Shown here: positions 1 to 42,264 of the stretch, in pieces
How the letters are laid out: every line of letters starts with the position of its first letter
Numbering within the stretch: the stretch's first letter is position 1
Assembly (NCBI GenBank): GCA_003155795.1
Contig: PMEM01000019.1
Location: 184,013-226,276, forward strand
From: Gemmatimonadota bacterium
Lineage (GTDB): Bacteria; Gemmatimonadota; Gemmatimonadetes; Gemmatimonadales; Gemmatimonadaceae
Reading direction: 5' to 3'
Length of the DNA: 42,264 bases
Position numbers and translations under genes: made by a program
Notes under the pieces: model-generated
Told to the model about the DNA's origin: nothing
The model's input: only the letters and a program-made list of their open reading frames with translations
Databases searched by the model: none

Positions 1-45
1 CCTGCGGCGGGATGACTACTGGATCCCGACCTTCGGCGGGATGAC
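1..45. repeat. Palindromic GGATCCCG-type repeat, about 1.5 copies
   Basis: The window opens inside a short palindromic repeat. One complete copy lies at 19-45 and the tail of a second at 1-16, with the same 29-base period as the array at 10351-10435. The core ATCCCGACCTTCGGCGGGAT forms a hairpin with a 6-bp ATCCCG/CGGGAT stem. It lies just past the stop of the LTxxQ gene, outside coding sequence. The left boundary of the array is outside the window. Confidence 0.85.
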
Positions 46-52
46 GCGCCCC

Positions 53-418
53 TCACTCAGGAATCCCGATCTTCACCGGCATCAACCTCGCGCCGGCTCC
101 GCGTTTCGCGCGCTTTTTCCCGGTCATGTAGGAGTCGAACGTCTGCTGCTGATCCGACGTCAGGATATTTCGGACTTCCGCGAGCTCCGTGTCGTTGATT
201 TTCGCTGCGCTGTCCTTTGCCTGCTGTTGCGCCGCCTTTACGGATCCTGCGTATTTGGCGTGGATCGTCTTCACGCGGGACTGCTGTGATTCGGAAAGAC
301 CGAGCGCGGGCCACATGGCTGCCTTGGCGCGGGGGCGGTCGGTGGTGGATTGGGCATGGAGAGACGTGGTCGCGATGCCGAGGGTGGCGATTGTCAGGAG
401 TGTGCGTTGGATATTCAT
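53..418 (-). CDS. Small secreted LTxxQ (Spy/CpxP-like) protein
   Basis: A protein of about 121 residues with an N-terminal signal peptide (MNIQRTLLTIATLGIATTSLHAQ, cut after the Ala-x-Ala-like HAQ). Two LTxxQ-type motifs follow in the mature part: LSESQQSRV, and LTSDQQQTF near the C-terminus, as in Spy/CpxP periplasmic proteins that sense or buffer envelope and metal stress. The C-terminal tail is strongly basic (KKRAKRG). I chose the ATG at 418 because GGGGA lies 8 bases upstream; the frame stays open upstream but that part is not protein-like. The next gene upstream on the same strand is a paralogue, ending in a terminator. The family is fairly sure; the exact role is inference. Confidence 0.75.
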   Translation of the reverse strand: MNIQRTLLTIATLGIATTSLHAQSTTDRPRAKAAMWPALGLSESQQSRVKTIHAKYAGSVKAAQQQAKDSAAKINDTELAEVRNILTSDQQQTFDSYMTGKKRAKRGAGARLMPVKIGIPE

Positions 419-494
419 CGTATTCCCCATTGAGTGTGATGGCGGACGGACCGCTCTGGGAAATATCAGATCCGAGCGCAGCTCGAGGGTGCGC

Positions 495-535
495 AAAAAA
501 CAACGCGGGCAATCCAATGTTGACTGCCCGCGTTG
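495..535 (-). terminator. Rho-independent terminator after the second LTxxQ gene
   Basis: On the minus strand a perfect 11-bp stem (CAACGCGGGCA pairing with TGCCCGCGTTG, 525-535 and 501-511) with a 12- to 13-base loop is followed by six T residues (495-500). It sits 28 bases downstream of the stop at 564. It separates the two tandem LTxxQ genes into different transcripts. Confidence 0.85.
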
Positions 536-563
536 ATGATTGAAGGAGCTTCGCCGGAAATAA

Positions 564-1094
564 CTACCTGGCCGCTCCGCCCGACTGTTGCGGCATGGAT
601 GGCTTTGTAGTCGGGGGCTGCTTCCCTCTGACGCCGCGCGAGCCGCGCGAGCCCATTCTGGCCTTCATCCTGGCCTGTTGAGCATCGAACTTCTTCTGCT
701 GATCAGGCGTCAACACTGCACGCGTTTCCGCCATCTCCTGTTGGCGCAGCTTCATGCTCGGCGCCATATCAGCGCGCATCTTGTCACGCAACGAACGCAT
801 TGCAGCGGTGTCAGCACGAGTGCGTGCAGCCTTCATCGCGTCCATGTCTGGCTTGGACGCCGCGCGCGCCGTCTTCATCTGCGCTGCGTACCTGGTCCGT
901 ATTGCCTTGACCTTCGACTGCTGGTCAGCTGTAAGGTTCAGGTCCTTCATCATGTTCGGACGATGCCCGCGCGGACCCATTTGCGATCGGGCACCACTGC
1001 GCGTCGGTGGACTTGCGGCCGTTGTATCCTGCGCATGCAGCATGGGCGCGACCATCAGGGTCACTGCCGCTACTGCTAGGAATTGCAGCTTCAT
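564..1094 (-). CDS. Secreted LTxxQ (Spy/CpxP-like) protein, paralogue of the gene at 53-418
   Basis: About 176 residues. Signal peptide MKLQFLAVAAVTLMVAPMLHAQ, then a low-complexity stretch and two LTxxQ motifs: LTADQQSKVKAIRTRYAAQ, and LTPDQQKKFDAQQ near the end. The region between is helical and rich in Ala, Met, Arg and Lys, as expected for the all-helical Spy fold. I chose the ATG at 1094 because AAGGAG lies 11 bases upstream and the signal peptide begins there. The C-terminus is Gly/Arg/Lys/Pro-rich and probably disordered. It shares order and motifs with the neighbour at 53-418, so the pair looks like an old tandem duplication. A periplasmic chaperone or metal-sensing role is inferred from the family. 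Confidence 0.75.
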   Translation of the reverse strand: MKLQFLAVAAVTLMVAPMLHAQDTTAASPPTRSGARSQMGPRGHRPNMMKDLNLTADQQSKVKAIRTRYAAQMKTARAASKPDMDAMKAARTRADTAAMRSLRDKMRADMAPSMKLRQQEMAETRAVLTPDQQKKFDAQQARMKARMGSRGSRGVRGKQPPTTKPSMPQQSGGAAR

Positions 1095-1297
1095 GTGGAT
1101 CCATTCTCCTTTGTTGTCGCACGCAGCGATACCTGTGCGCGTGGCTAACAGATGAGACGATGCGGGCGCGCGTTTGTTAAGTAAAATCCAACATCGTTCG
1201 CGGGCTGTTACGCCGTCAAATAAGGGGAACTTTGTCGCCCTCACCGGGTAACCCTGCCCGCAGAACTTGCGGACGATCGTCCGATTCAGAGACTTCG

Positions 1298-2326
1298 TCA
1301 GTGCAGTAGCGCGACGAGCAATGCAACTGCTGCGAGCGCGAGCGCTACGCCCGCCACCATCAGCGTGGTTCGCATTGCGGCCGCCCAACGCGACTGCGCT
1401 GACTCGAATGCCGCCATTACGCGTTTCTCAGCGGTATCCTCTGGTGTAGACTCGCCATCGAACAACGATTGCCGCATGACACTCTTCGCAAGCAGCACCT
1501 CATGCATCGCTTCCTCGAAATGCGCCTGGTGAATTGCACGAGGCACTTCCGTTGACGGCTCGGATGCCGCCATGGCAGCCGCTTTCAGTACGGCATTCTT
1601 GATCTCCCCGCCGCTTGCGTCAAACAGATCTGCAAGCGCGTGGAAATTGACGTCTGCAGCGAGTGGCGTCTTGTCCGGATGAATCTGCACTCGCCAGATC
1701 TGCTCACGTTCGACAGCGCTCGGTCGCTCAAATAATACATGAGTCCGTATGCGACGTTCGAAAGCAGGATCGAAGTTCGCGGCGAGATTGGTTGCAAATA
1801 TCACCACTCCGTTGAAACTCTCCAGCTCGCGCAGCAACACATTTACCGTCGTGTTCGATTCACGTTGAATGGGCTGCAAGGTTTGCGTCGAACGACGGGC
1901 CGCGATCGCATCTGCTTCATCAAAGAAGAGCACAGCGCCCTGTTCATCAGCGACCCGAAATACCGCCGCAACGTTCTTTGGCGTTTCGCCAGCCCACATC
2001 GATTCCATTTCGGAGTACCGCACGACGAGCAGGCGACGCCCGAGCGCCTGCGCAATGGCCTCGGCGCAGATCGTTTTGCCAGTACCCGGCGGACCAGCAA
2101 AGTTGAACGCGAGACCGAGTCCGGTCGCATGACGCTCGCCCAAACCCCACTGACGGAAGATCAAGTCGTGGTTCCGAACCTGCGCGAGTGCCTGTTCCAG
2201 AGTCTGCCGAGTTTTTGGCGGCAGGATGACATCGGCGAAAGTACGCACCGGTGCAACGACATCGACGGTGCCTCGCTTGGAGGCGCCGGGAACCAGACCA
2301 AAAAACTCCAGCAGCGGTGTGGCCAC
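1298..2326 (-). CDS. AAA ATPase with C-terminal transmembrane anchor
   Basis: 342 residues. One AAA module: Walker A GPPGTGKT (about residues 78-85), Walker B VLFFDEADAI, and an arginine-finger-like FERRIRTHVLF after sensor 1 (VVIFATN). The last 25 residues are a hydrophobic helix (TLMVAGVALALAAVALLVALLH), so the ATPase is probably tail-anchored in the inner membrane and could unfold or extract membrane-associated substrates. GTG at 2326 has GGAG five bases upstream. The frame stays open and protein-like for about 30 more codons upstream, but has no ATG, GTG or TTG. The upstream neighbour is the DUF1059 mini-gene, 90 bases away. The superfamily is certain; the substrate is unknown. FtsH-like protease function is excluded because no HExxH domain follows. 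Confidence 0.88.
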   Translation of the reverse strand: MATPLLEFFGLVPGASKRGTVDVVAPVRTFADVILPPKTRQTLEQALAQVRNHDLIFRQWGLGERHATGLGLAFNFAGPPGTGKTICAEAIAQALGRRLLVVRYSEMESMWAGETPKNVAAVFRVADEQGAVLFFDEADAIAARRSTQTLQPIQRESNTTVNVLLRELESFNGVVIFATNLAANFDPAFERRIRTHVLFERPSAVEREQIWRVQIHPDKTPLAADVNFHALADLFDASGGEIKNAVLKAAAMAASEPSTEVPRAIHQAHFEEAMHEVLLAKSVMRQSLFDGESTPEDTAEKRVMAAFESAQSRWAAAMRTTLMVAGVALALAAVALLVALLH

Positions 2327-2416
2327 CGTTACTCCGCTATCAAGTGAAGCATATGGTACACCGCTGCCGATTCGTAGGGTTCCGCGCGCAATCGCACGCG
2401 ATCTGATCCAGTGGCT

Positions 2417-2590
2417 TCAGATCGTTCGGATCTTGGACTGGATTCCCTTCACAGTGTCAGCGTCGAGATTGGTCAGTCCATGCGTCGTGCGCGCATGTTC
2501 GGCGCCCTGCCTGAGTACTTCCTCCTCGGTCTCGGCGCGCACGACGGCATCGCAGTCGAACCCGACGTCCCTGCAGCGTAGCTCCTTCAT
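2417..2590 (-). CDS. DUF1059 small protein
   Basis: A 57-residue protein beginning MKELRCRDVGFDCDAVVRAETEEEVLRQ, the pattern of DUF1059 (two Cys in CRDVGFDC, then E/D-rich helix, then AEHA..HG). GGAGG stands about 10 bases before the ATG at 2590, which is why I prefer it over the longer frame that reads back through the palindromic repeat. Function of the family is not established. It lies directly upstream of the AAA ATPase on the same strand and may share its transcript. Confidence 0.82.
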   Translation of the reverse strand: MKELRCRDVGFDCDAVVRAETEEEVLRQGAEHARTTHGLTNLDADTVKGIQSKIRTI

Positions 2591-2732
2591 TCGGACGACC
2601 CTCCAGTAATGGTAGAACGAGGTAAGACCGCCTAGAACATCTGCGGATCTGGAGGACGTGTCAAGAAGTGATCCGTGCGCCTCAGGGGCAGTTACACCTG
2701 CGAGGCAACGCGGCGCAGCGTAATCGTCGTCC

Positions 2733-2808
2733 CTGGATCCCGACCTTCGGCGGGATGACAACATCTGCCAGTCCGGCGCTTATGGATCCCGGCCTTCGGC
2801 GAGATGCC
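2733..2808. repeat. Two dispersed copies of the GGATCCCG palindromic repeat
   Basis: One good copy at 2733-2759 and one diverged copy at 2782-2808 (GGATCCCGGCCTTCGGCGAG core), separated by unrelated sequence. They occupy the gap after the end of the zinc-ribbon paralogue pair and before the DUF1059 gene. The rest of the 2591-2838 gap shows no gene that I can support. Both copies can form hairpins and might attenuate transcription leaving the long minus-strand run. Confidence 0.8.
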
Positions 2809-2838
2809 GGCATTCAACGAACCTGGCAAGCGAGCGCA

Positions 2839-3894
2839 TCATCGCCGTATCCTGTCCATCCATTGGGTGACGTACGATGGCAGGAACATGTTGTCCGAGA
2901 TTCCAGCGATCTCCTCGGCTTCCTTCCAGCGCGCTTCGAGCACCGCCAGCTCGCCTTCGAGTGCGCGACGCTCATCGTCTTCGTGCGTCACCATCTCCAG
3001 AGCTAGCCGCGCTTCAATGGGAATCTTCGAGAGTTTCCCCTGAGACAGTGCGTTCCAACTGATTTTGGTGGCCATGGATGCAGCAGTATCCAGGAGTCGC
3101 GTCGCGTTGCCGGCCTCTTCCACCAGTTTGACAGCAGCCTGAACGTCCCGCTTGCTGCCACCGCTGCCGTTGACCGTGGGGAGGATCGCAGCAAGAGCGG
3201 GAAGTGCGTTGCGTGAATCCAGCAGTACTGTGTTGTGCATGGCACGTCGCGATTTGTACGCCCACCAATTGTAGGCGCCTTTTGACCGATGCTTTCTGTA
3301 TGCGAGCGAGAGTTGCCAATCGGAACCGCCGGTCTGAACAATTCTGGCCTTTGGAAGGAGTCCCCGAGTTACCGGAACGATTCCTTCGGGCGTTGGCACT
3401 CTTGCGATTACACGACGATTGCGCATCGCTGCGATCGCCTGCACCGGCATATTGATAAAGGATGCACCGCCGCCAGCGAACAGACCAAGCGCCGCATAGC
3501 CCGAAACGATTGCGCCGACCGCGACCGCGCCGCCCGCAGCGATCATGTAGTAACGCCGGCGGCGTCTGCCGAACTGATCTCCGTAACGCCACGCTGCCAT
3601 TTCCGGCCTCTGTGGGCTTCCCACGCGCACGAGCTCGAGGCCCTCGCTCACACGCGCCAGGCCTATGTGATCCGTAGACATGCGGAGCGACGTGCCGCGA
3701 AAGAGTCGCTCGCACTCCTCAATCGCCTCCCAGCGTTCTTCCAGAGGCGTGAGATTCCAGCGCTCGCACGACCGACAGATGACCCACAACCTGCCCTTCT
3801 CCTCATCGAACGCGAGGCGGCGTCCGACGGGAAAATGTTCGATTACCTCGTTCGCGCCGAGGTCGTTGTGACAGAAGAGGCAGGTTGAGTACAC
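2839..3894 (-). CDS. Zinc-ribbon membrane protein of unknown family, copy B
   Basis: 351 residues. The N-terminus has CxxC at residues 5-8 and CxxC at about 40-43 (CLFC...CRSC), a likely zinc ribbon in a block (1-112) almost identical to copy A. A Gly/Ala-rich hydrophobic stretch at about 118-145 could be one or two membrane segments. The middle (about 150-280) has diverged from copy A. The C-terminal 60 residues are again highly similar: a charged helix LEARLALEM.THE.DERRAL.GELAVLEARWKEAEEIA, likely coiled coil, ending near W345. GTG at 3894 is the start because TGTxCxxC follows in register with copy A. The 109-base gap before it carries a short remnant of the regulator's 3' end. I do not recognise the family. 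Confidence 0.72.
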   Translation of the reverse strand: MYSTCLFCHNDLGANEVIEHFPVGRRLAFDEEKGRLWVICRSCERWNLTPLEERWEAIEECERLFRGTSLRMSTDHIGLARVSEGLELVRVGSPQRPEMAAWRYGDQFGRRRRRYYMIAAGGAVAVGAIVSGYAALGLFAGGGASFINMPVQAIAAMRNRRVIARVPTPEGIVPVTRGLLPKARIVQTGGSDWQLSLAYRKHRSKGAYNWWAYKSRRAMHNTVLLDSRNALPALAAILPTVNGSGGSKRDVQAAVKLVEEAGNATRLLDTAASMATKISWNALSQGKLSKIPIEARLALEMVTHEDDERRALEGELAVLEARWKEAEEIAGISDNMFLPSYVTQWMDRIRR

Positions 3895-4003
3895 GGGCTA
3901 GTTGGGCTTGGTCATCGTGTTAAGCCGTGGCTGATGCTTCTGTTGGTACACCGTCGCAGGCAGACCGATCTGGCGCCACCGCAGACAGGTCGGCGCGCCA
4001 TTC

Positions 4004-5071
4004 TTAACGTAGCCTTTGCATCCAATCGGTGACAGACGCCGGGACGAACATGTTGTCCGAAATCGCCGCGATTTCTTCGGCTTCCTTCCAGCGCGCCTCG
4101 AGCACAGCGAGCTCACCATCGAGGGCGCGACGCTCGTCTTCCTCATGCGTCGCCATTTCGAGAGCGAGCCGGGCCTCCAGCGGCAGCGTCGATAGGCGTC
4201 CGCGCGTCTTCTTGTCCCAGCCAGGCTTTATCGCCAACGACGCGGCGGCGTTGAGCAGTTTGGTCGCGTCTCCCGCTTGCCCAACGAGCTCGACTGCAGC
4301 TTGGACCTTGCTTCTGGAGCCACCGCGGCCATTGATAACCGGAAGGAGCGCAGCCAGCGCTGCCGACGCGTCAATCGGATCGAGACGTGTGTTGCGGTTA
4401 CGTCCCAAAAAGCGGGGCGGCGACATCGACCAGCGATCCGGCGACGATTTGCCGCTTGGGACTGTGGGCCTGTGATCGATTGAGAGCTGCCATGATGATG
4501 CCGAAGAGCCGACGATCTTCACTTGGGGAACGACGGAGCGTGGTATGTCGACAACGCCGTTGGGAGTGCGCACTCGCGCAACGATATGGCGCTTGTAAGC
4601 CGCACTCCAAGCCTGGGCCGCGACCTGAAGCAGTAGTGGCCCTCCTGCAAGTCCGAGCGCGCCAAGCGCCGCGTAACCCGCGAAGCCGGCGCCACCGACC
4701 AGAACGGCGCCGCCCGCAGCCATGTAATAGCGCACGCGTCTTTTCCCGAACTGGTCTCCATACCTCCACGCTGCCATTTCGGGACGCTTCGGGTTTCCAA
4801 TTCGTACAAGCTCCAACCCCTCGTGAACGCGTGCGAGTCCGATGTGTTCCGTGGACAGACGCAACGTGGTGCTGCGAAAAAGTCGTTCACACTCCTCGAT
4901 CGCCTCCCATCGCTCTTCGAGCGGCGTGAGATTCCAGCGCTCGCACGAGCGACAGATGACCCACAACCTGCCCTTCTCCGCATCAAACGCGAGTCGGCGA
5001 CCGACCGGGAAGTGTTCAATGACCGCATTCGCGCCGAGGGCACTATGACAGAAGAGACACGCTGAGTACAA
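4004..5071 (-). CDS. Zinc-ribbon membrane protein of unknown family, copy A
   Basis: 355 residues and same layout as copy B: CxxC at 5-8, IEHFPVGRRLAFD, CxxC at 40-43, then RWNLTPLEERWEAIEECERLF and AWRYGDQFG before a Gly/Ala-rich hydrophobic segment (about 117-150). A variable hydrophilic centre follows, then a conserved charged coiled-coil-like C-terminus. It starts with TTG at 5071, three bases after the winged-helix stop, and no Shine-Dalgarno site is visible, so it probably depends on translational coupling to the regulator. Cytoplasmic zinc ribbon with a membrane anchor is inference. Paralogy with copy B is plain from sequence. No known function recognised. Confidence 0.75.
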   Translation of the reverse strand: MYSACLFCHSALGANAVIEHFPVGRRLAFDAEKGRLWVICRSCERWNLTPLEERWEAIEECERLFRSTTLRLSTEHIGLARVHEGLELVRIGNPKRPEMAAWRYGDQFGKRRVRYYMAAGGAVLVGGAGFAGYAALGALGLAGGPLLLQVAAQAWSAAYKRHIVARVRTPNGVVDIPRSVVPQVKIVGSSASSWQLSIDHRPTVPSGKSSPDRWSMSPPRFLGRNRNTRLDPIDASAALAALLPVINGRGGSRSKVQAAVELVGQAGDATKLLNAAASLAIKPGWDKKTRGRLSTLPLEARLALEMATHEEDERRALDGELAVLEARWKEAEEIAAISDNMFVPASVTDWMQRLR

Positions 5072-5074
5072 GGG

Positions 5075-5377
5075 CTAGCTCGGCTTAGCTAGTGTCCCAC
5101 GCTTCGCTTCAGCCTTGAAAAGTTTCACGATTCGTTTTGCGAGCGGGTGATTCGAGGAAATTCGGTACAGGACATTTCGTCCGTCGCCGACGCGCTCGAC
5201 TACACCTTCCTTCTCGAGGCGAATGAGCGCCTCCCGAACAGCAGGGCGACTAACGTTCGTTTCGCGCGCGATGCGCGGCGGCGCGTGCTCTCGGCCCGGC
5301 GTGAGCATACGGAGCACGCGAACAGTCGCCTGCGTGCCGAGGATCTGGTCCAGTGGATGAATCTTTGGTTTGACCAC
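5075..5377 (-). CDS. Winged helix-turn-helix regulator of the nucleotidyltransferase-linked type
   Basis: 100 residues, GTG start at 5377, two bases after the stop of the DUF4412-like gene. Helix-turn-helix PPRIARETNVSRPAVREALIRLEKEGVVERV is followed by a wing (GDGRNVLYRISSN) and a HPLAKRIVKLFKAE helix. The HPL..xI helix after the wing is typical of winged helices found N-terminal to MNT-type nucleotidyltransferases, but here the protein stops before any nucleotidyltransferase domain. It is followed three bases later by the zinc-ribbon gene, so it may regulate that locus. An ArsR- or MarR-like assignment is possible; no metal-binding Cys motif is present. Confidence 0.8.
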   Translation of the reverse strand: MVKPKIHPLDQILGTQATVRVLRMLTPGREHAPPRIARETNVSRPAVREALIRLEKEGVVERVGDGRNVLYRISSNHPLAKRIVKLFKAEAKRGTLAKPS

Positions 5378-5379
5378 GT

Positions 5380-6216
5380 CTAATGCGATAGACCAATGGT
5401 TTGCTTGGCATAATCTGCCGGGAGATCGAAGACCGACGCGTCCACGTCAGCAACGCCAAGTTGCGTAACCTCTGTAGTCAGCATGACTCTGGTCCTTTTC
5501 TCGTTGTCCACCGTAATGGTAAAGTCGGACACTGTGCGTAACGGCGCGCCTCCCTGGTACAGATTCGCGCGTGCAGCCATGTATTGCTGATCGTATGCGG
5601 GGCCGTACATTCCCATTCCAGCTGCCATTGCTGGCGCGTAGGACAGGAATGGGTTGATGAAATTCTTCAGATCAGGCGCGTAATACAGATCGTTGACTAT
5701 CGAGTCTCGCTCCGTGTTGGTTGGCGCGTTGATCGTCTTCACGTCCACAAGCCGATAGTGTGTCGTAGAATGCCCGAACAAGGTCGGCCCGGCGCCCATG
5801 GCTACGGCGTCAACATGCACGTCGGTAGCGTGTCTGTCGACAAAGCCGTCGGCGCCAGTGGTCAATTTCGTGAAATGCTGGGCCAGGAGCTGCATCGGCA
5901 TTTCCAGGTACCGCTTTGCCTTCGGAGCCACCAGGACAACACGATTCCCGCCATTGAGCACGAGGAAGTACCCGCCACGTATGCCCGCCAGCTGCCCGTT
6001 GAGCGAGTCGAAGTCGATGCGCGTCTGGTCGCCGAGCATAGATGCGTGCCCGCGCATGGTGATGCCGTCGGTCGTCTTGCCATCTGAATCAGTCACGTGA
6101 ACTTGCATGACGAACGTGTATGTAATACCCGATCCCTGAGCAGCGATGGAGGGCGGTGCGGTGGTCGCAACGAATGCAATCGACGCAGCAATGGCGAGGA
6201 ACTGGCGGCCAGTCAT
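5380..6216 (-). CDS. Secreted DUF4412-like protein
   Basis: 278 residues. Signal peptide MTGRQFLAIAASIAFVATTAPPSIAAQ, then a beta-rich protein: YTFVMQVHVTDSDGKT, MRGHASMLGDQTRIDF, GGYFLVLNGGNRVVLVAPKAKRYLEM, and a distal TVSDFTITVDNEKRTRVMLTTEV. The pattern of a lipoprotein-carrier-like sheet with 'ILV..k.ky..M' resembles DUF4412 proteins. The ATG at 6216 is preceded by GGGAGGGAG and overlaps the previous stop by 4 bases (ATGA), so translation is coupled to the amidohydrolase-like mini-gene. Periplasmic location is likely; function unknown. Confidence 0.7.
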   Translation of the reverse strand: MTGRQFLAIAASIAFVATTAPPSIAAQGSGITYTFVMQVHVTDSDGKTTDGITMRGHASMLGDQTRIDFDSLNGQLAGIRGGYFLVLNGGNRVVLVAPKAKRYLEMPMQLLAQHFTKLTTGADGFVDRHATDVHVDAVAMGAGPTLFGHSTTHYRLVDVKTINAPTNTERDSIVNDLYYAPDLKNFINPFLSYAPAMAAGMGMYGPAYDQQYMAARANLYQGGAPLRTVSDFTITVDNEKRTRVMLTTEVTQLGVADVDASVFDLPADYAKQTIGLSH

Positions 6217-6494
6217 GCTCCCTCCCGAGACGGATGAATTGTCGGGCGACCGTCGTGTGCGAGGGTCACCGTCACGCAGCTTCCCACGACCATTCCCGAA
6301 GGAAGCGTCAGGAACTGTCCACCGGCATCAATGACCCGAGTCTCTGTGCCGGCCATCTTTAGAATCTCCGCCGCCGAGCCCACAACTGCAAGCTTGCCGT
6401 CTCTGAGCCCAAGCGCGGTAGCCCATGGACGCGCTGGATCTCCTGTTTTCAGTCGAGTGTTCGTGACAATCAGCGACAGGTACTCGGCGGTCAC
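6213..6494 (-). CDS. Orphan domain resembling the N-terminus of an amidohydrolase
   Basis: 93 residues. Residues 6-55 (LIVTNTRLKTGDPARPWATALGLRDGKLAVVGSAAEIL, then ETRVIDAGGQF) read like the first beta-strands of YtcJ-type amidohydrolases, but the metal-binding barrel that should follow is missing. The C-terminal part (LPSGMVVGSCVTVTLAHDG) makes further strands. It overlaps TerC by 4 bases at its GTG start and the DUF4412-like gene by 4 bases at its stop, so it is embedded and translated, not obviously a dead remnant. It could be a stand-alone version of the amidohydrolase composite beta-sandwich. Function unknown. Confidence 0.6.
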   Translation of the reverse strand: MTAEYLSLIVTNTRLKTGDPARPWATALGLRDGKLAVVGSAAEILKMAGTETRVIDAGGQFLTLPSGMVVGSCVTVTLAHDGRPTIHPSREGA

Positions 6495-7438
6495 GCCGCT
6501 TCCCGTTTATCCACATAAATCGAGGCCGCTGCGGCTGTCCCGAGAATGACGACGATCACTCCGAGCGATGCCAGGGTCGGGAAGTCGTACCAGTGTGATG
6601 TAAGCATCTTGAGCCCGACGAATACAAGAATGAAGGCCAGCCCGATCGACAGATAGCGCAGCTTGCTCACTGCACCCGAGAGTAGAAAGTAGAGCGACCT
6701 GAGACCGAGGATTGCCGCGATGTTTGACGTGTACACGAGAAATGGCACGCGTGTGACGGCGAATACAGCGGGAATGCTGTCAACCGCGAATACGAGGTCC
6801 ATGGTTTCGATGAGAACCAGTACGACGAAAAGCGGTGTCGCCATTCTCCGCCGAACCCCCGTCTCGTCGGGTGCACGCACGAAGAAATGCTCGCCATGGT
6901 AGTCGTTGTACACCGGAACGATTCGGCGTATGAGCCTTAGAACGGGATTGGCGCCGGGATCGATATGCTTGTCCCCTCCCATGCCCATTCGGATGCCGGT
7001 GATCACCAGGAAGGCGCCAAAGACGTAGGTGATCCACTCGAAGCGATTGAACAGCGCCGCGCCCGCTGCGATCATCGCACCTCGCATTACCAGTGCGCCG
7101 AGAATGCCCCAGAACAGCACGCGATGCTGGTACTCCTCCTTGATGTCAAAGTAGGAGAAGATGAGAACGATGACGAAGATGTTGTCGATAGAGAGCGAGT
7201 ACTCAACGAGATAACCCGTGATGAACTCGACGCCTGCGAGATGCCCCTGGAAGTAGAAGACTCCGGCCGCGAAAATCAGCGCAAGCGAAACCCAGACAGC
7301 GCTACGGGCTACCGCCTCCTTTACGGAGAGCTTCCTGTTGCTGCTGAAAGCTCCAAGATCGATTGCGAGCGCCACGAGAACGGCCGCGTTGAACGCGATC
7401 CATGGCAGCAGCGGAGAATCAAGCATCTCCGCGATCAA
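6491..7438 (-). CDS. TerC/Alx family integral membrane protein
   Basis: 315 residues with about seven to nine membrane segments. Hallmarks are VEYSLSIDNIFVIVLIFSYF and ETMDLVFAVDSIPAVFAVTR, the two acidic membrane motifs (E..S.DN and E..D..FA.DSIPA) of TerC/Alx proteins, which export manganese or load it onto secreted proteins and confer tellurite resistance in some hosts. The start is TTG at 7438, or ATG at 7426; neither has a clear ribosome site. The stop overlaps the next gene's GTG start. Length matches the family. Metal transport is family knowledge; the ion here is not shown. Confidence 0.93.
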   Translation of the reverse strand: MIAEMLDSPLLPWIAFNAAVLVALAIDLGAFSSNRKLSVKEAVARSAVWVSLALIFAAGVFYFQGHLAGVEFITGYLVEYSLSIDNIFVIVLIFSYFDIKEEYQHRVLFWGILGALVMRGAMIAAGAALFNRFEWITYVFGAFLVITGIRMGMGGDKHIDPGANPVLRLIRRIVPVYNDYHGEHFFVRAPDETGVRRRMATPLFVVLVLIETMDLVFAVDSIPAVFAVTRVPFLVYTSNIAAILGLRSLYFLLSGAVSKLRYLSIGLAFILVFVGLKMLTSHWYDFPTLASLGVIVVILGTAAAASIYVDKREAA

Positions 7439-7448
7439 CGGTCAGCGC

Positions 7449-7775
7449 CTATTTCCGCTCCATGGCGTCGCGAACGTCGAGAAGGATCTCGAAGTACAGT
7501 TGCTCGCGACGATAAGCGAAGTCGAGCGTGGCCATCTGGGACTGGTCGCCAGAAGCCTTGGCGCGTTCGAATGCCTCGCGATACATGTCGTCGAGGTTGG
7601 CGAGAATTCTGTCGCGGGGTCGTGACATAGGGCGATACGAGGGTTGGGACGGTTCGTTTCCCATATTGGCGATCCGATTAAGGATCGTCTCCGGGTCGCG
7701 TCCGTCAAAAAGGAGTTTCTGCGCCGCCCCAAGGGCGAGCCGTCGCGGATCGATAGGGTTCGTCAAGCCTTTCAA
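7449..7775 (-). CDS. Small conserved-looking helical protein, unknown
   Basis: About 108 residues, likely TTG start at 7775 (a second TTG lies 9 bases later). Sequence is mostly helical: RRLALGAAQKLLFDGRDPETILNRIANMG, a Pro/Ser/Arg linker, then RDRILANLDDMYREAFERAKASGDQSQMATLDFAYRREQLYFEILLDVRDAMERK. No signal peptide, membrane segment or metal motif. It sits 36 bases after the ferredoxin stop and 10 bases before TerC in the same direction, so it is probably co-transcribed with them. I do not recognise the family. Confidence 0.6.
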   Translation of the reverse strand: MKGLTNPIDPRRLALGAAQKLLFDGRDPETILNRIANMGNEPSQPSYRPMSRPRDRILANLDDMYREAFERAKASGDQSQMATLDFAYRREQLYFEILLDVRDAMERK

Positions 7776-7811
7776 ATTTAACGCGTGACTATGCCGACGC
7801 GCCCCAATGCT

Positions 7812-8177
7812 TCAGAGCAAGTAATCCACCGTGGGCAATGAAGGGCCGGCGGAAATTCGATGGAAGACGGCTTCCTCCACCTCGTGACCGCCCTTCAGAT
7901 GCTCGACGACGATGCGTTCCAGCAACTCGGGGGTGACTGCACCGTACCAGACTCCTTCCGGATAGACGACGACAATTGGCCCGCATTCGCACACGCCGAG
8001 GCACGGCGTCTCGCCCCGTTTTACGCGGTTGGGTCCAAACAGCAAACCCTCGCGTTGAAGCAGCGTTGCCAGCAACGAGTACAGTGCCCGCCCGCGCCGG
8101 TCGGGCGAGCAGTATCCGCCGGTGCAAACGATGACATGGCGAGAGTACGATTCCATCGGGCGCGGTAAGAGTGCCAT
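7812..8177 (-). CDS. Thioredoxin-like [2Fe-2S] ferredoxin
   Basis: About 121 residues. [16 protein letters not shown], later [23 protein letters not shown], then [17 protein letters not shown]. The four cysteines in CxxxxC ... CxxxC arrangement, with strand-helix spacing of the thioredoxin fold, match the family of Shethna/CbiW-like [2Fe-2S] ferredoxins and NuoE-like domains. It is likely an electron carrier in the cytoplasm. ATG at 8177 leaves about 45 bases to the divergent sulfurtransferase; a longer frame to 8273 would overlap that gene and reads poorly. The intergenic part is AT-rich (CGTATAGTAATTGAG) and may hold promoters for both directions. Confidence 0.8.
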
Positions 8178-8222
8178 ATTCCACGTATAGTAATTGAGTC
8201 CGAACCACCCTTCTGTAAACTG

Positions 8223-9107
8223 ATGTTTATGTCCACCATAGATCCTTCCATCACCGCCAAGCACTACGCGCACCCAGAGGTTTTGGTGAGCACGGATTGG
8301 CTAGCGGAACACCTCAACGACGACTCGATCAGGATCATCGAATGCGACGAGGATGTGCTGCTATATGAGGTCGGACACATTCCCGGCGCCCAGAAGCTCG
8401 ACTGGCACGAGGATCTGAACCATCAGATTATCCGGGATTACGTCGAGCGTGAGCAGTTCCAGGAAGTGCTTCGTGCACGTGGGATCGACGAGTCCAAAAC
8501 GGTGATCTTCTACGGCGACAAGAACAACTGGTGGGCCGCATATGCCTTCTGGGTGTTCCAGCTTTTCGGCTTCACGAATGCCCGCATTCTCGATGGCGGC
8601 CGCGCCAAGTGGGAAGCGGAGGGACGTCAGATGACGACAGACCGTCCTTCATTCCCGCGCACTTCGTACAATGCACCGGCGCGATCGGATGAGCAGATCC
8701 GCGCGTTCTCTGAAGATGCACTCAAGCAATCAAAGAGCGGCAAGCCTCTGCTCGATGTACGCAGCCCGCAGGAGTTCTCGGGCGAGCGCACTCACATGGC
8801 GGATTACCCGCAAGAGGGAACACTCCGCGGTGGTCACATTCCTGGCGCGCGCTCGGTCCCGTGGGCGCGCGCGGCGAACGCGGATGCAACATTCAAATCC
8901 GCGCCGGATCTTCGCGCGATCTACGAGCGTGAACAGGGTCTGTCTGCGTCCGACGATGTCATCACCTACTGCCGAATCGGCGAACGGTCGGCGCACACGT
9001 GGTTCGTACTCAAATATCTGCTGGGCTATCCCAACGTGCGCAACTACGACGGCTCCTGGACAGAATGGGGCAACAGTGTACGCGCGCCAATCGAGGTGGG
9101 CGCATGA
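8223..9107 (+). CDS. sseA: Thiosulfate sulfurtransferase, tandem rhodanese
   Basis: 294 residues with two rhodanese domains. The N-terminal, inactive one spans about 20-140 ([20 protein letters not shown]). The C-terminal one spans about 165-290, with [21 protein letters not shown] and active-site loop CRIGERS at about 250. This is the arrangement of thiosulfate:cyanide sulfurtransferases that move sulfane sulfur through a Cys persulfide. The ATG at 8223 or at 8229 could be used. Its stop overlaps the OsmC gene start (ATGA), making an operon with OsmC and BioD. It is divergent from a [2Fe-2S] ferredoxin. Symbol is by similarity. Confidence 0.92.
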
Positions 9108-9553
9108 GCGGCACAATACCAGCGGCCGCTAAAATCGTTTGGGCCGGCGAGCACCGCTTCGATGCAAATGCCCCCGGAAGTGCGACCATTCGCATGGATG
9201 CCAGTGGGAAAACCGGCACCAGTCCGGTAACCACGCTCCTTGCTGCCATAGGCGGATGTGTCTCGGTTGATGTCGTCGATATCCTCGCCAAGCGCAAGAC
9301 GCCGGTCGAATCGCTTGAAATAGATCTGCAGGCTACACGAGTTGACGGTACTCCCAAACGTCTCGCGAGCGCCACACTCAATTTTGATATCAAGGGCGTC
9401 GGGATCGAACGAGTGCACGCGGAGCGCGCTATTGATCTGGCGATCAACAAGTATTGCTCAGTCCGCGATTCGCTACGGGAGGATATCCCCGTGGTCTGGA
9501 CCCTAACTTTGAACGGGGAACGAAGCGAGCCGGCGTCGGCGAAGATTTACTGA
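9104..9553 (+). CDS. OsmC/Ohr family protein
   Basis: 149 residues starting at the ATG that overlaps the rhodanese stop. Motifs: [31 protein letters not shown] with the first reactive Cys, and later [19 protein letters not shown] with the second, as in the two-cysteine OsmC fold that reduces organic hydroperoxides using thiols. Length matches the family. The closest type is the OsmC/YhfA-like group rather than Ohr, judging by 'VSVDVVDIL' and the Lys-Tyr-Cys-Ser-Val motif. Context with a sulfurtransferase suggests thiol or persulfide chemistry; that is inference. Confidence 0.9.
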
Positions 9554-9605
9554 CAGAAAGGGCACCCAACTAAACGCTGCGGATCAAACCATTCCTGGCA
9601 TTGCC

Positions 9606-10286
9606 CTGACGCGTCTCGGCGTCGTCGGTACCGACAACGGAGTCGGTAAAACCGTCGTAGCATCGGCCATAATCGTCGCGATGCGTGACGCTGGTGCCCG
9701 CGTCGCGCCGATGAAGCCGATCGGGAAGAGCGGCGCTGATGACATCAAACGCCTGCAGGCTGCCTGCCGCATACCATACCCCGCGCAGCTCGTTCAGCCG
9801 TATGCTTTTGAAGGCACTGCCGCACCGCTCGTCGCAGCACGGAGAGCACACACTCCGATTGACACTGGCATACTCGATCGTGCGTTCGCCGAGCTCTGCA
9901 CACTGAGCGACGCAATCGTCATCGAGGATTCAGGCGGCCTGCTCGCGCCAATCACGGAAACTGAAAACTTCGCAACGCTATTCGCGCGCTGGGGATTGGA
10001 TATCGTTATTGTCGCCCCGAATCGGGGCGGGACTGTGAACCAGGTTCTCACGACATTCCAGATAGCGCAGGCGCAAGGACTGAGGACGCGAGCCGTCATC
10101 CTCACCACTCTCACTCGCGAACGTGGCGGGACAGCTGAACGCACCAACGTGGCGCTTCTCAAGGAACTGCTGCTGACTGTTCCGGTAATTTCGGTGCCCT
10201 TCACCACTACACCGGACGACCCGCGCACAACCGCGGCTCTCGCCAACGAACTCTCGGCGCATCCAACAATCGCGCGACCCGCATAG
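9606..10286 (+). CDS. bioD: Dethiobiotin synthetase BioD, start codon not ATG
   Basis: About 226 residues if started at CTG 9606. The P-loop GTDNGVGKT (coded at 9627-9653) precedes MKPIGKSG, the QPYAFEGTAAPLVAA segment and IEDSGGLLAPIT, all in BioD order; DIVIVAPNRGGTVNQVLTT and AVILT complete the ATP-grasping fold. BioD closes the ureido ring of dethiobiotin from DAPA, CO2 and ATP. The first ATG in frame (9681) would delete the P-loop, and no ATG, GTG or TTG lies between the upstream in-frame stop at 9510 and 9681. CTG 9606, ATT 9600 or ATT 9591 are the candidates. The usual VEGAGG is IEDSGG here. It follows the OsmC gene by 52 bases on the same strand. Confidence 0.82.
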   Translation: MTRLGVVGTDNGVGKTVVASAIIVAMRDAGARVAPMKPIGKSGADDIKRLQAACRIPYPAQLVQPYAFEGTAAPLVAARRAHTPIDTGILDRAFAELCTLSDAIVIEDSGGLLAPITETENFATLFARWGLDIVIVAPNRGGTVNQVLTTFQIAQAQGLRTRAVILTTLTRERGGTAERTNVALLKELLLTVPVISVPFTTTPDDPRTTAALANELSAHPTIARPA

Positions 10287-10350
10287 CGCCTGGCTCGGAT
10301 TCACGCATCACATCACGCTTCTGTTGCGGGCATGAATCTGGCGTTGTTTA

Positions 10351-10435
10351 CTGGATCCCGACCTTGGGCGGGACGACTGCTGGATCCCGACCTTCGGCGG
10401 GATGACTGCTGGATCCCGACCGTCGGCGGGATGAC
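10351..10435. repeat. Three tandem 29-bp palindromic repeats
   Basis: Copies start at 10351, 10380 and 10409, period 29. The middle copy's core, ATCCCGACCTTCGGCGGGAT, is the same as in the copies at 19-45 and 2733-2759; the outer copies differ at a few bases (TTGGGCGGGACG; CGTCGGCGGG). No spacers separate them, so this is a tandem palindrome array and not a CRISPR. It fills most of the 170-base gap between bioD and the next gene, where no other feature is visible. Confidence 0.9.
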
Positions 10436-10456
10436 AACTCCCACATTGAACCAGCT

Positions 10457-10903
10457 ATGCCTCGAAGCAAAAAGCAACAACCGGCGTGGCTGATAAAGCA
10501 CTCTCTGACTATCGTTGCGATCACGCTACTCCTGGTCTGGATCGCAGGTTACATCATTCTCGGCCCGCGGTCGCACCTCGGCGCATTCTTCGGGAACGCG
10601 ATCGCCGACTGGAGTGGTTCGGTCGTCATCATCCTGGGCACGAAGGTGTTTTACGAGGTAGGGTCGGACGAGAGCAAGCCCGTGCGTGGACACAAGCGGA
10701 ATCCGATTCACGAATTTGTGCACGAACATTCGCTTCTTCTCTTCATAATTATTACCGGGCTCGGTTGGACAGCTCTTTACCTGCACATGAGCCCGGATGG
10801 CAAGTGGGGGCAGGTTGTCGGCAACATCGTCTCGGAATGGGGACAGATGGCCGGTCTCGTCTTTCTGACGAAACGCCTCGTGGAAATCGGCTCGAAGGAG
10901 TAG
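10457..10903 (+). CDS. Four-helix membrane protein made of a 56-residue tandem duplication
   Basis: 148 residues, four membrane segments. Residues 15-70 and 91-146 align without a gap over 56 positions, both beginning HSL and ending E(V/I)GS, with invariant W, Y, P, GN, W, TK and E at matching places (for example GNAIADW and GNIVSEW; GTKVFYEVGS and LTKRLVEIGS). The halves are joined by a basic linker with HKRNPIHEFVHE. The N-terminus MPRSKKQQP is basic and probably cytoplasmic. No strong ribosome site is seen before the ATG at 10457; it follows the repeat array directly. Not recognised. A small transporter or sensor built from two inverted or parallel halves would fit, but this is speculation. 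Confidence 0.75.
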   Translation: MPRSKKQQPAWLIKHSLTIVAITLLLVWIAGYIILGPRSHLGAFFGNAIADWSGSVVIILGTKVFYEVGSDESKPVRGHKRNPIHEFVHEHSLLLFIIITGLGWTALYLHMSPDGKWGQVVGNIVSEWGQMAGLVFLTKRLVEIGSKE

Positions 10904-10961
10904 CCGCCGCCTTTTTGGCGTCTGGTGACCGATTGCTGGTCTTCCGAGTCATATCAGCACC

Positions 10962-11462
10962 ATGAACAAAGACGATTCCAGGGGCCATCTCTATTCCTCC
11001 GGCGCACGCAAAGCAATCCGGGTTTCGGCGACTATCGCCGTCTTCGCACTCGCGTACGCAATTGTGACAGTCGCCATGGGATTTATCCCGACCAATTTGA
11101 TGCTTCGCCGAATGATGGGGTCAGCGATAATGCGCGGCGTCTGGGTCAATTCGGCGGTGCAACTCGCCGAACGCACGGTAGTCGCCGCCCTGGCCTGCTG
11201 GCTAGCCCTTTTGGTTTCCGGACGCGGTCGCGGTCGGTTGACGGGTCGTGGGATGCTCGCGGTCGGCGTGGCGATGTCCGGCGCACTCGCCGGTGCTCTG
11301 GACGTGGGGGCGCACAAGCTTTTCGTCAGCCATCTGATTCATGCGGCGCAAACCGCGCCATGGCGCGGTCATCTTCTGTCAGACAGCATGACCCTCGTCA
11401 TATCAGCCGCGATCACGCTGCTCTTCATCACTCGCAGCACGAGTGTCGTCAAGGTTGAGTAA
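10962..11462 (+). CDS. Integral membrane protein, unknown
   Basis: 166 residues with four hydrophobic segments (about 22-44, 62-86, 96-115 and 141-158). The segments contain IRVSATIAVFALAYAIVTVAMGF, and AMSGALAGALDVGAHKLFVSHLI. The N-terminus is short and charged (MNKDDSRGHLYSSG). No recognisable domain. It is 58 bases downstream of the duplicated membrane protein in the same direction; no good ribosome site is visible upstream of the ATG. Coding assignment rests on the sustained hydrophobic pattern and absence of a better frame. Confidence 0.65.
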   Translation: MNKDDSRGHLYSSGARKAIRVSATIAVFALAYAIVTVAMGFIPTNLMLRRMMGSAIMRGVWVNSAVQLAERTVVAALACWLALLVSGRGRGRLTGRGMLAVGVAMSGALAGALDVGAHKLFVSHLIHAAQTAPWRGHLLSDSMTLVISAAITLLFITRSTSVVKVE

Positions 11463-11578
11463 ACGCCCATTGAGCGGCTTGCGAGCGGGTCCCGAGTGAT
11501 TCGCGAGGCCGTTCGGCGGAGGCATACCCTTTGCAAACATGTGCTTGCAGGGCAACCTCAATCCGACAGGAGGACGTC

Positions 11579-11857
11579 ATGCCGAGAGGCGACAAGTCCG
11601 CTTACACGGACAAGCAGAAGCGACAGGCAGAGCACATCGAAGAGGGTTACGAAGACCGCGGGGTACCGGAAAAGGAAGCGGAGCGGCGCGCATGGGCAAC
11701 GGAAAACGCTGTAACCCACGGCGGGAAAAAATCCGGGTCCGGTCGCGGTCGCGCCGAGAACCACGCGCCAGAGCGGAAGGGCGGTCACGCAGAGAGTCAC
11801 GCGGAACGCAGCAAGGCCGCGCAAAAGGGGTGGGAGACCAGGCGCGGCGAGAACTGA
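11579..11857 (+). CDS. KGG-type stress/plasmid-stabilisation-like protein
   Basis: 92 residues, very hydrophilic: MPRGDKSAYTDKQKRQAEHIEEGYEDRGVPEKEAERRAWATENA, then GGKKSGSGRGR and a Lys/Gly/Arg tail. The MPRGDKS.YTDKQKR.AEHIEEGYE.RG pattern is one I know from many soil Proteobacteria and Actinobacteria, usually labelled plasmid stabilisation protein, without a shown function. AGGAGG lies five bases before the ATG at 11579, which fixes the start. Its stop abuts the stop of rsgA on the opposite strand, so the two are convergent with no space between them. Confidence 0.85.
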   Translation: MPRGDKSAYTDKQKRQAEHIEEGYEDRGVPEKEAERRAWATENAVTHGGKKSGSGRGRAENHAPERKGGHAESHAERSKAAQKGWETRRGEN

Positions 11858-12838
11858 TCAGAGGGTCCGCTTGCTCCAGCGCTTCTCGGTTTCCGCAAGC
11901 TCGATTCTCAACCGTGAGTAACTGTCATACCTGGCTGTGCTGACCGATCCGGCTGCAACCGCGGCTATCACGGCGCAGCCAGGTTCTGACAGGTGCGAAC
12001 AGTTGCCGAATCTGCAAGCGTGGATGAATGGCCGGAACTCAGGAAAACAGTCCGGCAGATCAACCGGCTTCAGGCCCCAGACACCCACCTCGCGCAAGCC
12101 GGGCGTGTCGGCGACATAGCCGCCGCCGGGCAATGGGTGCATCACGGCACCGACTGTCGTGTGCCTCCCCTTGTTCACTGACTCGCTGATCTCACCAACT
12201 CGCAGATTGAGCCCGGGATAAAGAACATTCATGAGCGATGATTTGCCCACGCCGGACGGACCGCTGAGGGCACTCGTCTTCCCATCGAACGCGACGTGCA
12301 GCTGATCCAGTCCCATCCCGTTCACCACACTCGTGAAGTGCACGGGATAGCCAGCGGCCTCATAGTCCGCGAAACGTGCATGCGTAGCCTGCTCCGGCGC
12401 GAGTTCCGACTTGTTGATCACGATGCGCGACGCGAGGGAATTCGCTTCTGCGATCACGAGAAATCGGTCCAGCATTCGCGGATGCGGCTCGGGATTGGCG
12501 GCTGCGAATACAACGACGACCTGATCAAGATTGGCAACGACGACGCGTTCGCCGGCGCGACCACCCGGCTCGCGACGCGCGAGCTGCGTGGAACGCGGAT
12601 CGATCTCGGTGATCATCCAGCCATCACCGCGTTCCCCCTCGATCAACTTCACGTTGTCACCGACCGAGAGCTTGACGCCCGAATCACTCACCAGCTTGAG
12701 TCGTCCCCGAAGTGACGCGCCGCGAATCTCTCCACGATCGTTGCGTACCTGCCAGACTCCGCCGGTCCCGGAAAGAACGCGGCCCGAGTGAAGCGGGCCG
12801 TCAGCGGTTTCTTCCAATTTGCGGGGAATTCGCGTCAC
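11858..12838 (-). CDS. rsgA: Small ribosomal subunit biogenesis GTPase RsgA
   Basis: 326 residues. Circularly permuted GTPase order: an N-terminal OB-fold (about 15-85), G4 NKSE, G1 GPSGVGKSSLMN, G3 DTPGLRE, then the zinc finger CRFGNCSHLSEPGC and a charged C-terminus. RsgA checks 30S maturation near the decoding site and helps its release. GTG at 12838 overlaps the stop of the preceding small gene by 4 bases. Last gene of a minus-strand unit starting with fadI. Length and all motifs fit. Confidence 0.95.
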   Translation of the reverse strand: MTRIPRKLEETADGPLHSGRVLSGTGGVWQVRNDRGEIRGASLRGRLKLVSDSGVKLSVGDNVKLIEGERGDGWMITEIDPRSTQLARREPGGRAGERVVVANLDQVVVVFAAANPEPHPRMLDRFLVIAEANSLASRIVINKSELAPEQATHARFADYEAAGYPVHFTSVVNGMGLDQLHVAFDGKTSALSGPSGVGKSSLMNVLYPGLNLRVGEISESVNKGRHTTVGAVMHPLPGGGYVADTPGLREVGVWGLKPVDLPDCFPEFRPFIHACRFGNCSHLSEPGCAVIAAVAAGSVSTARYDSYSRLRIELAETEKRWSKRTL

Positions 12839-13212
12839 GAATCCCGCATGACGTCGTACCAGGGGCGAGCAGGCGTGTCCGCTTGCGTAATCAGTTCATC
12901 GAGCGCGCGCTTCACGTCGTTGAGAAGGGTCGCGCCGAGTGACGCAAGGGCGTCCGCTTCGGATTCACCGAATGCGATATAGTCTGTTTCGAGATGGCCC
13001 GAAGCTACCGGGTCCCCCATGCGCCACCGAACGAAAAGCAGGTACGCGCCAAAACGGCCGCGCGGATCACGCACTTCATCGGCAACGAGTTCGACGGTGT
13101 AGGAAGCGCCGTCCTTTCCCTCGAAGGCAGCGGGACGTGCATGCACCGCACGATATCCACCAATGGTGTTGGCGTCGCCAGCATCGTGATTGGCGGGAAG
13201 GAATCGGCCCAT
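12835..13212 (-). CDS. Small protein of unknown function before rsgA
   Basis: 125 residues, ATG at 13212, stop overlapping rsgA by 4 bases. Sequence is a mix of strands and helices: GYRAVHARPAAFEGKDGASYTVELVADEVRDPRGRFGAYLLFVRW, then LETDYIAFGESEADALASLGATLLNDVKRALDELI. It is soluble, without signal or metal motif, and the coupling to rsgA suggests a translation-related partner. Family not recognised. The gap to the upstream proline dehydrogenase is 18 bases. Confidence 0.65.
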   Translation of the reverse strand: MGRFLPANHDAGDANTIGGYRAVHARPAAFEGKDGASYTVELVADEVRDPRGRFGAYLLFVRWRMGDPVASGHLETDYIAFGESEADALASLGATLLNDVKRALDELITQADTPARPWYDVMRDS

Positions 13213-13230
13213 GCAGGTCGTGGTGGTGGC

Positions 13231-14166
13231 TCAACGTCGGCCGCGCACCATCTCCTTGATAATGTTGCCCGTCATGAACGCAACGTTCGCCGGCCGCTCG
13301 GCCAGGCGTCGCATGAGGTACGGATACCACTGCGTGCCGAATGGGACGTAGCACCGCATCCGCCAGCCTTCCTTCACGATCTTCTCCTGCAGGTCGCGAC
13401 GTACGCCGTACAGCATCTGGAACTCGAACTGTTCGGGCTTGATGTCGTTCTCGCGAGCAAATGCCTTGACGGTCTCGATAATTGCCTCATCGTGCGTGGC
13501 AATGCCCGGATAATTGCCATTCAACATCAACTCCTGCATGCACTTGACGTAATTGGCGTCAACGTCCTTCTTCTCAGGGAACGCGACTGCCGCTGGTTCC
13601 TTGTACGCGCCCTTGCAAATGCGAACACGCACACCGAGGGTGTTCATGTGCTCGACATCTGTCTGTGTGCGGTACAGATAGGCCTGAAGCACGACGCCGA
13701 CAGTTCCGCGAAACTCCGGATACAACCGGTTCTCGAAAAGCTCGAGCGTCTTCTGCGCGTATCCGCTGGCTTCCATGTCCAGCCGGACAAAGCTTTCGTA
13801 CTTGCGTGCGCGTTCGAGCACGTCGTACATGATCGAGACGCACAATTCTTCGGATACATCGAGCCCCATGGCCGTGAGCTTCACGCTCACATTCGCGTCG
13901 AGTTTCTCGCGCGCGATACGGTCCAGAATCTTGAGATATTCGACGCATGCGGCGCGCGCTTCTGCTTCGTTGTGAACGCTCTCACCCAGCAGATCGAGCG
14001 ATGCAGTGATTCCGCGTCGATTCAGCTCGCGAACTGCAGGCACGGCGGTGTCAAGGGTTTCGCCGGCAACGAATCGGGATGCAAATCCCTTGGCGAGCCG
14101 GTTGGTTTTGACGAACTTGAATACTCGCGGCTGATTGGACAGATACAACAGTGCGTTACGAATCAT
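13231..14166 (-). CDS. Proline dehydrogenase
   Basis: 311 residues. A single-domain PRODH barrel: SVKLTAMGLDVSEELC, FVRLDMEASGYAQKTLELF, VGVVLQAYLYRT, VRICKGAYKEP, IATHD, FEFQMLYGVRRDLQEKIVKEGWRMRCYVPFGTQWYPYLMRRLAERP. These residues bind FAD and proline in the monofunctional bacterial enzyme, which oxidises proline to P5C; no P5C dehydrogenase domain is fused. The ATG at 14166 follows the M14 stop by one base (TAA C ATG), so translation is coupled. Placed after a peptidase, it may use proline released from peptides. Confidence 0.94.
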   Translation of the reverse strand: MIRNALLYLSNQPRVFKFVKTNRLAKGFASRFVAGETLDTAVPAVRELNRRGITASLDLLGESVHNEAEARAACVEYLKILDRIAREKLDANVSVKLTAMGLDVSEELCVSIMYDVLERARKYESFVRLDMEASGYAQKTLELFENRLYPEFRGTVGVVLQAYLYRTQTDVEHMNTLGVRVRICKGAYKEPAAVAFPEKKDVDANYVKCMQELMLNGNYPGIATHDEAIIETVKAFARENDIKPEQFEFQMLYGVRRDLQEKIVKEGWRMRCYVPFGTQWYPYLMRRLAERPANVAFMTGNIIKEMVRGRR

Positions 14167-14167
14167 G

Positions 14168-15823
14168 TTACTTGTAAAAGCGAGTTACTGGAAATGGTGC
14201 GCCCGACTTTATGTCGGAGTCGAGGAAATTCCAATCGACGAGCCCGTCGTCCGACTGAGGCTCAAGTAAATATGCAGCCAACGGACCAAAGCGACCCGTC
14301 GCAGCGACGATGACGTAGCCGTTCGGATTTCCAGACGGCATTTTTGACGCAGATGGTGCGCTCCACGTACCCGTGAGTCGAGTTTCCTTATGTCCCTGGA
14401 AGGCACGCGGCGAAGTGATGACAGAATCCACCGTGAACGTGGAAACGCGGCCCGTAGAGGACTCCGGAAGGAACGGCGTGACAGTCAGTCCGTGCAACTG
14501 AAGTAGCGCGGTGATCCTGGGCTCGTTGGGCAGTATGTACGCATCGGGCTTCTCGATCAATAACGTCGGTTCGAAGCGATCGTACACCGGCATCACCTGC
14601 GTTATGAAGCGGCCGGTGCGACGAATGCCTTTCGGCAATCCAGCCTGCGTGCGCGTCGAGTCGCCAGTTCGTTGCAGCACCTCGAATGGAATTGGAGCAT
14701 CGAATGGCTTGGTCGTCATCTGTGACCGAATTGGAACTTCGGGTTCCTGAACGTTTTCGGCGGTCGATCGTATCTGCTCGATCTCGGCGGCGTGCCGGGC
14801 TGTGGCGGAAAGAATCTCCTGGACGAACGCATATGTGGATGCAACGCGGCGCTTGAATGGATCGTGGGAGTATGCTTCGCTGAGGATGGAAATACGACCA
14901 CGCATGCCATAATAGTTGGTGCCGTATCGCGGCAGGTGTTCATACGTACGCCAACTCTTCTTCACTGTGTCAGTCAGGTCCTCGCGGCCATATCCCGAAC
15001 CAAAATTTCCATAGTCGAATACCTCGTACCCGCGGGTGCGCATGTGTGCGCGGATTTCCGGGAGTATGGTGTCTCTGGTGAGAGTTCCCGCGAATCCTGG
15101 CGCGTAAGACGCGGGATTCAGCGACGGAGAATACGTGAGCGCAAACCCGTGCAGACTCCCGTCTGTCGTGTGCAGGTCAACATACACGTCCGGATCCCAC
15201 TTATCGAACATTGCGAGCGCCGCGCGTGTTTCCGGTGCCTCTGCCTTGACGTAGTCGCGATTCAGATCCAGACCCTGCCCGTTCGGCCGTTGACCCACGA
15301 GCGCCGGTCCATTCTGCTCGCCCCTGTTTGTCGCCTCATCCTTGAATTTTTCATTGCCGTCCGCGTTGTAGATGGGGACTGCAATGAGGACAAGCGAATC
15401 GAGCACGTTTGGGCCGTGTTGATACGTCAGATCGCGGACCAGCGCGAGTAAAGCCTCCTTACCCTCCACCTCGCCCGCGTGGATGTTGGCATTTACGTAC
15501 ACGACCGGCCGCCCAAGCGCACGTGCCTGCTCGGGCGTCGTGACCATCGGTCTCGACAATATCATGTATGGTATGTCGCGACCTTCCGTCGTCTTGCCGA
15601 TGACGCCAAAGGCGATCGGAGCGTTCCGGGAGCGAAGTCCATTCATGAACGCTATCACATCGGCGTACGTCGATGTCTGGTTGTAGTTGGTCGCCTCTGC
15701 AGTAGTCTCCGGCATCGGAAAATTCGGACGTGATGGATCGATTCGCGCGGCGCACGCAGCGATGACCGAGACAGCGGTAGTGGCCGCGATCCCACGCAGT
15801 ACACGTGTACTCGTCTGTGTCAT
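14168..15823 (-). CDS. M14 carboxypeptidase-like lipoprotein
   Basis: 551 residues. N-terminal lipoprotein signal with SVIAAC lipobox (Cys24). Catalytic zinc ligands are visible in the M14 order: NANIHAGEVEGKEA (His and Glu), PIYNADGNE, GLDLNRDYVKAEAPE, and YVDLHTTDG (His). The remaining C-terminal half (about 340-551) is a beta-rich accessory region (RRTGRFITQVMPVYDRFEP, DAYILPNEP). It probably trims peptides at the outer or periplasmic face. Its start lies 22 bases after fadJ's stop, and its end is coupled to proline dehydrogenase. The general Glu of the M14 catalytic centre is expected downstream but I cannot fix it with confidence by eye. Confidence 0.87.
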   Translation of the reverse strand: MTQTSTRVLRGIAATTAVSVIAACAARIDPSRPNFPMPETTAEATNYNQTSTYADVIAFMNGLRSRNAPIAFGVIGKTTEGRDIPYMILSRPMVTTPEQARALGRPVVYVNANIHAGEVEGKEALLALVRDLTYQHGPNVLDSLVLIAVPIYNADGNEKFKDEATNRGEQNGPALVGQRPNGQGLDLNRDYVKAEAPETRAALAMFDKWDPDVYVDLHTTDGSLHGFALTYSPSLNPASYAPGFAGTLTRDTILPEIRAHMRTRGYEVFDYGNFGSGYGREDLTDTVKKSWRTYEHLPRYGTNYYGMRGRISILSEAYSHDPFKRRVASTYAFVQEILSATARHAAEIEQIRSTAENVQEPEVPIRSQMTTKPFDAPIPFEVLQRTGDSTRTQAGLPKGIRRTGRFITQVMPVYDRFEPTLLIEKPDAYILPNEPRITALLQLHGLTVTPFLPESSTGRVSTFTVDSVITSPRAFQGHKETRLTGTWSAPSASKMPSGNPNGYVIVAATGRFGPLAAYLLEPQSDDGLVDWNFLDSDIKSGAPFPVTRFYK

Positions 15824-15845
15824 GACTCTGGAAGTGGGTTGGGTT

Positions 15846-18023
15846 TTACGGATAGAAACGCGCGCTCGAACGGGCCATCTGAAGGAGAATAGGTGCCGCT
15901 TCGAACCTCCCTGGAAACCTTACGTTCAGATCGTCCAGTTGTTGCAGGAGCGCATCCAGTCCCAGATTATCCATGTATCGGAACGGCCCACCCCGAAACG
16001 GCGGGAAGCCGATTCCGAATACCGCACCGACGTCGCCGTCACGTGGAGAACGAATTATCTCGTCCTCGAGACACCGGGCGGCCTCATTCAGCATTGCGAA
16101 CACAGTGCGACGCTGAATCTCCTCCTCCGCGAGATCGGCTGTCTGGCGGCCGGGTGCGAAGATCTCGTAAACGGTGCTATCCACCCCTCCCTTCCGCCCT
16201 GCTTCATCATATACGTAGAATCCCTTGCGCGATTTGCGACCAAACCGTCCCGCATCGATCACGCTGCGAAGGGCCCGCGGCTGCTCGAATCGTTCACCGT
16301 ATTCCTCGAACATGATGTGCCCGACCTCGCCCGCAATGTCGAGGCCCACTTCATCGACCAGAGTGACCGGTCCAACCGGAAAGCCGAAATCAACCAGAGC
16401 CTTGTCGATTGCCTCGATCGTGACGCCCTCATCGAGGAGTCGGCCAGCCTCGCCTATATACGGCGTGAGAATCCGGTTCACGTAGAATCCCGGCGCATCG
16501 TTCACTACAATCACCGTCTTGCCAAGTTTCTTGCCGTACGAAACTGCGGTTGCGGTAACAGCGTCCGATGTACGAGGCGTAACAATCACCTCGAGCAACG
16601 GCATCTTGTTGACCGGGGAAAAGAAGTGCATGCCGAGCACGCGCTCAGGCCGGCGCGAGACCTCGGCAATACGTGTTACCGGGATGGTACTTGTGTTGGT
16701 CGCGAAGATCGCCTGTGGCTTTACCACTTCCTCGACTTCACGAAGTACCGCATGCTTCACATCGAGATCTTCGAACACCGCTTCGATCACAAGATCGGCA
16801 CTCGCGAAGCCGCTGTAGTCGATCGTCCCTGTAACAAGCGACATCGTGTCAGCATACTGGACCCGCGTAATCTGATGCTTCGTAAGCCGTTCCTTCACAA
16901 CACTGCTTATCGCACTCAGGCCCTTTCCAATGCGAGACCAGTCCGAATCCTTCATGCGAACGATGGTCCCCTTCTGGATCGCAACGCCCGCGATGCCCGC
17001 GCCCATGAAACCGGAACCGATGATGCCGAGCTTCTCGATCGCGACCGGCATCGCAGTGTGGCCGGGTAGCAGGCCATTGTCCTTCTTCAATGCTGTCGTC
17101 GCGAAGAACAGGAATATCAACTGCTTCGATACATCCGTAACCGCCATCTCTCCGAATAGCCGGGATTCCTCACGCAATCCGGCCGGCATGCCGTGCGTCA
17201 TCCCGGTCTCGACGGCCTGGATCGCGGCGAGAGGCGCAGGGAAATTTCCGTGCGTCTTCTTTTCCGTCTCCTCGCGCGCCTTCTTGAATACGACACGTCG
17301 GCCGATCGGATTGGAATCGAGCAGCAGACCGCTTGCGCCGCCTGAACGCGCCGTCCGCTTGAGCCTTCCCTCACCAAGTGCCAGCGCGCGATCAATCGCG
17401 ATCCGTCGAAGTATCGCTGGATGAACCATCTCATCTACGAGTCCGATCTGGAGTGCTTTCTTCGCGCGCACGTTCTTGCTCGTAAGAATCATGTCGAGCG
17501 CGGCGCGCACACCGATCAGCCGCGGAAGTCGCTGCGTACCGCCTGCACCGGGGATGATACCGAGCTGAACTTCGGGAAGAGCGAGAATCGTTTTCGGATC
17601 GTTACTCGCAATTCGCCAGCGGCACGCCAATGCGGATTCGAGGCCGCCGCCCATGCATGCGCCGTGGATCGCCGCGACAAACGGCACGCGTGCTTTCTCA
17701 AGATTCTCGACCAGCGCCTGGCCATCGCGACTGAGACGCGTTGCGTCTTCTACATCGCGGAGCTGCGTAAACTCCTCGATATCAGCGCCAGCCAGAAATG
17801 TGTCCGGCTTGCCGCTGATCAGCACCGCACCCTTGATCGATTCGTCACGATCTATGCGATCGAACAACTCCATCAACGATTCGCGAACCGCACGCGTGAT
17901 GATGTTGACGGGCTCATTCACAAGATCGATCGTCAGGATCGCAACGCCGCCTTCCACGTCCATCGTAACAGGCGCGCCGTCAGGCGTGCGGATCATTGTG
18001 CTGTCAGGTGCGACGCCCGTCAT
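15846..18023 (-). CDS. fadJ: Fatty-acid oxidation multifunctional protein FadJ
   Basis: 725 residues, ATG at 18023 overlapping fadI's stop by 4 bases (ATGA); a longer frame reads into fadI. The N-terminal crotonase domain (about 15-200) shows GADIEEF, HGACMGGGLESALACRWRIAS and LPEVQLGIIPGAGGTQRLPRLIG, giving enoyl-CoA hydratase activity. The L-3-hydroxyacyl-CoA dehydrogenase domain (about 315-620) has KLGIIGSGFMGAGIAGV for NAD, ATNTSTIPVT, and GMHFFSPVNKMPLLEVI. The C-terminal helical domain (GFPPFRGGPFRYMDNLG) ends it. It catalyses hydration and oxidation in beta-oxidation and pairs with FadI. Confidence 0.95.
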   Translation of the reverse strand: MTGVAPDSTMIRTPDGAPVTMDVEGGVAILTIDLVNEPVNIITRAVRESLMELFDRIDRDESIKGAVLISGKPDTFLAGADIEEFTQLRDVEDATRLSRDGQALVENLEKARVPFVAAIHGACMGGGLESALACRWRIASNDPKTILALPEVQLGIIPGAGGTQRLPRLIGVRAALDMILTSKNVRAKKALQIGLVDEMVHPAILRRIAIDRALALGEGRLKRTARSGGASGLLLDSNPIGRRVVFKKAREETEKKTHGNFPAPLAAIQAVETGMTHGMPAGLREESRLFGEMAVTDVSKQLIFLFFATTALKKDNGLLPGHTAMPVAIEKLGIIGSGFMGAGIAGVAIQKGTIVRMKDSDWSRIGKGLSAISSVVKERLTKHQITRVQYADTMSLVTGTIDYSGFASADLVIEAVFEDLDVKHAVLREVEEVVKPQAIFATNTSTIPVTRIAEVSRRPERVLGMHFFSPVNKMPLLEVIVTPRTSDAVTATAVSYGKKLGKTVIVVNDAPGFYVNRILTPYIGEAGRLLDEGVTIEAIDKALVDFGFPVGPVTLVDEVGLDIAGEVGHIMFEEYGERFEQPRALRSVIDAGRFGRKSRKGFYVYDEAGRKGGVDSTVYEIFAPGRQTADLAEEEIQRRTVFAMLNEAARCLEDEIIRSPRDGDVGAVFGIGFPPFRGGPFRYMDNLGLDALLQQLDDLNVRFPGRFEAAPILLQMARSSARFYP

Positions 18024-19318
18024 ACGTCCCGCTCCAGCACCATCGCGAAACCGAGCCCGCCGGCTGCACACACTGTCATCAGCCCGTACTGCGTATCGCG
18101 TCGTGCCATTTCGTTGAGCAGCGTCGTCGTGATTCGCGCGCCCGTAGCGCCGAACGGATGGCCGAGCGCGATTGATCCGCCCATTACATTCAGCCGCGCG
18201 CGATCGACCTCGCCAACCGGCCGTTCGAATCCCGCGCGTCTCGCCCATTCCAGGGACTCGAATCCCTTGAGATTGCTCAGGACCTGCGCCGCGAATGCCT
18301 CGTGCATCTCCACCAGACCCATATCGTCGAGCTTGAGTCCAGCTCGCTCAAGCGCAACCGGGGCCGCGAGAACCGGTCCCATCAGAAGCTGCTCTCCAGG
18401 ATCAATCGCAGAATATGCATACGACCTTATATAACCGAGCGGTGCGTAGCCCATCGAGCGAGCGCGGTCTTCACTCATCATCAGCACACACGCGCCGCCA
18501 TCTGTGAGCGGCGACGAGTTACCCGCTGTCACGCTACCGTAGCGCCTGTCGAATACTGGCTTCAACGCGGCAAGTTTCTCGTACGACGTATCTTCGCGCA
18601 CGCCATTGTCCACCTGAATCACAGTATCGTAGCTCGGTGGAACGGCAACAGGAACTATCTCGGCCGGAATCCGCCCATCTGCGGTACCGGCGGCAGCGAG
18701 CCTGTGCGAACGCAGGGCAAAATGATCCTGGTCCTCGCGTCTGATGCTATTCAGCTTCGCCATCTTCTCGGCGCTGTCTCCCATCGTCTCGCCGGTCGTT
18801 GCCTCGGCGATGGCGGGGGTAATCGGGACCAGGTCGCGAGGGCGAATCCTGGCAAGTGCGCTTATCCGCCCAGTCAGCGACTTCGCGCGCGACGCAGCAA
18901 CAAGCGCGTCGGCGAATCCGCGGGAGTGCAGGATCGGAATGTTCGACAACGATTCCGCACCGCCGGCGATGATCACGTTGTTGTGACCGAGCGTGATCTG
19001 GTCAGCCGCATCGGTGATAGCCTGATTCGAGGATGCGCAAGCGCGGCTGACGCTGTAGGCCTGAACGGATTTGGGAAGCACGGGCATGAGTGAAACCTCA
19101 CGCGCGATATTTGGCGCCAATACGTTTGGAACGACTGTTCCAAAGATGAGTGCCTCCACCTCGTTACCGCTCAGGTTGGCTCGTTCGAGCAGCTCGGCGA
19201 CACAGAGCTTTCCGAGTTCGATTGCCGATAACCGCTTGAACAGGGTACCGGCTCGCGTGAAGGGAGTCCTGACTCCCGCCACAATCGCAACTCGGCGCCC
19301 ATTTCCAAAGCTCGGCAT
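18020..19318 (-). CDS. fadI: Acetyl-CoA acyltransferase FadI (3-ketoacyl-CoA thiolase)
   Basis: 432 residues. Thiolase catalytic elements: VSRACASSNQAI (nucleophilic Cys), GGSIALGHPFGATGAR (His) and CAAGGLGFAMVLER (second Cys). It cleaves 3-ketoacyl-CoA with CoA in the last step of beta-oxidation. Its stop overlaps fadJ's start, as in other fadIJ operons. First gene of the unit; the upstream gap to the CBS-HPF gene is about 120 bases. Confidence 0.95.
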   Translation of the reverse strand: MPSFGNGRRVAIVAGVRTPFTRAGTLFKRLSAIELGKLCVAELLERANLSGNEVEALIFGTVVPNVLAPNIAREVSLMPVLPKSVQAYSVSRACASSNQAITDAADQITLGHNNVIIAGGAESLSNIPILHSRGFADALVAASRAKSLTGRISALARIRPRDLVPITPAIAEATTGETMGDSAEKMAKLNSIRREDQDHFALRSHRLAAAGTADGRIPAEIVPVAVPPSYDTVIQVDNGVREDTSYEKLAALKPVFDRRYGSVTAGNSSPLTDGGACVLMMSEDRARSMGYAPLGYIRSYAYSAIDPGEQLLMGPVLAAPVALERAGLKLDDMGLVEMHEAFAAQVLSNLKGFESLEWARRAGFERPVGEVDRARLNVMGGSIALGHPFGATGARITTTLLNEMARRDTQYGLMTVCAAGGLGFAMVLERDV

Positions 19319-19440
19319 GGCTTGAAGTTAGGTGGATACCTGGTGTTCTGCTACCGAGTTGGGCTTTGCTATCCGCGCCGGCGCCGCATTCAACGCACGC
19401 GGGACTACGCAGAGCCCGCGCAATTCCACACGCGGTTTCG

Positions 19441-20328
19441 TCAATGACGATCCTTCCGGACATCGACGCCCTTCCGCGGTTTTGACCGCCGCTTATCAAG
19501 CGAACGACTGACGGAATGCTCAACTCCTGAAAGAGCGGCGTTGACAGCAATTCTGAGCGAAGCCGAACGGCTCTCGAAGACAACGCTCGGCAAATCGCTC
19601 AGGACGACCTTGATATTGCATACCTTGTCGACGCCGCCACGCGTACCATTTATGTCGCGGATTCGAACGGTGACGCGTTCTATGGCGAGAGCGAACTTGC
19701 CCAGCTTCATTCCGAGCCGTTTGCGGATATAGTCGCGTTCTTCGTCGGACACTTCGATACCTGCAACGCGGATGTTGGCCGGAACTTGTGTGGCTGTTGT
19801 GCGCCCTGCTTTCCGTTTTGCAGGCCGCGGCACTTCGGATGCGAAAGCACCACGCGTAGCACTCTCTGACGATCGTGTACTCGGGCGTGGTAGATCGCTG
19901 ACGTCGGCGTGGCGAAGTGCCTCAGCCGATCGTGTAGTTGGGCGTGGAAGATCACTCGCGCTAACATGGCGAAGTGCCTCGAACACGTCGGTTGCGGTGA
20001 TAATGCCCACAAGATCGTCGCCATCCATCACGGGCAGCGAACCGATCAGTCGCGCGCGCATCATCGCCGCGGCATCATCTACTGACGTGTCAGATTCAAT
20101 TGATTCAACGCGAGGCGTCATCAATTCCCGTACGACGCGGTCCTTTCGTGTGCGAGCGCCAGACGCGCCACCCAAGTCGCGTTCCGAGAGAATGCCTACA
20201 ACGCGCGACCCGTCGAGCACCACCAGGTGATGGATCCCGCGTCGCCGCATACGTGTCCACGCGACGCTCGCCGCATCTGACGAAGCCACGCTGACAACGT
20301 CGGGGCTCATTAGTTCGAAAACGCGCAT
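19441..20328 (-). CDS. CBS-pair protein fused to an HPF/RaiA-like ribosome-hibernation domain
   Basis: 295 residues. Residues 1-55 and 66-122 are CBS motifs (MRVFELMSPDVVSVASSDAA, VVGILSERDLGG; VRELMTPRVESIESDTSVDDAAAMM, LVGIITATDVF), the usual Bateman pair that binds adenosine nucleotides. Residues 117-173 contain three repeats of 19 residues each holding S(D/E)(L/V)PRP. Residues 181-285 read as an HPF/RaiA domain: IRVAGIEVSDEERDYIRKRLGMKLGKF, VRIRDINGTRGGVDKVCNIKVVL, and AVNAALSGVEHSVSRSL. A nucleotide-sensing ribosome-hibernation factor is the obvious hypothesis. ATG at 20328; the upstream sequence holds a poor ORF. Confidence 0.82.
   Translation of the reverse strand: MRVFELMSPDVVSVASSDAASVAWTRMRRRGIHHLVVLDGSRVVGILSERDLGGASGARTRKDRVVRELMTPRVESIESDTSVDDAAAMMRARLIGSLPVMDGDDLVGIITATDVFEALRHVSASDLPRPTTRSAEALRHADVSDLPRPSTRSSESATRGAFASEVPRPAKRKAGRTTATQVPANIRVAGIEVSDEERDYIRKRLGMKLGKFALAIERVTVRIRDINGTRGGVDKVCNIKVVLSDLPSVVFESRSASLRIAVNAALSGVEHSVSRSLDKRRSKPRKGVDVRKDRH
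19810..19980 (-). repeat. Three in-frame 57-bp repeats in the CBS-HPF linker
   Basis: The linker between the CBS pair and the HPF-like domain is three copies of 19 codons. Copies start at E117, E136 and E155, with the motif (S/A)(D/E)(L/V)PRP and (T/S/K)(T/R) at matching positions; the first two are closest. The DNA repeat looks like expansion of a flexible hinge and may differ between strains. Confidence 0.75.
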
Positions 20329-20690
20329 GTTTCAGGCTCCAGCAACAAGGTGGGAACGGTGCACCGATCTGTTGCTTGCCAGCGCACGTTACATGCCGTA
20401 GATGCTTCACCGCCTACGGTACGAAGTCTCAGGTACCGGCGTCTGGCGTTGCGGTATCGCGCATCCCTGACTCGATCACATAACGCGTCAGCGCGGCGGT
20501 CGATGAAGCGCCGAGCTTTCGCCAGGACGAGACTTATTTCTCCATCTCCTGCAACAACAAAAATGCAGCTGTCTGGTAGAGCTGCGTGCAGCACGGCGGT
20601 TTTCTCACTGTTGGCGTCGTGCAGCAGCGAAGCGCCAACCAGAATCGCCTCGGGACGAATGCTGCGCGCGACTGTGAGCGCTTCATCCAT
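20310..20690 (-). pseudogene. Possible degenerate receiver-like ORF
   Basis: An ORF of 126 codons in the 470-base gap between the CBS-HPF gene and the NlpC gene, whose end overlaps the CBS-HPF start. Its first third (DEALTVARSIRPEAILVGASLL...VLHAALPDSCIFVVAGDGE) follows the alpha2-beta3-beta4 spacing of a response-regulator receiver, but the phosphoacceptor Asp position reads Gly or Ala and the N-terminal DD segment is lost behind a stop seven codons upstream. The remainder is Arg-rich and not protein-like. It may be the wreck of a regulator or chance. No ribosome site seen. Confidence 0.3.
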
Positions 20691-20767
20691 GCATCGCGCG
20701 TCGGCAACTCATGTAAGCCTGATACCCGACAAGTCCAATCGGCATCATTACCGAGGACTCGGGACGC

Positions 20768-20792
20768 AAAAAAGGCCGCCCGTCAGGCGGCC
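20768..20792 (-). terminator. Rho-independent terminator after the NlpC/P60 gene
   Basis: On the minus strand a perfect 7-bp stem GGCCGCC/GGCGGCC (20786-20792 with 20774-20780) and a 5-base loop, followed by six T residues (20768-20773). It begins six bases past the stop at 20799. A textbook terminator. Confidence 0.93.
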
Positions 20793-20798
20793 GATGGT

Positions 20799-21374
20799 CT
20801 AGTTGACCAGCGAGTCGGGGTCGGAGGAGTCGTCGAAGGCGAACACCCGCCTTGCACCTTTCCACCAACTTGCCTTGGTGTTTGCAAGGGTCTCGACCTT
20901 GACTTGCTTGCCGGTCGTCGGGGCGTGGACGTAACGTCCGTCCCCAATATAAATCCCGATGTGTGAGATCCGCTTGCCGCGACCAAAGGTGAGGAGGTCG
21001 CCGGGCTTGAGCGACGCGATATCGCGATCAATCTTCTCACCGACCATCGCTTGCTCTCGGGCCGTTCGAGGCAATTCCGCACCGAAGGCTGCCATGACGT
21101 ACTGGACAAGTCCGCTGCAGTCAAAGCCCTTCTTTGGTGATTCAGCTCCACGCTTGTACTTCACACCGAGTTGAGCTCGCGAGAGCGACACGATCGAGTC
21201 CTGCAGCTCGTGAATCGATTGACTGAGCCTGGCGAATGGCTTGGCTATTGGAGCAGCTCGGGGATGCACGACCGTCACGACCTGGGCACTCGCCGACGCA
21301 GCGAACAGAGCGCCGGCAACTACTGCGGCGCCGGCGATGCTCGTGATGCGACGGATACCCATGGAAATATTCAT
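20799..21374 (-). CDS. Secreted NlpC/P60 peptidoglycan endopeptidase
   Basis: 191 residues. Signal peptide (MGIRRITSIAGAAVVAGALFAASASAQ), a linker, then a NlpC/P60 domain: GFDCSGLVQYV (Cys86 nucleophile), LPRTAREQA, LKPGDLLTF, RISHIGIYIGDGRYVHAP (His138 and His150). It cleaves D-Glu to diamino-acid bonds in stem peptides in the periplasm. Two start codons (21374, 21362) differ by four residues. It has its own terminator. The gap of about 75 bases to the following lipoprotein shows no feature. Confidence 0.92.
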   Translation of the reverse strand: MNISMGIRRITSIAGAAVVAGALFAASASAQVVTVVHPRAAPIAKPFARLSQSIHELQDSIVSLSRAQLGVKYKRGAESPKKGFDCSGLVQYVMAAFGAELPRTAREQAMVGEKIDRDIASLKPGDLLTFGRGKRISHIGIYIGDGRYVHAPTTGKQVKVETLANTKASWWKGARRVFAFDDSSDPDSLVN

Positions 21375-21450
21375 GGCTCGGTCAAGCTAAGGTTCGGCAC
21401 GGAGGTCAGCAATCACGAAGAGATACCGGCAACCGACCGGCCGCGTCATA

Positions 21451-22233
21451 TCAGTGTTGTTCCGCTACAGGGACTGCTACTCGGCCACGAACGTCACGGT
21501 ACTCGATCGAGCCATTGCCGTTGGCCGTAATCGAGAAATTGCCGCCCACGCCGCGCGCCACCACCTCTCCAGAGCGCTTGGCGCCGATTGTGACGTCACC
21601 TGAGATATCCTCCAGCTGGAGTTCTCCGTTGCCAGCCCGAGGAATCGATACCGAGCCGCTGACATGAGAGAGAGAGATTCCGCCCGATCCATCTATTATG
21701 TGTACGCTTCCGCGCACACTTGAAATCACCATATCGCCTGTGCCGTCGATGACATCCACGCTTCCCGCGACATCGCCGATGCTCAAACTTCCTGCGCCGT
21801 GGACAATACTGATCGGACCAATGTGCCGAAAAACCGATTCGCCCGTGCTGTCCACCACGATCAGCGACAGACTGCTGGGAATTTCCAGGTCCACATCCAG
21901 TGATGGCGTCTGACCGGATGCACCTCTTTGCGGCGCCGGAATGTTGCAGACGACGACCACCGTATCGCCCAACCGACTCGTCGTCAGCGTGACAGCAGCC
22001 AATGCCTCTTGAGTCGCAGCGCGACCGACGCCCAGAATCGTGATCTTATCCGTTCCTTGCTCCCCCCGGACCCGTAGATATCCGCTGCCGACGTCCAGCT
22101 TGAGCACGGTTGCGCCCGCGGTAGAGACAATTGAGTTTCGCTCCGCAGTTACGCCAGAAGAACGTAAGCCACACGCTCCAACGGGCATCAGGACGGCTAC
22201 GCTCAAAATCCAGTGAATGGGAACGCCGCGCAC
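21451..22233 (-). CDS. DUF4097-like beta-repeat lipoprotein
   Basis: About 260 residues. Lipoprotein signal with PVGAC lipobox. The mature part is made of many short beta repeats of roughly 18-20 residues of the type 'sGxvxIxdxsGdi' (GAGSLSIGDVAGSVDVIDGTGDMVISSVRGSVHIIDGSGGISLSHV), a right-handed parallel beta-helix pattern like DUF4097 adhesin-like proteins. I prefer the GTG at 22233, with GAGAGG five bases before it, over that at 22239. Located between NlpC and GreA on the same strand. Cell-surface or periplasmic; function unknown. Confidence 0.75.
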   Translation of the reverse strand: MRGVPIHWILSVAVLMPVGACGLRSSGVTAERNSIVSTAGATVLKLDVGSGYLRVRGEQGTDKITILGVGRAATQEALAAVTLTTSRLGDTVVVVCNIPAPQRGASGQTPSLDVDLEIPSSLSLIVVDSTGESVFRHIGPISIVHGAGSLSIGDVAGSVDVIDGTGDMVISSVRGSVHIIDGSGGISLSHVSGSVSIPRAGNGELQLEDISGDVTIGAKRSGEVVARGVGGNFSITANGNGSIEYRDVRGRVAVPVAEQH

Positions 22234-22353
22234 TAGCACCTCTCAATCATTAGGGTGCGATAAGGATTTTCACGACCCCAATACGTCGCGGGGCACCGGG
22301 CTGCTGACCTGCAGCGTCGGAGGTTTCGCGAGTCCGGCGCCGATCGTAATCCC

Positions 22354-22836
22354 TCAGACGTCGTGGATGGTCTTGACGCGAATGAGCTTCAAGTGTCGAA
22401 CTGAGGCAGGCAGGCGGAGAATGATGGTCTCACCCAGTTTGCGGCCCACAAGCGCTCTCCCGATAGGCGACGACATTGAGACATGGCCTTCTTCAAAATC
22501 GACATCTCCGAACACGAGGCTGTACACCTCGGTCTTTCCGGTCGTCGTGTCTTCGACGGTTACTTCGGAGCCGAGTCCCACAGCGTCGCGCGCGATCTGG
22601 GCTACGTCAATCTGCGAGAGCTTGGAAAGCCGCATGCGGAGCTGTCCCAAGCGAGCCTGAACGAATTGCTGCCGCTCCAGTGCCGCCTTGTACTCCGAAT
22701 TCTCGCGCAGATCGCCCAGCTCGACGGCTTTACGAATCTCGTTCGGCAGAACGACGTTGAGCTCGTGCTGGAGCTTTTCGACCTCCGCACCGAGCTTGAT
22801 TTTGAGTTCTTCGATCATCGGGGACTCTGCAGCCAT
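22354..22836 (-). CDS. greA: Transcription elongation factor GreA
   Basis: 160 residues from ATG 22836 (or 154 from 22818). N-terminal coiled coil with LPNEIRKAVELGDLRENSEYKAALERQQFVQARL, carrying the acidic tip (DLRENSEY) that reaches the RNA polymerase active site. The C-terminal domain contains LGSEVTVEDTTTGKTEVYSLVF and SMSSPIGRALVGRKLGETI. Rescues backtracked polymerase by RNA cleavage. The longer start gives the family's usual length. Confidence 0.95.
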   Translation of the reverse strand: MAAESPMIEELKIKLGAEVEKLQHELNVVLPNEIRKAVELGDLRENSEYKAALERQQFVQARLGQLRMRLSKLSQIDVAQIARDAVGLGSEVTVEDTTTGKTEVYSLVFGDVDFEEGHVSMSSPIGRALVGRKLGETIILRLPASVRHLKLIRVKTIHDV

Positions 22837-22991
22837 TTCCGGATTCAGCAGGTAAAATGATAAACGCCCGGCCGGGGGGTCGGGCGAACGGGTATATCGG
22901 GAAGGTATCCAGCGACTGGACCCTGCGCAATCGGGCTTGGCTGATCGGTCTGACCAACGGTTCATGCCGCCACCTCAATATTCTTAAATGG

Positions 22992-23011
22992 ATTCCCGCT
23001 TTCGCGGGAAT
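22992..23011. repeat. Perfect ATTCCCGC palindrome
   Basis: ATTCCCGCTTTCGCGGGAAT: an 8-bp perfect stem with a 4-base loop, between greA and the DUF1707 gene. It is related in shape to the ATCCCG-type repeats elsewhere in the window but distinct in stem sequence, and resembles the short GGATTCCCGC-type repeats scattered in many Proteobacteria. On the plus strand it reads into the upstream frame of the DUF1707 gene, so that frame is not evidence for a longer protein. Confidence 0.85.
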
Positions 23012-23039
23012 GACGGATAAGTATCTTCACCGACGAACA

Positions 23040-23687
23040 ATGACTGGCTCACCCCTTCCGCCCCCGACAAGCATCTCAGCACCCGCCCCAGGCGCCAGCG
23101 TGCCAGTCAAGGCTCGTGAGCGCGTCGTCGAACTTCTGCAGGTGCGGTTCGCGAACGGCGATCTGGACATGGACGAGTTCGAGCGTCGTGTCGCTGCGTG
23201 CTATCAGGCAAAGACGCCGCAGGAGCTGGATTCTCTCATCGGCGATCTGGTCCAGTCGCATTCAGAATTGGCGGTCCCCGAATACGGGCGGATCGCCGCG
23301 ATCCTGAGCAACAACGAACAGAACGGCGTGATGCCGGTGCCGCGACAGCTCAAAATCGTGAGCGTCCTCGGTAATGTCGAGCTGGATATCAGCGCGGCGA
23401 CGTTCTCACCCGGTCTCACCGAAATCGAAATCTCCGCGGTCTTCGGGAATGTCGAACTGACTGTCCCGCTCGGCGTTCGCGTCGAAAGTGGTGGCAACAC
23501 TTTTCTGGGAAATTTCGATTGCAAGGTTCCCCACATTTCTGGATACGCCGTTCCGGACGAGCAGGTAATCCGGATCACTGGTCGCTCGGTCTTTGCATCT
23601 GTGGAGATCAGGGCGGCGCCCGCGCGACTCGCAAGCACTGCCGTGCTACCGTCTCGTACAGATGACGCGCCACGAAGGCTCACCTAG
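23040..23687 (+). CDS. DUF1707 / LiaF-like C-terminal protein
   Basis: 215 residues. The N-terminal block (about 22-75: VKARERVVELLQVRFANGDLDMDEFERRVAACYQAKTPQELDSLIGDL) is a DUF1707/SHOCT-type helical domain. A beta-rich block (RQLKIVSVLGNVELDISAATFSPGLTEIEISAVFGNVELTVPLGVRVES) is the LiaF C-terminal (cell-wall-active antibiotic response) repeat. ATG at 23040; earlier in-frame codons run through the palindrome. Envelope stress sensing is the family idea; no membrane helix is present here, unlike LiaF. Confidence 0.8.
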   Translation: MTGSPLPPPTSISAPAPGASVPVKARERVVELLQVRFANGDLDMDEFERRVAACYQAKTPQELDSLIGDLVQSHSELAVPEYGRIAAILSNNEQNGVMPVPRQLKIVSVLGNVELDISAATFSPGLTEIEISAVFGNVELTVPLGVRVESGGNTFLGNFDCKVPHISGYAVPDEQVIRITGRSVFASVEIRAAPARLASTAVLPSRTDDAPRRLT

Positions 23688-23724
23688 AGAATTCGGGCGT
23701 CGCTCACAATCAGAGGGTATCCAG

Positions 23725-24315
23725 ATGCGCCAAAAACAACTGCTCTTTACGGGAGTGTGCCTGCTTCTGCTGGCCACTGGCTGCACGCGACCTGCATCAT
23801 CGGGCGCCGCATCCAGCGATACCACATCGCCACCAATGACGGTCGCTGACAGCGCGACGGTCAGAACTGGATTGACGGTGACTGCTACAGGCTATGGTTC
23901 ACTCCGCGTCGGGATGACGGTACGCGACGCAGCGACTGCGCTCGGATCGCCGGTGCCATCGATGGTCGGACTGGACACGGCTTGCGCGTACGTGAAGTTC
24001 GACAACCAGCCCGCTGGCATGCGCATCATGGTTGTCCGGGGTAATGTTGCACGACTCGAGATCGATTCTGCTTCGATCGCGACTGGTCTTGGGGCGCGAG
24101 TCGGAGATCCTGAATCGCGTGTGAAGGATCTGTACGGTTCGCGAGTCGTGGTACAACCACACAAGTACGATCCGAGCGGCCATTATCTGATCGTGAATCC
24201 CATTCCTCCGACCGACACTGGATTCGCACTTGTGTTCGAGACGGACAGCGGGCGCGTCACGAAGTACCGTGCTGGGCGAACGCCCGAGGTCGAATGGGTC
24301 GAGGGATGTTCATAA
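23725..24315 (+). CDS. Putative lipoprotein, unknown
   Basis: 196 residues. Lipobox LLATGC (Cys at about residue 20), then SSGAASSDTTSPP linker and a globular beta-rich part: GLTVTATGYGSLRVGMTVRDAATALGSPVPSM, AGMRIMVVRGNVARLEIDS, and VGDPESRVKDLYGSRVVVQPHKYDPSGHYLIV. The 'G.G.LRVGMTVRDAATALG' block resembles the SmpA/BamE-like or DUF-type outer-membrane lipoprotein repeats. ATG 23725 has AGAGGG eight bases upstream. Its end overlaps the next gene's start by about 20 bases. Confidence 0.7.
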   Translation: MRQKQLLFTGVCLLLLATGCTRPASSGAASSDTTSPPMTVADSATVRTGLTVTATGYGSLRVGMTVRDAATALGSPVPSMVGLDTACAYVKFDNQPAGMRIMVVRGNVARLEIDSASIATGLGARVGDPESRVKDLYGSRVVVQPHKYDPSGHYLIVNPIPPTDTGFALVFETDSGRVTKYRAGRTPEVEWVEGCS

Positions 24316-26453
24316 AGGATATTGTTCGGCGACTCGCAACGGCCGCAGTCATTGCGACGTTCGCCTCGGTCGGCCTGACCGCGCAGGGCAGGCAACTCGT
24401 AATCAGCGTTAACAGAAACGAGTCAATCGGTTCTTTTGACCCGCTGCACGCTCTGGGGTCCACGATCGACGGACATGCGGCCGGATCGACAAGCAGGATT
24501 CTCACGCACGCCAACGTTGCGGCAATGAAGTCGGCGAACTTCCACCGGATCTCCTACCGTCTGCGGACGGAGCTGGGGATGGAAGCATGGCACTGGAATC
24601 CACGTGGTCGGTGGAGTGATGAGGCCCATCAACGGGGTTACTGGACATCGGAATCCACGTCGCCAATGCCAATTCGTGTTTCGTACGGATACAAATTGCC
24701 GAGACGCGGGAACACCATCGATCAGGGTAACGGCGACGGATATTCGCGGCTCACCGACGGCGACACAGTGTCGTACTGGAAGAGCAATCCGTATCTCGAC
24801 GCCCGATTCACGCACGACAGCGCGACAAGCCACCCACAGTGGGTGGTTGTAGATATGGATAGTATTGTCGGTGTAAACGCCATCGACATAAGGTGGGGAG
24901 CGCCTTTCGCGACGCAGTATCACGTACAGTACTGGCCCGCGAATGAGGACGAACAACCGAAGGGCCCCGACGATGATCAGACAGGAGCCGGATGGGTGAA
25001 CTTCGCTTCCGGCGTCGTCAATTCCAGTGCGGCGGCAGGCGGCGGCAATGCGATGCTTCAACTCGCTGCAACGCCGATTCGCGCCCGCTGGATCCGGATC
25101 CTGCTACTCAGCAGTTCTCACAGCGCGATTCGCGGCGCACGTGATCCGCGCGATTCACTCGGATTCGCAATTCGTGAGTTGTCGATTGGCCAAATGATCA
25201 ACGGATCGTTCCACGACATCTCCCGGCACTCTCCGCGCGGCGATCGGCAGACACGAACATACGCCTCGAGCACAGATCCGTGGCATCGCGCGGCAGATCG
25301 CGATGACGACACCGAACAGCCTGGTATCGACGCGATGTTTGCGAGTGGTATCACGCGCGGCTTGCCGATGCTGACGCCTGTCGGAGTGTTGTACGACACG
25401 CCTGGGAACGCCGCGGCTCTGCTGCGCTACATTCGACACCACAAGTATGCGGTTCCAGGAGTCGAGTTGGGTGAGGAGCCCGATGGCCAGTTCGTCTCGC
25501 CAGCTGACTTCGCTGCACTCTACGTACAGGTGGCCGATTCGCTGCGTTCTGTCGATCCGACGATTACGCTTGGCGGACCATCACTACAGGATGGTCAAAC
25601 CAAGATGATGATGTCGTGGAAGGAGAACAGCACGGACGAACGATCGTGGTTCGGTCATTTTCTCGATGCGCTGACTGCGCTCGGGCACTCTCGCGACCTG
25701 GCGTTCGTTTCGTTTGAATTCTATCCGTTCGACAGGGCTTGCACACCTACGGCTCCGCAACTCGCAAAGGTCGCTCCGCAGATCGACGATATTGTTGCGC
25801 AGTTCAGGAGCGACGGAGTCCCAGCGAGTGTACCGCTCCTGATGACTGAATATGGCTACTCCGCATTTTCAAATGAATCGGAAATGAATCGCGCGGGAGC
25901 AATCCTGAATACACTGGCTGTTGCTGAATTTCTTGCGCGTGGCGGCGCAGAGACGTTCTTCTACGGAACGGAGCCAAGCGCCCTCGACCGCAACTCGAAA
26001 TGTGAAAGCTGGGGCGATAACACTCTGTTCGTCGCCGACGATGACCGTCACATCATCGCGCCAAACTCAACGTATCAGGCTGCTCGGATGTTAACGACTC
26101 TGTGGGCGGATTCGAGCGGTGGCACGCACTCGATTCTGACTACAATCGTTAAAAGCGCATCGGAGAGCAGCGTGCCAGTGAATGCGTACGCGGTTCATCG
26201 ACCAGACAATCGCATCGCCGTTCTCATTGTGAACCGCGATCCGACGCAGGAGTGGACGGTGGATCTACACGGGCTCAGTACTCCGACTGCTGCACTTGAC
26301 GTGTGGCGATTGTCGAGCGCGGAGTACGAGTGGCATCCGAATGGCGACCATGGATTCGCCAAACCGAACAGCGGTGCCCGGAAGTCGACTCTTCCTCCGA
26401 ATATGCCGCTCGTGTTAAGGCCCTATTCTATTGTAGTGGTGCGAGAGCACTAG
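24294..26453 (+). CDS. Secreted glycoside-hydrolase-like protein with inserted discoidin domain
   Basis: 719 residues. Signal peptide (about 5-31), then the start of a (beta/alpha)8 barrel (SIGSFDPLHALGSTIDGHAAG, HRISYRLRTELGMEAWHWNP). Residues 145-300 are an F5/8 type C (discoidin-like) insert with TDGDTVSYWKSNPYL, HPQWVVVDM and ARWIRILLLSSS. The barrel resumes with GVELGEEPDG, where the usual Asn-Glu-Pro of clan GH-A reads Glu-Glu-Pro (E394-E395), and LLMTEYGYS, where E519 is the likely nucleophile. The tail (530-719) is a beta domain. ATG 24294 has GAGGTC upstream and overlaps the preceding lipoprotein by 22 bases. Likely a polysaccharide-acting enzyme; family number not assigned. Confidence 0.78.
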   Translation: MGRGMFIKDIVRRLATAAVIATFASVGLTAQGRQLVISVNRNESIGSFDPLHALGSTIDGHAAGSTSRILTHANVAAMKSANFHRISYRLRTELGMEAWHWNPRGRWSDEAHQRGYWTSESTSPMPIRVSYGYKLPRRGNTIDQGNGDGYSRLTDGDTVSYWKSNPYLDARFTHDSATSHPQWVVVDMDSIVGVNAIDIRWGAPFATQYHVQYWPANEDEQPKGPDDDQTGAGWVNFASGVVNSSAAAGGGNAMLQLAATPIRARWIRILLLSSSHSAIRGARDPRDSLGFAIRELSIGQMINGSFHDISRHSPRGDRQTRTYASSTDPWHRAADRDDDTEQPGIDAMFASGITRGLPMLTPVGVLYDTPGNAAALLRYIRHHKYAVPGVELGEEPDGQFVSPADFAALYVQVADSLRSVDPTITLGGPSLQDGQTKMMMSWKENSTDERSWFGHFLDALTALGHSRDLAFVSFEFYPFDRACTPTAPQLAKVAPQIDDIVAQFRSDGVPASVPLLMTEYGYSAFSNESEMNRAGAILNTLAVAEFLARGGAETFFYGTEPSALDRNSKCESWGDNTLFVADDDRHIIAPNSTYQAARMLTTLWADSSGGTHSILTTIVKSASESSVPVNAYAVHRPDNRIAVLIVNRDPTQEWTVDLHGLSTPTAALDVWRLSSAEYEWHPNGDHGFAKPNSGARKSTLPPNMPLVLRPYSIVVVREH

Positions 26454-26459
26454 AAAGCC

Positions 26460-26479
26460 GTCGCAAAACGATCTGCGAC
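26460..26479. terminator. Weak hairpin between convergent stops
   Basis: A 6-bp stem GTCGCA/TGCGAC (26460-26465, 26474-26479) with an 8-base loop in the 25-base gap between the glycoside-hydrolase-like gene and the desaturase gene. No long T tract on either strand. It may serve as a poor bidirectional terminator. Confidence 0.35.
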
Positions 26480-27447
26480 TACTCCATCTCGAATTCACGG
26501 TCGAATGCAACGTCAAATGCGAAAGTCTTGGCGCGACTGCGCGTCTCCATGGCATCGGCGATACGCTCGAGACGTGCGGGAATCGACATGATCCTTTCCT
26601 GAGCCTTCCTACCCATCTCGTTCAACCCTTCTACTGCATCGATCGCCCAGTAGCGGATCTGCTCCTCAACGATCTTGAGATAATCGCGAGGGCTGTAGAT
26701 TCCGGCGCGCCGGATGACGTCCGCCATCTCCCGGAAATGCGGCATGTTGACACCGGGCATATCGATCGACGGCATGATTGCGGCTGCGGACTCAAGAGCC
26801 CGGTTCGGATCGCGCGCCAGCACTTCGCTGAATACGTTGCGGTAGAACACGTAGTGACGAGCCTCTTCCTTCGCGACGTTCGCGAGGACACTGCCAATCA
26901 GGTGCTCATGAGTACCGGCCAATTTTCCGGTGTTGGCATGGCTCACCTGCGTCGCGCGTTCCTGCAAGGTGGTGTACACGAAGACGCGATAAGGATCCTT
27001 GTCCCAGGACGGTTCGAAGCCGGCCTTGAGATACTCGTACTGCATCTTCTCGACTACCGGGTTGTTCAGCACAAGGCTGTCGCGCGAATAATCGTGGAGT
27101 ACGGCACCGTGACGATCTTCCTCGGCGGTCCACATGTTGGTCCATTTCGACCAGAACGTGTCGCCGCCGAGATACGTAGCCAGCAATCTGTGGAAATGTG
27201 GAAGCCCTTCTTCCGTGAGGAGATTCAGCGCCAGCGCGACGCGCGCAGGGGTTTCGATCCCCTCGGCGCGGCGCCGAAGGTCCTTGATGTGCTTATCCGC
27301 GTCAGTATCCGGTGGCGCGTCGAGCAATTCGCTTGGGAACCAGAGTATCCGCTTGGCTTCGTGCGAAATCATCAGATCGCGGACTACATCCTCGAGATCG
27401 GCCAGAACTTCGACTTTCGCCAGCGTTTCCGCCTCGGGCGTGTTCAT
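26479..27447 (-). CDS. Acyl-ACP desaturase (ferritin-like diiron)
   Basis: 322 residues. Diiron ligands: NMWTAEEDRHGAVLHDY (Glu and ExxH) and VAKEEARHYVFYRNVFSEV (Glu, ExxH), in the two-helix-pair pattern of the FA_desaturase_2 / stearoyl-ACP desaturase family. It makes a double bond in ACP-bound acyl chains using ferredoxin and O2. ATG 27447 is preceded by GGTGAG; upstream codons from 27537 would overlap the helicase gene region and carry no motif. The gap of 161 bases to the divergent helicase is the likely control region. Confidence 0.9.
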   Translation of the reverse strand: MNTPEAETLAKVEVLADLEDVVRDLMISHEAKRILWFPSELLDAPPDTDADKHIKDLRRRAEGIETPARVALALNLLTEEGLPHFHRLLATYLGGDTFWSKWTNMWTAEEDRHGAVLHDYSRDSLVLNNPVVEKMQYEYLKAGFEPSWDKDPYRVFVYTTLQERATQVSHANTGKLAGTHEHLIGSVLANVAKEEARHYVFYRNVFSEVLARDPNRALESAAAIMPSIDMPGVNMPHFREMADVIRRAGIYSPRDYLKIVEEQIRYWAIDAVEGLNEMGRKAQERIMSIPARLERIADAMETRSRAKTFAFDVAFDREFEME

Positions 27448-27608
27448 TGGCTCACCGTAGTCATGCCTCAAGTTACCCCAAAGGGCTTCTGATGCCAATT
27501 TGCCAGTTTGGCGGTGCCAGAGACCGCCATCAGACACGCCCGCAGGCCTTTTAGCACCGTTTTCCGTGATCCGCTAACTTTCAGGATTGCCTCAAAAACG
27601 GACTCCGC

Positions 27609-28997
27609 GTGTCATTTAGCAGTTTCAAGCTTGATCCAAACCTACTGAAGGGGCTCAAGGAACTGGGCTTTGTTCGCCCGACCCCTATCCAGCTCGACTC
27701 GATACCGCCCGCAATGGAAGGACGTGATGTCCTTGCCTGTGCGGCCACCGGTAGCGGCAAGACAGCGGCTTTTCTGCTGCCAATCCTTCACAAGCTCATT
27801 TCGAGGCCTCGCGGGACGACTCGCGCCCTCATCGTAACGCCGACGCGCGAGCTCGCGGCTCAGATCGCGGAGCACCTGAATGAGATCGCTGTGCACACGC
27901 CGATAACGAGCGCCGCGATCTTTGGTGGGGTCGGCATGTCGCCGCAGGAGCATGCATTCCGGATCGGCGTGGACGTTCTGGTCGCGACGCCGGGCCGCCT
28001 GCTCGACCATCTGCGCCACCCGTACGCCAAGCTCGACAAGCTGGAATTCCTCGTGCTCGACGAGGCAGACCGAATGCTTGACATGGGATTCCTGCCGGAA
28101 ATAAGAAAGTTGCTGCGGTTCCTTCCGGCGAAACGGCAGACGCTGTTTTTCAGCGCGACGATGCCGGGGCCGATCGCGACGTTGACGCGTGAAATGCTCA
28201 CGAATCCGGCGACGATTCGCGTCGAGCGCAACTCCGCTCCACCAACGGCGATCACTCAGGCGGTGTACCCTGTATCCCAGGAACTGAAAGCTGCTCTGTT
28301 TCTGAATCTGCTCAATCACGGTGACATGAATCAGGCGCTGGTATTCACGCGTACCAAGCACCGAGCCAACCGCCTCGCGGATTATCTCGTCCGGAATGGC
28401 GTCAAGGCTGACCGCATTCATGGCAACAGATCGCAAACGCAGCGCACGGCCGCGCTGGCTGGTTTCAAGTCCGGCTCGTTCAAGGTTCTCGTAGCGACCG
28501 ACATCGCTGCTCGCGGCATAGACGTGGAAGAACTCGGCCATGTCGTGAATTTTGACGTTCCGCTCGTGCCGGAGGATTACATCCACCGGGTGGGGCGAAC
28601 GGGACGTGCAGATGCAACCGGGGACGCTTTCACTTTCGTTGCACCTGACGAGGAAGGCGATCTTCGCAACATTGAGAAGGCAGTTGGTAAGCGCCTGCCC
28701 CGCGTGACCGTGCCGGATTTCGATTACAATGCGCGGCCGGAGCAGAAGCTGGAGGTGCCGCGTGGTGAGCGAATTGCAGCGATCCGTGCGAAGAAGGCGG
28801 AAGATCGGGCACGTGCGACGGCCAAGGCGGATCGTCGGGGCAATCAGGGAGCAACCGCCGGTTCGGCACGTTCTGCCAGGCCGGCGCGGCCGACGCGGCC
28901 GGCGCGGCCGAGCCGACCGGGCGTGCCCGGGACTAACCAGCCGAAGGCCGGTGGCCAACCCAAACGGCCCGGTGGGAACAGGGGGCGCGCTCGATAA
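27609..28997 (+). CDS. rhlE: DEAD-box RNA helicase RhlE
   Basis: 462 residues. Q motif RPTPIQ, Walker A AATGSGKT, Ia PTRELAAQ, DEAD (VLDEADRML), SAT (FFSATM), ATDIAARGID and HRVGRTGR are all in order over the first 370 residues. The C-terminal 80 residues are a basic, Arg/Ala/Pro-rich tail with RPARPTRPARPSRPG, probably for RNA binding. GTG at 27609 (MSFSSF) starts the family-like Phe-Gln motif. Ribosome assembly or mRNA remodelling role by family. Confidence 0.96.
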   Translation: MSFSSFKLDPNLLKGLKELGFVRPTPIQLDSIPPAMEGRDVLACAATGSGKTAAFLLPILHKLISRPRGTTRALIVTPTRELAAQIAEHLNEIAVHTPITSAAIFGGVGMSPQEHAFRIGVDVLVATPGRLLDHLRHPYAKLDKLEFLVLDEADRMLDMGFLPEIRKLLRFLPAKRQTLFFSATMPGPIATLTREMLTNPATIRVERNSAPPTAITQAVYPVSQELKAALFLNLLNHGDMNQALVFTRTKHRANRLADYLVRNGVKADRIHGNRSQTQRTAALAGFKSGSFKVLVATDIAARGIDVEELGHVVNFDVPLVPEDYIHRVGRTGRADATGDAFTFVAPDEEGDLRNIEKAVGKRLPRVTVPDFDYNARPEQKLEVPRGERIAAIRAKKAEDRARATAKADRRGNQGATAGSARSARPARPTRPARPSRPGVPGTNQPKAGGQPKRPGGNRGRAR

Positions 28998-28999
28998 TT

Positions 29000-29017
29000 C
29001 CTGCGGCGGCCCGCAGG
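29000..29017 (+). terminator. Hairpin just after rhlE
   Basis: CCTGCGG/CCGCAGG stem of 7 bp (29000-29006 and 29011-29017) with a 4-base loop, starting 3 bases after the helicase stop. No T tract follows, so termination is uncertain. Confidence 0.4.
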
Positions 29018-29052
29018 ATTGACTGAATCGAAAAATCTGGAGACCTGCCTTG

Positions 29053-29313
29053 ATGAGAGTTCAGCAAACAACGACCGCGGCAATAATCCTTGGCCTCGGA
29101 ATCGCGATCGGCGGGTTAATGATCGGTCGCGGATTTGAACTCGGCCGGTCAGCCGACCGCGACTCCAAGAGCTCCATCGGCGGGATCATGACCGCCAGCC
29201 AGGGAGTTTTCGAGATTCTGCCGCGAGATCAGGCTCAGGGTATCACTCAGGAAAGTCAGGTGGATAAGACCGTACGCGTGGTCTCCACCGTGAACTATTA
29301 CCTGAAGGACTAG
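29053..29313 (+). CDS. Small membrane-anchored protein with a SIMPL-like anchor
   Basis: 86 residues from ATG 29053 (a TTG immediately precedes). Hydrophobic N-terminus IILGLGIAIGGLMIGRGFELGRSADR, very similar to the anchor of SIMPL-domain proteins, but the VTVKGL beta-sandwich that normally follows is absent; instead there is SSIGGIMTASQGVFEILPRDQAQGITQESQVDKTVRVVSTVNYYLKD. The single membrane helix is plain; the rest is probably periplasmic. Function unknown. Seven bases separate it from the next small gene. Confidence 0.55.
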   Translation: MRVQQTTTAAIILGLGIAIGGLMIGRGFELGRSADRDSKSSIGGIMTASQGVFEILPRDQAQGITQESQVDKTVRVVSTVNYYLKD

Positions 29314-29319
29314 CCAGGC

Positions 29320-29592
29320 ATGTCCCGGGCATTCGTAAATGAGGATGCAGGCGGTTCTGTTCCGCGAAGAGATTACGCACTGCCGCCAAGAGACGATCCA
29401 GGCTTTGATGCCGCGGCAGCAGCGGCCCTGCTGGAAGCGGCGCGAGCCGGCGAAACGGCGAGCGCTGAAGTAGCCACTGGATATTATTGGGGCGAGCGTA
29501 AATTGGATGAGCACGTTCGACGATTGCGTGATACCGCGATCGCAGCAAATGATGACCGTTTGGTCCAGCTTGCCGATCGCTTTCTGCGGTAG
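29320..29592 (+). CDS. Small acidic/helical protein, unknown
   Basis: 90 residues: MSRAFVNEDAGGSVPRRDYALPPRDDPGFDAAAAAALLEAARAGETASAEVATGYYWGERKLDEHVRRLRDTAIAANDDRLVQLADRFLR. A disordered start, then two amphipathic helices around ATGYYWG. It is soluble and looks like conserved hypotheticals of this lineage that I cannot name. Same direction and near-contiguous with the genes on both sides. Confidence 0.6.
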   Translation: MSRAFVNEDAGGSVPRRDYALPPRDDPGFDAAAAAALLEAARAGETASAEVATGYYWGERKLDEHVRRLRDTAIAANDDRLVQLADRFLR

Positions 29593-29615
29593 CAACTCTC
29601 ACCGGATATTCTGTC

Positions 29616-30146
29616 ATGTCTTCAAGTGCAGCATTGCGCGTTGAAACCGCCGAGTACGCACCGTACTACGGCACGTACATCGGACCAATTGCGGATCAGG
29701 ACATTACTGCGCTGCTCGCCTCTCAGGCACACGCGCTGGATTCGCTTCGCGCACTTGATGACGCAGCGGCGCTGCATCGTTACGCATCGGATAAGTGGAG
29801 CGTGAAGGAAGTGGTCGGCCACATCACGGACGGTGAGAGAGTGTTCGCGTATCGCATGCTGCGAATCGCGCGCGCGGACGCCACCCCGCTCGCTGGCTTT
29901 GATCAGGAGCCGTATGTCAAGGCCGCACATTTCGACAGCATCCCGATTTCGAAACTTGTCGATTCATTCCGTGCGACACGTGCCTCGACGCTTGCACTGA
30001 TGGCCGAGCTGAATGACGATGCGTGGCCGCGAATGGGAGTCGCGAGCGGAGTTCCGGTCAGCGCCAGAGCGCTTGCCTTCATCATTGCGGGACATGCGAC
30101 ACATCACATCAAAATCCTCCGCGACAAGTACCGAGTCAGCATCTAA
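29616..30146 (+). CDS. DinB superfamily protein
   Basis: 176 residues. The three metal-ligand His of DinB four-helix bundles are visible: H69 (VVGHITDGERVFAYR) and H160/H164 (GHATHHIKIL). DinB-type proteins are putative metal-dependent thiol transferases of the bacillithiol/mycothiol kind. ATG 29616 follows the previous stop by 23 bases. A second DinB lies two genes on. Confidence 0.9.
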   Translation: MSSSAALRVETAEYAPYYGTYIGPIADQDITALLASQAHALDSLRALDDAAALHRYASDKWSVKEVVGHITDGERVFAYRMLRIARADATPLAGFDQEPYVKAAHFDSIPISKLVDSFRATRASTLALMAELNDDAWPRMGVASGVPVSARALAFIIAGHATHHIKILRDKYRVSI

Positions 30147-30208
30147 CGAGAGAGAGCCTGCGTCAACGGTGCTTTCGATTTCGCAACTGACATACCCAAC
30201 GTAAACCG

Positions 30209-30838
30209 ATGACTCTTCCCGCAGTTCTGGATTTTGTGGGCGTGGCAGTCTTTGCGGTAAGCGGCGCGCTCGCCGCTGGACGCAAGCACCTGGATCTGCT
30301 TGGGGTGATCGTACTTGCTCTGGCAACGGCGATCGGTGGCGGAACGATTCGCGATGTCCTGCTCGCGCGCCAGCCAATCTTCTGGCTCGCAAATGGCTGG
30401 TACATCCTGGTAATTGCCGCAGCTGCGCTGCTGACTGTCGCCTATACTCGCTGGCGTCGTCCGCCGCACTCGGCGCTTCTGGTGGCTGATGCGTTGGGCC
30501 TCGCGCTGTTCAGCATTACCGGCGCGCAGATCGCAGAGCATTCCGGGCTGCCTGCTGTGAGTGGAATCGTGCTCGGCACCATTACCGGCTCTGCCGGCGG
30601 ATTGGTTCGCGACGTGTTGAGCGCCGAAATTCCGCTGGTGCTACGACCAGGAAGCCTTTACGCCACAGCTGCTATCGCTGGTACGGCGACATACTTCGCG
30701 CTGGGGAGACTTGGTGCGGCGCGCCCCATTCCATCGCTGATCGGAATGCTGGTAATTGTCGGGTTACGTCTAGCGGCGATCCTCTGGGGGCTGCAGCTTC
30801 CAGTATTCAAACTCGATTCGCCGGCTGGTAAGGGATAG
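30209..30838 (+). CDS. Trimeric intracellular cation (TRIC) channel, YadS/UPF0126 type
   Basis: 209 residues, about seven membrane helices. Two repeats of the GGG(T/L)(I/V)RDV motif: AIGGGTIRDVLLARQPIFWL and GSAGGLVRDVLSAEIPLVL, the hallmark of bacterial TRIC-family (UPF0126) potassium-permeable channels. The length fits the family. Sits between two DinB genes; no tight coupling. Confidence 0.95.
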   Translation: MTLPAVLDFVGVAVFAVSGALAAGRKHLDLLGVIVLALATAIGGGTIRDVLLARQPIFWLANGWYILVIAAAALLTVAYTRWRRPPHSALLVADALGLALFSITGAQIAEHSGLPAVSGIVLGTITGSAGGLVRDVLSAEIPLVLRPGSLYATAAIAGTATYFALGRLGAARPIPSLIGMLVIVGLRLAAILWGLQLPVFKLDSPAGKG

Positions 30839-30870
30839 CCCGCCACGAACGAACTTATCCGGGGGAGCCG

Positions 30871-31380
30871 ATGTCCATATCTGCAACCGTACTGCCAGAG
30901 TTCGACCGGGAGATGGCTACCACCCGCACCATGCTGGAGCGCGTTCCTGATGATCGTGCAGAGTGGACGCCGCACGTGAAGTCATGGAACATGGGGCAAC
31001 TGGCGTCGCACATCGGAAATCTTCCGCGCCTCGGCCTCATCACGATGGAAGCGGATGAACTCGACGTGAGCCCGCCCAGTGGGAGCAACGGCGCCAGCAC
31101 TCCGGTGTTTGAGACAACGGAGAACCTCATTCGCACGTTTGATGAAAACGTTCAGCGCGCACGGGCCGCAATTGAGGCCGCGTCCGACTCCGACATGATG
31201 GAGCCATGGTCGTTGCGGCGCGCTGGAAAGACCATCTGGACCCTTCCACGCGCCGCTGTTCTCAGATCCTTCATTTTGAGTCATATGATCCATCATCGTG
31301 GCCAGCTGAGCGTGTATTTGCGACTTAATGACGTACCATTGCCACCCGTTTACGGCCCGTCGGCCGATACTAAAGTTTGA
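30871..31380 (+). CDS. DinB superfamily protein, second copy
   Basis: 169 residues. DinB ligand pattern H47 (ASHIGN) and H138/H142 (LSHMIHHRGQLSVYLR). ATG at 30871 has GGGGGAG four bases upstream. Not closely similar to the DinB at 29616, so not a recent duplicate. The short loop (SPPSGSNGAST) is typical of the DinB class with an open metal site. Confidence 0.9.
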   Translation: MSISATVLPEFDREMATTRTMLERVPDDRAEWTPHVKSWNMGQLASHIGNLPRLGLITMEADELDVSPPSGSNGASTPVFETTENLIRTFDENVQRARAAIEAASDSDMMEPWSLRRAGKTIWTLPRAAVLRSFILSHMIHHRGQLSVYLRLNDVPLPPVYGPSADTKV

Positions 31381-31476
31381 AGTTGCGACCCGCGTGACGT
31401 GGAGCGGTTCCCCACCGTCTATTGCCGGGCCGGCTCAGGGCCCTTGGGGAGGACGGACCTTTGCATGGAGCGAGCT

Positions 31477-31647
31477 ATGCGCGCAAACCAGATTGACAAT
31501 CGCGGGCGGTGGATCATCATCGGAGGCATGATGGGCGCGACCATTGGGGCTGGAGGACATCAGCTGCCGATTGGCGTCGCGGTCGGTGTCGCGTTCGGAA
31601 TGATCATCGGACACTACATGAACAAGCTCACGCTGCGCCGACGCTAA
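31477..31647 (+). CDS. Very small membrane protein with glycine-zipper-like helices
   Basis: 56 residues from ATG 31477 (GGAG seven bases upstream): MRANQIDNRG, then WIIIGGMMGATIGAGG and IGVAVGVAFGMIIGHY, two Gly-rich membrane helices, ending in KLTLRRR. Small and not recognised, but the ribosome site, hydrophobic pattern and dedicated terminator (31691-31721) support it. May be a membrane-stress or transporter-modulating peptide. Confidence 0.65.
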   Translation: MRANQIDNRGRWIIIGGMMGATIGAGGHQLPIGVAVGVAFGMIIGHYMNKLTLRRR

Positions 31648-31690
31648 CGCACAGGATATTCGACGCAAGCACGCAGCATCCATGCGTGAG

Positions 31691-31728
31691 GACGCGCATC
31701 CGGCAAAGCCGGATGCGCGTCTGCTTTT
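31691..31728 (+). terminator. Strong hairpin terminator
   Basis: A perfect 14-bp stem GACGCGCATCCGGC/GCCGGATGCGCGTC (31691-31704, 31708-31721) with an AAA loop, then TGCTTTTGC. It lies 44 bases after the small membrane protein's stop. A short T run makes it an adequate factor-independent terminator. The rest of 31648-31800 has no gene. Confidence 0.85.
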
Positions 31729-31800
31729 GCGGCCTGCGACAGCCCTGACTCGAGCACTCAGGGTGGACAGCCACGCCGCAGGCGACGAAGTTTAGGGAAG

Positions 31801-32424
31801 ATGCTGAGTGACCTGTTTGACCGCTGGCGCATCTCCGCGATGCGCACGTTGCAGGGCTGGGCCACGGAGAAGCGTATGCTCCGCGGAATTCCAGTCACGC
31901 TCACCAACACGCGTGCGGACATCGACTCCGAGGCCGTATTCCGTCGACTCGATACCGCTCTCGGCTTGATCCAGCAATACCAGCCCCAGACATTCGCGCA
32001 GATCTCGCAGGATTTTTCGAGCATCCGTGTCGTTCGATATCCATGCAGGGCTGCATTCTATCCCGACTCGCGCACGTGTCTGGTCGAGCTCACGTTCACC
32101 GTGAATCCGGAGTTCACCGAGGCACAGATCGCGTCGTCGATCGTGCACGAGGGAATGCACGCGCACGTGTACGCGCTGGGTCAGTCAGATCCCGCCGAGC
32201 GGCCGGATGAGGAGCGGATGTGTCGGCAGGCCGAGCTTGAATTCGGCAGAGCAATCCCGGATGGCGAAGCCATAGTCCGCCGTGCCCTCAAGTCACTCGC
32301 ACTGGACGACAACGACGTGGCGCCGATCATCGACTGGAATCAGGCACAGCAAGCCATCGCTGAAGCCGATTCGCGAGCAATATCGCACGGAGACAACTCC
32401 GGAATTCCGCCCGCAAACGCGTGA
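31801..32424 (+). CDS. Small HExxH protein, possible metallopeptidase
   Basis: 207 residues. SSIVHEGMHAHVYALG contains HExxH at H116-E117-H120 and a third-ligand candidate in PDEERMCRQAELEFG, about 17 to 31 residues on. The spacing fits a gluzincin-like helix pair. Other parts (ISQDFSSIRVVRYPCRAAFYP) are beta-rich. No signal peptide. It could be an active protease or a degenerate metal-binding protein. The start may be ATG 31801 or 31840. Not recognised as a named family. Confidence 0.65.
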   Translation: MLSDLFDRWRISAMRTLQGWATEKRMLRGIPVTLTNTRADIDSEAVFRRLDTALGLIQQYQPQTFAQISQDFSSIRVVRYPCRAAFYPDSRTCLVELTFTVNPEFTEAQIASSIVHEGMHAHVYALGQSDPAERPDEERMCRQAELEFGRAIPDGEAIVRRALKSLALDDNDVAPIIDWNQAQQAIAEADSRAISHGDNSGIPPANA

Positions 32425-32599
32425 TTACCCGTCGCGCTGACCGCTGCGGTTCTGCACACGCAATCGCCCGCACCGGTCGCTGTTAGAGGAGATGGACCAA
32501 AAGGTCGTCCCCCGGCGTAGGTATAGACAGTAACTGAATGTCACTTAACTTGGATTCAATACTTCGGGATCCTGCGCACTCTTCCACCAGCGTCCACCC

Positions 32600-33097
32600 A
32601 TGAGCCATACGTCTCGGCGCCCCAACCTCAGCGCCGGACTTCTGATGTTTCGCCGTCGCGGTGAATCGGGTGAGCCGGAATTCCTTCTGGCCCACCCTGG
32701 TGGGCCGTTCTGGGCGAAACGGGAAGATGGCGCGTGGACGATCCCCAAGGGTGGGGTCGAAGCCGGAGAAGAGATTCTTGCTACTGCACTGCGCGAGTTC
32801 AAGGAAGAAACGGGCATCTCACCCAGCGGGCCGTACATCAGCCTCGGAAGCATACGGCAGCGTGCAGGCAAGGTTGTGCACGCCTGGGCGTGGGAGGGTG
32901 ATGCAGATCCAGCCAGCATCGTCAGCAACACGATGACCACCGAATGGCCGCGGGGCTCTGGTCGGCAGATCACCTTCCCTGAAGTTGATCGCTGCGCGTG
33001 GTTCACCACTGTGAGTGCGCGCGGTAAGATCAACGCCGCTCAGGGCGAGTTGCTGACTCGATTGGAAGCGGTACTCGACAGCCGCTCGCGCAGCTAA
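32600..33097 (+). CDS. Nudix hydrolase
   Basis: 165 residues. Perfect Nudix box GX5EX7REUXEEXGU at residues 51-73 (GGVEAGEEILATALREF, KEETGI). N-terminus SAGLLMFRRR and WTIPKGG are typical of (d)NTP or Ap4A pyrophosphohydrolases. Context does not fix the substrate. The gap 32425-32599 upstream is 175 bases without a visible gene. Confidence 0.95.
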   Translation: MSHTSRRPNLSAGLLMFRRRGESGEPEFLLAHPGGPFWAKREDGAWTIPKGGVEAGEEILATALREFKEETGISPSGPYISLGSIRQRAGKVVHAWAWEGDADPASIVSNTMTTEWPRGSGRQITFPEVDRCAWFTTVSARGKINAAQGELLTRLEAVLDSRSRS

Positions 33098-33113
33098 CGG
33101 GCTGTTCGTCCCG

Positions 33114-33512
33114 TCAGCTCCCGATCGATGTTTTTGCGCGAAGCGCTGCAACCGCGAGCACACTCCACGCCGCGATAAACGCCAGCCCACCGAGCGGCGC
33201 GACCGCACCGAGCCACGTAATGCCGGTCACTGCTAGCAGATAGAGGCTGCCGCAGAACAGTACGATTCCGGCCAGCATCAGGAAGCCCGAAAGCTGGACG
33301 GCGGCATCGTTGTGTATCTGAGCGGCGAGAAGACCGATGATCAGCATTCCTATCGCATGATAAAAATGATAGTGTGATCCGACCTGATACACATTCAGCA
33401 TCTCGGGCGACACTCTTGCCTTGAGCATATGTGCACCGAACGCGCCGAGTATCACTGCAAGCGCTGCGTTCACGCTGCCAAGCATTACGAAGAGTCTCGC
33501 CACCGGCTGCAT
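33114..33512 (-). CDS. DUF423 membrane protein
   Basis: 132 residues, four membrane helices. GSVNAALAVILGAFGAHMLKARVSPEML, VGSHYHFYHAIGMLIIGLL and VAPLGGLAFIAAWSVLAVAALR match DUF423 (the 'GAFGAHxL' and 'YHAL' motifs). Start ATG 33512 is 3 bases after the DHS-like stop. Function unknown. Confidence 0.92.
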   Translation of the reverse strand: MQPVARLFVMLGSVNAALAVILGAFGAHMLKARVSPEMLNVYQVGSHYHFYHAIGMLIIGLLAAQIHNDAAVQLSGFLMLAGIVLFCGSLYLLAVTGITWLGAVAPLGGLAFIAAWSVLAVAALRAKTSIGS

Positions 33513-33515
33513 GGC

Positions 33516-34505
33516 TTACTTCCCCAGAATCATGGCGAACATCAACGGCGCGACAATTGATGCATCGCTCTCGACGATGTACTTCGGCGTGTCGATGCCG
33601 AGTTTGCCCCACGTGATCTTTTCATTCGGGACAGCACCAGAGTAGGATCCATAGCTGGTCGTCGAATCACTGATCTGACAGAAGTAACCCCACAGTGGCA
33701 CTTCTGGTCGCTGCAGATCCTGATGCAGCATGGGGACGACGCAGATCGGGAAGTCACCCGCAATTCCACCGCCAATCTGGAAGAATCCAAGTGATTTATT
33801 CTTCGTGAAATTCGTATAGAAATCCGCGAGTTCGATCATGTACTCGATACCGGTACGAACCGTGTGAACATTCTTGACATCGCCCGTGATCACGTGCCCG
33901 GAGTACATGTTGCCAAGTGTCGAATCTTCCCAGCCTGGCACAAACATCGGAATGTTCTTTTCCATTGCGGCGAGCATCCAGGAATTCTTCGGATCGATCT
34001 GGTAGTCGCCCTTCAGCTTTCCGCTGCGAAGGATCTTGAACATGAACTCGTGCGGGAAAAATCGTTCCTTCTTCTGGTCAGCAGCAACCCACTCCTCAAG
34101 TACCGTGCTTTCGATGCGACGCATGGCTTCCATTTCGGGGATGCATGTGTCGGTGACGCGATTCATATGCCGGCTGAGGAGCGCATGTTCATCGGCAGGC
34201 GTGAGGTCGCGGTAGTGCGGAACGCGCTCGTAGAAATCATGCGCGACCAGATTGAAGATGTCTTCTTCCAGATTTGCACCCGTGCAGCTGATCGCGTGGA
34301 CCTTATCCTGCCGGATCATTTCTGCCAATGAGCGGCCGAGTTCCGCCGTACTCATGGCGCCGGCCATGGCAACGAGCATCTTGCCACCAGCATCAAGATG
34401 TGTGCGGTACGCATCTGCCGCATCAACGAGCGCCGCGGCGTTGAAGTGCCGAAAATGCTCGCGCACGAACGCGGTAATTGGTCCACCCGAGATTCTATCT
34501 GTCAT
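33516..34505 (-). CDS. Deoxyhypusine-synthase-like enzyme
   Basis: 329 residues from ATG 34505 (a GTG at 34514 adds three). NAD-binding and catalytic features of DHS: ISCTGANLEEDIFNLV, FFQIGGGIAGDFPICVVPM, STTSYGSYSGAVPNEKITWGKLG (WGK holding the catalytic Lys), DASIVAPL. Bacteria lack eIF5A, so the enzyme probably makes homospermidine or a related polyamine; this is family knowledge. It is followed by DUF423 three bases later. Confidence 0.9.
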   Translation of the reverse strand: MTDRISGGPITAFVREHFRHFNAAALVDAADAYRTHLDAGGKMLVAMAGAMSTAELGRSLAEMIRQDKVHAISCTGANLEEDIFNLVAHDFYERVPHYRDLTPADEHALLSRHMNRVTDTCIPEMEAMRRIESTVLEEWVAADQKKERFFPHEFMFKILRSGKLKGDYQIDPKNSWMLAAMEKNIPMFVPGWEDSTLGNMYSGHVITGDVKNVHTVRTGIEYMIELADFYTNFTKNKSLGFFQIGGGIAGDFPICVVPMLHQDLQRPEVPLWGYFCQISDSTTSYGSYSGAVPNEKITWGKLGIDTPKYIVESDASIVAPLMFAMILGK

Positions 34506-34576
34506 CGAAGTCACGTAAGTTGGAATTCTGAATTAACGCCGTATTGGAACCACCACAACAGCAATTGTCAAATCAT

Positions 34577-35623
34577 TCACGCCTTGCCACTACGTGCGGA
34601 TATGGCACGCTTTTCAACTGTCCGCATTTCTGCGGGATACGATTGTGCGATAGTCGCAACGACTTCGCGCGGATCGTCGGTCATGATGAGCAGATCGAGA
34701 TCGCCTGGCGATATTTTCCGCTCCACAAGAACCCTTGACTGCAACCACCGCACCAGGCCCGCCCAGTAGGCGCGCCCAAACAGAATCACCGGGAACTGAT
34801 AGATCTTTCCCGTCTGGATCAACGTGATTGCCTCGAACATCTCGTCGAGAGTGCCGAAACCGCCCGGAAAGATGACGAATGCGTTCGAATACTTCACGAA
34901 CATCGTCTTTCGGACAAAGAAATAGCGAAAGTTGACCAGCGTATCTACATAGGGATTCGCGCCCTGCTCAAACGGAAGCTCGATATTGCAGCCGACGGAG
35001 CGCCCTCCGGCGCGCTTCGCTCCGCGGTTGGCAGCCTCCATGACACCGGGACCTGCTCCAGTCACCACGGTGAATCCGGCCTCCGCGAGAAGACGGCCGG
35101 TTTCCTCGGCTGCCTGGTACATCGGATCATCTGGCGAGGTTCGTGCAGAACCGAATATTGAAACACCGCGACGAACCGAAGCGAGCGCGTCCATGCCTTC
35201 GACAAATTCGGCGGTAATGCGCATTACGCGCCACGGATCCGTCGTCGTGTAACCATCCTCCGACGATTTGGGCGCCTGAAGCAACTTCTCGTCTTCGGTA
35301 ATTGTATTCCCGATCATGTCCACGGGAGTGTCACGCAGGGACTGATCGACCTTTCGTGTCACTCCGGGCTGTCGCTCGGGCGTCGATTCGGATGGCGGCG
35401 TTCGGCCAGCCATCCGATGCCCCGCTTCGTTGCGCTCCCGGGTTCCGGCAAGGGCTGCCGCGCTTGCCTGTTTCAGAACTTGCGGATTGACGCGTTTTCC
35501 CGATGCGGTGCGAGGAGCCTTGGTTGCGCCAGAAAATCTGGCTTTGGATTGCACCGTCGCAGTCGGCTTTGCTGCGGGGGGCACCGATTCCTTCGTAGAT
35601 TGCTTGGCTGTCGTTTTGGCCAT
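34577..35623 (-). CDS. LOG family (TIGR00730-type) Rossmann protein
   Basis: 348 residues. Core motifs: VSIFGSART, GAGPGVMEAANRGA and FPGGFGTLDEMFEAITLIQTGK, the PGGxGTxxE signature of lysine-decarboxylase-like (LOG) proteins, i.e. nucleoside 5'-monophosphate phosphoribohydrolases. The first 100 residues (AKTTAKQSTKESVPPAAKPT, ...) are Ala/Lys/Pro-rich and disordered, unusual for LOG. ATG 35623 is 11 bases from the divergent gene's start; a later ATG would remove only the disordered part. Confidence 0.9.
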   Translation of the reverse strand: MAKTTAKQSTKESVPPAAKPTATVQSKARFSGATKAPRTASGKRVNPQVLKQASAAALAGTRERNEAGHRMAGRTPPSESTPERQPGVTRKVDQSLRDTPVDMIGNTITEDEKLLQAPKSSEDGYTTTDPWRVMRITAEFVEGMDALASVRRGVSIFGSARTSPDDPMYQAAEETGRLLAEAGFTVVTGAGPGVMEAANRGAKRAGGRSVGCNIELPFEQGANPYVDTLVNFRYFFVRKTMFVKYSNAFVIFPGGFGTLDEMFEAITLIQTGKIYQFPVILFGRAYWAGLVRWLQSRVLVERKISPGDLDLLIMTDDPREVVATIAQSYPAEMRTVEKRAISARSGKA

Positions 35624-35634
35624 ACTCGAATCTA

Positions 35635-37044
35635 GTGAACCATTCATCGTCCGTAATTCTCGTCCTCGCCGATGGTGCGCGACCGGACACGCTCGCAACC
35701 GCCATCGCGGCCGGAGAACTTCCTTCGCTGGCTCGTCTGAGTGCGGAAGGCGGCTTTCACACGGTCACGACGGTATTTCCGTCCGTCACCGGTCCGGCGT
35801 ACTCGCCATTTCTGATGGGTCGCCACCCGGGTTCCGTCGGGTTGCCGGGATTACGCTGGTACGATCGCTCGCACGTCGCATGTGGCTGGCCAAGCTACGC
35901 GCGCAGCTACATCGGTTACCAGTGCCTGCGCCTCGACAGCGATCTTGCCACCAGCTCCGAAACTATTTTTGAACTGGAGCCGTCGAGTATCGGAGCGCTC
36001 AGTGTTATCCGCCGCGGCTTGCCTCCGGAGCGGCAGATCGGAAGCGGCGCTGCATTTGTCGCCAGAACCGCGATTACACATTTCCGCGGTAGAGTAAGCG
36101 GATGGCTCGACATCGATGCCAGGATCGGCGAACATTTCGTCAGAAGAGTTGCAGACGAGCACCCAGCATTCGCCTTCGTGGCTCTCACTGGTATCGACAA
36201 GGCATCCCACGCGCTCGGGCACGCGTCCAGTCTGGTACGCGATGCCATGCGCGTGGTTGACCGGACATGCGCCGCGCTCCGCAGGAACGCCGAGCAAAAT
36301 GGTACGTGGGATTCGACGCATCTCTGGGTTGTCAGTGATCACGGTCACTCGCCAGTATCGAGACACGAAGACCTCGCGGGTTTTGTTGGATCGCTTGGAC
36401 TCAGCACTGTCGCGCACCCGTGGACTGTACGACCCGGAGCACAGGTCGCGGTCGCCGTCAGCGGCAATGCGATGGCCCACATCTACGCCGGTCTCGAGAA
36501 TCGCGACCGCGCGTTCTGGCCAGCGCTGGCAGCACGATGGGACGGAATTGCGGCAGCCATCCTTGCACGAGAGTCGGTCGATCTCATGCTGCTTCCGCAT
36601 TCAGAAACAGCGTGCGAGGTGCGCACGCGCGAACGAGGTTGCGGCATTGTATCGTGGACCGATTCAACATATTCGTACCATCCGATGAGTGGTGATCCGC
36701 TCGGGATCGGGGCCCTTGATAACCTCACGGAGATCGACGCATTCAACGCAACCATCCACAGTAGCTATCCGGACGCGCTCGTTCAGATCGCACGACTGTC
36801 GGCGTGCTCGCGGAGCGGTGACATGATCCTGTCTGCCACGCCGGGTTGGGACTTCCGTGCCCGCTACGAACCAATCCGGCATGTCTCGTCGCACGGGGCA
36901 CTGCATCGAGAACACATGCTTGTGCCGATGATCACCAATCGAGCAGTGGCCGGAACGCCGCGTCGTACCGTTGACGTGATGACGTCAGCGTGTGCTGTGC
37001 TGGGACTGAAGCCCACAACAACTGAAGGCACCTCGTTTATCTAG
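35635..37044 (+). CDS. Type I phosphodiesterase / nucleotide pyrophosphatase (alkaline phosphatase superfamily)
   Basis: 469 residues. VILVLADGARPDTL (metal Asp), VFPSVTGPAYSPFLMGRHPG (Thr nucleophile), GIDKASHALGH (metal Asp/His), VVSDHGHSP (metal Asp/His) follow the NPP pattern. No signal peptide, so it is probably cytoplasmic, which is unusual for NPP relatives. GTG at 35635 is the only suitable start because strand 1 begins at residue 7. It is divergent from LOG with 11 bases between starts. Its stop overlaps the neighbour's stop on the other strand by 8 bases. Confidence 0.88.
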   Translation: MNHSSSVILVLADGARPDTLATAIAAGELPSLARLSAEGGFHTVTTVFPSVTGPAYSPFLMGRHPGSVGLPGLRWYDRSHVACGWPSYARSYIGYQCLRLDSDLATSSETIFELEPSSIGALSVIRRGLPPERQIGSGAAFVARTAITHFRGRVSGWLDIDARIGEHFVRRVADEHPAFAFVALTGIDKASHALGHASSLVRDAMRVVDRTCAALRRNAEQNGTWDSTHLWVVSDHGHSPVSRHEDLAGFVGSLGLSTVAHPWTVRPGAQVAVAVSGNAMAHIYAGLENRDRAFWPALAARWDGIAAAILARESVDLMLLPHSETACEVRTRERGCGIVSWTDSTYSYHPMSGDPLGIGALDNLTEIDAFNATIHSSYPDALVQIARLSACSRSGDMILSATPGWDFRARYEPIRHVSSHGALHREHMLVPMITNRAVAGTPRRTVDVMTSACAVLGLKPTTTEGTSFI

Positions 37045-39523
37045 CCTGGTTCGACTGCGCCTCAATTTGAGCGTAAACAGCCCGTGCACGCATAAGTTCT
37101 GCGTGGAAGTGATCCCGCTCCTCCGGTGAGCGCCATGGCGAATGTTCGACGCGTGTCCAGAGTGCATCTACGGCTTCGCCGAGGAAGTGGGCGTCTTCCG
37201 CGGACGTAAATCGACGGTCACCACGCACGACATAAACGGGACTGGTCTGGGCGAACGCGTAGCTATCGGTGACATACCGCGACGATGGGCCGATCACTCT
37301 TGCGGCGATCCAGCCTCCCTCCGGAATGGCGACGGATCTACTGAACGTCATCTTGAGCGAGTCAGACTGCGATCGGGCGATCACGCTATCGACAACCTTG
37401 CCATTGACGATGATATCGAGGCGCGACATTGGGGCAATAGATATTGCTTCCGCGTGCACGGCCAACGTGCGCGGTGCGTTCGACGCAACTCTGATTTCGT
37501 CACCGGGTTCATGTCCGGCAACATCAATGAATATGAGCGGTCCCGTGGACCCGAAGGTGTGGCCAGCCTTGATCCCCGCGAACCAGTTTGCGAGCGTCAG
37601 CTTTCCGGAGACGTGCACGTAGGTTCGATCTGCACCTGGCGGAGGATCGCGCCACACGTCGGAAAAGTTGTCCGTCCCTGCTGTGGCGGGAAGGCGGAAG
37701 CCGCAATTCAGCAGGCGGTAATACATCTCCGTGGACGAGTATTCATCCGACCAGATTGCCCCGATGTCGTAGTAATCGCCCTTGCCGAGCGCAGCATCGA
37801 CAGGTATGAGAGTGGTGGCGGCCAGTGCCGGTGTCGTGACAGGTGAGTAGTACGGATGTGGGAAGCCCGCAATTCCGCCCTGCGCGTGCGCGGAATCGAG
37901 GTACCGTGAATCGAGAGTGGGCTGGGCGTATGCAGTCCCCCGCACGCCGGCTGTGAATGGCAGAATGAAGCGACTTATGCCGAGTAGGGAAATGTGACCA
38001 AGCGAACCGCGGAACTCCTCGCCGTATTGAAGTATGTATTGCGGCGTCGAAAGCGAGCTTGGCTTTCCTGTGAGATCGTCCCAACGACCCATAAGCCGGG
38101 TTCCATCCATGTGGATGAGCGCATTGGTAACGTGAATGTCTTCCGCGCGAAGTTCATCAAAGAATGTCTGATGCGTCAGACCAAATCGACCTTGATGCAA
38201 ATCATGAATATGTGTATCACCTGAATACCATCCGCGTGCTGGAAGATCGATCATGCGTCTCAGTTTTATCGTAACATTGCGCGAGCTTCCCGCCGGAACA
38301 TCGACGGTAGTTGACTCGGGGTGATACTCGTAGCCCTTGATCGCCTCGATTACTGTGTGACCGGCGGGAACTTCGACATCGAAAGCGCCTGTCGTGTGAA
38401 AGTATTGAATTCCCGTAGCCGCAATTTCGCGATGGAAGCCGTGCGCCGGCGCGTAGCCTCGACCGTCGGAAGCCGTCACGTAGATGCGCGCAGCAACTTG
38501 CTGCCCATCGGGGCCGAGCACTCTGACTCGCACGGTTCCCGTGGGCAGCACCGGCTTGCGACCGGTGATTGCAACCGGGCGCCACGAAGAAAAGGGACCG
38601 CCGCCCATGTCGGCAGCATAGAGCACGCTGGCGCCAGCGCGATTGGAGACAAAGGCAAACTGCTTTCCGTCCGGACTTGGTGTCGGAGAGTATTCATCGC
38701 GTTCGTCCGCCGTCAGCCGCACCGAATTGCCGCCGCCCACAGCAACAATCATGACGTCGTTGCTTCCCGCGTTGTCGGATACGTAGAGCAACGCAGTGCC
38801 GTCGGTCGTCCACTGCGGTTTCATCCGATACTCGCTCTCTTCATACTGCACGAGCCGCGGTTCACCACCGCTTATCGGGCGCACCCAGATTCCGCCGCTA
38901 CCAAGGTGGCCAGCTACGCGAGCGACGTACGCGAGTTGAGTTCCGTCTGGCGAGACGGCTGGCTGAATGCCTTCGGTTACGAGCTCGTCCGAGTTTCCGG
39001 GAATATCATGACGGAAGATGTGAAAAGTTTCCCCGCGAGCCGCACCGCGGGCACTCACGAAATAGATACTCGCTCCGTCGTGACTCCACGTCGGTTCGAC
39101 ATCCACTTCCGGGTCCGTCGTTATGCGCTCGACCTTGCCGCCGTCGACGGACACAATGCCTATGTCGAGGTTGGCGTTGCCGGTGTCCATTGAAAGAGCG
39201 ATTCGCTTGCTGTCGGGACTCCAGGCAGGCTCGAAGTAATAGCCGGGACCTGATGTGAGCGCGATTGCCTCGCCGCCTGCGGCGGGAACCTTCCAAATAT
39301 CGCCGCGCATGGAAAAGGCAATCCACTTGCCGTCAGGACTCCACGCCGGAGCGAGTGGTCCCGTAGATACGGCCGGGAGCATGTGTCGCTCTATGCGATC
39401 GGAGTGACCGTAACGACTCGGGTCCGAATGACCTGGGCCGGCGACAAGAGCGTTGACTGCAACCGCCGCAATTATTGACAAGCCTGCGGCGATGCCTGCG
39501 GTGAGCCGGAACCGGTTATTCAT
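37037..39523 (-). CDS. PD40 beta-propeller fused to a PHP/CehA-type metallohydrolase
   Basis: 828 residues from ATG 39523 (GGAG ten bases upstream). A hydrophobic N-terminus (RLTAGIAAGLSIIAAVAVNALVAG) is a signal or anchor. The next 300 residues carry six PD40/TolB-type blades (WSPDGKWIAFS, WSPDSKRIALS, WSHDGASIYFVS, SPDGTQLAYVA, TTDGTALLYVS, SPDGKQFAFVS). The rest is a PHP-type hydrolase: RGWYSGDTHIHDLHQGR (HxH), NALIHMDG and AGTDNF, similar to CehA/McbA carbamate hydrolases. It is placed just after a SusD/SusC pair, likely periplasmic. The substrate is unknown. Confidence 0.88.
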   Translation of the reverse strand: MNNRFRLTAGIAAGLSIIAAVAVNALVAGPGHSDPSRYGHSDRIERHMLPAVSTGPLAPAWSPDGKWIAFSMRGDIWKVPAAGGEAIALTSGPGYYFEPAWSPDSKRIALSMDTGNANLDIGIVSVDGGKVERITTDPEVDVEPTWSHDGASIYFVSARGAARGETFHIFRHDIPGNSDELVTEGIQPAVSPDGTQLAYVARVAGHLGSGGIWVRPISGGEPRLVQYEESEYRMKPQWTTDGTALLYVSDNAGSNDVMIVAVGGGNSVRLTADERDEYSPTPSPDGKQFAFVSNRAGASVLYAADMGGGPFSSWRPVAITGRKPVLPTGTVRVRVLGPDGQQVAARIYVTASDGRGYAPAHGFHREIAATGIQYFHTTGAFDVEVPAGHTVIEAIKGYEYHPESTTVDVPAGSSRNVTIKLRRMIDLPARGWYSGDTHIHDLHQGRFGLTHQTFFDELRAEDIHVTNALIHMDGTRLMGRWDDLTGKPSSLSTPQYILQYGEEFRGSLGHISLLGISRFILPFTAGVRGTAYAQPTLDSRYLDSAHAQGGIAGFPHPYYSPVTTPALAATTLIPVDAALGKGDYYDIGAIWSDEYSSTEMYYRLLNCGFRLPATAGTDNFSDVWRDPPPGADRTYVHVSGKLTLANWFAGIKAGHTFGSTGPLIFIDVAGHEPGDEIRVASNAPRTLAVHAEAISIAPMSRLDIIVNGKVVDSVIARSQSDSLKMTFSRSVAIPEGGWIAARVIGPSSRYVTDSYAFAQTSPVYVVRGDRRFTSAEDAHFLGEAVDALWTRVEHSPWRSPEERDHFHAELMRARAVYAQIEAQSNQAR

Positions 39524-39543
39524 CCGAGTTTTTCTCCAAAGCA

Positions 39544-39579
39544 CCAACCGGGAAGCGTCTGGACGACGCTCCCGGTTGG
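39544..39579 (-). terminator. Long imperfect hairpin terminator after the SusD gene
   Basis: Left arm CCAACCGGGAAGCGTC (39544-39559) pairs with GACGCTCCCGGTTGG (39565-39579), 15 bp with one bulged base. On the minus strand it is followed by TGCTTTGG. It lies about 22 bases past the SusD stop, so the SusC-SusD transcript probably ends here, upstream of the PD40/PHP gene. Confidence 0.8.
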
Positions 39580-39600
39580 CGGAAATTCAAATTGTAGCTG

Positions 39601-41088
39601 TCACGGCTTGTCCCACCAGACCCTACTCGACAGAAGCGCGCCGCCCTGAGCCGTAATCGCTGCCTGGAGCGCGGCGTTGTTGAATGACTGCTCCGATACG
39701 GGATAGGTCAGTCTCCGCGCGACGATGTGCGGGGTCGTGATTGCTGCGGGGCCAGGCTGCAGATCGGGAACGCCGGTACGTCGCCATGAGCTATAAGCCT
39801 CCGTCCCTTCCGAGAACAGAGCTATCCAGCGCTGCAGCGCAATCTGCTGCAGGCCCGTCGACGGCGAGTACGCAACACGCGGCGAGGCCACGTAAGCGGC
39901 CGTCACGTTGTCAGCAATTCCATTGTACTGCATCGACGCCTGAATGGCGGCATTGTAGAGTGTCGCCGCGTCACCCGGCGCCCAGCCACGGGCTGCGGCT
40001 TCGGCTTCGTCGAACAGCACCTCGGAGTAAGCCATCAGAATCGACGGCGTCGTCTTGCCCCGATACGCTACACCGACGCGGGACGTATTGGTGATACCGA
40101 TCGCGATTGCAGCGTCATCCTGCAGTCCGTTCGGCGCGCCGACATACAACGCCTTATTCGGGCTCGAGATTATCGGGTCGGCGTAAACGGCGAGCCGGGG
40201 ATCAAACACGGTGTCGGCTGGTGTCGGCCCAATCGAGATGTAGAGACTCTTGAGCGTATTCACCAGCGTCTGACTCATGTGCTGGTCGTCGCGAGTGACG
40301 AAGTTGTCGTAGATCGGGCTGTTGTTCGTGCCGTCACCAGGCCAACGCAGGAGCGCGTTGTCCGCGTTCGAGGTGAACACCCCCGCCGCGATCGCGGCCG
40401 CAACCTCTGTCTGGGCGGTGGCGGGATCGACCTTCGAAAGGCGGAGCGCGTATCGCAGGCGGAGCGAATTCGCAAACTTCTTCCACTTGGTGGCATCACC
40501 GTTGTAGATAAGATCCGCCGATCCATAACCTGCCGTTCCGGCAACACTCAGGGTATTTGCCGACTTGAGGTCAGCCAGGATTCCAGCATAGATAGCTTTT
40601 TGCGGATCGTACGCGGGCGGACGACTGGGATCGGACAGGTTTGCCTGACTGTACGGAATGTCGCCCCACATATCCGTCATGATTCCGTAGGTCCACGACT
40701 TCATTACCAGCGCTGGCGCAACGAGGTTTGGCTTCGTCTTGGCATCGTTCTGGCCCAGGATTGTTGCCAGGTCCTGCAGGCCACCGGCATAGAAACCCGA
40801 CCAGTAACCGTTGATGTTGTCTGGTCGAATCGAGTAGGTGTCCTCGTCCGTAAAACGGTCCATCGCAATGTGCTGAGCCCATAGCGATGTTAGAGTCAGG
40901 TCAAAACCACCACCACGGGCTCTTCCCACAACGTCGGTCACCGCACTTGGAAACAGAAACTGCGGCGTCACGCTTGGTGGCGCATTCGGATTATGGTTGA
41001 CCCCTGTGAGTCCGCTGTTATCGCATCCGGCAGCGAACAGCGCAAGCGCGATGAGGGGTGCCGCACTTATTTTCGTTGAGAGTCTCAT
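39601..41088 (-). CDS. SusD/RagB family nutrient-binding lipoprotein
   Basis: 495 residues. Lipobox FAAGC (Cys22), then SusD-like helical repeats: SVTPQFLFPSAVTDVV, LWAQHIAM, DEDTYSIRPDN, APALVMKSWTYGIMTDMWGDIPYSQA and KWKKFANSLRLRYALRLSKV. The C-terminal QRWIALFSEGTEAYSSWRRTGVP is the family's signature. SusD forms a lid on the SusC channel and captures glycans or peptides at the surface. It follows the SusC gene by about 34 bases on the same strand. Confidence 0.94.
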   Translation of the reverse strand: MRLSTKISAAPLIALALFAAGCDNSGLTGVNHNPNAPPSVTPQFLFPSAVTDVVGRARGGGFDLTLTSLWAQHIAMDRFTDEDTYSIRPDNINGYWSGFYAGGLQDLATILGQNDAKTKPNLVAPALVMKSWTYGIMTDMWGDIPYSQANLSDPSRPPAYDPQKAIYAGILADLKSANTLSVAGTAGYGSADLIYNGDATKWKKFANSLRLRYALRLSKVDPATAQTEVAAAIAAGVFTSNADNALLRWPGDGTNNSPIYDNFVTRDDQHMSQTLVNTLKSLYISIGPTPADTVFDPRLAVYADPIISSPNKALYVGAPNGLQDDAAIAIGITNTSRVGVAYRGKTTPSILMAYSEVLFDEAEAAARGWAPGDAATLYNAAIQASMQYNGIADNVTAAYVASPRVAYSPSTGLQQIALQRWIALFSEGTEAYSSWRRTGVPDLQPGPAAITTPHIVARRLTYPVSEQSFNNAALQAAITAQGGALLSSRVWWDKP

Positions 41089-41122
41089 TTGCTCATCTCT
41101 TTCTGGAAGGATTGAAAGGCGG

Positions 41123-42264
41123 TCACGGTGTGATATTCACGAGGAAACCGAGACTGCGAGCGGATGGGAAACCGGCAAACTCGATGCCCTGAACGTTGCT
41201 GTTATCAAACGCAGTTTCGGGGTCAATATCTGGCGCCGCTGCGTGCATCCACAGGTTACGCCCAACGAGAGCGACCTTCATCGACGTTATGCGGAACCTG
41301 GCGCTGACTGAACTCGGCACGTCGTAGCCAAGCCGGACCTCGCGCAGTTTCGTGAACGTCGCGCTGACGATATTCGCCTCGTGATTCTGGAACAGCGCAT
41401 TGAAGTACGCCTGCGCCGTTACCTTGGTCGTGTTCGGACTACCGTCAGCGTTAACGCCGTCCACGATCAGTCCACCGCCCTCTGCGAGTGTCTGCCCGTT
41501 CTCTCGCCCAACCAACGACGATTTGAGTACGCCGGACATGTTACCGAACATCTTGGTCGTGCTGAATATCTGACCACCCTGCTTTGTATCGAACAGGAAG
41601 CTGAAGTTGAAGTTGCCGTACCGGAACTTGTTCTGAAGGCCGCCGATCCAGTCCGGTGAATAGTGTCCAAGCACCCGCTGAGTCGGGTCGGTCTGCGGCA
41701 ATCCGTTGAGCGTTACCAACCGTCCTGCCGAGTTGCGCAGGTACGGATTACCGAAGAGTGTTCCGTACGGTTGATTCTGCCGGGCTTCGACACTCAGGCC
41801 CCAGTAAGTGCCAAGTACAACCGTCTGCAACCCCTTGTAGAGGCTTACAACCTCGCTGCGGTTCCGGGCATAATTCGCCGTCACATCCCAGCCGAACTTC
41901 TTGCCGCGTATTGGCGAAATATTGATCTGCCCCTCTATTCCGTGGTTGCTTAGGCTTCCCGCGTTTACCACGGCCGACGTGTAGCCGATGGTCGGTGTGA
42001 TCTGCGCAGGGATGATCTGATCGGTGGTCAGTTTGTTGTAGTAGGTCCCATCGAAGGAAACCCGATCATCGAGGAAACGCAGCTCAAGACCAGTTTCCCA
42101 CGAGCGCGTACGCTCAGGCTTGAGATGGGCGTTCGGGATCTGGTCCGGGACCGTGAACCGCGGGACCGAACCGAACGGCGTCCCGGCGGCATAGGTGACT
42201 GCAAGTTGATAAGGGTCGGCATCGTTTCCGACCTGGGCCCAGCTAGTGTAATGCGTCATAAATA
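41123..42264 (-). CDS. TonB-dependent receptor of the SusC/RagA type (C-terminal part)
   Basis: At least 378 residues visible; the gene continues past the window edge, so the start, plug and TonB box are not seen. Beta-barrel strands: ERTRSWETGLELRFLDDRVSFDGTYYNK, NAGSLSNHGIEGQINISP, FNFSFLFDTKQGGQIFSTTK, and the typical C-terminal KLREVRLGYDVPSSVSARF, VALVGRNLWM, DIDPETAFDNSNVQGIEFAGFPSARSLGFLVNI. The LVNI(TP) end is the terminal strand. Pairs with SusD to import a nutrient across the outer membrane. Confidence 0.94.
   Translation of the reverse strand, partial: FMTHYTSWAQVGNDADPYQLAVTYAAGTPFGSVPRFTVPDQIPNAHLKPERTRSWETGLELRFLDDRVSFDGTYYNKLTTDQIIPAQITPTIGYTSAVVNAGSLSNHGIEGQINISPIRGKKFGWDVTANYARNRSEVVSLYKGLQTVVLGTYWGLSVEARQNQPYGTLFGNPYLRNSAGRLVTLNGLPQTDPTQRVLGHYSPDWIGGLQNKFRYGNFNFSFLFDTKQGGQIFSTTKMFGNMSGVLKSSLVGRENGQTLAEGGGLIVDGVNADGSPNTTKVTAQAYFNALFQNHEANIVSATFTKLREVRLGYDVPSSVSARFRITSMKVALVGRNLWMHAAAPDIDPETAFDNSNVQGIEFAGFPSARSLGFLVNITP

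Follow-up and report, generated by a model that had tools for sequence, protein, structure and literature searches.

A Gemmatimonadota family of predicted zinc-ribbon membrane proteins with conserved ends and a divergent centre

Three successive genes in a Gemmatimonadota genome, encoding a winged-helix protein (wHTH) and two predicted membrane proteins with paired N-terminal cysteines (ZnR-A and ZnR-B), raise the question of whether they constitute a single conserved system, and of why the two paralogues should be so alike at both ends and so different in between. The pairing of the wHTH with the ZnR genes turns out to be local, and it is therefore the ZnR family that constitutes the finding: a real and widespread family of the Gemmatimonadota, a phylum common in soil, that is unnamed in the libraries searched, with the wHTH being an ordinary neighbour.

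Two paralogues alike at their ends

In the window, by which is meant the whole stretch of 42,264 nucleotides analysed here, the three genes lie on the minus strand in the order wHTH, ZnR-A, ZnR-B, and are embedded in the following features:

7438-6491, minus strand: TerC protein (Pfam TerC)
6494-6213, minus strand: 93-aa protein, upstream, between the TerC and wHTH frames
6216-5380, minus strand: 278-aa protein, upstream of the wHTH
5075..5377, minus strand: winged-helix protein (wHTH), 100 aa, GTG start
4004..5071, minus strand: ZnR-A, paralogue A of the predicted zinc-ribbon membrane family, 355 aa, TTG start
4736..5071, minus strand: ZnR-A residues 1-112, N-terminal module with C5xxC8 and C40xxC43, beta-rich, then the helix start WRYG...RRR
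4586..4735, minus strand: ZnR-A residues 113-162, Gly/Ala-rich hydrophobic segment, predicted membrane hairpin
4181..4585, minus strand: ZnR-A residues 163-297, divergent centre, two beta hairpins then helices in a mostly confident prediction
4007..4180, minus strand: ZnR-A residues 298-355, conserved acidic C-terminal helix with residues invariant in the 79-member alignment
2839..3894, minus strand: ZnR-B, paralogue B, 351 aa, GTG start
3559..3894, minus strand: ZnR-B residues 1-112, N-terminal module, 87% identity with ZnR-A
2764-2417, minus strand: frame of a DUF1059 gene (Pfam E 4e-21), downstream of ZnR-B and before the AAA gene
1298..2326, minus strand: AAA ATPase with a hydrophobic C-terminal tail, 512 nt downstream of ZnR-B

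The wHTH stop codon is separated from ZnR-A by 3 nt, and ZnR-A from ZnR-B by 109 nt. A sequence-only reading of this DNA had described a winged helix of 100 residues followed by two paralogues of about 350, and its description holds, the sizes being 100, 355 and 351 aa and the coordinates that it gave being right. The two ZnR genes are the sole family copies in their own genome. No Rfam match was obtained in the window at the gathering score, and scanning for promoters and terminators turned up no clear excess relative to shuffled sequences.

The paralogues are identical at 215 of 355 positions (61%; BLASTP E 4e-146), with the identity amounting to 86.6% of 112 codons in residues 1-112 and 81.0% of 58 codons in residues 298-355, as against 42.9% of 49 codons in residues 113-162 and 43.5% of 131 codons in residues 163-297. 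These values bear out the near-identity that had been noticed by eye in about 110 N-terminal residues and in the C-terminal helix. The divergence of the middle is equally real, while its length had been put too low, at 100-120 residues: the variable part spans about 185 residues (113-297), since conservation is lowest in the hydrophobic segment. The rate of nonsynonymous substitution (dN) is 0.088 and 0.108 at the ends and 0.53-0.55 in the middle, and the synonymous rate (dS) exceeds 1 in every region, which indicates that constraint, and not recent duplication, holds the ends alike. Recent duplication or gene conversion as the cause of the alike ends is ruled out by the dS above 1 at both of them.

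As to the descent of the two copies, the single ZnR copy of the sister genomes is closer to ZnR-B (71-72%) than to ZnR-A (62-66%). In a quick tree of 79 rows, ZnR-B falls within a supported clade of 9 rows, and ZnR-A, at the end of a long branch (0.46), has no close orthologue in those rows.

A phylum-wide family with tandem copies

Matches to the family occur in 286 of the 395 genomes of a phylum sample, spread over 105 of its 138 genera, and in 129 of the 179 genomes of the window's taxonomic family; many genomes have several copies, with at least 11 matches in one of them. In a protein search, 7998 of the 8000 scored database clusters pass, giving a family of at least 7998 clusters. The relatives listed, 80 of 123, comprise 78 from Gemmatimonadota and 2 entered as 'uncultured bacterium', and among the matches listed one partial protein (P0106) is named Acidobacteriaceae. 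A tblastn search with ZnR-A returned nothing from 72,556 plasmid or 50,697 phage records, and none of the viral contigs matched the family patterns; on these null results a mobile element is rejected. So wide a presence in the phylum makes a link to its cell biology likely.

The arrangement of the genes was analysed in a set of 114 genes at 81 loci, chosen by similarity to ZnR-A, with some of the loci ending at contig ends. The genes form 85 clusters, namely 64 lone genes, 16 pairs, 3 triplets and one cluster each of four and five genes, and no family neighbour on the opposite strand is seen in the 81 loci. There are 29 adjacent same-strand pairs, and in 15 of them the two genes stand -1 to 9 nt apart. 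Mean identity within these pairs is 77% in the N-terminus, 22% in the hydrophobic segment, 37% in the centre and 71% in the tail, which shows that the window displays the general layout. The combination of conserved ends with a variable centre, first proposed from the two copies here, recurs in 28 of the 29 tandem pairs; the remaining pair is without its N-terminus.

The same picture emerges from an alignment of 79 members, in which C5, C8, C40 and C43 are invariant in all 79, forming two CxxC pairs that presumably bind zinc, and E305, E310, E313, G319, W328 and D339 of the C-terminal helix are likewise invariant. Mean pairwise identity is 73.3% in residues 1-112 and 58.0% in residues 298-355, with values of 21.4% for the hydrophobic segment and 26.2% for the centre. 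Residues 1-114 display no length variation at all, and the length of the centre is nearly fixed (130.7 residues, sd 8.7). A variable stretch of more than 70 residues between well-conserved regions is the mark of the segmentally variable genes (Zheng, Roberts and Kasif 2004, PMC387263), and residues 113-297 of the ZnR proteins, with 185 residues amid conserved regions, are a stretch of this kind (at least 70 residues). Segmentally variable genes are, however, a descriptive class and not a family, and, among its examples, methyltransferases, gyrase, sensor kinases and others are without the ZnR architecture.

The way in which the centre changes weakens the earlier suggestion that it follows a ligand in rapid change. 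Only one close pair was compared (L117/L118), and its dN of 0.029 against a dS of 0.22 in the centre indicates purifying selection there; the length of the centre is held; and over 222 sequences centre identity drops gradually with end identity (Spearman 0.49), the nearest relative by the ends lying within 5% of the nearest by the centre in 142 of the 222.

One locus, L068, contains an array of five family genes (6001-11451), with gaps of 3-5 nt between the last four, and the fifth copy matches the one beside it at 88% in the N-terminus but at 19% in the centre. This array is suggestive of cassette swapping of the centre, but given the gradual decay across the 222 sequences such swapping is not accepted.

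Predicted fold and candidate roles

ZnR-A and ZnR-B have no match in Pfam, NCBIfam or PADLOC at E 1, and their best PHROG match is at 0.09, with none at E 0.01 or better, in agreement with the sequence-only reading, which knew no named family with this layout. The 79 members gave weak matches to 44 Pfam families; among the 25 listed, DUF3040 appears in 9 members (best 0.03), C19orf12 in 5 (best 0.016), and one single-member match reaches 0.005. Comparison with PDB chain sequences yielded no trustworthy match, the best E-values of 0.049 (with ZnR-A) and 0.031 (with the profile) both falling outside the N-terminus. A full-text search of openly published papers returned no title or abstract opening on such a family, and a comparison with TcaA was dropped, the literature having given nothing useful. 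A family often present in several strongly diverged copies thus has no convincing match in four family libraries and no match among solved structures.

Structure prediction, a check that had been proposed for the paralogues, gave a confident AlphaFold model of the full-length protein (pLDDT 88.5, pTM 0.81) with no significant fold match to solved structures. The model predicts a helix at residues 96-135, followed by a second helix at 144-161, and a centre (163-297) that is mostly confident, with a low-confidence loop at about 201-220. When residues 1-112 are predicted alone, only a short helix at 97-100 is obtained and residues 100-112 have pLDDT below 50, which fits with this stretch packing on the rest of the chain. 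The predicted fold of the N-terminus bears a weak likeness to zinc ribbons: 10 of the 16 matches listed are to entries for eIF5 or the 48S initiation complex, for RNase P and for RNA polymerase II, the matched chains being ones that we take to be zinc ribbons and, in the 48S complex, presumably eIF5. The ZnR proteins differ from these C4 zinc ribbons (eIF5, archaeal RNase P, RNA polymerase II) in adding a membrane segment, a divergent centre and an acidic helix.

An identity as an HNH nuclease was also considered. Alignment by hhalign of residues 1-70 with 28 HNH stretches, run without a control profile, gave a probability of 27% and E 7e-4 with the cysteines in register; these were 28 of 31 chosen stretches, three having been left out as coming from loci without full flanks. 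ZnR-A and ZnR-B are absent from the own-genome matches of both HNH families (PF14279, PF01844), with 0 Pfam matches at E 1. In HNH nuclease domains the conserved histidine is catalytic, and the nearest candidate here, column 20, is a histidine in only 43 of the 79 members. This identity is not accepted.

The membrane segment is a consistent feature of the family, with the 19-residue span of highest hydrophobicity, which begins at about residues 113-141, scoring at least 1.6 on the Kyte-Doolittle scale in 76 of the 79 members. It is flanked by net positive charge on both sides (+4.6, +2.2). The tail is acidic, with a net charge of -7.0. As the ends are conserved, the simplest account is that they form one structural unit, and our tentative reading is that the ZnR proteins are membrane-anchored and likely cytoplasmic-facing, with the conserved ends acting as one shared assembly module that bears divergent, folded centres. 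The predicted Gly/Ala-rich membrane hairpin would anchor the protein, leaving the rest to face the cytoplasm, and, at the membrane, below the zinc-ribbon-like head, residues 96-112 would be packed against the acidic tail helix, such that the hairpin and the centre could be free to diverge inside a fixed fold. Tightly spaced copies may be co-translated and could thereby form mixed complexes with different centres through their shared ends, the centre perhaps having a recognition or sensing role. The conserved ends make this idea of a shared assembly module testable by interaction between copies. A further-reaching proposal, which we regard as unlikely, is that Gemmatimonadota build hetero-oligomers from many paralogues, with both ends serving as the docking module and the membrane segment and centre differing, to yield combinatorial sensors or scaffolds that define the phylum; if true, this would be a mix-and-match membrane protein system without counterpart in model bacteria.

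The hydrophobic segment could alternatively cross the membrane once, in the layout of a membrane anti-sigma factor, with the zinc module inside, signalling to a common cytoplasmic partner, and the centre and tail outside, sensing the envelope. A single pass would account for the presence of a second strong hydrophobic segment in just 1 of the 79 members, for the approximately 6.6 Arg/Lys in residues 96-114 just before the segment, and for the near absence of cysteine from the centre and tail, in which just 10/79 and 3/79 members, respectively, contain one. However, the tail is strongly conserved, unlike a free-ranging sensor, the model places the second helix after the first, positive charge also follows the segment, and none of the four neighbour clusters, out of 95, that were named by Pfam (see below) is a sigma factor; we consider such signalling improbable, if not strongly so, and a serious rival to the shared-module reading.

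A low probability, though again that of a serious rival, is likewise assigned to the view that these are plain structural or scaffold proteins, in which the centre is lightly constrained and the extra copies provide dosage or redundancy. The gradual decay of the centre, the excess of dS over dN in the close pair, and the fact that no neighbour cluster exceeds 11 of the 81 loci would all sit well with it, yet most of the centre is confidently folded and nearly fixed in length, and genomes retain tandem copies whose centres have drifted apart to 18-61% identity.

Neighbouring genes

The neighbours of the 81 loci number 161 and fall into 95 clusters, 66 of them with a single member. These were named from one member each, on gene calls from a simple frame-picker, such that some neighbours may be spurious. 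The largest cluster, an aminotransferase class V on the other strand, is found at 11 loci, followed by cytidylate kinase-like (10), MFS (9) and cyclase (6) proteins. With the largest cluster at 11/81, a conserved partner among the neighbours is rejected, and the clusters are read as a few syntenic positions. A small same-strand protein with an MPTYE start lies 33-124 nt after ZnR genes at L026, L068 and L077; in L026 it is a Zn_ribbon_8 protein, and in L077 it has no match.

Within the window's genus, an AAA ATPase gene, 90% conserved, follows ZnR in each of the 4 genomes examined, at 6-69 nt in the sister genomes as compared with 512 nt in the window, where the DUF1059 gene and two repeats stand between. 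The AAA protein scores 116 bits against PADLOC IetA and 111.2 bits against NCBIfam IteA, below the curated cut-off of 510; the resemblance to the IetA-type AAA ATPase is one of this neighbour and not of a ZnR family member. In IetAS defence, the partner is an adjacent protease. Adjacency in the genus and the hydrophobic C-terminal tail of the AAA protein could point to a working unit of ATPase and membrane-bound zinc-ribbon client or adaptor, but this is quite improbable: at E 1e-60 the AAA gene is present in only 8 of 99 family genomes, 4 of those outside the genus, the 8.8-11 kb stretches around these 4 are without a ZnR gene, and in the window other elements intervene. The intervening repeat is a REP-like palindrome found in the window at 21-45, 2735-2759, 2784-2808 and 10353-10435 (6 copies, against 0 in 100 shuffles), with two copies between ZnR-B and the AAA gene, and genome-wide in 93 copies at up to 3 mismatches (reversed control 0).

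That the wHTH regulates or binds both ZnR proteins as one conserved system is very improbable, for, in spite of the 3-nt spacing that recurs between a wHTH-amidohydrolase frame and ZnR in the sister genomes, a wHTH lies within 1 kb upstream of just 3 of the 85 clusters, all in the window's genus (the window's wHTH being the only query, such that an unrelated regulator elsewhere would be missed), it forms the start of an amidohydrolase frame in three sister genomes, and its end in the window resembles the leader of ZnR-B, suggesting truncation on the arrival of copy A. The proposal that the wHTH and zinc-ribbon genes form a module, with the wHTH kept next to its ZnR gene in homologues, accordingly fails for the loci examined outside the genus, the ZnR family itself being phylum-wide. 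For the upstream wHTH, a separate regulatory role or an origin as a remnant is a likelier reading than a constant partnership.

Related winged helices occur in 15 of 59 family genomes. In 11 relatives of 241-348 aa, nine of them from other genera and two from the window's own genome, the winged helix is 35-44% identical to that of the window over 85-92 residues. This HTH had been assigned to a type that usually precedes a nucleotidyltransferase, which is correct for the 3 relatives (L126, L134, L144) with a Pfam nucleotidyltransferase domain, and does not extend to the other 8, with only HTH or unrelated weak Pfam matches. The eight (L127-L133, L143) are wHTH proteins of 328-348 aa with a long C-terminal part lacking a Pfam nucleotidyltransferase match; by eye, this part has a worn nucleotidyltransferase motif, and they are possibly dead nucleotidyltransferases. 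The window's wHTH shares the related winged helix with wHTH-nucleotidyltransferase fusions, but its frame ends after that domain, and the 25 listed of its 33 Pfam matches include HTH types but no nucleotidyltransferase; the sister genomes have an amidohydrolase at this point.

In these three sister genomes, the winged helix and the amidohydrolase share one reading frame, which is followed after 3 nt by a single ZnR gene and then the AAA gene. The frames, with Amidohydro_3 detected in L117 and L118, which were scanned, and L119 assigned by 84% identity, are as follows:

L117, 7337-9283: wHTH-amidohydrolase frame
L118, 7578-9524: wHTH-amidohydrolase frame
L119, 617-2500: wHTH-amidohydrolase frame

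The amidohydrolase part opens, by eye, with a signal-peptide-like segment, and the whole could be a membrane-tethered regulator or, alternatively, a composite frame containing an internal start. The amidohydrolase is absent from this position in the window, where the 278-aa protein stands before the wHTH; its closest full-length counterpart in the genome, at 45% identity, is on another contig. The last wHTH codons are identical to the leader of ZnR-B at 14 of 18 nt, a resemblance which suggests that copy A arrived with its leader, cutting the older reading frame short. The 93-aa protein (6213-6494) resembles the first part of an amidohydrolase only, with 49% identity over 53 residues, and occurs in the genus at this position between TerC and the wHTH frame.
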